Shown: in pieces, positions 1 to 40,659 of the stretch
How the letters are laid out: the number at the start of each line of letters is the position of its first letter
Numbering within the stretch: position 1 is the stretch's first letter
Source: Thioalkalivibrio sp.
GTDB lineage: Bacteria; Pseudomonadota; Gammaproteobacteria; Ectothiorhodospirales; Ectothiorhodospiraceae
DNA: 40,659 nt
Assembly: GCA_007116035.1 (NCBI GenBank)
Contig: SKJG01000036.1
Location: 1 to 40,659, forward strand
Reading direction: 5' to 3'
The notes under the pieces: generated by a model
Told to the model about the DNA's origin: nothing
The model's input: the letters and a program-made list of their open reading frames with translations, nothing else
Databases searched by the model: none
Translations under genes and position numbers: made by a program

Positions 1-1181
1 CAGGTCGGAAAATCACGCAGCACGCCGCCTGCCTCGCCGGGAAGCCCGGTTCCCAGCGAGCGCCCGAAGCCGGCTTGATGCAGCATGCGCCAGAAGTCGG
101 CCGGCGGGGTCTCGAGCGCGAGCTGTGTGGAACCGACGTTGGACGACCGCGAAATCAGCGTGGTCAGATCGATCCGCCCGAAGTTGCGGATGTCGCGTAC
201 GGTATGGCGGCCAACGCGCATGGTGCCGGGCGCGGTGTCGAGCAGCACGTCCGGGCTGACGGTACCGGTCTCCAGCGCCACCGCCACCGTGAATGGCTTG
301 ATCACCGATCCCGGCTCCAGCGTATCGGTCGCGGCACGGTTCCGGGTCATGGACAGATCGAGCTGGGCGCGGTTGTTCGGATTGAAACCCGGCTGATTGA
401 CCATGGCGAGGATGTCACCCGAGCGCGCGTCCACGAGCACCGCGGAACCGCCAATGGCGTTGTGCGACTGCACCGCCGCCTTCAGCTCACGGTAGGCGAG
501 GTATTGCAGACGCTGATCGATGGTGAGACGCAGGTCGTTGCCGTCCCGCGCCGGCAGGATGCTCGCAACATCCCGGATCTTCTGACCATGCCGATCGCGC
601 AACACGCGCTTCGAGCCTGGGCGGCCCGCGAGCCATCCGTCAAAGGCCAGTTCCATCCCCTCCTGGCCCCGCTCGTCGATGTCGGTGAAACCGACGATGT
701 GGCCCGACGCCTCGCCATGGGGGTAATAGCGTCGGAATTCGCGCATCAGCGCAACCCCGGGCACCTCCAGCGCTGCCACCTGCTGCGCCTGCTCGGGCGG
801 CAGCTGGCGCCTCAGGTAAATGAATTCCCGGTTCGCCCGCTGCTCGAGACGGGCACGCAGCACGGCGGCCTCCATCTCGAGGACCCGCGCCAGTTCGGGC
901 AAGCGATGCGCGGCGGCAAGCAGTTCGCCGGGATGTGCCCATACCGTTTCCACCGGGCCCGAGATGGCGAGCGGTTCGCCGTTCCGGTCGGTGATCAATC
1001 CGCGGTATGCGGGCTCCACGATCGTGCGCACCTGTCGAGCCTCCCCCTGCCCCTGGAGGAAATCCTGCTTCAGGATCTGCAGGTCCATGGCCCGCAGAAG
1101 CAGGAGGGCTGTCAGTGCGAGCAGGCCCGACGCCAGGACCTTCAGGCGCCAGTGGCTCACCTGGCGTTTCAGCGCGCCCAC
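1..1181 (-). CDS. ftsI: Peptidoglycan transpeptidase FtsI (PBP3), 3' part cut off by the window
   Basis: Class B penicillin-binding protein that cross-links septal peptidoglycan as part of the divisome. About 393 N-terminal residues are inside the window; the family is usually 550-600 aa, so the C-terminus with the KTG motif lies outside. Seen: a short cytoplasmic N-terminus, one hydrophobic helix (about residues 15-32), the PBP dimer domain, then the transpeptidase domain with the acylated serine in SVIK (Ser292, Lys295) and the SSN motif (346-348). The GTG at 1181 is chosen as start; it overlaps the end of ftsL by 13 bases, and a second GTG lies at 1160. It is the fourth gene of the mraZ operon and is read from the promoter near 2900. 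Identity is very secure from motifs and context. Confidence 0.95.
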   Translation of the reverse strand, partial: MGALKRQVSHWRLKVLASGLLALTALLLLRAMDLQILKQDFLQGQGEARQVRTIVEPAYRGLITDRNGEPLAISGPVETVWAHPGELLAAAHRLPELARVLEMEAAVLRARLEQRANREFIYLRRQLPPEQAQQVAALEVPGVALMREFRRYYPHGEASGHIVGFTDIDERGQEGMELAFDGWLAGRPGSKRVLRDRHGQKIRDVASILPARDGNDLRLTIDQRLQYLAYRELKAAVQSHNAIGGSAVLVDARSGDILAMVNQPGFNPNNRAQLDLSMTRNRAATDTLEPGSVIKPFTVAVALETGTVSPDVLLDTAPGTMRVGRHTVRDIRNFGRIDLTTLISRSSNVGSTQLALETPPADFWRMLHQAGFGRSLGTGLPGEAGGVLRDFPT

Positions 1182-1453
1182 GGACGACCCTCCACATACA
1201 CGATGCGGTCCGGGCCCGGCTGGATCATGCCCAGACGGTCGCGCGCGGTGGCCTCGATACGCGCCTGCGTCGCCCAGGTCGCCTGCTCCAGCTGCAGCTG
1301 GGTCCACTCGAGGTTCAGCGCGTCGCGATCGTTCAGCCCGGCCTGGTGATCGATGAAGGCCTGCCGTGCCTCGTGGCGCGCGACGACCACGCCGACCGCG
1401 GACGCGAAGACGAACGCCGCCAGCAGAATCTGGAGCATCAGGGTCCGGCTCAT
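1169..1453 (-). CDS. ftsL: Cell division protein FtsL
   Basis: Small bitopic divisome protein of 94 aa that forms a complex with FtsB and FtsQ and recruits FtsW-FtsI. Seen: a short N-terminus, one transmembrane helix (about residues 6-24), then a periplasmic helical stretch with heptad-like spacing (about 25-75) that fits the FtsL coiled coil, ending in a short tail. Sequence conservation is low in this family, so the call rests on size, topology and its exact place between rsmH and ftsI. It overlaps rsmH through an ATGA junction and runs 13 bases into ftsI, which suggests translational coupling. Confidence 0.9.
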   Translation of the reverse strand: MSRTLMLQILLAAFVFASAVGVVVARHEARQAFIDHQAGLNDRDALNLEWTQLQLEQATWATQARIEATARDRLGMIQPGPDRIVYVEGRPWAR

Positions 1454-2379
1454 GGGTTGCGCTCGCCGACGCGCAACACGGCCGATCGTGCGCGCGGGTT
1501 GCGCTGGCACTCCGCGGCGTCGGGACGCACTGGCTTGCCGAGCATCCGCAGCGGCGGACGCGTCGCCTCGGGCAGCACGGGAAGCCCACGCGGTGGGCGG
1601 GGCGCGTCCGATCGCCCCTGGAAGGCGCGCTTGACCAGCCGATCCTCCAGCGAATGGAAGCTGATCACCACCAGGCGCGCCCCGGGTGCCAGCACATCGG
1701 GAATGCTGTCCAGCCAGGTACGCAGTTCCCCGAGTTCGTCGTTGATGTGGATGCGCAGAGCCTGGAAGGTCCGCGTCGCGGGATGCCGACCCGGCTCGGA
1801 ACGCGGCACCGCGCGACGCACCAGGTCCGCCAGTTCCCGCGTGCGGGTCAGCGGGGCGGTACGGCGTGCGGCGACAATCGCGCGGGCAATGCGACGGGAA
1901 AACCGCTCCTCGCCGAGCGTGTGCAGCACATCGGCGATCGCGGCTTCGTCGGCACGGTCCAACCATGCCGAGGCCGGGATGCCGGTGCCGGGATCCATGC
2001 GCATGTCCAGCGGGCCATCGTGCTGGAAACTGAACCCGCGCGCCGGCTCGTCCAGCTGCGGCGAGGAGACTCCCAGGTCCAGCAGCACGCCATCGACCCC
2101 AACGTCGGGCCAGTGTTGCCGGATGACCTCAGCCATGTGCGAAAAAGACGCCTGCTGGAAGGAGAAACGCGGGTCTGCGGCGAGTTGCCCGGACGCTTCC
2201 AACGCCGAGGGATCCCGGTCCATGGCCAGCAGTCGCCCGTTCGGTCCGAGCCGCGACAGGATTCCGCGACTGTGACCGCCACGCCCAAAGGTGCCGTCGA
2301 CGTACCTTCCTTCGGGACGGATCGCCAGGGCCTGGAGCGCGGCCTCGAGCAGCACCGGCGTATGCGACAGGGACTCCAT
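1450..2379 (-). CDS. rsmH: 16S rRNA (cytosine-1402-N4)-methyltransferase RsmH
   Basis: Adds the N4 methyl group to C1402 of 16S rRNA in the decoding centre, using S-adenosylmethionine; formerly MraW. The 309-aa length is typical. Seen: the family start HTPVLLEAAL, the SAM-binding loop DGTFGRGGHS (about residues 28-37), an acidic residue in the following MDRDPSA segment, and the conserved DLGVSSPQLD and GPLDMRMD blocks, followed by the family-specific insert and C-terminal SFHSLEDR. The start lies 5 bases after the mraZ stop, and the end overlaps ftsL by 4 bases, so it belongs to the same mRNA. It pairs functionally with rsmI at 3532, whose product modifies the same nucleotide's ribose. Confidence 0.98.
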   Translation of the reverse strand: MESLSHTPVLLEAALQALAIRPEGRYVDGTFGRGGHSRGILSRLGPNGRLLAMDRDPSALEASGQLAADPRFSFQQASFSHMAEVIRQHWPDVGVDGVLLDLGVSSPQLDEPARGFSFQHDGPLDMRMDPGTGIPASAWLDRADEAAIADVLHTLGEERFSRRIARAIVAARRTAPLTRTRELADLVRRAVPRSEPGRHPATRTFQALRIHINDELGELRTWLDSIPDVLAPGARLVVISFHSLEDRLVKRAFQGRSDAPRPPRGLPVLPEATRPPLRMLGKPVRPDAAECQRNPRARSAVLRVGERNP

Positions 2380-2384
2380 GTCGA

Positions 2385-2834
2385 TCAGAGCGCGATGGAT
2401 TCGAGCGCTTCGCTGAGTGCGTCATCCGCATCCTCCCCGAACCAGAGCTCGCGATTTCGGGACCAGGTGTCCTCGTCCCAGATTTCGAACTTGTTTCCCT
2501 GCCCCACCAGCACCACTCGCTTTGACAGTCCCGCGAATTCCCGCAGCGGCGGCGGCAGCAACAGACGCCCCTGCCCATCCAGATCGCATTCGGTGGCGTG
2601 CCCCACCAGCAGCCGCTGCAGCTTGCGCACCTGGGGATTCATGTTCGGGCGGGACATCAGGGACTGCTCGATGCGCTCCCATTCCGGTGCCGGGTACAGA
2701 AGCAGGCAGCCGTCCCGATCGACCGTCAGGACCAGCTGGCCCTGGCAGCTCTCGCTCAGGGCGTCACGGTACCGCGCGGGCACGGCGATGCGCCCCTTCG
2801 CGTCCACACTTAGCTGACTCACCCCTCGGAACAT
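2385..2834 (-). CDS. mraZ: Transcriptional regulator MraZ
   Basis: DNA-binding protein of the AbrB/SpoVT fold (149 aa; Escherichia coli has 152) that represses its own division operon. Seen: MFRGVSQLSVDAKGRIAVPARY at the N-terminus and a second AbrB-like half with DGQGRLLLPPPLREFAGL, the two tandem SWI-like repeats that define the family. The reading frame continues 27 codons upstream, but the ATG at 2834 matches the family start; the upstream codons would cross the operator repeats and -10 box. It is the first gene of the division cluster. Autoregulation is supported by the three GTGGG repeats at 2853-2877 just upstream of its start. Confidence 0.97.
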   Translation of the reverse strand: MFRGVSQLSVDAKGRIAVPARYRDALSESCQGQLVLTVDRDGCLLLYPAPEWERIEQSLMSRPNMNPQVRKLQRLLVGHATECDLDGQGRLLLPPPLREFAGLSKRVVLVGQGNKFEIWDEDTWSRNRELWFGEDADDALSEALESIAL

Positions 2835-2852
2835 TGAGCGCCTCGGTGGGGA

Positions 2853-2877
2853 CCCACTCGTCCCCACGTTCCCCCAC
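2853..2877 (-). promoter_or_regulatory. MraZ operator: three GTGGG repeats at 10-bp spacing
   Basis: On the minus strand GTGGG occurs at 2873-2877, 2863-2867 and 2853-2857, exactly 10 bp apart, so all three face the same side of the helix. They lie between the -10 box and the mraZ start. MraZ is known to bind direct TGGGN-type repeats with this spacing in its own leader, so this is very probably the autorepression site of the division operon. Confidence 0.88.
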
Positions 2878-2885
2878 TTTTCGAC

Positions 2886-2915
2886 ACTATAGGGAGCGCC
2901 AGCGCCACTCGTCAA
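2886..2915 (-). promoter_or_regulatory. Sigma-70 promoter of the mraZ-ftsI operon
   Basis: On the minus strand the -35 box is TTGACG (2910-2915) and the -10 box TATAGT (2886-2891), with an 18-bp spacer. Transcription would start near 2879, directly before the MraZ repeats. This is the best promoter match in the window. Confidence 0.82.
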
Positions 2916-2970
2916 GGAAAAAATGCCTGGATCGATAAAAAATAAGCTTTCATTGACAGATACTTACGCG

Positions 2971-2999
2971 AAAAAACACCGGCGGGTGATTCGCGCCGG
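2971..2999 (-). terminator. Rho-independent terminator downstream of rnpB
   Basis: On the minus strand CCGGCG pairs with CGCCGG across a 9-nt loop, followed by TG and six T. It lies about 108 nt after the mature 3' end of RNase P RNA and before the mraZ promoter, so it separates the two transcription units. It also implies a 3' trailer that must be trimmed from the RNase P RNA precursor. Confidence 0.75.
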
Positions 3000-3106
3000 A
3001 AAAGTCATCAAAAGCGTGACCTTGGGCCGGTTAGTTAAGAGACCACTTGAGATATGCGAACCGCCAGGCGGCGGTGCCGCGCCTGCGCGGAGATGCGGGT
3101 GGGGAA

Positions 3107-3468
3107 AGGTGGGAGCCGGCCTGTAAGCCGGGTTCTGTCGAGGACCGTCATTCCTCTGGGACGCCTGTCGCCAGGCGCCTCTAGCGGCCTACCCGGGTGC
3201 GATGCGGGCCGCATCATTGCACCCCTATTTGGCCTTGCTCCGGACGGGGTTTACCCTGCCGCGCACTGTTGCCAGGCGCGCGGTGCGCTCTTACCGCACC
3301 ATTTCACCCTTACCTGTGAACCGGACGAATCCGGCCCCATCGGCGGTATGTTTTCTGTGGCACTTTCCGTCGGCTCACGCCGCCCAGGCATTACCTGGCG
3401 TCCTGCCCTACGGAGCCCGGACTTTCCTCCACGCCTGCGCGCAGCGACGGTCCAGCCGACTCCCACCC
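3107..3468 (-). ncRNA. rnpB: RNase P RNA, bacterial type A
   Basis: Catalytic RNA of ribonuclease P, which matures tRNA 5' ends. Seen on the minus strand: helix P1 made by GTGGGAGTCGGC at the 5' end pairing with GCCGGCTCCCAC at the 3' end; the universal core GGAGGAAAGTCCGGGC (3415-3430, P4 5' side); the CCA-contacting region with GGTGCGGTAAGAGCGCACC; GCAAGGCCAAATAGGGG; and the conserved 3' block ACAGAACCCGGCTTA (3124-3138). These have the same order and wording as the E. coli type A RNA. Ends are placed from P1 pairing and the promoter, with an uncertainty of a few bases. Open reading frames across this span are chance. Confidence 0.97.
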
Positions 3469-3471
3469 TTT

Positions 3472-3500
3472 CTTGTACGCGCACGGGGGCCGGTACGCAA
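3472..3500 (-). promoter_or_regulatory. Promoter of rnpB
   Basis: On the minus strand TTGCGT (3495-3500) and TACAAG (3472-3477) are separated by 17 bp. The predicted start falls at about 3465-3468, matching the 5' side of helix P1. The boxes are imperfect, but the position agrees well with the RNA. Confidence 0.6.
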
Positions 3501-3531
3501 GCCCGGCGGCGTGGCCGGGCGCAGATATGGG

Positions 3532-4404
3532 TCACCCGGCCAGCGCGAGCGCACGCGCATAGACCCGGTTGCGCGCAACACCGGTCAGCTGACTGGTCAG
3601 CCGCACGGCCTGCTTCAGCGGCAATTCGGCCAGCAGCGTCGCCAGCACCCGCTCCTCCTCCGGATGCAACCCGCCTTCCGCGGCCTCACCGGGTGATTCC
3701 CGGTAGGGTGCAATCAGGAGCACGAATTCGCCACGCGACCGGTTCGGGTCAGCGGCGAGCCAGTCCGGCAGCGTCCCGGCAGGACCGAAAAAATGTTCCT
3801 CGAACTGCTTGGTCATTTCCCTGGCGAGGAAGGCCTCCCGTTCCGGGGCGAGTGCCGCCAGATCGGTGACACTGGAAGCGATGCGGTGGGACGACTCGAA
3901 GCAGACCACCGTGGCGGGCATCTTCAGCAGCTCCGCCAGACGTTGCCGCCGGGCGCAGGGCGATGCCGGCAGAAACCCCTCGAAACAGAATCGGTCCGAA
4001 GGCAGGCCCGCAACCGACAGTGCCGCGAGAACCGCGCTGGGGCCAGGGACGGGCAGTACCGACAGACCCGCCTCCCGGGCCGCCCGGACCAGCCGGAAGC
4101 CGGGGTCGGACAGCAACGGGGTGCCCGCATCGGAGATCAGGGCCAACGCCTGCCCATCCAGCATTCGCTCCACCAGTCGGGGCACCCTCGCCTCCTCGTT
4201 GTGCTCATGCAGGCTGATCAGCGGTCGGTGAAGCCCGAGGTGGGCCAGCAGCCGGCCGCTGTGCCGGGTATCCTCGGCGGCGATCAGGTCGGCCTCTGCG
4301 AGCACGCGACCGGCCCGGCCCCCCAGGTCCTCGAGGTTCCCGATCGGGGTCGCAACCACCCAGAGTTTGCCGGTACGCGTTGACAGCGTCTGATGCTCTT
4401 TCAA
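3532..4404 (-). CDS. rsmI: 16S rRNA (cytidine-1402-2'-O)-methyltransferase RsmI
   Basis: Methylates the ribose of C1402 in 16S rRNA, the same nucleotide that RsmH modifies on its base. Tetrapyrrole-methylase fold, 290 aa. Seen: WVVATPIGNLEDL near the N-terminus, AAEDTRHSG, ALISDAGTPLLSDPG, VLPVPGPSA and GLPSDRFCFEGFLP, all family blocks. The open frame extends to 4638 but would run through the divergent lpoA start. The TTG at 4404 gives LKEHQ, aligning with MKQHQ of E. coli RsmI, and sits after a G-rich stretch that may act as a weak ribosome binding site. It is divergent from lpoA, as in Enterobacteria. Confidence 0.95.
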   Translation of the reverse strand: MKEHQTLSTRTGKLWVVATPIGNLEDLGGRAGRVLAEADLIAAEDTRHSGRLLAHLGLHRPLISLHEHNEEARVPRLVERMLDGQALALISDAGTPLLSDPGFRLVRAAREAGLSVLPVPGPSAVLAALSVAGLPSDRFCFEGFLPASPCARRQRLAELLKMPATVVCFESSHRIASSVTDLAALAPEREAFLAREMTKQFEEHFFGPAGTLPDWLAADPNRSRGEFVLLIAPYRESPGEAAEGGLHPEEERVLATLLAELPLKQAVRLTSQLTGVARNRVYARALALAG

Positions 4405-4459
4405 TACTGACCCCCCATCATCGGCCCAAGAGCCCCCTGTGACTCTAACGCACACCCAC

Positions 4460-6328
4460 ATGCCCGCGCGCGGGGTCGCACCCCTCCGGATCCTGGCGCT
4501 GGCCTGCCTTGGCACCCTGCTGACCGCCTGCGCAGCGCCCCGCCCGGCCCCGCCACCCGTTGTGGCGCCCGCACCCGAGGTGATCGAAGTTACGCCACTC
4601 GAGCGCGCGCAGAACCTTCTGATCGAGGCCGAATACACGCCGGAGCCCGAACCCTCGCGACAGGCGATCGATGCAGTGCTCGCCCTCGCAGAGCCCGCGC
4701 CGGGGCTGCTGCTGCGCGCGGAGCGCCTCTGGTCGCTGCTCCCTGACGCAGGCCTGGGAAACCTCGCGGACCGCTATCGCGGCGCGCGCCTGGCGATGCT
4801 GGTGGACGAACCCGGGCTCGCCTACGAGCGACTGCCATCGGTGGACGACGACAGGGACCGAAGCCTCTACTACGACGCACTGGCGCTGTACGCGGAACTG
4901 CTCAGCGGGCGGAGCGAATGGGGGGCGGCCCTGCGGGCACGGGTAGCGCTGGACCAGGGCCTGTTCGATGCCCCACGACGGCAGAGCGAGAACCAGGCGG
5001 CCATCTGGAGCCTGCTGGCGGCACAGCCCCCCGGGCAACTGGAGCGGCTGGAACGGGTGACGGACGACCCGGCCATGCCCGGCTGGAGCGCGCTGTTTCT
5101 CGGATTGCGCGAGGCCGGGGACGATCCCGATGCCTTCGCCCAGGCGGTACGGAATTGGGACCAGACCCACCCCCGACACCCCGCCCAGGCGCTGCTTCCG
5201 GAGTTGCGCAATGCCACGTTGCGGTTCATCGAGCCGCCTCGGCGTATCGCCGTTCTGCTGCCGCTTTCGGGGTCGCTCGGCGATCTCGGCAACGCCATCC
5301 TCGAAGGGATCGCCGGACAGTTCTACCGCGATCACGGAGCCACGGGATCCTTGCTGATCTTTGATACCGCGGGCGAGCCCGACCTCGCCGACGCCCACTA
5401 CCGCAATGCCCTGCAGCAGGGCGCCGACCGGGTCATCGGCCCCTTGACCCGCGAGTCCGTCGAGCGTGTCGCAACGATCGATTCACGGGTTCCGACGCTG
5501 GTGCTGAACCGGCCTTCGTCGCCGCTGGCTCCGCCGTTCGCGGCCCTGTCGCTCTCTCCGGAAGACGAAGCCCAGGCCGCCGCCAGCGAGGCACTGCGCT
5601 CCGGCCGGGACCGCGCTCTGGTCCTGGTCCCGGAGAGTGCGTTCGGCGAGCGCGTCGCCAGCGCCTTCCGGGATGCCTTCGAGCTGCAGGACGGCCGCGT
5701 GACCGCCGAACACCGGTTTCAGGCACGGTCGCCGGACATCAACGCGCAGATCGGTTCCGCGCTAGGCGTCGACGCCAGCGAGGCCCGCATCCGCCGCGTC
5801 AGCCGCCAGTTGGGGCTGGCGCTCGAGGCCGACGCGCAGATCCGCGCCGATATCGACGTGATCTTCGTCGCCGGCCCGGCGCGTGATCTGCGGATGGTGG
5901 TGCCACATCTCCATTACCACCGCGCGGGACGCCTGCCGATGCTGGCGACTTCCCACGCCTACGAGGGGCGGCCGCAGCCGATGCTCGACAGCGATCTGAG
6001 CGGGATCCGATTTCCGGATGCGCCCTGGCTCTACACCGAGCTGAACCCCGAACCGGCACTGCAGGCGGAGCTGGCGGGATCGGAAGGCCAGGATACGGCA
6101 GCCGATCGGCTGCCGCGGTTTGCGGCCCTGGGCGTCGATGCGGTCCGCGTCGCGGCCGACCTGCCGCGCTACCAGCGGGCTCCGCACCTTCCGGTCCATG
6201 GCGTCGCCGGGAACTGGGCGCTGCAGCCATTCACACGCACCTGGACCCGGGATCCGGCCTGGGTCGAATTCCATGCGGGTCTGCCCCGTCCCGTCCGGCC
6301 CGACCGGGTCATCGAACCCGAGGAATGA
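4460..6328 (+). CDS. lpoA: Outer-membrane lipoprotein LpoA, activator of PBP1A
   Basis: Outer-membrane lipoprotein that reaches through the peptidoglycan and stimulates the bifunctional synthase PBP1A. 622 aa (E. coli 678). Seen: lipoprotein signal peptide ending in LLTAC (Cys24), a Pro-rich linker, a helical TPR-like N-terminal domain (about 45-255), and a C-terminal periplasmic-binding-protein type I domain starting near RRIAVLLPLSGSLGDLG. The ATG at 4460 is preferred because it gives a normal signal peptide; an in-frame GTG at 4439 would add seven residues. It is divergent from rsmI and overlaps yraN through ATGA, the conserved rsmI-lpoA-yraN order. Confidence 0.93.
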   Translation: MPARGVAPLRILALACLGTLLTACAAPRPAPPPVVAPAPEVIEVTPLERAQNLLIEAEYTPEPEPSRQAIDAVLALAEPAPGLLLRAERLWSLLPDAGLGNLADRYRGARLAMLVDEPGLAYERLPSVDDDRDRSLYYDALALYAELLSGRSEWGAALRARVALDQGLFDAPRRQSENQAAIWSLLAAQPPGQLERLERVTDDPAMPGWSALFLGLREAGDDPDAFAQAVRNWDQTHPRHPAQALLPELRNATLRFIEPPRRIAVLLPLSGSLGDLGNAILEGIAGQFYRDHGATGSLLIFDTAGEPDLADAHYRNALQQGADRVIGPLTRESVERVATIDSRVPTLVLNRPSSPLAPPFAALSLSPEDEAQAAASEALRSGRDRALVLVPESAFGERVASAFRDAFELQDGRVTAEHRFQARSPDINAQIGSALGVDASEARIRRVSRQLGLALEADAQIRADIDVIFVAGPARDLRMVVPHLHYHRAGRLPMLATSHAYEGRPQPMLDSDLSGIRFPDAPWLYTELNPEPALQAELAGSEGQDTAADRLPRFAALGVDAVRVAADLPRYQRAPHLPVHGVAGNWALQPFTRTWTRDPAWVEFHAGLPRPVRPDRVIEPEE

Positions 6329-6681
6329 TGACCCTCCCGACCGATCGTGGCCAGACTGCCGAACGGGAAGCCGAACGCTTCCTCGAGCATCAGGGAGTGC
6401 GCGTGATCGGGCGCAACTTCCGCAGGCGCTTTGGCGAGATCGACCTGATCGGCAGACAGGGCGACGTCCTGGTCTTCGTGGAGGTGCGCAAGCGCAGTCA
6501 CTGGCAGTTTGCCGACGGTGCCGAGAGCATCGATCGGCGCAAGCAGCAGCGTCTGCTGCGCACCGCGGAGGCCTACCTGCAGCAGCAGCGCTGGAACGGC
6601 CCGGTGCGCTTCGACGTGATCGTGCTCGACGCCCGTGACCGGGTCGAATGGCTGCAGGATGCAATACAGGCGGGATGGTGA
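6325..6681 (+). CDS. yraN: YraN family protein (UPF0102), endonuclease-like fold
   Basis: 118-aa protein of the widespread UPF0102 family, whose fold resembles Holliday-junction resolvases; its cellular role is not settled. Seen: the start region with GQTAEREAERFLEHQG, then GEIDLIGRQGDVLVFVEVRKR, carrying the E-x-D and E-V-K/R residues of a PD-(D/E)XK-like site, and the family's DRRKQQRL helix. The start overlaps the lpoA stop by four bases and the end overlaps the next gene in TGATG, so the three genes are probably one operon. In E. coli the next genes are diaA and dolP; here they are replaced by an FAD-linked oxidase. Confidence 0.92.
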   Translation: MMTLPTDRGQTAEREAERFLEHQGVRVIGRNFRRRFGEIDLIGRQGDVLVFVEVRKRSHWQFADGAESIDRRKQQRLLRTAEAYLQQQRWNGPVRFDVIVLDARDRVEWLQDAIQAGW

Positions 6682-8081
6682 TGCCGACCACGCTGCAACG
6701 CGAACTCGAGGCCATGCTCCCGGCACAGGACCGGCTGCTGGACCCAGCCGACTGCTGGGCCTACGGCGCCGACAACTCGCGCCTGCATGCCGCGCCGGAG
6801 GCGGTGGTCTTTGCACGCGACGTGCAGGCCATCGTCGAACTGGTCCGTCTGTGCCGGAGATTGAAAGCGCCGTTGATCGTGCGTGGCCGCGGCACCGGAA
6901 CGACGGGTGCGGTGGTGCCCGACCGCGGCGGAGTGGTCCTGTCGCTGGAGCGCATGAACCGAATCCTCGAGGTCGACCCGGCCAACCGCTGGCTGGTCGC
7001 GGAACCCGGCGCGACCAACACAGAGGTGCAACAGGCGGCGGAGCGCGAGGGGTTCTTCTGGCCACCGGACCCGACCAGCAGCGCCTACTGCACGATCGGG
7101 GGCAACCTCGCCTGCAATGCCGCGGGCCCGAGAGCCGTGAAATACGGGACGCCGCGCGACAACACATTGGGCCTGGCCGCCGTCGCCGGTACCGGCGAGG
7201 CGCTGCGTACCGGCGTCTACACCACCAAGGGGGTGGTGGGTTATGACCTGACGCGGCTGCTGATCGGTTCCGAGGGAACCCTGGCGGTGATCACCGAAGC
7301 CACGCTGCGGCTGACGCCGCTGCCCGAGACGCGGCAGCTGCTGCAGGCGGTGTACCGGGACATGCACGCGGCGGCGGCAGCGGTCGCCCGGATCATGGCC
7401 CAGCCGGTCACTCCCTGTGCGCTGGAATTCATGGACGCGGCAGCCATCGGCATGATCCGTGGCTATGCCGACACCGCACTGCCGGAACAGGCAGGCGCCC
7501 TGCTGATGATCGAGGTCGACGGGTCCCACGCCCAGATCGGCCTGGCCGCGGAGGCGGTGCGACGCGCGGCGGGAGGCGACGGCTGCCTGGGTATCGAGAT
7601 CGCCGCCAGCGCTGCGGATGCCGAGCGACTGTGGCGCACCCGCAAGGCCCTGTCACCGGCCCTGCGCAACATCGCACCCAAGAAGATCAACGAGGACGTG
7701 GTCGTACCGGTGTCACGGATACCGGAACTGATCGACGGACTGCAGGAACTCGGACGCCGGTACGGCATCACTATCGTCAACTTCGGTCATGCGGGGAACG
7801 GCAACATTCACGTCAACCTGCTGGTCGACCCGGACGACCCGGTACAGATGCGGGCAGCCGAAAGCTGCCTGGACGAGGTCTTCGCGCTGGTGCTTGCACT
7901 GCGCGGCACCCTGTCGGGGGAACACGGGATCGGACTCGTGAAACGCGAATTCGTGCGCCGAGAACTGGATCCGGTCGCGCTGCAGATGATGCGGGGCCTG
8001 CAACGGGTGTTCGATCCGGACGGGATCATGAATCCGGGCAAGAGCCTTCCGGACGCCCTCGAGACTACTTCACGACCTTGA
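6681..8081 (+). CDS. FAD-linked oxidase of the GlcD/D-lactate dehydrogenase family
   Basis: Flavoprotein of 466 aa with an N-terminal FAD_binding_4 (PCMH-type) domain and a C-terminal FAD-oxidase_C domain. Seen: GRGTGTTGAVVPDRGG (FAD pyrophosphate region), the PDPTSSAYCTIGGNLACNAAG block, and the C-terminal NFGHAGNGNIHVN and SGEHGIG motifs. This family includes glycolate oxidase subunit GlcD, D-lactate and D-2-hydroxyglutarate dehydrogenases; the sequence alone does not fix the substrate. No glcE/glcF partners are adjacent. ATG 6681 overlaps the yraN stop; ATG 6675 is also possible. Its 3' end overlaps the convergent sspB by 17 bases. Confidence 0.9.
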   Translation: MPTTLQRELEAMLPAQDRLLDPADCWAYGADNSRLHAAPEAVVFARDVQAIVELVRLCRRLKAPLIVRGRGTGTTGAVVPDRGGVVLSLERMNRILEVDPANRWLVAEPGATNTEVQQAAEREGFFWPPDPTSSAYCTIGGNLACNAAGPRAVKYGTPRDNTLGLAAVAGTGEALRTGVYTTKGVVGYDLTRLLIGSEGTLAVITEATLRLTPLPETRQLLQAVYRDMHAAAAAVARIMAQPVTPCALEFMDAAAIGMIRGYADTALPEQAGALLMIEVDGSHAQIGLAAEAVRRAAGGDGCLGIEIAASAADAERLWRTRKALSPALRNIAPKKINEDVVVPVSRIPELIDGLQELGRRYGITIVNFGHAGNGNIHVNLLVDPDDPVQMRAAESCLDEVFALVLALRGTLSGEHGIGLVKREFVRRELDPVALQMMRGLQRVFDPDGIMNPGKSLPDALETTSRP

Positions 8082-8487
8082 GGCTTGGCCCCTTGCGCCC
8101 GGACGGCTTCTTTTTTTTCTCAGGGGTCGGAGACGGGTCGGCGGCGCCGGCGTCACCCTCTTCGGCCAACTCGCTACCCGGCTCGTTGCCGAACATCATG
8201 CCCTGGCCGTTCTCGCGGGCGAAAATGGCCAGCACGGCACCCACCGGAACGTGAACCTGCATCGGCCGGCCGGCAAAACGCGCCGAAAAGGTGATGGCCT
8301 CGTTGCCCATCTCCAGCCCCTGCACCGCTGCAGGCCCGATATTCAGCGTGATCTTTCCGTCCTGGACGAACTGCGTCGGCACCACGACCTCGGGTCGGGT
8401 GGCATCCACCAGCAAATGCGCCGTCAGCCCGTTATCGCTGATCCAGTCCAGCAGCGCACGCAGCAGATAAGGGCGCGAGGAGGTCAT
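8065..8487 (-). CDS. sspB: ClpXP adaptor SspB (stringent starvation protein B)
   Basis: Adaptor that binds ssrA-tagged peptides and hands them to ClpXP. 140 aa. Seen: N-terminal MTSSRPYLLRALLDWISDNGLTAHLLVD domain start, the conserved PTQFVQDGKITLNIGP strand region and FSARFAGRP, then a flexible acidic/Pro/Lys-rich linker, and the C-terminal SLKVVK, which corresponds to the ClpX-binding tail (LRVVK) of the E. coli protein. It follows sspA with a 4-base overlap (sspA ends at 8484), and lies last in the petABC-sspAB series. The linker's lysine codons make a run of eight T on the opposite strand. Confidence 0.96.
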   Translation of the reverse strand: MTSSRPYLLRALLDWISDNGLTAHLLVDATRPEVVVPTQFVQDGKITLNIGPAAVQGLEMGNEAITFSARFAGRPMQVHVPVGAVLAIFARENGQGMMFGNEPGSELAEEGDAGAADPSPTPEKKKKPSGRKGPSLKVVK

Positions 8488-9110
8488 TCACGAAGTTCCC
8501 GTTCCGCCTCGGTCAGGCTCAACTGGAAGGATTCCCGCCTGCAGACGCGGTCGGCGTAGGCCTGTATCGACTTCGGAAGTCCCTCGAGGGGAATGCCGGC
8601 GGAGGGCAGCCGCCACATCACCGGCGCGATCGCACTGTCGACGATGCTGAACTCGTCGCTCAGGAAGAATGGCTTCAGATCGAAGATCTCGGTGGCATTG
8701 AGCAGGCTCTCCCGTAGCATCTTGCGCGCCTTGGCCAGCCCAGACCCCGTCGACTGCGCGATCAGGTCCATCCCCGCGTACCAGTCGCGCTCCACGCGGT
8801 ACAACGCCAGCCGCGCCGCCGCGCGCGACACCGGGTCCACCGGCATCAGCGGCGGATGCGGGAAACGCTCGTCGAGGTACTCGGTGATCACGTGGGTTCC
8901 GTACAACGCGAGATCCCGATCCACCAGCGTCGGCACCTCGTTGTAGGGATTGAGATCGGAGAGGTCTTCCGGAAGATCGTCCGGGGACAGATTGACCACG
9001 TCGACGGCGATATCCTTCTCGGCCAGAATGATGCGGATACGATGGCAGCGCACGCAGTTGTGCGCGGAAAACAGGGTCATTACGGAACGTCGGTTGGCGA
9101 CGAGCGCCAT
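8484..9110 (-). CDS. sspA: Stringent starvation protein SspA, glutathione-transferase-like, RNA polymerase-associated
   Basis: GST-fold protein (208 aa) that in E. coli binds RNA polymerase and lowers H-NS under stress. Seen: MALVANRRSVMTLFSA start, LAEKDIAVDVVNLSPDD, DLNPYNEVPTLVDRDLALY, EYLDERFPHPPLMPVDPV and the C-terminal SLTEAERELRE, all close to the E. coli protein. The frame reaches 9146, but the ATG at 9110 matches the family N-terminus. Unlike E. coli SspA it has a Cys-x-x-Cys (Cys19, Cys22) at the position of the thioredoxin-fold active site. A small hairpin (9125-9142, CCCGCC/GGCGGG) lies just upstream, between petC and sspA. Confidence 0.96.
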   Translation of the reverse strand: MALVANRRSVMTLFSAHNCVRCHRIRIILAEKDIAVDVVNLSPDDLPEDLSDLNPYNEVPTLVDRDLALYGTHVITEYLDERFPHPPLMPVDPVSRAAARLALYRVERDWYAGMDLIAQSTGSGLAKARKMLRESLLNATEIFDLKPFFLSDEFSIVDSAIAPVMWRLPSAGIPLEGLPKSIQAYADRVCRRESFQLSLTEAERELRE

Positions 9111-9200
9111 GGCTTTCTCCCGATCCCGCCCTGATTGGCGGGGCAATGCGGTAGTGGGCGTACGGGCGGGTCCGAGGCAGACACCGCCCGACTGCGTGCC

Positions 9201-9944
9201 CTAGTGTACGTCTTTCCAGTATTCCTTTTTCAACAGGTAGGCCACCGCCAGAAAGACCAGCAGGAAGAGCATCACGTAAATGCCGATCCTCTGCCGATCG
9301 ACCTGCATGGGCTCGGCCACGTAGGAAAGGAAGGTGACTAGATCGCGAATGGCTCGATCATACTCCGGGCCGCTCATGCGGCCTGGGTCGACCACCTGCA
9401 GCCGGACCCCGCCATTGGCATCCGCGCGCTTCTCCTGCCAGCCCTGGAGTTCCCAGAGCGGGTGCGGCATGCCGACGTTCTCGAATACCGTGTTGTTCAC
9501 CCCCAGGGGCCGGGATTCGTCGACGTAGAAACTGCGCAGGAAGGTATAGAGCCAGTCCTCGCCCCGAACCCGGGCCACGAGCGTGAGGTCGGGAGGTTCG
9601 ATGCCAAAAGCCTCTTCACCATAGGCCGAGGTCATCGCATTGGTGATCAGAGAGCCGGGATTCACCAACTCGCCTTCCTCGTCGGTGGTGAAGATCATCG
9701 AGTGGATGACCTGGTTCTCGGTCAGCCCGAGGTCACGGCCCACGCGGTTGTAGCGCATGTACTGCGTGGAGTGGCATCCCATGCAGTAGTTGAAGTAAAG
9801 CCGGGCACCGCGCTGCAGCGAAGCCTGGTTGGTCACGTCAACCTTCACGCGATCCAACGGCACGGAGGGGCCGGCGGCCTGAAGCGAAACAGGGCCCAGG
9901 GCCAGCAGGGCCAGGGCAAGAATGGCAATCAGCGGGGGTTTCAT
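9201..9944 (-). CDS. petC: Cytochrome c1 of the cytochrome bc1 complex
   Basis: Membrane-anchored c-type cytochrome passing electrons from the Rieske protein to soluble or membrane cytochromes on the periplasmic side. 247 aa. Seen: signal peptide (about 1-23), haem-binding CMGCH (Cys54, Cys57, His58), the YMRYNRVGRDLGL block, a conserved P-rich region (GIEPPDLTLVARVRGEDW) with a downstream Met (VGMPHPLW) suited as sixth haem ligand, and one C-terminal anchor helix (IGIYVMLFLLVFLAVAYLL) with the usual Lys-rich end. The start overlaps petB by four bases; third gene of petABC. Confidence 0.97.
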   Translation of the reverse strand: MKPPLIAILALALLALGPVSLQAAGPSVPLDRVKVDVTNQASLQRGARLYFNYCMGCHSTQYMRYNRVGRDLGLTENQVIHSMIFTTDEEGELVNPGSLITNAMTSAYGEEAFGIEPPDLTLVARVRGEDWLYTFLRSFYVDESRPLGVNNTVFENVGMPHPLWELQGWQEKRADANGGVRLQVVDPGRMSGPEYDRAIRDLVTFLSYVAEPMQVDRQRIGIYVMLFLLVFLAVAYLLKKEYWKDVH

Positions 9945-11353
9945 CAGGCGGTCACCCTTTCCGGAACGGGACGGTCTCGACCCAGGTTGCGTACGAAGAC
10001 GGGCACGACCATGGTGGCGAACAGGTAGGCCGTCGGCAGCAGCCAGGCAGAGATCAACAGCTGGGCATTGGCCGGGTCGAACCGGGTGAAGTCGTAGAAG
10101 GTGTAGATCCCGACCAGCACCGCGAACGAGACGAGACTGAACACCGCGGACCGCTCCCTACTGTGGAACCAGAGCAGCCAGAAGAACAGGAAGTACATCA
10201 CCCCGAAGCGCAGCGTGAGTTCACCGTACAGCGTGGTAACTTGCTGCAGGCCCAGGTAGCCGAGGGTTACGAAGGTCACGACCAACACCGCGAGGTTCAG
10301 CTTGTGCGCGAACGAGCGGTAGCGGATGGACTTCACCGGATTCTGGTCCAGCCACGGCACGAAGAACAGAATGACCACGGCGGCTCCCATTGCAACCACA
10401 CCCAGGAACGGGTCCGGCACGGCACGCAGGATCGAGTAGAACGAAGTGAAGTACCAGACGGGCGGAATCAGATCGGGGGTGACCAGCGGATTCGCCGGAA
10501 TCATGTTCGCGGGCTTCAGGAACAGCCCGCCCATCTCCGGCGCGAAGAACACGACCGCGAAGAAGGCGATCAGGAAGACGCCCACACCCACCAGATCCTT
10601 CACGGTGTAGTAGGGGTGGAACCGAATGCCATCGCGAGGAATTCCATTCTCGTCCTTGTTCGCCTTGATCTCCACTCCGTCGGGGTTGTTGGAGCCCACC
10701 TCGTGCAGCGCGATGATGTGCGCGACGATCAGCAGCAGCAGCACCAGCGGAAGCGCGATCACATGCAGTGCGAAGAAGCGGGTCAGCGTCGCATCCGAAA
10801 GCAGGAAGTCGCCCCGGATCCAAGTGACGAGTTCGGGACCGATATAGGGGATGGTCGCGAACAGGTTCACGATGACCTGGGCGCCCCAGTAGGACATCTG
10901 GCCCCAGGGCAGCAGGTAGCCGGCGAAGGCTTCGGCCATCAGCACGATGTAGATCAGCACACCGAAGATCCAGATCAGCTCCCGCGGCTTTTTGTAGGAG
11001 CCGTAGAGCAGCGCCCGAAACATGTGCAGGTAGACGACGACGAAGAAGAAGGAGGCGCCCGTCGAGTGCATGTAGCGGATCAGCCAGCCCCACTCGACGT
11101 CGCGCATGATGTACTCCACCGACGCAAAGGCCAGCTCGGCGTCCGGCTTGAAGAACATCGTGAGGAAGATGCCGGTGACGATCTGGATCACCAGCACCAG
11201 CAGGGCGAGCGAGCCGAAGTAGTACCAGAAGTTGAAGTTCTTGGGTGCGTAGTATTGCGCGAGGTGCTCGTTCCAGAGCTGCGACAGGGGAAAGCGGGCG
11301 TCGACCCAGCCCAGCACGCCCCCCTGGATCTTGTCAGCGGTATGGCCAGCCAT
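9944..11353 (-). CDS. petB: Cytochrome b of the cytochrome bc1 complex
   Basis: Polytopic di-haem subunit holding the quinol oxidation (Qo) and quinone reduction (Qi) sites. 469 aa, longer than the usual 400-430 owing to extra hydrophobic C-terminal segments. Seen: haem ligands His96/His110 in helix B and His197/His212 in helix D; the SNNPDGVEIK loop; GGLFLKPANMIPANPLVTPDLIPP. The helix D histidines have 14 residues between them rather than the 13 of mitochondrial cytochrome b. The Qo motif reads P-V-W-Y (298-301), so the usual PEWY glutamate is a valine. Coupled to petA (start at petA stop 11353) and petC. Confidence 0.97.
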   Translation of the reverse strand: MAGHTADKIQGGVLGWVDARFPLSQLWNEHLAQYYAPKNFNFWYYFGSLALLVLVIQIVTGIFLTMFFKPDAELAFASVEYIMRDVEWGWLIRYMHSTGASFFFVVVYLHMFRALLYGSYKKPRELIWIFGVLIYIVLMAEAFAGYLLPWGQMSYWGAQVIVNLFATIPYIGPELVTWIRGDFLLSDATLTRFFALHVIALPLVLLLLIVAHIIALHEVGSNNPDGVEIKANKDENGIPRDGIRFHPYYTVKDLVGVGVFLIAFFAVVFFAPEMGGLFLKPANMIPANPLVTPDLIPPVWYFTSFYSILRAVPDPFLGVVAMGAAVVILFFVPWLDQNPVKSIRYRSFAHKLNLAVLVVTFVTLGYLGLQQVTTLYGELTLRFGVMYFLFFWLLWFHSRERSAVFSLVSFAVLVGIYTFYDFTRFDPANAQLLISAWLLPTAYLFATMVVPVFVRNLGRDRPVPERVTA

Positions 11354-11949
11354 TATGCGGTACCTCCCTCGGCATGCTCACCCACGACGATCACGTTATC
11401 GCTGAGGTAATGGTGCGGAGGCACCTCCAGGTTTAACGCGGCCGGCATGTTTCGATACACGCGGCCGGCCATGTCGAAGCGGGATCCGTGGCAGCCACAG
11501 AACCAGCCACCGGCCCAGTCGTCATCCAGCGCGCCGACCTCGGGGCGAAATGCCGGGGAACATCCCAAATGGGTGCAAAGGCCGATCAAAACCAGGATCT
11601 CCGGCTTGATCGAGCGGTACCGGTTCTGGGCATATTCGGGCTGCTGGGTGACCGCGTCGGAGTCGGGGTCACGGAGTCGGTCACGGATGCCGGGGAGAAG
11701 ATCCAGCATCTCGGGCGTGCGGCGCACCACCCAGACCGGACGGCCGCGCCAACTGACGCTGATGCGCTGTCCCGGCTCGATCTGGGATACGTTGACCTCA
11801 ACGGGAGCCCCTGCCGCCTGAGCGCGTGCGCTCGGTTGCAACGAGGCCACGAAGGGAACGGCAAGCGCCACCACCCCCGCACCACCGACCACCGTAGTCG
11901 CTGCCACCAGAAACCGGCGGCGACCTCGATCCACGCCTTGGTTTGCCAT
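11353..11949 (-). CDS. petA: Rieske iron-sulfur subunit of the cytochrome bc1 complex
   Basis: Periplasmic 2Fe-2S protein with an N-terminal anchor that carries electrons from quinol to cytochrome c1. 198 aa. Seen: twin-arginine-like start (RGRRRFLVAATT) followed by a hydrophobic helix used as uncleaved anchor; cluster ligands Cys125, His127, Cys151 and His154 in CTHLGC and CGCHGSRFD, with Cys130 and Cys153 placed to form the usual disulfide. First gene of petABC. A candidate promoter lies about 130 bp upstream at 12076-12104. Confidence 0.97.
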   Translation of the reverse strand: MANQGVDRGRRRFLVAATTVVGGAGVVALAVPFVASLQPSARAQAAGAPVEVNVSQIEPGQRISVSWRGRPVWVVRRTPEMLDLLPGIRDRLRDPDSDAVTQQPEYAQNRYRSIKPEILVLIGLCTHLGCSPAFRPEVGALDDDWAGGWFCGCHGSRFDMAGRVYRNMPAALNLEVPPHHYLSDNVIVVGEHAEGGTA

Positions 11950-12254
11950 CTTCGCTCTCTCCAGCTGCTGTATCGCTATTCGTTCACGGCGGCGGCTGCG
12001 GGGCGTGGGCCGGCAGTCCCGGCGGTGAGTCCTGCACGCCGCCGTGGCACCCTCTCGGGGGCGGTAGAATCCAATAGAATTCCCTAAAACGCTAATGGGG
12101 TCAACCGGGGAAAATGTCAGGGCTCACCGCAAAAGGATGCCCCGGATCGGACCGCACTGCGTTCCGCGCGGGACCACCGGCCCATGATCACGCGAACCGG
12201 GCAGGACCTGCGCGTCCCGTTATGACCGTCGTTCCAGCCTTGGGTTCGGCCACC
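11950..12254. other. Intergenic region between petA and the Nif3-like gene (305 bp)
   Basis: No credible gene. Open frames here lack support and run antisense into the Nif3-like gene. The only structure noted is a candidate minus-strand promoter at 12076-12104. No convincing terminator for the Nif3-like gene was seen. Confidence 0.6.
12076..12104 (-). promoter_or_regulatory. Candidate promoter of petABC-sspAB
   Basis: On the minus strand TTGACC (12099-12104) and AATTCT (12076-12081) are 17 bp apart, in an unusually AT-rich patch for this window. The -35 box is good, the -10 box weak. It would give a leader of about 120 nt before petA. Confidence 0.4.
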
Positions 12255-13013
12255 TCAGGCGGGGTTGGGGATATCGATGAAACGGTGCTTCAGGCCGAAG
12301 CGCTCGGCGCACCAGTCGCCGAGCGCCTGCGGACCGTAACGCTCGGTGGCGTGGTGCCCGGCCGCGAAATAATGGACGCCCATCTCGCGTGCCTCGTGCG
12401 TCGTCTGTTCCGAGATCTCACCGCTGATGAAGGCATCCACTCCCCGGGCCGCCGCGGCCGCAAGCATCGATTGCGCGCCGCCCGTGCACCAGGCCAGGCG
12501 CCGCACCGGATGCGAGCCCCCGGATATCCACAGAGGCTCGCGCCCCAGGGCTGCGGCGATCGCGTCCGCGAGTTCCCGGCCGCTCCGCGCCTCCGGCAGC
12601 CGCCCGATCAGGCCCACGCCATCCTCGCGCAACGTTCCATCGACGATCAGGCCGAGCCGCTGCCCCAGCTGCGCGTTGTTGCCCAGGCGGGGATGGGCGT
12701 CCAGGGGGAGATGGTAGGCAACGAGGTTGATCTCGTGTTGCAACAGGGCCTGCAGTCGCTGGCGCTTCATCCCGGTGATCGGCTGCGGCTCACCGCGCCA
12801 GAAGTACCCGTGATGAACCAGGAGCAGGTCCGCGTCCCATTCGATCGCCGCCGTGATGAGCGCGTGGGACGCGGTCACGCCGCTGACCAGTCGGGCAATC
12901 TCGGAGCCCCCCTCGACCTGCAGGCCATTCGGGCAGTAATCCTGGAACCGCCCCGGTTCCAGTTCCTGGTCCAGGGCCTGGAGCAGGGTGTCGCGGTCGA
13001 CGCTGGCCGGCAT
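12255..13013 (-). CDS. Nif3-like dinuclear metal-centre protein (YbgI family)
   Basis: Nif3/DUF34 family, 252 aa; a ring-forming protein with a two-metal site whose physiological role remains unclear (a GTP cyclohydrolase I-like activity has been proposed for some members). Seen: the DYCPNGLQVEG start block, LLLVHHGYFW with the metal-binding His67-His68, a distal conserved AGHHATERYGPQALG segment with two more His and Glu, and DAFISGEISEQT. It is divergent from the degS/algW-type gene with 88 bp between starts. In other gammaproteobacteria this gene is also found beside algW. Confidence 0.93.
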   Translation of the reverse strand: MPASVDRDTLLQALDQELEPGRFQDYCPNGLQVEGGSEIARLVSGVTASHALITAAIEWDADLLLVHHGYFWRGEPQPITGMKRQRLQALLQHEINLVAYHLPLDAHPRLGNNAQLGQRLGLIVDGTLREDGVGLIGRLPEARSGRELADAIAAALGREPLWISGGSHPVRRLAWCTGGAQSMLAAAAARGVDAFISGEISEQTTHEAREMGVHYFAAGHHATERYGPQALGDWCAERFGLKHRFIDIPNPA

Positions 13014-13087
13014 GAGGAACCTCCCGGGTCAGGGATACCCCTTGGCCCTTTACGGCGCGGGGCATGGGCAAAAAGCTGAACGGCAAT

Positions 13088-13095
13088 GGTATATT
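13088..13095 (+). promoter_or_regulatory. Extended -10 promoter of the DegS/AlgW-type gene; transcript may be leaderless
   Basis: TGG followed by TATATT (13090-13095) fits an extended -10 element; no good -35 is present. The expected transcription start, about 7 bases after the -10 box, coincides with the ATG at 13102. No Shine-Dalgarno sequence precedes that ATG, consistent with a leaderless message. Confidence 0.5.
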
Positions 13096-13101
13096 AGCGT
13101 C

Positions 13102-14235
13102 ATGGTGAAGCTTTCGCGTTTCCTTCTGCAAGCGGCGCTGGCCGGTATCGCGGTGGCCGTGATCGTCGCGCTGTTCTTCCCCGGCCTGCTCGACCAGGAG
13201 CGCAACGGTGCCGGGGCGATCCCGCACGCAAGCGAGCCGGCGACGGGCATTCAGGGGCCGGTATCGTACGCATCGGGTGTGGCGCGTGCCGCGCCAGCCG
13301 TGGTCAACATCACGACGTCGCGTATCGTCGAGGTCCCGCACCCGCTGGCAGGCGAGCAGGTTCCGCCCGGCTTCTTTCACGAGCCCCCTCACTCGCCGGC
13401 GGATCGTGAACAGGCGAGCCTCGGTTCCGGCGTGATCATGACCTCGGCGGGTCACGTCCTGACCAACCATCACGTGATCGAGAAGGCCGAGGCCATCGCC
13501 GTGGTGCTCGCCAACGGCGACGCGCACCCGGCGGAAATCATCGGCATCGATCCGGATACCGATCTCGCGGTGCTGCGCATCGTCGCTCCCGGCGTGACCG
13601 CGGCCAGCATCGGACGCTCCCGGGACCTGAGGGTGGGCGACGTCGTACTCGCGATCGGCAACCCGTTCGGCGTGGGGCAGACGGTCACCCAGGGCATCGT
13701 CAGCGCCACCGGGCGTACCGAACTCGGGATCAATCTCTTCGAGGACTTCATCCAGACCGACGCTGCGATCAATCCGGGCAACTCGGGCGGAGCGCTGATC
13801 AACGCGCTCGGGGAACTGGTCGGGATCAATACGGCGATCTTCACCCGGTCGGGCGGCTCGCACGGCATCGGCTTCGCGATCCCCGTCGATCTGGCCCGCG
13901 ACGTGATGAACGAGATCATCGAGCACGGGCGCGTGGCACGCGGTTGGCTTGGCATCGAGGTCCAGGCGCTGGATCGGGCACTGGCAGAATCCTTCGGCAT
14001 GGACCATACCCGCGGCGTCCTGATCGCCGGCATACTGAGGGACGGGCCGGCGGCGCGGGCGGGCCTGCAACCGGGTGACGTGGTCGTACGACTGGACGGT
14101 CAGCAGGTCGACAATACCCGTGGTGCCCTGAACATCATCGCCCGCAAGCGCCCCGGCCACGACATCGCGATCGATGCCCGGCGTGACGGCGAACTGATCC
14201 ACCTCGAGGCCACCGTCGACATCCGTCCGATCTGA
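13102..14235 (+). CDS. degS: Periplasmic serine protease of the DegS/AlgW type
   Basis: Inner-membrane-anchored S1C protease (377 aa) that in E. coli (DegS) and Pseudomonas (AlgW) senses unfolded outer-membrane proteins and starts cleavage of the anti-sigma factor RseA/MucA. Seen: N-terminal anchor helix (about 8-27), trypsin-like domain with His124, Asp154 and Ser228 (in NPGNSGGA; spacing matches DegS), then one PDZ domain from about residue 275. A single PDZ and an uncleaved anchor separate it from DegP/DegQ. Its place beside hisC-hisD-hisG-murA is the same as algW in Pseudomonas. No SD precedes the ATG; longer in-frame starts (12988) would overlap the Nif3-like gene. Confidence 0.92.
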   Translation: MVKLSRFLLQAALAGIAVAVIVALFFPGLLDQERNGAGAIPHASEPATGIQGPVSYASGVARAAPAVVNITTSRIVEVPHPLAGEQVPPGFFHEPPHSPADREQASLGSGVIMTSAGHVLTNHHVIEKAEAIAVVLANGDAHPAEIIGIDPDTDLAVLRIVAPGVTAASIGRSRDLRVGDVVLAIGNPFGVGQTVTQGIVSATGRTELGINLFEDFIQTDAAINPGNSGGALINALGELVGINTAIFTRSGGSHGIGFAIPVDLARDVMNEIIEHGRVARGWLGIEVQALDRALAESFGMDHTRGVLIAGILRDGPAARAGLQPGDVVVRLDGQQVDNTRGALNIIARKRPGHDIAIDARRDGELIHLEATVDIRPI

Positions 14236-14236
14236 A

Positions 14237-14254
14237 CGGCAACGCGCGTTGCCG
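14237..14254. terminator. Perfect palindrome between convergent degS and hisC
   Basis: CGGCAACGCGCGTTGCCG is an 18-base perfect inverted repeat placed 2 bases after the degS stop and 22 bases from the hisC stop. It can form a 7-bp stem with a GCGC loop on either strand. There is no T run, so a role as bidirectional transcription stop is only suggested by position. Confidence 0.35.
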
Positions 14255-14275
14255 CGTCGATCAGGAACGCCAGGT

Positions 14276-15355
14276 TCAGGAACGCAGTGCCTCCGTCAGG
14301 GCCGCCAGGAAGGCACGGTTCTCCTCCGGCGTTCCCACCGTCACGCGCAGGTGATCCGTCAATACTCCCCCCGCACGCCCGACATCCTTGATCAGGATGC
14401 CGGAGCCCCGCAGGAACTCGAACACCGGATGGCCCCGGCCGCTCGCAAGCTCGAACAGGATGAAATTGGCGTTGCTAGGGATCACGCGGCGCACCCCGGG
14501 CAAAGCGTCCAGCACCGCTGAGACCCGGGCGCGCTGCTCACGCAGAATAGACGCCTGTTCATCGAGCAACTCCGAATGGGCCAGCGCGAACGATACCGAG
14601 CGCTGGGTCAGCGCGTTGATGTTATAGGGCAGGCGCAGGCGGTCGAGCGCATCGGTCCATTCCAGCGTCGCCGCCAGGTAGCCCAGCCTGAGCCCCGCCA
14701 ACCCCAGCTTCGACATCGTGCGCATCACCATCAGGCCGGACGCGCCACCGACCCGGGACAGGAAGCTGTGGCTGGAGAAGGGAGCGTAGGCCTCGTCGAT
14801 CACGGTGAGCCCCGGATTGGCGGCGACCACTTCCGCCACCAGCCCGGGGTCGTAGAGACGCCCCGTCGGATTGTTCGGGTAGGCGAGAAAGACCAGCGCG
14901 GGACGATGCTCCTCCAGGGCCCGCAGCAGAGCCGGCCCGTCGAGATCGAAATCGGCCTTCAGCGGCACCCCGACGAAGGGGGCACCCGCGGCCCTGGCCA
15001 GGATCTCGTACATCACGAAGGTCGGAACCGGGGACAGCACCGGGCGGCCGCTGGCCTGCACGGCGCTGATCAGTATCTGGATCAGTTCATCCGAGCCGTT
15101 TCCGAGCAGACAGCCGGCCGCCTCCGGTACCCGGTGCACGGCCCGGATTGCGACGGTCACCGCGTGCGCGCCCGCGTCCGGGTAACGGTTCAGCTCGACG
15201 CCGCTCAGAGCCTCGAGCCAGGCCATCCGAAGTTCGCCCGGCCAGGCGTAGGGGTTTTCCATCGCGTCGAGCTTGATCATGCCCGCGGACTCGGCCACCG
15301 CGTAGGCGGGTTGCGCCAGGACCTCCCGGCGCATCAGGTCGGCCGGACGGGTCAT
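14276..15355 (-). CDS. hisC: Histidinol-phosphate aminotransferase HisC
   Basis: PLP enzyme of histidine synthesis that converts imidazole-acetol phosphate to histidinol phosphate. 359 aa, fold type I. Seen: MIKLDAMENPYAWP start block, NGSDELIQ, YPNNPTGR, VIDEAYAPF and the Schiff-base lysine in TMSKLGLAGLRLGY (Lys216). It lies 30 bases after hisD and is the last gene of the mlaF-to-hisC run. Convergent with degS. Confidence 0.97.
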   Translation of the reverse strand: MTRPADLMRREVLAQPAYAVAESAGMIKLDAMENPYAWPGELRMAWLEALSGVELNRYPDAGAHAVTVAIRAVHRVPEAAGCLLGNGSDELIQILISAVQASGRPVLSPVPTFVMYEILARAAGAPFVGVPLKADFDLDGPALLRALEEHRPALVFLAYPNNPTGRLYDPGLVAEVVAANPGLTVIDEAYAPFSSHSFLSRVGGASGLMVMRTMSKLGLAGLRLGYLAATLEWTDALDRLRLPYNINALTQRSVSFALAHSELLDEQASILREQRARVSAVLDALPGVRRVIPSNANFILFELASGRGHPVFEFLRGSGILIKDVGRAGGVLTDHLRVTVGTPEENRAFLAALTEALRS

Positions 15356-15385
15356 GCCCGGACTCGCCCGGCTTCACTGCACACT

Positions 15386-16687
15386 CTATTCACCGCGCAT
15401 CTCGGCGGATCGGGCATGCGCCACGAGGCCCTCCCCGCGCGCCAGCACGGAAGCGGTCCGCCCCAGCGCGGCGGCGCCCTCGGGCGAGCACTGAATGATG
15501 CTGGACCGTTTCTGGAAGTCATAGACGCCCAGCGGCGAGGAGAACCGGGCCGTGCGCGAGGTCGGCAGCACATGGTTCGGCCCGGCGCAGTAATCGCCGA
15601 CCGCCTCCGAGGTGTAGCGACCCATGAAGATCGCGCCGGCGTGGCGCAGTCCGGCCTCCAGCAACGCCTGGGGATCCGCCACCGAGAGTTCCAGATGCTC
15701 CGGCGCAATATGGTTCGCCACGCGCACCGCCTCGTCGAGATCGCGGACCCGCACCAGGGCGCCGCGATGAGCCAGGCTGGTGCGGATGATCTCCGCACGG
15801 GGCATCTCCTCGAGCAGCTGATGCATCGACTGCGCCACGCGGTCCAGGAACCCGGCGTCGGGCGACAGCAGGATCGACTGGGCCTGTTCGTCGTGTTCGG
15901 CCTGCGAGAACAGGTCGGCGGCGATCCAGTCGGGGTCGGTCTCCCCGTCGCAGATCACCAGAATCTCCGAAGGCCCGGCGATCATGTCGATGCCGACCGT
16001 GCCGAAGACCTCGCGTTTGGCCGCAGCCACGAAGATGTTGCCCGGACCCACGATCTTGTCCACCGCGGGGATACTCTCGGTGCCGTAGGCCAGCGCGGCA
16101 ACGGCCTGTGCTCCACCCACGGTGAAAACCCGGTCGACGCCGGCGATCGCCGCAGCAGCCAGCACCAGGTCGTTCAGTTCACCCGCCGGCGCCGGCACCA
16201 CCATCACCAGCAGCGGCACTCCGGCGACCTTGGCAGGAATCGCGTTCATCAGCACCGACGACGGATAGGCTGCCTTGCCCCCGGGAACGTAGAGCCCGAC
16301 CGAGTCCAGCGGCGTGACCCGCTGCCCCAGCACGGTGCCGTCAGGGTCCTCGATCTGCCAGTCCTCCATCCGCTGGCGCTCCGCGTAGCGCCGGATGCGC
16401 TCCGCCGCCAGCTCCAGCGCCTCGCGCTGCGCCTCCGGGATGCGTTCGAGCGCTGCCCGAAGCCGGTCGGCAGGGACCTCGAGCTCCACCGCACTGCCCA
16501 GCCGCAGTCGGTCGAACCGCTCGGTGTAGCGCAATACCGCCGCATCACCCTCATCACGCACCGCGACAAGGATCTCGTCGACAATGGCGCGCACACCGTG
16601 GTCGGCCACCGACTCCCAATGCAGGAGTTGGTCCAGATCCTTCCAGAAATTCCCGTGTTGGCTGTCCAGCCGCCGTATCTCAGGCAT
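15386..16687 (-). CDS. hisD: Histidinol dehydrogenase HisD
   Basis: Zinc enzyme that oxidises L-histidinol to L-histidine in two NAD-dependent steps. 433 aa (E. coli 434). Seen: [20 protein letters not shown], the NAD-site [36 protein letters not shown], the catalytic Glu-His pair in [11 protein letters not shown], and GPNHVLPTS. It starts 54 bases downstream of the aroG-like gene. Elsewhere hisD usually follows hisG directly. Confidence 0.98.
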
Positions 16688-16741
16688 CTATGCACACTCC
16701 CATCGCAATCCTCCGGACGGGCCTGACCCGCCCGGACAACC

Positions 16742-17797
16742 TCACCCCCGCCGCCGCTGCCGCGCCGCCTCGGCCAATACGCGCAACGACGCCGCCGAAT
16801 CGTCCCAGCCCATGCAGGCATCGGTGATGCTCTGACCGTACACCAGCTGGCGGCCTGCGACGATATCCTGGCGGCCGGCATGCAGGTGGCTCTCCAGCAT
16901 CAGCCCGATGATCCGGCGGTCCCCACCCGCGACCTGCCCCGCGACCGACTGCACAACGTCGGCCTGCCGAGCCGGGTCCTTCCGGCTGTTGGCATGGCTG
17001 CAGTCCACCATCACCACCTCCGGGATCTCCGCCGCGTGCAAGTGGCTGCAGGCCTGCGCGATACTCTCGGCATCGTAGTTGGGCTGACGGCCTCCACGCA
17101 GGATGATGTGGCAGTCCTCGTTACCGGCCGTGGAGAAGATCGCGGAGCGCCCGGCCTTCGTCACCGACAGGAAGTGATGTGGGCGCGAGGCCGAACGGAT
17201 CGCGTCGATCGCCACCTGCAGGCTGCCGTCGGTGGAGTTCTTGAACCCCACGGGACACGACAGGCCGGACGCCAGTTCCCGGTGCACCTGGCTCTCGGTG
17301 GTGCGCGCCCCGATGGCGCCCCAGGAGACGAGGTCCGCGATGTATTGCGGGCTGATCAGGTCGAGATACTCGGTGGCGGCCGGCATGCCGCGCACGGCAA
17401 GGTCGCGCAGAAGACCACGCGCCACGCGCAGCCCCTTGTTGATATGGAAGCTGCCATCCAGATCCGGATCGTTGATCAGGCCCTTCCATCCAACCGTGGT
17501 CCGCGGCTTCTCGAAGTAGACCCGCATCACGATTTCCAGCGCATCGCCGAGTTCCCCGCGCAGCGCGCCCAGGCGCTCGGCATATTCCAGGGCCGCGTCG
17601 ACGTCGTGGATGGAACAGGGTCCCACGACCACCAGCAGCCGGTCATCCTCACCGTGCAGGATCCGGTGGATGTTCTGACGCGCGTTGTACACCGTCTCGG
17701 CAGCCGTGTCGGTCAGCGGAATCTCGTCGCGCACGACCTCGGGGGCGGAAACTTCCTGTATGCCCTTGATTCTCAGATCATCGGTTTGATGGGTCAT
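16742..17797 (-). CDS. aroG: 3-deoxy-7-phosphoheptulonate (DAHP) synthase, AroG type
   Basis: First enzyme of the shikimate pathway, joining phosphoenolpyruvate and erythrose 4-phosphate. 351 aa, class I-alpha. Seen: DDLRIKGIQE at the N-terminus, VVVGPCSIHD, the YFEKPRTTVGWKG substrate loop, GARTTESQVHRELASG, and MVDCSHANSRKD metal/PEP region. The N-terminal DDLRI (Asp6, Asp7) equals the start of the phenylalanine-sensitive E. coli AroG, so phenylalanine inhibition is plausible but not shown. It is inserted between hisG (16-base gap) and hisD (54-base gap), an unusual place for an aromatic pathway gene. Confidence 0.94.
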   Translation of the reverse strand: MTHQTDDLRIKGIQEVSAPEVVRDEIPLTDTAAETVYNARQNIHRILHGEDDRLLVVVGPCSIHDVDAALEYAERLGALRGELGDALEIVMRVYFEKPRTTVGWKGLINDPDLDGSFHINKGLRVARGLLRDLAVRGMPAATEYLDLISPQYIADLVSWGAIGARTTESQVHRELASGLSCPVGFKNSTDGSLQVAIDAIRSASRPHHFLSVTKAGRSAIFSTAGNEDCHIILRGGRQPNYDAESIAQACSHLHAAEIPEVVMVDCSHANSRKDPARQADVVQSVAGQVAGGDRRIIGLMLESHLHAGRQDIVAGRQLVYGQSITDACMGWDDSAASLRVLAEAARQRRRG

Positions 17798-17813
17798 CGT
17801 CGTTCCAGTGGCG

Positions 17814-18458
17814 CTATGGCGCCGGCGTGAGGGCCGGTCGCAGCCCCTCGATCAATTGTTGAATGCGCGCGTGCTGCATCTTCATCGCCGCCTTGTTCAC
17901 AACCAGCCGCGAACTGATGTGCGCGATCAGTTCCAGCGGTGCCAGACCGTTGGCCTTCAGGGTGTTACCAGTGTCCACCAGGTCGACGATGTAGTCGGCC
18001 AGCCCCACCAGCGGCGCCAGTTCCATGGATCCATAGAGCTTGATGATCTCGACCTGCCGTCCCTGCGCCGCGAAATGACGCTGGGTGATGTTCACGAACT
18101 TGGTCGCGATGCGCAGGCGCTCGGCCCCGATCACGTGTTCAGGGCGGCCCGCAAGCATCAGCCGACAGCGGGCGATACCCAGGTCCAGCGGCTCGTAGAG
18201 GCCCGTGCCTCCGTGTTCCATCAGCACGTCCTTGCCGGCCACACCGACCGCCGCGGCGCCGTACTGAACGTAGGTCGGTACGTCGGTGGCACGCACGACA
18301 ACAATGTTCACGTCGGGACGGCTGGTCCCGATGATCAGCTTGCGCGTCTTCGCCGGATCCTCCACCGGCACGATACCCGCACGCGCCAGCAGAGGCAGCG
18401 TCTCGTCCAGGATCCTGCCCTTCGACAGGGCGATGGTCATCGCCTGCGACACGTTCAT
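17814..18458 (-). CDS. hisG: ATP phosphoribosyltransferase HisG, short form
   Basis: First enzyme of histidine synthesis, joining ATP and PRPP. 214 aa, the short form lacking the C-terminal regulatory domain, so it should need the HisZ partner, which is not in this window. Seen: [17 protein letters not shown], the [23 protein letters not shown] block, and the PRPP-binding [14 protein letters not shown] near residues 150-163. The ATG at 18458 lies one base after murA; the ATG at 18440 matches other HisG starts and could be the true one. Confidence 0.95.
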
Positions 18459-18459
18459 C

Positions 18460-19821
<1,362 letters not shown>

Positions 19822-20157
19822 TCAGGCCGAGGCGCCCGTACCGAAAACGGCCTCCAGGTCGTACAACTGCAGCAGCGGCTGCAGCTCCGCGGGGATCGAC
19901 ACGAATTCCAGACGCGCGCCCTTCAGTTTGCGCAGCCGCCAGAACTCCACCAGCATGGCGACGCCGGCGCTGTCCACCCGCGTGACCCTTGACAGGTCCA
20001 GCGTTGCATCGGGGGGGAGACGGGCCAATAGCAAGCGCCCCTGCACCGTGAGCGGGCCCGCGGTATTCAGCGTGACCGGCCCGGAAAGCTTCAGCGTTGA
20101 GCCGTCCAGGACCAGCGCGGCGTCAACCACCCGACGCGTTCCCGTTGGAGACCGCAT
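19822..20157 (-). CDS. mlaB: STAS-domain protein MlaB of the Mla phospholipid transporter
   Basis: Cytoplasmic subunit that binds and regulates the MlaF ATPase in the MlaFEDB complex. 111 aa STAS domain; seen: ALVLDGSTLKLSGPVTLNT, a DLSRVTRVDSAGVAMLVEF segment carrying the conserved Asp-Ser of the STAS loop, then the amphipathic helix. The ATG at 20157 overlaps mlaC by 35 bases, and an in-frame GTG at 20130 would give an 8-base overlap with a shorter N-terminus; the choice is open. Last gene of mlaFEDCB. Confidence 0.9.
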   Translation of the reverse strand: MRSPTGTRRVVDAALVLDGSTLKLSGPVTLNTAGPLTVQGRLLLARLPPDATLDLSRVTRVDSAGVAMLVEFWRLRKLKGARLEFVSIPAELQPLLQLYDLEAVFGTGASA

Positions 20158-20791
20158 CTTCGATGGTCTCCTCGATCAGTGAGGGATCACCGGCTTCGAG
20201 ACGCTCGATCAGGGCATCGAGGCCATGACGTCCAATCTCCGTGTTGAAACTCGTGCGGAAGTTGCCGACGAAGCTGAGACCCTCGGCCTCGACGTCGAAG
20301 ACCCGCCATTCTCCGTCTACCGGACGCAGCCGATAGTTGACGACGATGTTGGGCTGTCCGCGACCCACCTCGATCTCGGTCGAGACCACGGCCATGCGGT
20401 CGTCCTGGCGGGACCGGCGCGGGACCACCACGACACGGCGGTCAAGGTAATCGGCCAAACGCACTCCGTAGGACTGCAGGAGCGTGTCGCGGAAGGCCTC
20501 GGTGAACCGTTCGCGCTGCGCCGGGCTGGCGTCACGCCAGTGGCGAGCGAGGATCAACCGCGCCATACCGTCGAAATCGACCAGCGGCATGATCTCGCTC
20601 TCGATCACCTCAAGCACGAACTCGGGCTCTGCCGCCGCCCGCGCTTCCTCGGCCCGCAGGGTCTCCATCACGCGCGTGATGGCCCCCTCGACGAGTTCTA
20701 CCGGCTCCGCAGCCTGCAGTGGCGCTGCGGCAAACAGCAGCAGGAACGCAAGTACGACGCCCGGAAGGGCGAGAAGGCGATCTATTCTCAT
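20123..20791 (-). CDS. mlaC: Periplasmic phospholipid-binding protein MlaC
   Basis: Soluble carrier that shuttles phospholipids between outer-membrane MlaA and inner-membrane MlaFEDB. 222 aa with a signal peptide (about 1-27, cleaved after LQA). Seen: the Tol-tol-Ttg2/MlaC family pattern, including IMPLVDFDGMARLILARHWRDASPAQRERFTEAFRDTL and the strand region NIVVNYRLRPVDGEWRVFDVEAEGLSFVGNFR. The frame extends to 20839, but the ATG at 20791 gives a regular signal peptide. It begins 52 bases after mlaD. Confidence 0.95.
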   Translation of the reverse strand: MRIDRLLALPGVVLAFLLLFAAAPLQAAEPVELVEGAITRVMETLRAEEARAAAEPEFVLEVIESEIMPLVDFDGMARLILARHWRDASPAQRERFTEAFRDTLLQSYGVRLADYLDRRVVVVPRRSRQDDRMAVVSTEIEVGRGQPNIVVNYRLRPVDGEWRVFDVEAEGLSFVGNFRTSFNTEIGRHGLDALIERLEAGDPSLIEETIEDAVSNGNASGG

Positions 20792-20843
20792 AACGGCATG
20801 ACCTCGAAGTCTTGTTCGGAAGAAACCGCGGGCGGGCAAAGGT

Positions 20844-21302
20844 TCAATCCCCGGAGATGTTCGTCAGCACCCGGCCGATCATGTTCTCGAGCACCAGGGC
20901 CGACTGCGTGAACAGCACCTCGTCGCCATCCGCCAGCATCTCGTAGTCACCGCCCGGCTCCAGTGCAATATATTGTTCACCCAGCAGACCGGCGGTAAAG
21001 ATGCTGGCCTGGGTATCCGCGGGCAGGTAGTTCTGGCCGGCCTGGATCGCCAGCGTCACCCGGGCCTGGAAGCGCTCGGGATCATAGACGATCTGCGCCA
21101 CCCGGCCGATGCGCACGCCGGAGACCGTCACCGGAGCCCGCACCTTCAGGCCACCGATGTGATCGAAGTACGCAACCACATGATACGTGTCGCGGTCCCG
21201 GTACTCGGCGATATTGCTGACCTGGATGGCCAGGTAGAACAGCGCCGCGATCCCCAGCAACACGAAGACACCCACGGATACTTCCAGAAAACGCAGCTTC
21301 AT
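20844..21302 (-). CDS. mlaD: Phospholipid transport MCE-domain protein MlaD
   Basis: Bitopic inner-membrane protein whose MCE domains form a hexameric ring on MlaE. 152 aa, somewhat shorter than E. coli MlaD (183). Seen: one N-terminal transmembrane helix (about 7-27), the MCE domain with VVAYFDHIGGLKVRAPVTVSGVRIGRV and the pore-loop region AGLLGEQYIALEPGG, then the C-terminal helix ending VLENMIGRVLTNISGD. The ATG at 21302 follows a GAGG ribosome-binding site; a TTG at 21308 is the longer alternative. It follows mlaE by 16 bases. Confidence 0.96.
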   Translation of the reverse strand: MKLRFLEVSVGVFVLLGIAALFYLAIQVSNIAEYRDRDTYHVVAYFDHIGGLKVRAPVTVSGVRIGRVAQIVYDPERFQARVTLAIQAGQNYLPADTQASIFTAGLLGEQYIALEPGGDYEMLADGDEVLFTQSALVLENMIGRVLTNISGD

Positions 21303-21318
21303 CACCAATCCTCTTGAC

Positions 21319-22101
21319 TCACATGTCGCCGAACATCAGCCCGGTCAGGATGAAGTCCAGACCCAGCACGGCCAGCGCGGACACCACGACCGTCTGGGTC
21401 GTTGCCCGCGAGATCCCCTCGGAGGTCGGCTCCGCGTCGAACCCCTGGAAGACGGCGATCCAGGTCACCACGAAACCGAACACGATGCTCTTGATCACGC
21501 CCGACATCACGTCTTCGTGCCAGTCCGTGACCGCCTGCATCTGCGAGAAGTAGGATCCGCTGTCCACACCCAGCAGCCCGACACCGACGATATACCCGCC
21601 CATCACCCCAACGGCACTGAACAACGCAGCCAGCAGCGGCATCGACAGGAAGCCAGCGAAGAAGCGCGGCGCGAACACGCGACGGTACGGGTCCACTGCC
21701 ATCATCTCCATCGCCGACAGCTGTTCGGTGGTCTTCATCAGACCGATTTCGGCAGTCAGTGCCGATCCCGCACGGCCCGCGAACAGCAGGGCCGTCACCA
21801 CCGGGCCCAGCTCGCGCACCAGCGACAGCGCCACGACCCCGCCCAGGGCCTCGGCTGCACCGAAATTCACCAGGGTGATGTAACCCTGGTAGCCCAGCAC
21901 CATGCCGACGAACAGGCCCGACACCATGATGATCAGCATCGAGCGCACACCAACCGAGTAGATTTCGGCCAGGGTCAACCGGAAACGCCGGACCACCGCA
22001 TCCTGCGCCAGCAGCACCCGGAACAGGAAGGTCGAGGCCCGGCCCAGCACGGCGAGCCAATGCAGACCGGACCGGCCCAAACCGGAGAGGAACTCAATCA
22101 C
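21319..22101 (-). CDS. mlaE: Phospholipid transport permease MlaE
   Basis: Permease of the Mla ABC transporter in the inner membrane. 260 aa, the same length as E. coli MlaE. Seen: an N-terminal amphipathic segment, several transmembrane helices, and the conserved MlaE blocks FVGMVLGYQGYITLVNFGA, LVRELGPVVTALLFAGRAGSALTAEIGLMK and the coupling-helix region QLSAMEMMAVDPYRRV. It overlaps mlaF by 8 bases. Confidence 0.98.
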   Translation of the reverse strand: MIEFLSGLGRSGLHWLAVLGRASTFLFRVLLAQDAVVRRFRLTLAEIYSVGVRSMLIIMVSGLFVGMVLGYQGYITLVNFGAAEALGGVVALSLVRELGPVVTALLFAGRAGSALTAEIGLMKTTEQLSAMEMMAVDPYRRVFAPRFFAGFLSMPLLAALFSAVGVMGGYIVGVGLLGVDSGSYFSQMQAVTDWHEDVMSGVIKSIVFGFVVTWIAVFQGFDAEPTSEGISRATTQTVVVSALAVLGLDFILTGLMFGDM

Positions 22102-22927
22102 GGTCGCGCCCCGCCTCGTTCAGCAGATCATCGCGATAGCTCGACCCGGGATAATGAAAGGGCACCGGCCCGTCCGGGTGCCCGCCAAGAAACTGCTGGC
22201 TCCACTCCGAGGCCCCGGCGCGCACCTCCTCCGCGGTTCCTGAATCCATCACCCGTCCCTCAGCGATCAGCACGACCTGATCGGATATCGCCATCGCCTC
22301 GACCACGTCGTGGGTCACCAGCACACTGGTCAGACCGAGGGTCTTGTTGGTGCGCTGGATCAAGGTCACGATCTGGCCCATGGTGATCGGGTCCAGTCCG
22401 GCGAACGGCTCGTCGTACAGGATCATGTCCGGATCCAGGGCAATGGCGCGGGCCAGGGCGACGCGCCGGGCCATGCCCCCCGATAACTGCGCCGGGCTGA
22501 GGTCAGCGGCGCCACGCAGGCCGACGGCCTCGAGCTTCATCAGCACCAGGTTGCGGATCAGTTCCTCGGGCAGCCTGGTGTGTTCGCGCAGGGGGAAGGC
22601 CACATTCTCGAAGACGTTCATGTCGGTCAGCAACGCGCCGGTCTGAAACAGCATGCCCATGCGCTTGCGCAGGGCATAGAGCCGTCGGTTCGAGAGGCGC
22701 GCGACCTCCTCGCCATCGACCCAGATGCGCCCGCTGTCGGGACGCAACTGCCCCCCGATCAACCGCAACAGCGTCGTCTTGCCGGTACCGCTCGGACCCA
22801 TCACCGTGGTGACGCGTCCGCGCGGCACGGTCAGCGAAAGGCCGTCGAAGATCAGCTTGCGACCGCGCCGGAAGACGAGATCTTCGACCACCACATGCGG
22901 TGTCGCTGACACCGGGTCCTTACTCAC
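22094..22927 (-). CDS. mlaF: Phospholipid transport ATPase MlaF
   Basis: ATP-binding subunit of the Mla system that maintains outer-membrane lipid asymmetry. 277 aa. Seen: Walker A GPSGTGKTT (44-52), signature LSGGMARRVALARAIA, Walker B ILYDEPFAGLD, and the switch histidine in VLVTHD. Start is GTG at 22927, preceded by AGGAG about 9 bases upstream. A perfect-looking -35 (TTGACT, 22983-22988) with a poor -10 (CAGACT, 22960-22965, 17-bp spacing) may be its promoter. First gene of the run mlaFEDCB-murA-hisG-aroG-hisD-hisC. Confidence 0.97.
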   Translation of the reverse strand: MSKDPVSATPHVVVEDLVFRRGRKLIFDGLSLTVPRGRVTTVMGPSGTGKTTLLRLIGGQLRPDSGRIWVDGEEVARLSNRRLYALRKRMGMLFQTGALLTDMNVFENVAFPLREHTRLPEELIRNLVLMKLEAVGLRGAADLSPAQLSGGMARRVALARAIALDPDMILYDEPFAGLDPITMGQIVTLIQRTNKTLGLTSVLVTHDVVEAMAISDQVVLIAEGRVMDSGTAEEVRAGASEWSQQFLGGHPDGPVPFHYPGSSYRDDLLNEAGRDRD

Positions 22928-23024
22928 GTTCCGTCCACTCCTGCTGTACCGGACTGGGCAGTCTGAAAGCAGCCCGGGCCGCAGTCAACTTGCCGCTGCC
23001 ACTGTAGCCGGGGGGCCAGGTCCT

Positions 23025-23642
23025 TCAGCGATCTTTCCACGCCAGGCCCGTCAGGCGCAGGATCGTTTCCGCCGTCTCCAGCTCCCGTGGACCGGCGCGA
23101 AGGAAGACGATCGCCTCCCGCGCAGCGGGCAGGCAGGCATGCACCGCCTCCAGCAGGGCACGCCATCCGGGCGGTCCGAGGCCGGGTTCCGGCGTAAGCA
23201 CCAGGGCGACCGACGTCTCGTTCGCAAAAACCGCGGAGGCCTCGATCCCATTGCCGGCCGGCAGCCCCGGCGCCCGCGCCAGCCACTGCCCCGGGGGCCG
23301 ATCGCCGGCGGCCAGTACCGCCGGCTGTGCCACCAGGAACCCACCGAGCCGCGGGCCCAGGGCCGCGGCCAGGCGAGCACAGGGATCGCCTGGCTCGGCC
23401 AACTCATCGGGGACCTCGAAGTAAAGTTGCAGCGTCTCTGGCAGATCGCTGGTCCAGCTGGAATCCAGGGTGACCCGCTCCCACTCGCCGGCGGGAATCA
23501 GCAGATCCCTCCAGTAATTCCCGTAGTACGCGAGGCGCCAATCCTCGGGCAGGTCCTCGGGGTAAAAGGCCTTCCAGGCCGGATCGGCATCATCGTGCAC
23601 CGCGGCCAGGCGCAGGCTGTGGCCGGAGGCTGCTGAACCCAT
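23025..23642 (-). CDS. Uncharacterised protein between the mla and lpt clusters
   Basis: 205 aa, function not recognised. The ATG at 23642 is chosen because the 85 codons above it run through a repeat-like intergenic palindrome and have poor protein character. Seen: no signal peptide or membrane helix; a block rich in Trp/Tyr (FYPEDLPEDWRLAYYGNYWR, about residues 26-45) that I associate loosely with a conserved family of small gammaproteobacterial proteins; an Ala/Leu/Pro-rich C-terminal half with an acidic-aromatic strand pattern. It stands alone on its strand between mlaF (97-base gap) and the divergent antiporter gene. Codon use looks native, so it is likely a real gene. Confidence 0.72.
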   Translation of the reverse strand: MGSAASGHSLRLAAVHDDADPAWKAFYPEDLPEDWRLAYYGNYWRDLLIPAGEWERVTLDSSWTSDLPETLQLYFEVPDELAEPGDPCARLAAALGPRLGGFLVAQPAVLAAGDRPPGQWLARAPGLPAGNGIEASAVFANETSVALVLTPEPGLGPPGWRALLEAVHACLPAAREAIVFLRAGPRELETAETILRLTGLAWKDR

Positions 23643-23945
23643 GGCTTGATCTCCAGTAAAAGTGGTACGGATGGTAGCCGGGCCGCGGAAAGCCCGAAAC
23701 CCCGCCGGGCGTGGGGACATTCGACTCACTGTCATGGTCCCGGAGCCCGCCACCCCGCAAGATGAAAGCGGAGCCCCTATGGAGTGCGGCTTGCCGCCAC
23801 TTTTGGGAGGTGGGTCAGCCCCGGCACCGGACAGTGGGAGCAAGCTCCCGCACTCCATAAGCCGGGGGCAGAGGACCTGGCCTGGCCGTGACTTCACGTT
23901 AAGGGTATGGCTCAGGAGACGAACGGCAGGACAGGCAGTACACTC
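23643..23945. other. Intergenic region with a REP-doublet-like palindrome (303 bp)
   Basis: Divergent spacer between the uncharacterised gene and the antiporter gene. The central part (23778-23859) is the inverted repeat described separately. The rest shows no convincing promoter or gene. In-frame alternative starts of the antiporter (23907, 23946) fall at the right-hand end. Confidence 0.6.
23778..23859. repeat. REP/BIME-like inverted pair of palindromes
   Basis: TATGGAGTGCGG at 23778-23789 is matched by its exact reverse complement at 23848-23859. Each end then forms its own small hairpin: GCGGC-TT-GCCGC on the left and GGGAGC-AA-GCTCCC on the right, followed by CAC/GTG. Read inwards, both ends have the plan GGAG, then an imperfect GC-rich palindrome with a CTTG centre. 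A GGAG/GTAG tetranucleotide before a hairpin and an inverted pair layout are the hallmarks of REP sequences mobilised by RAYT transposases. No RAYT gene is in the window. Confidence 0.65.
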
Positions 23946-23975
23946 ATGCGCCCGTTGCAGCAGACCCGTTCAGAC

Positions 23976-24950
23976 ATGTGGCTTCCCATCCTCGCCGTCG
24001 TCGCCGGCCTGATCGTCCTGACCTGGAGCGCCGACCGCTTCGTGGTCGGAGCCTCGGGCCTCGCCCGTGGCCTCGGGGTCACTCCGCTCCTGATCGGCCT
24101 GACCATCGTCGCCTTCGGTACCTCGGCGCCCGAGGTCTTCGTGTCCGTACTCGCGGCTCTGCAGGGCAATCCCGGACTTGCCATCGGCAACGCGATCGGC
24201 TCGAACATTGCGAATATCGGGCTCGTACTCGGAGCGAGCGCGCTGATTGCACCCCTGCTGGTCCGCTCTGCCATCCTGCGCCGGGAGTTCCCGGTGCTGC
24301 TCCTGGTGACGTTGCTGGGATTTGCCCTGATCCTGGACGGTACACTGGGACGGATCGATGGATTGATCCTGCTCGCGGGGCTGGTGTTGCTGATCACCTG
24401 GTTGGTCTTCAGCGCGATGCGCGGCCGGATGGAGCCCGACGACCTCGGCGTCGATCTGGCGGAGGCGGTGCCGGCCCCCATGCCCCTGCCGCGGTCGCTG
24501 GGCCTGTTGACCCTCGGCCTGCTCCTGCTCCTTGTCAGCAGCCAGGCTCTGGTCTGGGGTGCCGTGGAAATCGCCGGCGCCCTCGGTGTGAGCGACCTGA
24601 TCATCGGCCTGACCATCGTCGCCATCGGCACCAGTCTGCCGGAACTGGCGACGTCGGTCGTGGCGGCCTGGAAAGGAGAGAACGAACTGGCCATCGGCAA
24701 CATCATTGGTTCCAACCTCTTCAATCTGCTCGCCGTCCTGGCGGTGCCTGGGCTGCTGGCGCCAGGGTTGCTGGAAAACACCGTGCTGATCAGGGATTAT
24801 CCCGTGATGCTCGGGCTGACCTTTCTGCTGTTCCTGCTCGCCCTGGGCCACCGCAAGCGAGCGGGCACCGTGCGGCGCGGGGAAGGAGTCCTGCTGCTGG
24901 GCCTGTTCGCTGCCTACCTGATACTGCTCGGATGGACCGCAACCGCATGA
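23976..24950 (+). CDS. yrbG: Calcium/sodium antiporter (YrbG family)
   Basis: Inner-membrane cation exchanger of the CaCA superfamily, 324 aa (E. coli YrbG 325). Seen: two homologous halves, each with an alpha-repeat: GLTIVAFGTSAPEVFVSVLAA with GNAIGSNIANIGLVLG, and GLTIVAIGTSLPELATSVVAA with GNIIGSNLFNLLAVLA; about ten transmembrane helices in all. The ATG at 23976 matches the family start; ATGs at 23946 and 23907 are possible longer starts, none with a strong ribosome-binding site. It heads the kdsD-kdsC-lptCAB run exactly as in E. coli, and its stop overlaps kdsD. Confidence 0.93.
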   Translation: MWLPILAVVAGLIVLTWSADRFVVGASGLARGLGVTPLLIGLTIVAFGTSAPEVFVSVLAALQGNPGLAIGNAIGSNIANIGLVLGASALIAPLLVRSAILRREFPVLLLVTLLGFALILDGTLGRIDGLILLAGLVLLITWLVFSAMRGRMEPDDLGVDLAEAVPAPMPLPRSLGLLTLGLLLLLVSSQALVWGAVEIAGALGVSDLIIGLTIVAIGTSLPELATSVVAAWKGENELAIGNIIGSNLFNLLAVLAVPGLLAPGLLENTVLIRDYPVMLGLTFLLFLLALGHRKRAGTVRRGEGVLLLGLFAAYLILLGWTATA

Positions 24951-25924
24951 TGCTGGACCCCGAAAACACCCGTAACCTGGCCCTGGCCGTCCTCGCCATC
25001 GAGGCCGAGGCTGTAAGCGCCCTCGCCGCGCGCATCGACACCCGTTTTCTCACGGCCTGCGAGCACATCCTCGCCTGCCGTGGCCGTGTCGTCGTCACCG
25101 GCATGGGCAAATCCGGACACATCGGGGGCAAGCTCGCGGCCACCCTTGCGTCCACCGGCACCCCCGCCTTCTTCGTACATCCGGGCGAGGCCAGCCACGG
25201 GGACCTTGGCATGATCACCCGAGACGACGCGGTCATCGCGTTGTCGAACTCGGGCGAGACCGATGAACTCCTCACCATCCTCCCGATCATCCGCCGCCTC
25301 GGCGTACCGCTGATCGCCATGACCGGGAACCCGGAATCGCGCCTCGCCCGTGAGGCTACGGTCCATCTGGATGTCAGCGTCGACCGCGAGGCCTGCCCAC
25401 TGGGCCTGGCACCAACATCCAGCACCACGGCCGCCCTGGCCATGGGGGACGCGCTCGCGGTGGCGGTCCTGGATGCCCGCGGCTTCACCGCCGACGACTT
25501 CGCCCGCTCGCACCCCGGCGGCCGACTCGGGCGCCGCCTGCTGATCCATGTCGGCGACATCATGCGCACCGGCGAGGCGATCCCGTGCATCCAGGCCGGC
25601 GCGCCGCTCCGGGACGCACTGGTGGAGATCTCGCGCAAAGGACTGGGTATGGTCATCATCTGTAACGATATCCGTGAGATCGAAGGCGTGTTCACCGACG
25701 GTGACCTGCGCCGCACGCTGGATCGTGGCCTCGACGTGCATCGCCTCACCATCGGCGACGTGATGACCGCCAACGGCTTCACCGCGCGCCCCGAGTGGCT
25801 TGCAGTCCAGGCGCTGCAGACCATGGAGAGTCATCGCATCAACGCCCTGCCCGTCGTCGACGACAACCTGCGACTGGTCGGCGCGCTGAACATGCACGAC
25901 CTCCTCCGCGCGGGGGTCGCGTGA
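24947..25924 (+). CDS. kdsD: D-arabinose 5-phosphate isomerase KdsD
   Basis: Converts D-ribulose 5-phosphate to D-arabinose 5-phosphate, the first step of Kdo synthesis for LPS. 325 aa. Seen: an N-terminal SIS domain (VVTGMGKSGHIGGKLAATLASTGTP, HPGEASHGDLGM, SNSGETDE, EACPLGLAPTSSTTA, SHPGGRLGRRL) and two C-terminal CBS domains (from about residue 205 and 275), ending MHDLLRAGVA. The ATG at 24947 overlaps the antiporter stop; the ATG at 24950 is equally possible. It overlaps kdsC in TGATG. Confidence 0.97.
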   Translation: MMLDPENTRNLALAVLAIEAEAVSALAARIDTRFLTACEHILACRGRVVVTGMGKSGHIGGKLAATLASTGTPAFFVHPGEASHGDLGMITRDDAVIALSNSGETDELLTILPIIRRLGVPLIAMTGNPESRLAREATVHLDVSVDREACPLGLAPTSSTTAALAMGDALAVAVLDARGFTADDFARSHPGGRLGRRLLIHVGDIMRTGEAIPCIQAGAPLRDALVEISRKGLGMVIICNDIREIEGVFTDGDLRRTLDRGLDVHRLTIGDVMTANGFTARPEWLAVQALQTMESHRINALPVVDDNLRLVGALNMHDLLRAGVA

Positions 25925-26463
25925 TGCTCCTGGCGCCCGCTGACTTGCTGGAGCGGCAGCGGCAGATCCGCCTGCTGATCCTCGATGTCGACGGCGTGCT
26001 CACCGACGGCAGCCTGTTCCTGGGCGATGGCGGCGAGCAGTACAAGGCCTTCAACAGTCGCGACGGCCACGGCATCCGGATGGCCCAGGAAGGCGGACTC
26101 GAGGTTGCGATCCTGACCGGACGCAACTCCGAGGTCGTCACGCACCGCATGCGTGACCTCGGGGTGCGGCACATTCTGCAAGGGCGCCGGGACAAGCGGA
26201 CGGCGCTGCTCGAACTGCTGGCGCAGAGCGGCTTTGCACCGGAGCACAGCGCGTTCGTCGGCGACGACATCGTCGACATCCCGGCCATGCGCCAGGTCGC
26301 GCTCGGCATCGCCGTCGGCGACGCCCACCCGCTGGTGCTGGAACATGCCGACTGGCACACGCAGGCACCGGGTGGACGCGGTGCGGTGCGTGAAATCTGC
26401 GAGACACTGCTGGCTGCGCAGGATCGGCTGGAGGGCATTCTCCGTGCCTATCTCGAACCCTGA
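25924..26463 (+). CDS. kdsC: 3-deoxy-D-manno-octulosonate 8-phosphate phosphatase KdsC
   Basis: HAD-superfamily phosphatase releasing Kdo from Kdo 8-phosphate. 179 aa tetramer-forming type without a cap domain. Seen: the nucleophile motif DVDGVLTDG (Asp21, Asp23), VAILTGRNS (motif II), and FVGDDIVDIPAM (motif IV), with the C-terminal GGRGAVREICE tail that closes the neighbouring active site. Start overlaps the kdsD stop; its end overlaps the lptC start by about 20 bases. Confidence 0.97.
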   Translation: MLLAPADLLERQRQIRLLILDVDGVLTDGSLFLGDGGEQYKAFNSRDGHGIRMAQEGGLEVAILTGRNSEVVTHRMRDLGVRHILQGRRDKRTALLELLAQSGFAPEHSAFVGDDIVDIPAMRQVALGIAVGDAHPLVLEHADWHTQAPGGRGAVREICETLLAAQDRLEGILRAYLEP

Positions 26464-27037
26464 GTCCAGTGCCCACGCCGGCCGGGGCCGACTTCGGAGA
26501 TGGTCCCACGCGACCTGTCTCACGGTAGCCGTCGGCCTGGCCCCGATGGCCACTCCGGTTCTGGCGAGCGAGGCCCAGCTCGACATCTTCGGCTTCACGC
26601 TGCGAATCACCGATGCCGACGGCGCGATCACGCACGTTCTGGAAGGCGAGCGCATGCAGCAGTTTGATGACATCGGGGAGCAGCACGCCGAGAAACCGCG
26701 GCTGGAGCTCCTGACCGACGGCCACATCGACTGGATCTGGACCGCCCCTGCCGCCATCCACTACCCCGCGGCGCAGCGCCTGGAGCTCATCGGCGCCACG
26801 GAGGGCCTGCGGCTCCCAAGCCCTCTGCATCCGCAGACCGAGATCGAGACCGCAGACGTCACCGTCCTGACCGAAAGCCGCGAGATCTTGACGGATGCAC
26901 GTGCGACGATGGTTCGTCCAGGGCTCTTCGTGACCGGTATCGGCATGTATGCGGACGTCGATGCGGACATCATCGAACTCCAGAGCGACGTCAATACCGT
27001 CTATGCTCCTGCGGACAGCGAGGGAACACCACCATGA
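26444..27037 (+). CDS. lptC: LPS export protein LptC
   Basis: Bitopic inner-membrane protein that takes LPS from LptBFG and passes it to LptA. 197 aa from a GTG start at 26444, inside the end of kdsC. Seen: basic N-terminus, one hydrophobic segment (about 24-41), then a beta-jellyroll domain of LptC type with LDIFGFTLRITDADGAITHVLEGERM and FVTGIGMYADVDADIIELQSDVNTVY near the end. Similarity is low, as usual for LptC, but the place between kdsC and lptA is diagnostic. The hydrophobic segment is weaker than a normal anchor and might act as a signal peptide. ATGA overlap with lptA. Confidence 0.88.
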   Translation: MPISNPESSAHAGRGRLRRWSHATCLTVAVGLAPMATPVLASEAQLDIFGFTLRITDADGAITHVLEGERMQQFDDIGEQHAEKPRLELLTDGHIDWIWTAPAAIHYPAAQRLELIGATEGLRLPSPLHPQTEIETADVTVLTESREILTDARATMVRPGLFVTGIGMYADVDADIIELQSDVNTVYAPADSEGTPP

Positions 27038-27546
27038 CCGATCGCATCCTGCCAAGGCTTCCGACTCTGGCCGCAGGCGCACTCTGTGGCCTCCTGCTCG
27101 CCGTCTTGCCCACGGCCCCGTCCGCGCAGGGCGCCGCCGACCTCGCGGTGCACATCAGTGCCGACAGCGCTCGGATGGATGAACGCCGGGGCATTGGCAC
27201 CTACAGCGGCAACGTCGTGGTCACGCGGGGGGACCTCACGTTACGCGCCGACCGGATCGTCATTCACGCTCCCGAGCGGCGCCCCGTCCGGATGGAGGCG
27301 GAGGGGAACCCGGTACGCGCCGAATCGCCGGATCTCGACAACCAGCCGCGCGTCGCAACGTCGCAGCGCATGGAGTACAGCTTCGACGACGAGGTGCTCC
27401 TGCTGCTGAGGGACGCACGGGTTCAAACCGTCACGGAGGATGCGCGCGGCGACCGCATCACCTACGACCTGGTGCAGGACATCATCAGCATCGAGGGCAC
27501 CCCGACCGAACGCGTCCACATCACCATTCAGCCCCGGCCGGAATGA
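27034..27546 (+). CDS. lptA: Periplasmic LPS bridge protein LptA
   Basis: Beta-jellyroll protein that polymerises into the periplasmic bridge carrying LPS to LptD. 170 aa with a signal peptide (about 1-31, ending SAQG). Seen: VHISADSARMDERRGIGTYSGNVVVTRGDLTLRADRIVI, the OstA/LptA domain pattern, and SQRMEYSFDDEVLLL. Starts in an ATGA overlap with lptC and overlaps lptB by four bases. Confidence 0.95.
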   Translation: MTDRILPRLPTLAAGALCGLLLAVLPTAPSAQGAADLAVHISADSARMDERRGIGTYSGNVVVTRGDLTLRADRIVIHAPERRPVRMEAEGNPVRAESPDLDNQPRVATSQRMEYSFDDEVLLLLRDARVQTVTEDARGDRITYDLVQDIISIEGTPTERVHITIQPRPE

Positions 27547-28328
27547 ACGCCAGCGTCAAAACCCCGATCTCCGATCCGATGGCCGGGGAGCACACCGCCG
27601 GCCCGGGACGCCTGACGGGAACCGGCCTGACCAAGCGCTACGGCAAGCGCACCGTGCTGCAGGACGTGGATGTGACACTCTCCCGCGGCGAGGTGGCCGG
27701 TCTGCTGGGGCCGAACGGCGCAGGCAAGACCACCTGCTTCTACATCCTGGTCGGGCTGATCCAGGCCGACGCCGGCAGCATCAGCCTGGCCGGACGCGAC
27801 GTGACCCGCGCTCCGGTGCACCTGCGCGCGCGCCTAGGACTCGGCTATCTGCCCCAGGAGGCGTCCATCTTCCGGCGCCTGACCGTCTGGCAGAACCTCC
27901 AGGCCGTGCTCGAGCTGCGACGCGACCTGGATTCCGGCGGACGCCGCGAAACGGGTGATGCCCTGATCGAGGAATTCCAGCTGGAAACCGTGCGCAACAG
28001 TCCCGGCATCGCACTGTCGGGTGGCGAGCGGCGCCGCGCCGAGATCGCCCGGGCGTTGGCCGGAAACCCGCAGTTCATCTGTCTTGACGAGCCCTTTGCG
28101 GGAGTGGACCCGATCTCCGTGGTCGAGATCCAGGACGTCATCGCCCACCTCAAGCAGCGGGGCATCGGCGTGCTGATCTCGGACCACAATGTCCGCGAAA
28201 CACTGGCGATCTGCGATCGCGCCTACATCCTCAGCGAAGGCCGGCTGCTCAGCGAAGGCACGCCGGCAGAACTGCTCGCCGACCAGCGCGTGCGGACCGC
28301 CTATCTGGGCGAACACTTCCGGCTCTAG
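27543..28328 (+). CDS. lptB: LPS export ATPase LptB
   Basis: Cytoplasmic ATPase driving LPS extraction by LptFGC. 261 aa, with about 20 more N-terminal residues than E. coli LptB. Seen: GLTKRYGKRTVLQDV, Walker A GPNGAGKTT (56-64), GYLPQEASIFRRLTV (Q-loop region typical of LptB), signature LSGGERRRAEIARAL, Walker B FICLDEPFAGVDPIS and switch ISDHNV. It starts inside the lptA end; lptF and lptG are not in the window, as usual. Confidence 0.98.
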   Translation: MNASVKTPISDPMAGEHTAGPGRLTGTGLTKRYGKRTVLQDVDVTLSRGEVAGLLGPNGAGKTTCFYILVGLIQADAGSISLAGRDVTRAPVHLRARLGLGYLPQEASIFRRLTVWQNLQAVLELRRDLDSGGRRETGDALIEEFQLETVRNSPGIALSGGERRRAEIARALAGNPQFICLDEPFAGVDPISVVEIQDVIAHLKQRGIGVLISDHNVRETLAICDRAYILSEGRLLSEGTPAELLADQRVRTAYLGEHFRL

Positions 28329-28440
28329 AAAATGAGGCCGGAGCCAGCCACAAGTCGCGCTGCACCAAAAGGCTGCACAACCATGGGCTCTGGCAGTACC
28401 ATGAAGACATGACAACCCCTGTCGCACCGGCAACCACCGC

Positions 28441-29862
28441 ATGCTGAAGTCGTCCCTGAACCTACAGCTGGGTCAGAACCTGACCATGACCCCGCAGCTG
28501 CAACAGGCCATCCGGCTCCTGCAGCTGTCGACCCTTGAACTGCAGCTGGAGGTACAACAGGCGCTGGACAGCAACCCGATGCTGGAGCTGGCCGAGGAGA
28601 ACCCTTCCGACGAGGCGCCCAGCCCGGAGACCAAGAGCGACGCCGAGCCCGAAGCGCCGACGATCGAGGGCTCCACGGACGAAGACAGCTGGGAGGAGCT
28701 CTCCTACACCGGGGGAACCGGAGTACAGGGGGCCATGGATGATCGCGACCCCTTCGAAAACCAGGCCGGCAGCGAGGGCGGGCTGCACGAGCACCTGCTG
28801 TGGCAGTTGCACCTCAGCCCGCTGAACGAGCGGGACCAGCGCATCGGCGACGCGCTGATCGACAGTATCAACACCGATGGTTACCTCGAAACCGACCTGG
28901 AAGGCCTGCAGCAGACCCTGGGTGGCGAGGAGGCGGTCGGGATCGACGAGATCGAGGCGGTTTTGCACTGGATCCAGCAATGCGACCCGGTGGGTGTCGG
29001 GGCGCGCGATCTGCGCGAGTGCCTGCTGATCCAGCTGCGCGCCATGAGCGACGAGACCCCGGCACATGCGGCGGCGCTGCGGATCGTCGACACGGGTATG
29101 CCGAACCTCGCGCGGCACGACTTCCGCGCCCTGCAGCGGGACCTGGGGCTCGACGAGACAACGTTGGCCCGGGCGGTGGAACTCATCCGGACCCTGAATC
29201 CCCGCCCCGGCAGCCATATCAGCGACCAGCCCCTGGAATACGTGACCCCTGATGTCTACGTGCGCCGCGACAACGGTGGCTGGCGCGTGGACCTGAACCC
29301 GGACATCGCGCCGCGCATCCGCATCAACAGTCTTTACGCGGGCATGGTGCGCCGGGTCAGCGATGCCCGCGACAGCACCTTCATGCGCAACCAGTTGCAG
29401 GAGGCCCGCTGGTTTCTCAAGAGCCTGCACAGCCGCAACGACACCCTGCTGCGCGTCGCACGTGCGATCGTGGAACGCCAGTCCGCATTCCTGGAACAGG
29501 GCGACGTGGCGATGCAGCCACTCATCCTGCGCGACATTGCCGAGGCCCTGGGCATGCACGAGTCGACCATCTCCCGCGTGACCACCCAGAAATACATGCA
29601 TACCCCGCGTGGCGTGTTCGAATTCAAGTACTTCTTTTCCAGCCACGTGGGCACCAGCGACGGCGGCGAATGTTCCGCTACCGCGATCCGTGCGATGATC
29701 CGCCAACTGATCAGCGAGGAGCCGCCGAACCGACCCATGAGCGATTCCCGACTCGCCCAGGTCCTCTCGGACCGGGGTATCAACGTGGCCCGGCGCACCG
29801 TGGCCAAATACCGTGAGGCAATGAACCTGCCGCCTTCCAGTGAACGGCGACAGCTCCTTTAG
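28441..29862 (+). CDS. rpoN: RNA polymerase sigma-54 factor RpoN
   Basis: Alternative sigma factor for -24/-12 promoters that needs enhancer-binding ATPases. 473 aa. Seen: the glutamine-rich activator-interacting region I (LQLGQNLTMTPQLQQAIRLLQLS), an acidic region II (about 55-90), the core-binding domain, the helix-turn-helix with LGMHESTISRVTTQKY, and the RpoN box ARRTVAKYRE (450-459). It follows lptB by 112 bases without a clear terminator and precedes hpf, the standard order. Confidence 0.98.
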   Translation: MLKSSLNLQLGQNLTMTPQLQQAIRLLQLSTLELQLEVQQALDSNPMLELAEENPSDEAPSPETKSDAEPEAPTIEGSTDEDSWEELSYTGGTGVQGAMDDRDPFENQAGSEGGLHEHLLWQLHLSPLNERDQRIGDALIDSINTDGYLETDLEGLQQTLGGEEAVGIDEIEAVLHWIQQCDPVGVGARDLRECLLIQLRAMSDETPAHAAALRIVDTGMPNLARHDFRALQRDLGLDETTLARAVELIRTLNPRPGSHISDQPLEYVTPDVYVRRDNGGWRVDLNPDIAPRIRINSLYAGMVRRVSDARDSTFMRNQLQEARWFLKSLHSRNDTLLRVARAIVERQSAFLEQGDVAMQPLILRDIAEALGMHESTISRVTTQKYMHTPRGVFEFKYFFSSHVGTSDGGECSATAIRAMIRQLISEEPPNRPMSDSRLAQVLSDRGINVARRTVAKYREAMNLPPSSERRQLL

Positions 29863-29893
29863 CCCCCGGTCCACCAATGCAAGGAGTGTGAGT

Positions 29894-30223
29894 ATGCAAA
29901 TCAATCTGACCGGTCATCACGTCGACATCACTGATGCCCTGCGTGACTACGTTCAGGACAAGTTCGAGCGCCTCGAACGGCACTTCGACCAGGTGATCGA
30001 TATCCATGTCGTGCTCACGGTGGAGAAGAATCACAACAAGGCCGAGGCCAATCTGCAGGTCAGCGGCAACCAGATTCATGCTGACGCCGTTCATGAAGAC
30101 ATGTACGCCGCGATCGACGCGCTGATCGACAAGACCGACCGGCAACTGATCAAGCACAAGGAAAAGATGAAGGACCACCATCGTGCCGAGGGCGCGCAAC
30201 GCAACCGCCAGCAGATTGCCTGA
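29894..30223 (+). CDS. hpf: Ribosome hibernation promoting factor HPF, short form
   Basis: Binds the 30S decoding channel in stationary phase and promotes 100S dimers. 109 aa, short type. Seen: MQINLTGHHVDITDALRDYVQDKFERLERHFDQVI and the basic helix DKTDRQLIKHKEKMKDHH. A strong ribosome-binding site (AAGGAG) precedes the ATG at 29894; the frame is open further upstream to 29840, but this lies in the rpoN end. Co-directional between rpoN and ptsN. Confidence 0.96.
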   Translation: MQINLTGHHVDITDALRDYVQDKFERLERHFDQVIDIHVVLTVEKNHNKAEANLQVSGNQIHADAVHEDMYAAIDALIDKTDRQLIKHKEKMKDHHRAEGAQRNRQQIA

Positions 30224-30226
30224 GCG

Positions 30227-30697
30227 ATGCGGATCGCCGATCTTCTCAATCCGGAACGGGTTCGCCTGGAGACCGGGATCGCGAGCAAGAAACGCGCGCT
30301 GGAGCTCCTCAGCGATGCGTTGTCCAGCGATCACGCCGATGGCGCCAGTCTCACGGCCAATCTGGTCTTTGACGCGCTCTCGGCCCGGGAGAAGCTCGGC
30401 TCCACCGGCCTCGGCCATGGGGTCGCCATTCCCCATGGCCGCATGGCCGAAATCGACCACCCCAGGGTCGCGTTGCTACGCCTGCACGAAGGCGTCGATT
30501 TCGACGCGATCGACCACGAGCCGGTCGATATCCTGATCGCGCTGATCGTGCCGGAAGAATCGACCAGCGAACATCTCGACCTGCTCGCGCAACTGGCGCG
30601 GAGCCTGTCACAACCCGACAACATTGCCGCGATCCGCCGCGCGGTCGACGCCACGGCCCTGTACCAGGCCGCGACCACCGCTTTCCGCGATGCCTGA
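30227..30697 (+). CDS. ptsN: Nitrogen-regulatory PTS protein EIIA-Ntr
   Basis: Phosphoacceptor of the regulatory nitrogen PTS, with known roles in potassium, nitrogen and envelope-stress control. 156 aa, PTS EIIA type 2 fold. Seen: the phosphorylation site in GHGVAIPHGRM (His70), the KRALELLSDAL helix, and VDILIALIVPEESTSEHL. It starts 3 bases after hpf and overlaps hprK by 8 bases. Confidence 0.97.
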   Translation: MRIADLLNPERVRLETGIASKKRALELLSDALSSDHADGASLTANLVFDALSAREKLGSTGLGHGVAIPHGRMAEIDHPRVALLRLHEGVDFDAIDHEPVDILIALIVPEESTSEHLDLLAQLARSLSQPDNIAAIRRAVDATALYQAATTAFRDA

Positions 30698-31661
30698 TAG
30701 CGTCACGCTGGCCGATCTGGTCGCGGCCTTGGGACCGCGCATCGGATTGGCGTACGCGCACGGCGAGGCCGAGGCCTCCCATCGTTTCCTGCACGAGCCC
30801 GGCGACAGCGACCTGCCGATGGCCGGGCACCTGAACCTGATCCGCCCGAACCGGATCCAGGTGATTGGGGACTTCGAGGCACGCTATGTCGAGACGCTCG
30901 GGCCCACCGAACACGAGCGACTGATCCTCGACCTCGCCGCCGCGGAGACCGCCGCGGTGATCTTTGCCGAGGAGACCTGCCCGTTCGAACAGATGCCCGC
31001 GCGTTGCGAACATCCGCTGCCGGTCATCCTGTGCACCCGGGCGGGCAGCCACGAACTCATCGCCCTGCTGCGCTATTTCCTGCAACAGCGCCTCGCCCGC
31101 TCGGTGGTGCGCCATGGCGTGTTCATGGAGATCCTGGGCGCGGGGATACTGATCAGCGGCGAATCGAGCGTCGGCAAGAGCGAGGTCGCGCTGGAACTCA
31201 TCAGCCGCGGCCACCGCCTGATCGCCGACGATGCCCCGGAATTCGCCCGGATCGCCCCCGACATCATCCGCGGAACCTGTCCGCCCATCCTTCGGGATCT
31301 GCTCGAGGTCCGAGGACTGGGCGTGCTGAACATCCGGTCGATGTACGGGGACTCGGCGATCAAACGCGGCAAATATCTGCGCCTGATCATCGACCTGCGC
31401 GACCGGGAAGAGACCACGCCGGTACCCGAAGACCGCATGAACGGCTGCCGGGGAGAAGTCGAGGTGCTCGGCCTGCGCATCCCGCTGGTCAGTCTCCCGG
31501 TCGCCCCCGGTCGCAACATCGCGGTGATGATCGAGGCCGCCGTCCGGGCACACCTCCTCCACCTGCAAGGCTATTCGGCCGGGGATGACCTCAGGGCGCG
31601 GCTGCGCCTGCAGTTGCAGGACGCGGAACCGGAGTTGTCCGCGGAAGGACGGGAGGCCTGA
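30690..31661 (+). CDS. hprK: HPr kinase/phosphorylase
   Basis: Bifunctional enzyme that phosphorylates and dephosphorylates HPr at Ser46. 323 aa. Seen: an N-terminal domain, then RHGVFMEILGAGILISGESSVGKSE with the P-loop at 157-164 (Ser where Gly is common), LIADDAPEF with the conserved Asp pair, the HprK signature EVRGLGVLNIRSMYG, and the C-terminal PVAPGRNIAVMIEAA. The ATG at 30690 lies within the ptsN end; upstream in-frame starts overlap ptsN too far. Enterobacteria lack this gene; here it sits between ptsN and rapZ, with its likely substrate npr two genes downstream. Confidence 0.96.
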   Translation: MPDSVTLADLVAALGPRIGLAYAHGEAEASHRFLHEPGDSDLPMAGHLNLIRPNRIQVIGDFEARYVETLGPTEHERLILDLAAAETAAVIFAEETCPFEQMPARCEHPLPVILCTRAGSHELIALLRYFLQQRLARSVVRHGVFMEILGAGILISGESSVGKSEVALELISRGHRLIADDAPEFARIAPDIIRGTCPPILRDLLEVRGLGVLNIRSMYGDSAIKRGKYLRLIIDLRDREETTPVPEDRMNGCRGEVEVLGLRIPLVSLPVAPGRNIAVMIEAAVRAHLLHLQGYSAGDDLRARLRLQLQDAEPELSAEGREA

Positions 31662-31663
31662 CG

Positions 31664-32545
31664 ATGCGCCTCCTGCTGGTCAGTGGCCTGTCGGGCTCGG
31701 GCAAGACGGTTGCCCTGCGCACCCTGGAAGACGAGGGCTTCTTCTGTGTGGACAATCTCCCGCTGGGACTGCTCGACCGCTTGATCGAGGAGTTGCGCAC
31801 CGGCAACCATCGCAATGACGGCAGGGTAGCGGTGGGCGTCGATGTGCGCAGCGGCCGGGATGCACTGGAGGGATTCGCGAAGACGCTCGCGAGCCTGCGC
31901 AGCCAGCCGGTCCAGGTCGAGGTCGTCTTCCTGCAATCTTCGGACGAGGCCCTGCTGCGCCGTTACCACCACACCCGGCGTCGGCATCCGCTGGCTCGCA
32001 AGGGACTGCCACTGGTCGAAGCGATTGCGCTGGAGCGGCAATGGCTGGGATCCATCGCCGTGCACGCGGACCTGAGTATCGACAGCAGCGACCTGTCCAT
32101 GCATGACCTGGCCCGCACGGTGCGCACGCGCCTGGCGACAGAGGGCGCGGAGAACCTCTCGCTGCTGTTTCAGTCCTTCGGCTTCAAGTACGGTGCACCG
32201 GTGGACGCCGACTTCGTCTTCGATGTGCGCTGTCTCCCCAATCCCCATTACGAACCGGGTCTCAGGGATCTCACGGGTCTCGATGGTCCTGTCGTCGACT
32301 TCCTCGAAGCCCATACCGATGTGTCGGAGATGTTCGACAGCATCCAGGCGCACCTGGGACGATGGCTGCCCAGCTTCGCCAGTGACCATCGCAGCTACCT
32401 GACCGTGGCGATCGGCTGCACAGGCGGTCGCCACCGGTCGGCCTATCTCGTCGATCGCCTGGCCAAGGCCTGGCAGGGGGCCGAAAACTTCACCGTCAGC
32501 ACCCGGCACCGGGAGCTCGACGATCACCCCATGGACGTGGAGTAA
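31664..32545 (+). CDS. rapZ: RapZ family nucleotide-binding protein
   Basis: P-loop protein; in E. coli RapZ is the adaptor that presents sRNA GlmZ to RNase E and so tunes glucosamine-6-phosphate synthesis. 293 aa. Seen: Walker A GLSGSGKT (8-15), FFCVDNLPLGLLD, the FSFGFKYG-like block (SFGFKYGAPVDADFVFDVRCLPNPHY), and the C-terminal IGCTGGRHRSAYLVDRLA implicated in RNA/ligand binding. It starts 2 bases after hprK and precedes EIIA-Man by 4 bases. No GlmY/GlmZ-like RNA is visible here. Confidence 0.97.
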   Translation: MRLLLVSGLSGSGKTVALRTLEDEGFFCVDNLPLGLLDRLIEELRTGNHRNDGRVAVGVDVRSGRDALEGFAKTLASLRSQPVQVEVVFLQSSDEALLRRYHHTRRRHPLARKGLPLVEAIALERQWLGSIAVHADLSIDSSDLSMHDLARTVRTRLATEGAENLSLLFQSFGFKYGAPVDADFVFDVRCLPNPHYEPGLRDLTGLDGPVVDFLEAHTDVSEMFDSIQAHLGRWLPSFASDHRSYLTVAIGCTGGRHRSAYLVDRLAKAWQGAENFTVSTRHRELDDHPMDVE

Positions 32546-32549
32546 GACA

Positions 32550-32975
32550 ATGTCCGTTGGTCTGATCTTGATCACGCACCAGCACCTTGGTGAAACCCTT
32601 CTGCAGACGGCCCGCAGCATGCTCGGAGAACTGCCGGAAGCCTGCGAGGCGCTGGCCATGTCGCAAAGCGATGACCCGGATGCGGTGGAGGCCGCGGCGA
32701 GGCGCCGCGTGCAGGCGCTGGATACGGGTGCCGGGGTACTGATCCTCACCGACATGTTTGGCTCGACCCCTGCCAACGTGGCCAGCCGCCTCGCACGCGG
32801 ACAGCAGCGCCGGGTCATCGCCGGGGTGAACCTGCCCATGCTCGTGCGCGTTCTGAACTACCGGGACCTGCCACTGACCGAACTCGTGAACAAGGCCATC
32901 AGCGGGGGCCACGACGGTATCCTTCTCTGCGACCAGGAATGCTCCGATGCCGCAGCGCGTAGTCCCCATCGTTAA
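32550..32975 (+). CDS. PTS mannose-family EIIA domain protein
   Basis: Stand-alone EIIA of the mannose/sorbose family (141 aa). Seen: the start SVGLILITHQHLGETLLQTA with the phosphoryl-accepting His10 at the same place as in E. coli ManX, LTDMFGSTPANVASRLA and VIAGVNLPMLVRVL. No EIIB, EIIC or EIID genes are nearby, so it probably has a regulatory task in the HPr/HprK relay rather than sugar transport. It overlaps npr by 29 bases. Such EIIA-Man genes beside hprK and rapZ are known from several proteobacteria. Confidence 0.94.
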   Translation: MSVGLILITHQHLGETLLQTARSMLGELPEACEALAMSQSDDPDAVEAAARRRVQALDTGAGVLILTDMFGSTPANVASRLARGQQRRVIAGVNLPMLVRVLNYRDLPLTELVNKAISGGHDGILLCDQECSDAAARSPHR

Positions 32976-33219
32976 CCGCCTGGGCATGCATGCGCGTGCC
33001 GCCGCGAAGTTCGTCGGCCTTGCCAGCCAGTACAAGGCCGATATCTTCGTGTCCCGGAAGGGACGCGAGGTGAATGGCAAGAGCATCATGGGCGTGATGA
33101 TGCTGGCCGCGGCCAAGGGCACCGAGGTGGAGATCCGCGCCGAAGGGGCCCCGGATGCGGAGGATGCCCTGGCTGCACTCAGCGCCCTGGTCGCCAACCG
33201 CTTCGGCGAAGAAAGCTGA
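32947..33219 (+). CDS. npr: HPr-family phosphocarrier protein (NPr type)
   Basis: Small phosphocarrier (90 aa) passing phosphate from enzyme I to EIIA proteins. Seen: NRLGMHARAAAKFV with the phosphorylated His15, and NGKSIMGVMMLAA with Ser46, the residue that HprK modifies; both sites are intact. Last gene of the ptsN-hprK-rapZ-EIIA cluster. Often an enzyme I gene follows in proteobacteria that have this cluster; here an AEC transporter lies downstream on the other strand, so enzyme I must be elsewhere. Confidence 0.97.
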   Translation: MPQRVVPIVNRLGMHARAAAKFVGLASQYKADIFVSRKGREVNGKSIMGVMMLAAAKGTEVEIRAEGAPDAEDALAALSALVANRFGEES

Positions 33220-33275
33220 AACTGGGGCTCCACGGTTTGCGGGCGATGGTGCTTGCCTACGAGGGCCGCAGGGAT

Positions 33276-33294
33276 GCAGTGCCGCCGGCACTGC
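33276..33294. terminator. Hairpin between convergent npr and AEC transporter genes
   Basis: GCAGTGCC and GGCACTGC form a perfect 8-bp stem around a GCC loop, 56 bases after the npr stop and 4 bases from the AEC stop. There is no T run on either strand, so it is at best a weak or Rho-assisted stop. Confidence 0.4.
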
Positions 33295-33298
33295 GCCG

Positions 33299-34234
33299 TC
33301 ACTGAAATACCGCCAGACCCTGCAGCAGTGCGAACCACAATGGCAGCGTGACCAGCGATAACGCCGTCGTCAGGGTGACGGCCGCGGCATACAGGCCCGT
33401 GTCCAGGCCAAACCGGTCGCAGAAGACGATCCCGAGCACCATCGCGGGCATGGCGGCTTCCAGCACCGTGCCCATCGCGGGGATGCCCTGCATCCCGAGG
33501 CCGACGGCCAACCCGAGCGCAACCAGGGGCGCTGCCAGCAGCTGGACCCCTGCCACCACCGCCAGCGCCGGGGCGTCACTGGCACGGAAACGGTCGAAGA
33601 CCAGTGCGAGCCCCAGGGAAAAGAGCATCAGCGGCGTGACCGCGTGTCCCAGGAACCCCAGCCACTCGTCCAGCCACGCGGGCATGGGGACCCCGGACAG
33701 GTTCAGCGTAACCGCGACCGCCGCCGCCCATACCGAGGGCACCGCGAACAGGCCGCGCAGCGGACCCACGTAGGATTCCGTATGGCTCCCGTAGTGGCGC
33801 GCGATCAGTACGCCGACGGTCAGCAACAGCGGAAGCGCACCGAAGAGGTCATACTGAATGGCCACCGCCCGGCCCGGCTCCCCAAACAGGGTGTCCAGAA
33901 TGGGCAACCCGAGGTAGACCGCGTTGGGCCACGCGGCGGCGAGCATCATTGCACCGACCGCCGCTCGGCTCGGCAGACAGACACGGCAGGCAGCGGCAGT
34001 GAGACCGAGCGCCGCCAATACCGTCAGGCCCGCCACGGCAGCGATCTGCAGCGAGACGAGGCCTAGCGGGGCGCCCCACAACACCTTCAGCACGAGTGCA
34101 GGCAGAAGCAGGTAATAGACCAGTGTGGTCAATACCCGCCGGGTCTCGTCAGCCCCAAGACCCCCGGGCCGCAAACGGCTCCAGGCGACGCCGCAGGCGA
34201 TCAGCGCACCCATCTGTGTCATGACTCCGAGCAT
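33299..34234 (-). CDS. AEC (auxin efflux carrier) family transporter
   Basis: Polytopic inner-membrane carrier of 311 aa with about ten hydrophobic helices in two halves. Seen: YYLLLPALVLKVL, AAWPNAVYLGLPIL with the family's N-x2-Y/F-x-G-x-P pattern, and the C-terminal half with MLFSLGLALVFDRF and EAAMPAMVLGIVFCDRFGLDTGLYAAAVTLTTALSLVTLP. Bacterial members move small carboxylic acids such as malate or malonate; the substrate here cannot be read from sequence. It starts 35 bases after the thioredoxin gene on the same strand, so it may be the last member of the mlaA-to-trx run. Confidence 0.9.
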   Translation of the reverse strand: MLGVMTQMGALIACGVAWSRLRPGGLGADETRRVLTTLVYYLLLPALVLKVLWGAPLGLVSLQIAAVAGLTVLAALGLTAAACRVCLPSRAAVGAMMLAAAWPNAVYLGLPILDTLFGEPGRAVAIQYDLFGALPLLLTVGVLIARHYGSHTESYVGPLRGLFAVPSVWAAAVAVTLNLSGVPMPAWLDEWLGFLGHAVTPLMLFSLGLALVFDRFRASDAPALAVVAGVQLLAAPLVALGLAVGLGMQGIPAMGTVLEAAMPAMVLGIVFCDRFGLDTGLYAAAVTLTTALSLVTLPLWFALLQGLAVFQ

Positions 34235-34269
34235 GGATGCGCCAACTACGGTTTGAGGTTATCGTGCGA

Positions 34270-34650
34270 TCAGGCGCCTCCCCCGGCATTCTCCTGCTGC
34301 TTGCGGATGTCCTCGTGCACTTGGGCCATGTCCAGGGCCTTGACCTTGGCGATCACGTCCTTGAGTTGGCCTGCGCTGAGCATCCCTGGCTGCGAGAAGA
34401 TGATCACCTGCTCACGGAAGATCATCAGCGTCGGGATGGACCGGATCTGAAACGCGGCGGCAAGCGCCTGCTGGTCCTCGGTGTTGACCTTGGCGAACGT
34501 CACGTCGTCGTGCTGTTCCGATTCGGCCTCGAAGGTCGGCGCGAAGGCGCGGCATGGCGCGCACCATGGTGCCCAGAAATCGACGATGACGATGTCGTTT
34601 CCGGTCACGGTGGATTCGAAGGTTTCCTGGGTCAATTCCTGAACAGCCAT
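34270..34650 (-). CDS. Thioredoxin-family protein with WCAPC site and C-terminal extension
   Basis: Cytoplasmic thioredoxin-fold protein of 126 aa. Seen: VDFWAPWCAPCRAFAP with the redox cysteines Cys30 and Cys33 and Ala in place of the usual Gly, VNTEDQQALAAAFQIRSIPTLMIF with the cis-proline, and a charged helical C-terminal tail (last ~20 residues) beyond the classic domain. The ATG at 34650 follows a GAGGAG ribosome-binding site. It lies between a Lon-N protein (52-base gap) and an AEC transporter. Disulfide reductase activity is probable; its specific partners are unknown. Confidence 0.92.
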   Translation of the reverse strand: MAVQELTQETFESTVTGNDIVIVDFWAPWCAPCRAFAPTFEAESEQHDDVTFAKVNTEDQQALAAAFQIRSIPTLMIFREQVIIFSQPGMLSAGQLKDVIAKVKALDMAQVHEDIRKQQENAGGGA

Positions 34651-34702
34651 GAACAGCTCCTCTTGAGTATTGTGCGGACGATACCAGCACATACCGCCGC
34701 TG

Positions 34703-35287
34703 TCAGGGATTCTGCGCGACCAGCATGGCTGAACGCAGGCGCTGCAACCGCTGCAGGGGATCATCCTCCTCCAGCAGTTCCTGCTTGATCTGCAGATCCA
34801 GCGGAAGCAGCTCGGCCAGGCGTCCCGCGACCCAGGCCGAATCGCCGATCCTGCGCTCCAGATGCGACCAGGGCGTGCCGAGTTGATCCAGGAGCCTCTC
34901 GAGCAGACCCGCGAGTGACGCATATTCCAGTGGCAGATCCAGCGCCGGCCACTCACCCACCGGCTCCACCTCTCCGAGCAGCAGCCCATCGGGGCGTTGC
35001 TCATGGGCGAGGATGCGCACGCGTTCGCGACCGCAGGCCAGAATGCCAAGCAGGCCATCCGACCGCTGTTCCCAGTCGATGACCTCCGCCCGCGTGCCCA
35101 CTGCAGAGAACTGCGCGTCGGCCGAGGTCTCGCTGCCATTACGGATCGACACGACCACGAAGCCACTGCCACCGTCGCGGAGACATTCGCGGACCATGTC
35201 GATGTAACGCGTCTCGAAGATGCGCAGGGGCAGCAACCCATCAGGAAAAAGGACGGTATTCAGCGGAAACAACGGCACGCGTTTCAT
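34703..35287 (-). CDS. Lon substrate-binding (N-terminal) domain protein
   Basis: 194-aa stand-alone LON_substr_bdg domain without the ATPase and protease parts of Lon. Seen: VPLFPLNTVLFPDGLLPLRIFETRYIDMV at the N-terminus, the FVVVSIRNG strand and TRAEVIDWEQRSDGLLGILACGRERVRI, followed by a helical bundle. Such proteins are widespread but their function is not established. The ATG overlaps the ubiX stop by 3 bases (TGATG-type coupling on the minus strand). Confidence 0.93.
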   Translation of the reverse strand: MKRVPLFPLNTVLFPDGLLPLRIFETRYIDMVRECLRDGGSGFVVVSIRNGSETSADAQFSAVGTRAEVIDWEQRSDGLLGILACGRERVRILAHEQRPDGLLLGEVEPVGEWPALDLPLEYASLAGLLERLLDQLGTPWSHLERRIGDSAWVAGRLAELLPLDLQIKQELLEEDDPLQRLQRLRSAMLVAQNP

Positions 35288-35919
35288 CAGTCCTCTCCTG
35301 CCACAGGCGTCAGCGGTTCACCCCAGCGCGGCATCAGGTCGTGGGCGATTTCGAGGTGGTCGAGAACGCGGGCGACCATGAAATCGATCAGATCATCGAG
35401 CGTGCGCGGTCGATGATAGAAGGCAGGGTTGGCAGGCATGATGACCACGCCCATCCGCGCCAGCCGCAGCATGTTCTCCAGGTGCACCTCCGAGAACGGG
35501 GTCTCGCGGACCACCAGCAACAGCTTGCGCCGCTCCTTCAGGACCACGTCGGCGGCCCGTTCGATCAAGCTGCGCGAGGCCCCGGTCGCCACCGCCGACA
35601 GGGTGGCCGTGGAACAGGGGCAGACCACCATCGCCCGGGGCACTGCGGAGCCACTCGCCACGGGTGCGGTCCATTGCTCTGGACCATAGCAGCGGATTTG
35701 TCCGGGTTCGCCGTGGAAACGTTCGCTGAAGAAACGAGCGATCTCGGCCGGGCGCCCGGGAACCGACAGGTCGGTCTCCAGCCCGAGCACCACCTGGGCG
35801 GGCCGGGACAGCATCAGGTGAACCGGCACCTTGGCCGCCACCAGGCATTCGAGCAGACGAATGCCGTACTGCACGCCGGACGCGCCGGTCAGGGCCAGTG
35901 CCAGATCAGGTGCCGCCAT
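35287..35919 (-). CDS. ubiX: Flavin prenyltransferase UbiX
   Basis: Attaches a dimethylallyl group to FMN to make the prenylated cofactor for the decarboxylase UbiD in ubiquinone synthesis. 210 aa. Seen: ALTGASGVQYGIRLLE (FMN binding), MVVCPCSTATLSAVATGASRSLIERAADVVLKERRKLLLVVRETPFS, and MPANPAFYHRPRTLDDLIDFMVARVLDHL. Starts inside the mpl end (14-base overlap). It supplies the quinone pathway used by the bc1 complex encoded upstream. Confidence 0.97.
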   Translation of the reverse strand: MAAPDLALALTGASGVQYGIRLLECLVAAKVPVHLMLSRPAQVVLGLETDLSVPGRPAEIARFFSERFHGEPGQIRCYGPEQWTAPVASGSAVPRAMVVCPCSTATLSAVATGASRSLIERAADVVLKERRKLLLVVRETPFSEVHLENMLRLARMGVVIMPANPAFYHRPRTLDDLIDFMVARVLDHLEIAHDLMPRWGEPLTPVAGED

Positions 35920-37288
35920 GCCACTTCTCCCGAAGGCGCGTCAGCAGGGTCTCGTGAATGCCGCCGAAACCCCCGTTGCTCATGATAACCACCCAGTCGC
36001 CCGGATGTGCGCTTGCAGTCACCGACGCCACCAGTTGGCCGATCCCGGAAAATGTGTGCAGGCGTGTTCCGAGTTGCTCGCCCAGGCCTTCCGGAGACCA
36101 GCCGAGCCCCTCGGGCTGAAACAGGAAGACCTCGTCCGCGAGCTCGAGCGAGCCGCCCAGGGTCTGAGAATGAACGCCCATGCGCATGGTATTGGAACGA
36201 GGTTCCAAGGCGACCAGGAGACGGCGGTCGCGGGGCATCGCCGCGCGCAGGCCGCCCAGGGTCAGCCGGATGGCGGTCGGATGGTGGGCGAAGTCGTCGA
36301 TCACCCGGATCCCGTTGACCTCGCCACGCAGTTCCTGACGTCGCTTCACACCGGTGAAGCCCGAGAGCGACTCGATGCCCTGCGCAAGCGGTACGCCCGC
36401 ATGGCGCGCAGCACCCAGGGCCGCCAGGGCGTTGGCAAGATTGTGCTCGCCGGTCAGGGTCCAGGCGACCTCGCCCACCGGCCGGCCGGCCGCCAGCACC
36501 TCGAAACGCGACATCTCGGCGTTCAACGCTCTGGCACTGAGATCCGCCGGCACCGTCGCCCCGAACCGGACCACGGGCGTCCAGCAGCCCTGCCCCAGCA
36601 CCCGCTCCAGCGCCGCACTCTCGGCATTGACCAGGATCTCGCCCTGGCTGGGAACGGTCCGGACGAGATGGTGAAATTGCCTCTCGATCGACGCCAGATC
36701 CGGGTAGATGTCGGCGTGATCGTACTCCAGGTTATTGAGCACCAGGGTTCGTGGCCGGTAATGCAGGAACTTGGCGCGTTTGTCGAAGAAGGCGCAGTCG
36801 TACTCGTCGGCCTCGATCACGAAGAACGGGCCACTGCCCAGTCGGGCGCTCACGCCGAAGTCGCGCGGGACACCGCCGATCAGGAACCCGGGCTCCATTC
36901 CGGCAGCCTCCAGCACGAACACCAGCATGCTGGCCGTGGTCGTCTTGCCGTGGGTACCGGCCACCGCCAGCACCCAGCGGCCATGGAGCACGTTTTCTGC
37001 CAACCATTGCGGACCGGAGGTATACGCAAGGCCGCGATCCAGCATCGCCTCCACCAGCGGCAGGCCCCGACGCATCACGTTGCCAACGACGATCAGCGCG
37101 TCTTCGGGCAGATCGTCGGGCCGGTAACCCTCACCGTAGACGATTCCCGCCTGCCGCAACTGGCCGTCCATCGGTGGGTAGAGATTCTCGTCGACACCCG
37201 ATACCGGCACCCCCGCGGCCGCAGCGATTTGCGCCAGTCCACCCATGAAAGTGCCGCCAATCCCGAGCACGTGGATCGGGCGCGTCAT
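35906..37288 (-). CDS. mpl: Murein peptide ligase Mpl
   Basis: Joins recycled L-Ala-gamma-D-Glu-meso-DAP to UDP-N-acetylmuramate, returning cell-wall fragments to synthesis. 460 aa, Mur-ligase family. Seen: MTRPIHVLGIGGTFMGGLAQIA, ATP-binding GTHGKTTT (111-118), IEADEYDCAFFDKRAKFLHY (typical of Mpl), NNLEYDHADIY, and DDFAHHPTAIRLTLGGLRA. The long upstream frame is not coding beyond the ATG at 37288, which overlaps the previous gene in ATGA. Confidence 0.97.
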   Translation of the reverse strand: MTRPIHVLGIGGTFMGGLAQIAAAAGVPVSGVDENLYPPMDGQLRQAGIVYGEGYRPDDLPEDALIVVGNVMRRGLPLVEAMLDRGLAYTSGPQWLAENVLHGRWVLAVAGTHGKTTTASMLVFVLEAAGMEPGFLIGGVPRDFGVSARLGSGPFFVIEADEYDCAFFDKRAKFLHYRPRTLVLNNLEYDHADIYPDLASIERQFHHLVRTVPSQGEILVNAESAALERVLGQGCWTPVVRFGATVPADLSARALNAEMSRFEVLAAGRPVGEVAWTLTGEHNLANALAALGAARHAGVPLAQGIESLSGFTGVKRRQELRGEVNGIRVIDDFAHHPTAIRLTLGGLRAAMPRDRRLLVALEPRSNTMRMGVHSQTLGGSLELADEVFLFQPEGLGWSPEGLGEQLGTRLHTFSGIGQLVASVTASAHPGDWVVIMSNGGFGGIHETLLTRLREKWHGGT

Positions 37289-37809
37289 CCGTTCGCGAGT
37301 CCGAGTGCAAGCTGCGTCACCACGCTGGAAACGATCAGGAACGCCAACGCGATGGCCACGCCGGTCATCCTGCCGGCGAGATCGAGCGCCTGTTGCAGGA
37401 TGTGTCCGAAGACCAGGAGCAGCCAGATCAGCAGGCCGAGATAGGCGATCAAGGCCGGCGGGGAGACCTGCTCCTCCGCAAAATCGGGGGGAAACGCCCA
37501 AAGCAGCGCGGCCATGACCAGGCCGAGAAGAGCACTGGTCCCGACCAGGGCGATGTAGGTCTGCAGCCAACGCCCGGTCATGCCGCGCAACCCCAGCAGC
37601 GTCATCACGAACAGATACAGCACCGCAAGATCGAGCACGCTCAGATACAGGCTGGTCGCAACGCCGTGCATCGGGGCGGCCACCAGGATCCCGGTAAACA
37701 CGGACGCGCCCATCCAGAAAACCAGCGTCCCCTGGTCCGCCGGCAGATCCTGGGGACCTCCCCGCAGCCGCAGGATGTCCAGCATGGGAACCACCGTATG
37801 CAGGCTCAC
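37285..37809 (-). CDS. Uncharacterised integral membrane protein between mlaA and mpl
   Basis: 174 aa, function not recognised. Seen: a short polar N-terminus, then five hydrophobic segments (roughly 29-47, 51-72, 83-106, 117-138, 145-170) with small charged loops, a Pro/Phe-rich loop (AFPPDFAEEQ) before the fourth segment. The general appearance is of a small YIP1-like or DUF-type inner-membrane protein. It starts 2 bases after mlaA and overlaps mpl by four bases, so it is in the same transcription unit as two envelope genes. Confidence 0.8.
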   Translation of the reverse strand: MSLHTVVPMLDILRLRGGPQDLPADQGTLVFWMGASVFTGILVAAPMHGVATSLYLSVLDLAVLYLFVMTLLGLRGMTGRWLQTYIALVGTSALLGLVMAALLWAFPPDFAEEQVSPPALIAYLGLLIWLLLVFGHILQQALDLAGRMTGVAIALAFLIVSSVVTQLALGLANG

Positions 37810-37811
37810 GA

Positions 37812-38618
37812 TCAGGATCCCTCCCGTTCCAAGGCCTCGAGGGCCTCCAGTTCATCGAGGTCGTCCACCCAGGCGTCATCGTCCACGGGCTCGCCGTCAC
37901 GCACCAAGAACTCCCTGCGCTGCAGCCACAGATCCCGCATGGCGACGTAGCGATCCTCGGACAATGTCGCCAGGACCGCCTCGGTCGAGAGGAGACCCGC
38001 GCGGCTATCGACGACATCCAGAACGAGCAACGGCACCCAGTAGTCGCGCAGTTCGCGTCCACCGCTGGAAAACGAGTAGTTACGGGGGTGGGTATAGAAA
38101 TCGACGGCGAGCGCCGGCGCGTCACGCGCGGTGCTTGGCCCCCAGAACGGGATCTGCAGGTAGGGACCCGCAGGCACGCCCCACCTGCCCAGGGTCTGGC
38201 CGAAGTCCTCGTTGTTTTTCGCCAGGCCCATCGGACTCGCGACATCGATCAGACCGAACAGGCCGAAGCTCGTGTTGAAGAGGATCCGCGACGTGTCGGA
38301 GGCGGCATCATGAAACTTGCCCTGCAGCACGTTGTTGAGTGCCACCCGGAAGTCGTCGAGATTCGAGAAGAAGTTACCCACCCCCGTACGCAGCGGCTGC
38401 GGCAGTTCCGAATAGGCCTCCGCAGTCGGCTTCAGGATGGCCCGATCCAACCCGTCATTGAAGGCGAACACCGCGCGGTTATAGCGCTCGAAGGGGTCGG
38501 ATGGATGCCGGTCCTCTGTCGGGACGCTGGCGCAGCCTGTCAGCCCCGCAAGAAGCAGAGCCGAAAAGAGCAGGGCGGCAAGCGGGTGTGACAGGGACTT
38601 GCGCAATAACATCGTCAT
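37812..38618 (-). CDS. mlaA: Outer-membrane lipoprotein MlaA (VacJ)
   Basis: Outer-membrane component of the Mla pathway that removes misplaced phospholipids from the outer leaflet and gives them to MlaC. 268 aa. Seen: lipoprotein signal with LTGC (Cys29), DPFERYNRAVFAFNDGLDRAILKP, VGNFFSNLDDFRVALNNVLQGK, the FGLIDVASPMGL and DFGQTLGRWGVPAGPYLQIPFWGPST blocks, and an acidic C-terminal tail. The partner mlaFEDCB genes lie 15 kb away in the window. First gene of a run to the AEC transporter. Confidence 0.97.
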   Translation of the reverse strand: MTMLLRKSLSHPLAALLFSALLLAGLTGCASVPTEDRHPSDPFERYNRAVFAFNDGLDRAILKPTAEAYSELPQPLRTGVGNFFSNLDDFRVALNNVLQGKFHDAASDTSRILFNTSFGLFGLIDVASPMGLAKNNEDFGQTLGRWGVPAGPYLQIPFWGPSTARDAPALAVDFYTHPRNYSFSSGGRELRDYWVPLLVLDVVDSRAGLLSTEAVLATLSEDRYVAMRDLWLQRREFLVRDGEPVDDDAWVDDLDELEALEALEREGS

Positions 38619-38735
38619 GCAGATCTCGGTTCTGTACGTTTAAAATTCCCGCATGGCCCACTAGGGTACACGCGCGAACGTCTGTGCGCCGGAGAGGGCG
38701 GCCTGCCGCAAAAACCTCCGGGGCAACGGACTGGA

Positions 38736-39962
38736 TCAGACCTGCGACCGGTTGCGGCTCGCCGCGATGCGCAACCGCAGGGCGTTGAGTTTGATGAAGC
38801 CCGCCGCATCCTTCTGGTCGAAGGCACCGGCGTCCTCCTCGAAGGTGGCGATCGCATCGTCGAACAGGCTGTCGGATTCCGACCGCCGCCCGGCCACGAT
38901 GACATTCCCCTTGTACAGGCGCAGGCGCACCGAACCGTTGACCACCGACTGGGTCTGGTCGATCGCCGCCTGCAGCATGCGCCGCTCCGGGCTCCACCAG
39001 TAGCCGTTGTAGATCAGGCTGGCATAACGCGGCATCAGTTCGTCCTTCAGGTGGGCGACCTCGCGGTCCAGCGTCAGCGACTCCAGCGCCCGGCGCGCCC
39101 TCAGCAGAATCGTGCCGCCGGGGGTTTCGTAGCAGCCCCGCGACTTCATGCCGACATAGCGGTTCTCGACCAGGTCCAAGCGTCCGATGCCGTTGTCCCC
39201 GCCGATCCGGTTCAGCTCGGCCAGCAGTTGCCCCGGGCTCAGCGCCATGCCGTCCAGGCTGACCGGGTCGCCGCGCTCGAACCCGATCTCCACGACGGTT
39301 GACTCGTCCGGCGCCTGCTCGGGGGAGACCGTCCAGCGCCACATGTCCTCCTCGGCCTCGGTCCAGGGGTCTTCCAGCGGCCCCCCCTCGTACGAGATGT
39401 GCAGCAGGTTGGCGTCCATGGAATACGGCGACTTCTTCCCCTGCTTGGCGAAGTCCACCGGGATGCCATGCTGCTCGGCGTAGGCCATCAGGCGCTCGCG
39501 CGACGTCAGGTCCCACTCCCGCCAGGGCGCGATGACCTGGATTCCGGGCTTCAGCGCGTACGCGCCCAGCTCGAACCGGACCTGGTCGTTGCCCTTGCCG
39601 GTCGCCCCGTGCGCAATGGCGTCGGCTCCGGTCTCGTTCGCGATCTCCACCAGCCGACGCGCGATCAGCGGCCGCGCAATCGAGGTGCCGAGCAGATATT
39701 CGCCTTCGTACAGCGTGTTGGCGCGGAACATCGGGAACACGTAATCGCGCACGAACTCCTCGCGCAGGTCCTCGATGAAGATCTGCTTCACCCCCATCGC
39801 CTCGGCCTTCGCCCGGGCAGGCTCGACTTCCTCGCCCTGGCCCAGGTCGGCGGTGAAGGTGATCACCTCGCAGCCGTACTTGTCCTGCAGCCACTTCAGG
39901 ATCACGGATGTATCCAGCCCGCCGGAGTAGGCCAGCACGACGCGGGAAATCTTGGCACTCAT
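38736..39962 (-). CDS. argG: Argininosuccinate synthase ArgG
   Basis: Joins citrulline and aspartate using ATP in arginine synthesis. 408 aa, the ~400-aa class rather than the longer E. coli type. Seen: the PP-loop AYSGGLDTS (11-19), [41 protein letters not shown] and GRNRYVG-like [11 protein letters not shown]. Its ATG is preceded by AAAGGA. No second arginine gene is adjacent. Confidence 0.98.
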
Positions 39963-39997
39963 TCTTTCAATCCTTTTCCGACACTAGTCGATTGTTC

Positions 39998-40003
39998 ATT
40001 GTA
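39998..40003 (-). promoter_or_regulatory. Candidate -10 box of argG
   Basis: TACAAT on the minus strand lies about 36 bases before the argG ATG in a locally AT-rich stretch. No good -35 box is present at 16-18 bp. No ArgR-type palindrome could be supported. Confidence 0.35.
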
Positions 40004-40046
40004 CTGTTCGTGGTGGCATTGAGCCCTGGGGCTTGTGGCGAACCAC

Positions 40047-40154
40047 GCCGCCGGGTGGTGTGCGTCGGCGGGACACGCTCAAGTCGTCCGTGAGCACTCG
40101 ACGGCGGCCGTCCATGGCCGCCGACGGTCCCGCCGACGCACACTACCCGGCGGC
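40047..40154. repeat. Structured element A: 28-bp stem enclosing a 52-nt two-hairpin core
   Basis: The left arm 40047-40074 pairs with 40127-40154 over 28 bp, with one G-T (G-U) position (40057/40144). The enclosed 52 nt (40075-40126) fold into two further hairpins: GCTCA/TGAGC (40077-40081 with 40091-40095, 9-nt loop) and CGGCGGCC/GGCCGCCG (40102-40109 with 40116-40123, 6-nt loop), giving a three-way junction. The core is the reverse complement, 46 of 52 bases, of the core in element B. Confidence 0.85.
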
Positions 40155-40261
40155 TCACTCCCTGCTTACCCATCTCTGAAACCACAAGACGCAGAACCGC
40201 GACAAATGTGCCAACGGCCCCGGCGGCAGCGCCCCTAGGCTGGCGCTCCAAAAAGCTGGAA

Positions 40262-40371
40262 GCCGGGACTGGGGTGGGCGTGGTCAGGGCCGTCGGCGGC
40301 CATGGATGGCCGCCGTCGAGCGCCCATGGATGGCTTGAGCGTGCCCTGACCACGTCCACCCCAGTCCCGGC
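40262..40371. repeat. Structured element B: 29-bp stem enclosing a 52-nt core, inverted relative to element A
   Basis: The left arm 40262-40290 pairs with 40343-40371 over 29 bp, with one G-T position (40278/40355). The 52-nt core (40291-40342) carries the hairpin CGGCGGCC/GGCCGCCG (40294-40301 with 40308-40315, loop ATGGAT) and the second helix region near 40322-40340, where one pair has become C-A on the plus strand but G-U on the minus strand. All six core differences from A are transitions. Confidence 0.85.
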
Positions 40372-40416
40372 CATGCAAGGCATCAAACCACGCACGGCGC
40401 CCACACAACCCCAAGG

Positions 40417-40659
40417 TCACCGCTTCCGAGGCGGCAGGATGTCTGTGATCGAACCGTGCGCGACCTCGGCGGCGAAGGCCACGGTCTCGGACAGCGTCGG
40501 GTGCGGGTGCACGGTCAGGCCGATGTCCTCCATGTCGGCGCCCATCTCCAGCGCGAGCATGGCCTCCGAGATCAGGTCGCCGGCCAGCGGCCCGACGATG
40601 CCCGCGCCGATCACCCGACCGTCGCCGTCGAACAGCAGCTTGGTCATGCCGTCGTCGGC
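40417..40659 (-). CDS. lpdA: Dihydrolipoamide dehydrogenase, C-terminal fragment (rest outside the window)
   Basis: FAD-dependent E3 subunit of pyruvate and 2-oxoglutarate dehydrogenase complexes. Only the last ~80 residues are in the window. Seen: TKLLFDGDGRVIGAGIVGPLAGDLI of the dimerisation domain, the catalytic His-Glu pair in HPHPTLSE, and the C-terminal GSITDILPP, resembling GSITDLPNP of E. coli Lpd. The 5' end of the gene and its neighbours cannot be seen. Confidence 0.93.
   Translation of the reverse strand, partial: ADDGMTKLLFDGDGRVIGAGIVGPLAGDLISEAMLALEMGADMEDIGLTVHPHPTLSETVAFAAEVAHGSITDILPPRKR

Follow-up and report, generated by a model that had tools for sequence, protein, structure and literature searches.

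The window, the 40,659-nt stretch of Thioalkalivibrio sp. contig SKJG01000036.1 that was analyzed here, carries near its end two structured elements, A and B, in the gap between argG and lpdA (Table 1). The coordinates originally predicted for both were borne out, with a closing stem of 28 bp in A and 29 bp in B, and the two elements are mutually inverted. We refer to the strand showing GGA in the loops as R and to its complement as F; R1 denotes a covariance model built from nine copies in this genome. R1 matched A at 40045-40160 on the minus strand (116.1 bits) and B at 40257-40372 on the plus strand (127.1 bits), both elements being among its training copies. The R strand folds as a three-way junction in which the closing stem carries two hairpins, the second of them with a bulge of 5 nt on its 3' side. 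Like the foot directly 5' of the stem of B, GGA/GAA-like feet 5' of the stem are frequent among other copies.

Table 1. Features of the argG-lpdA region (positions in the window).
Feature	Position	Strand	Remarks
argG	38736..39962	minus	Pfam argininosuccinate synthase; start codon 84 nt beyond A
Element A, type I	40047..40154	minus (R strand, GGA in loops)	R1 match and fold
A closing stem, 3' arm	40047..40074	minus	
A loop 2, ACGGAC	40086..40091	minus	
A loop 1, AUGGAC	40110..40115	minus	
A closing stem, 5' arm	40127..40154	minus	
A/B spacer (divergent pair)	40155..40261		no promoter identified
B purine-rich foot, GCTGGAA	40255..40261	plus	directly 5' of the stem
Element B, type I	40262..40371	plus (R strand)	R1 match and fold
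B closing stem, 5' arm	40262..40290	plus	
B loop 1, AUGGAU	40302..40307	plus	
B loop 2, AUGGAU	40326..40331	plus	
B closing stem, 3' arm	40343..40371	plus	
lpdA, 3' part	40417..40659	minus	name from the original prediction and a reading of the translation; stop 45 nt from B

As first described, the 52-nt cores of A and B are identical at 46 positions and differ by transitions only at the other six, and both arms have changed at stem positions 2, 5, 7, 9, and 14. Three of these transitions affect the variable N of the A-N-GGA-N loops, another two make up a compensated pair (U-A versus C-G, columns 62/71 of alignment A3), and the last turns a C-G into a U.G wobble (columns 59/79 of A3); the A and GGA of the loops are untouched by all six. 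Each stem does have a single non-Watson-Crick position, but with the core as reference the two G-T positions are on different strands: the odd pair of B is G.T on R, and that of A is G.T on the complement, i.e., A.C on R, so that this pair of elements alone does not name the functional strand. Both strands of A and B fold far more stably than dinucleotide shuffles, with z scores of -10.5 to -12.1 under RNA parameters and -10.2 to -13.0 under DNA parameters, and none of 200 shuffles was as stable in any strand and parameter case.

Further copies, whose absence the original prediction had named as evidence against it, were found in the genome itself and in relatives by DNA and covariance-model searches. 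A DNA search of the genome gave eight copies, including A and B, and a script added the ninth. R1 then returned 25 matches there, but seven of them duplicated a site already matched on the other strand, which gives 18 sites. The copies on C95 and C29, which both sit at contig ends and have identical sequence, may be a single one, and a script scan found one extra copy on C131; we therefore state the number as about 18. Type I copies, including A and B, have loops that are mostly AUGGAU, and type II copies have loops that are mostly AGGGAU, with a hairpin 2 that is usually UACAGGGAUGUA. R1 matches were obtained in 14 of the 30 genus genomes searched (E value 0.01), 18 of 47 in the order (1e-7), 47 of 369 genomes sampled from the class, representing 43 of 271 genera (1e-6), and 10 of 398 in a phylum sample of which 30 genomes were listed (1e-9), all ten of the same class; copy numbers in the larger samples are lower bounds, since nine to ten candidates per genome were scored. 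A scan of named genomes yielded at least 120 stretches; among the 80 matches listed are Marinobacter, Methylotuvimicrobium buryatense, Methylomonas, Ectothiorhodospira, Nitrococcus, Shewanella marisflavi, Thioalkalivibrio, and others. A phage origin was considered and dropped, no viral contig having matched the class pattern, which fits type II-like cores.

The fold is preserved across these copies although their stem sequences are not. In gapless fixed-register alignments of nonredundant copies, 32 of type I and 34 of type II (leaving out L101 and L107 of type I, L108, L131, and L137 of type II, and three rows labelled Ib), the 28-bp closing stem and both hairpins pair in 97.1% and 97.4% of cells, respectively, so that copies with unpaired stems, which the original prediction had named as evidence against it, are not what the alignments contain. 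Double changes occur at 31 of 42 pairs in type I and 30 of 42 in type II, and no covariation measure was reached by any of 500 shuffles in either type; when the partner is slid by one to three columns, pairing falls to 34-51%. Mean arm identity between copies is just 0.55 and 0.48, yet among 74 nonredundant copies 65 have a closing stem between 26 and 34 bp long. Among the aligned type I copies, seven of 32 break pair 34/51 of hairpin 1 and eight break pair 35/50; some of these have a tandem G.A pair. In three cases (the second L008 copy, L079, and L110) the palindrome extends far on, to the contig ends; these are probably assembly fold-backs seeded by elements.

Half-changed pairs bear on the question of which strand matters. 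With no strand preference, they should appear on R equally as G.U and A.C. In the genus, the inner 24 pairs of 70 nonredundant stems gave 53 G.U against 14 A.C on R (p 2e-6), 28 copies having more G.U, 7 more A.C, and 35 neither; 70 of 74 stems reached the required minimum of 20 Watson-Crick pairs in 28 positions, and L051, too near a contig end, was dropped. An independent named set, scored strand-symmetrically, gave 67 G.U against 15 A.C in 73 stems (p 5e-9), after removal of 19 of 94 loop pairs that lacked a stem score of 12 and of two duplicate sequences. Owing to this excess, the folded R strand seems to be under selection, as judged from sequence comparison. The proposal that a folded single strand is selected is thus supported by further copies, strong covariation, and the excess of G.U over A.C on one strand. 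The excess fits RNA and single-stranded DNA alike, as the latter also tolerates G.T, and a mutation bias linked to transcription could contribute to it.

Both hairpin loops have the form A-N-GGA-N and are closed by C-G. Alignments A3 and A4 show no variation in the A and GGA of either loop, with N free, and the loop-closing pair is C-G in all cells but one (U.G, in A3). The genus scan itself required A.GGA, which makes the loop invariance there partly a matter of construction. A palindrome scan of the class loci that applied no loop filter gave 80 palindromes, 73 of them distinct, and 75 of the 80 (68 of the 73) carry two A.GGA on the same strand; the loci had come from R1, whose training copies have A.GGA loops. 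Loop starts are 24 nt apart in 60 of 106 copies, 23 nt in 42, and 27 nt in 4. According to two studies, the SELEX consensus for CsrA is RUACARGGAUGU, with GGA within hairpin loops (PMC4347634), and GGA hairpins occur in pairs for the CsrA homodimer (PMC4383904). The element loops look like this CsrA/RsmA recognition pattern, having ANGGA in hairpin loops and in pairs, as in RNAs that bind these proteins. A csrA gene is present in this genome, and its product is near-identical to CsrA proteins of solved structure, with 52 residues aligned end to end. In the class sample, csrA was found in 43 of 47 genomes with elements and in 270 of 322 others, and one 98% complete genome (G241) has elements and no csrA match; with so weak a co-occurrence, a dependence of the elements on csrA was rejected.

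The original prediction recognized no family, but the elements belong with TwoAYGGAY (RF01731, clan CL00106). A and B themselves did not match RF01731 at E values up to 10; a sister copy in this genome, at C155:7310-7433, scores 47.3 bits against a gathering threshold of 43 and is homologous to both through R1 and DNA similarity. Copies in two further genomes (G018 and G025) also pass the threshold, making three of 30 genus genomes altogether, and two of 18 class loci do so (L192 and L187). We class A and B as relatives of the family, though their own score test failed. Shared with TwoAYGGAY are the two AYGGAY-loop hairpins (all four loops of A and B fit AYGGAY), an external stem poorly conserved in sequence, and, in some copies, a tandem-GA hairpin 1. 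The differences are that A, B, and most class copies tested score below threshold, that loops here are often AGGGAU, as in most of type II, which does not fit AYGGAY, that hairpin 2 has a 5-nt bulge, and that the elements are multi-copy, dispersed, and sometimes borne by miniature inverted-repeat transposable elements (MITEs), for which no description was found.

The family and its proposed binding of CsrA are already known. It was listed in 2010 (PMC2864571); a motif study proposed it as CsrA-binding and mentions the poorly conserved external stem and a tandem G.A variant (PMC4333381); and in Rfam 15 RF01731 appears with two covarying pairs added (PMC11701678). Among the matches listed for literature searches on TwoAYGGAY, on CsrA with dispersed or palindromic repeats, and on palindromic repeats of Thioalkalivibrio, the present dispersed family was not described. 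As far as these searches show, the class-wide multi-copy dispersal, the AGGGAU-loop subtype, the flipping of cores between orthologous flanks, and carriage by a MITE in a single gammaproteobacterium, with 9-bp target duplications in most units, are new. Three loci (L150, L152, and L153) in genomes lacking R1 matches (G007, G029, and G012) matched RF01731 below threshold and solely over its central part with the two hairpins (model positions 49-107); they are possibly stem-less relatives. At a relaxed threshold, the window also gave Rfam matches that lay far below gathering, were mostly to hairpin miRNAs, and were taken as chance.

Taken with the anatomy, these results make it probable that A and B are dispersed, structure-conserved RNAs of the TwoAYGGAY kind whose R loops serve to dock CsrA. 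In such a module, a closing stem of about 28 bp and free sequence would present two short A-N-GGA-N hairpins 23-24 nt apart, and one CsrA/RsmA homodimer would bind both loops of one R RNA. R would be transcribed by read-through from a neighboring gene or from a promoter that escaped detection, and the GC-rich stem might isolate the module from its context and protect it. Many copies together could titrate CsrA in the manner of a distributed sponge, and an individual copy close to a start codon, as A is to that of argG, may act locally. Several observations count against docking: sigma-70-like sites were not enriched upstream of R in three sets (p 0.79, 0.47, and 0.37, using approximate weight tables), gene orientation is mixed, csrA co-occurs only weakly with the elements, and A has its A.C on R.

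CsrA titration is normally attributed to a small number of dedicated sponge RNAs. Should our reading be true, tens of dispersed, partly transposon-borne double docking sites would exist, through which Csr networks could be rewired by mobile DNA; RF01731, an Rfam family without known function, would gain a far larger membership and a functional strand, and its poorly conserved external stem would be explained.

The surroundings of the copies do not bear out the suggested leader or attenuator role as a general one, because orientation toward the neighboring genes varies from copy to copy and is in places reversed between orthologous flanks; A alone of the pair lies in sense direction, before argG. 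Genes were called with a home-made codon model. In the named set, 19 copies were R-sense, 14 R-antisense, 9 convergent, and 6 divergent, with 14 at an edge and 11 overlapping a called ORF, against background gaps that were 107 codirectional, 30 divergent, and 26 convergent. With such mixed and flipped orientation, an antisense position relative to the local transcript is possible for many copies. Genus copies flanked by two called genes were never between divergent genes (0 of 53 intergenic copies), and 13 further copies overlap a called ORF, two of these with divergent outer neighbors. A fixed rule of gene arrangement was rejected, since the named set had 6 of 48 copies between divergent genes, near the 30 divergent gaps among 163 in the background. 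Of 11 close pairs in the genus, nine (A/B included) are divergent with R outward and two are tandem; some of the pairs are possibly orthologous. The core is flipped between orthologous flanks in, e.g., L073 versus L072 and L075. Two flip-like pairs (L118/L124 and L111/L129) have very different stems or outer flanks and may be independent insertions.

At the argG-lpdA locus, where lpdA is conserved in relatives, counterparts of B were found in six genomes (G004, G025, G017, G024, G026, and G002) and of A in three of these (G017, G024, and G026). A is missing from G004 and G025, with about 14 nt of its outer arm left, and the 354-nt gap of G003 has neither element. This pattern of presence and loss shows that copies there are inherited vertically and sometimes lost. 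In G025 (L369), a REP-like GTAGGAGGCGAGCCCTCTCGCCGA stands in place of the missing A, and similar stretches, GGAGGCGAGCCCTCTCGGCGA, flank other copies (L074 and L114). In G001, G005-G016, and G028, which have no R1 match anywhere in the genome, 1.0-1.35 kb separates argG from lpdA (L376-L387, L389, and L390), the extra sequence likely being one gene. The A/B spacer contains TTGGCACATTTGTCGC on the minus strand upstream of argG, which we take to resemble a sigma-54 promoter; rpoN lies within the same window, at 28441-29862.

The original idea of a mobile palindrome holds outside the genus, where the element sits inside a MITE; at A and B neither a terminal-inverted-repeat (TIR) frame, nor a target duplication, nor a shared flank frame was seen. 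In G250 the element lies within units of 233-234 bp that have 18-bp TIRs, and 12 unique two-ended units show seven perfect 9-bp target duplications, two with 8 of 9 positions, and three without a clear one. The repeat pattern, at one mismatch or fewer, occurs 44 times in G250 and not at all in a backwards control. Relative to the frame, three of the 12 units carry the core reversed; L234/L235 versus L236-L238 of G250 show an inverted core within MITE frames that otherwise match. G081 has six units of 206-207 bp with no clear duplication and with repeats that differ from those of G250, whose repeat pattern is absent there. The units of G250 are thus MITE-like in their TIRs and target duplications, with the element inside; the element differs from a MITE in being cargo, in that the TIRs of the two genomes are unlike, and in lacking a frame at A/B. 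A MITE frame around genus copies was sought by flank comparison and was not seen, the best 70 of 182 flank matches looking like orthologous flanks or shared pair spacers. The data support movement by a TIR transposon with the element as cargo, outside the genus of the window. A further, less probable reading is that of a mobile, orientation-flipping CsrA-docking module, found across the class, that was spread by MITEs, lost its frame, and descended vertically, acting as a distributed sponge or wiring its neighbors into Csr control.

An unlikely alternative to CsrA docking is a selfish element of single-stranded DNA, in which R would fold as DNA, e.g., on the lagging strand, and be recognized by a transposase or other single-strand-specific enzyme, the conservation of loops and stem then reflecting that enzyme. 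DNA folding is as distinctive as RNA folding, a G.T excess would arise in DNA as well, and free gene orientation, flipped cores, and dispersal all suit such an element. Y1 transposases, however, were found in 26 of 30 genus genomes, with or without elements, the element pattern was absent from all 20 Y1 loci examined, the clear movement was by a TIR transposon with mostly 9-bp duplications, and the loops fit the rule of an RNA-binding protein.

It is very improbable that arm-to-arm correction, the alternative put forward originally, was alone, by template switching or recombination, in keeping functionless palindromes perfect. Core flips between identical or orthologous frames need exchange between arms, and stems that are very different between copies pair nearly perfectly, and correction may contribute; yet it predicts equal G.U and A.C, against the 53:14 and 67:15 counted above, and leaves the conserved core, the covarying short hairpins, and the loop pattern unexplained. 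Least probable is a 3'-end element of neighboring mRNAs, a terminator or exonuclease block like REPs downstream of genes: a stop codon lies within 65 nt in 39 of the 53 genus intergenic copies (the genus background being too small for comparison) and none of these is between divergent genes, but the divergent neighbors of two ORF-overlapping copies and of the six in the named set do not fit, no T-run follows the stems inspected, and a plain hairpin requires neither ANGGAN loops nor one-strand asymmetry.

Like CsrB, CsrC, and RsmX/Y/Z, the candidate CsrA-docking elements have GGA in hairpin loops whose arrangement suits CsrA dimers; they differ in having two sites each, not many, in their numerous dispersed copies, in the long closing stem, and in lacking, by the sigma-70 test, the own promoter of a CsrB/RsmZ-type sRNA. 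The CsrA-related sRNAs of Alcanivorax, Alteromonas, and Pseudoalteromonas are described as being of the many-GGA, CsrB kind (PMC9788540, PMC5864184, and PMC9927453). REPs, as described in PMC3733652, are GTAG- or CGTC-tagged dispersed extragenic palindromes with hairpins of 20-40 bp, and they resemble the elements in being dispersed, often downstream of genes, and often in inverted pairs; the elements differ in their length of about 110 nt, the three-way junction, and the lack of a GTAG foot. A link to CGTC-tagged REPs was examined, as CGTC opens many of the cores; the AT pair does not follow it there, and the stem length and tail described for those REPs in the same paper do not fit either. 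An association with RAYT/Y1 proteins, as for GTAG REPs, was likewise rejected, no RAYT being flanked by an element among the Y1 loci examined. Two other structured RNAs were noted in passing: a match to the 5' ureB sRNA (RF02514) at 2139-2425 of L042, minus strand (110.4 bits), and, in the window itself, RNase P RNA class A (RF00010) at 3108-3463 on the minus strand (325 bits).
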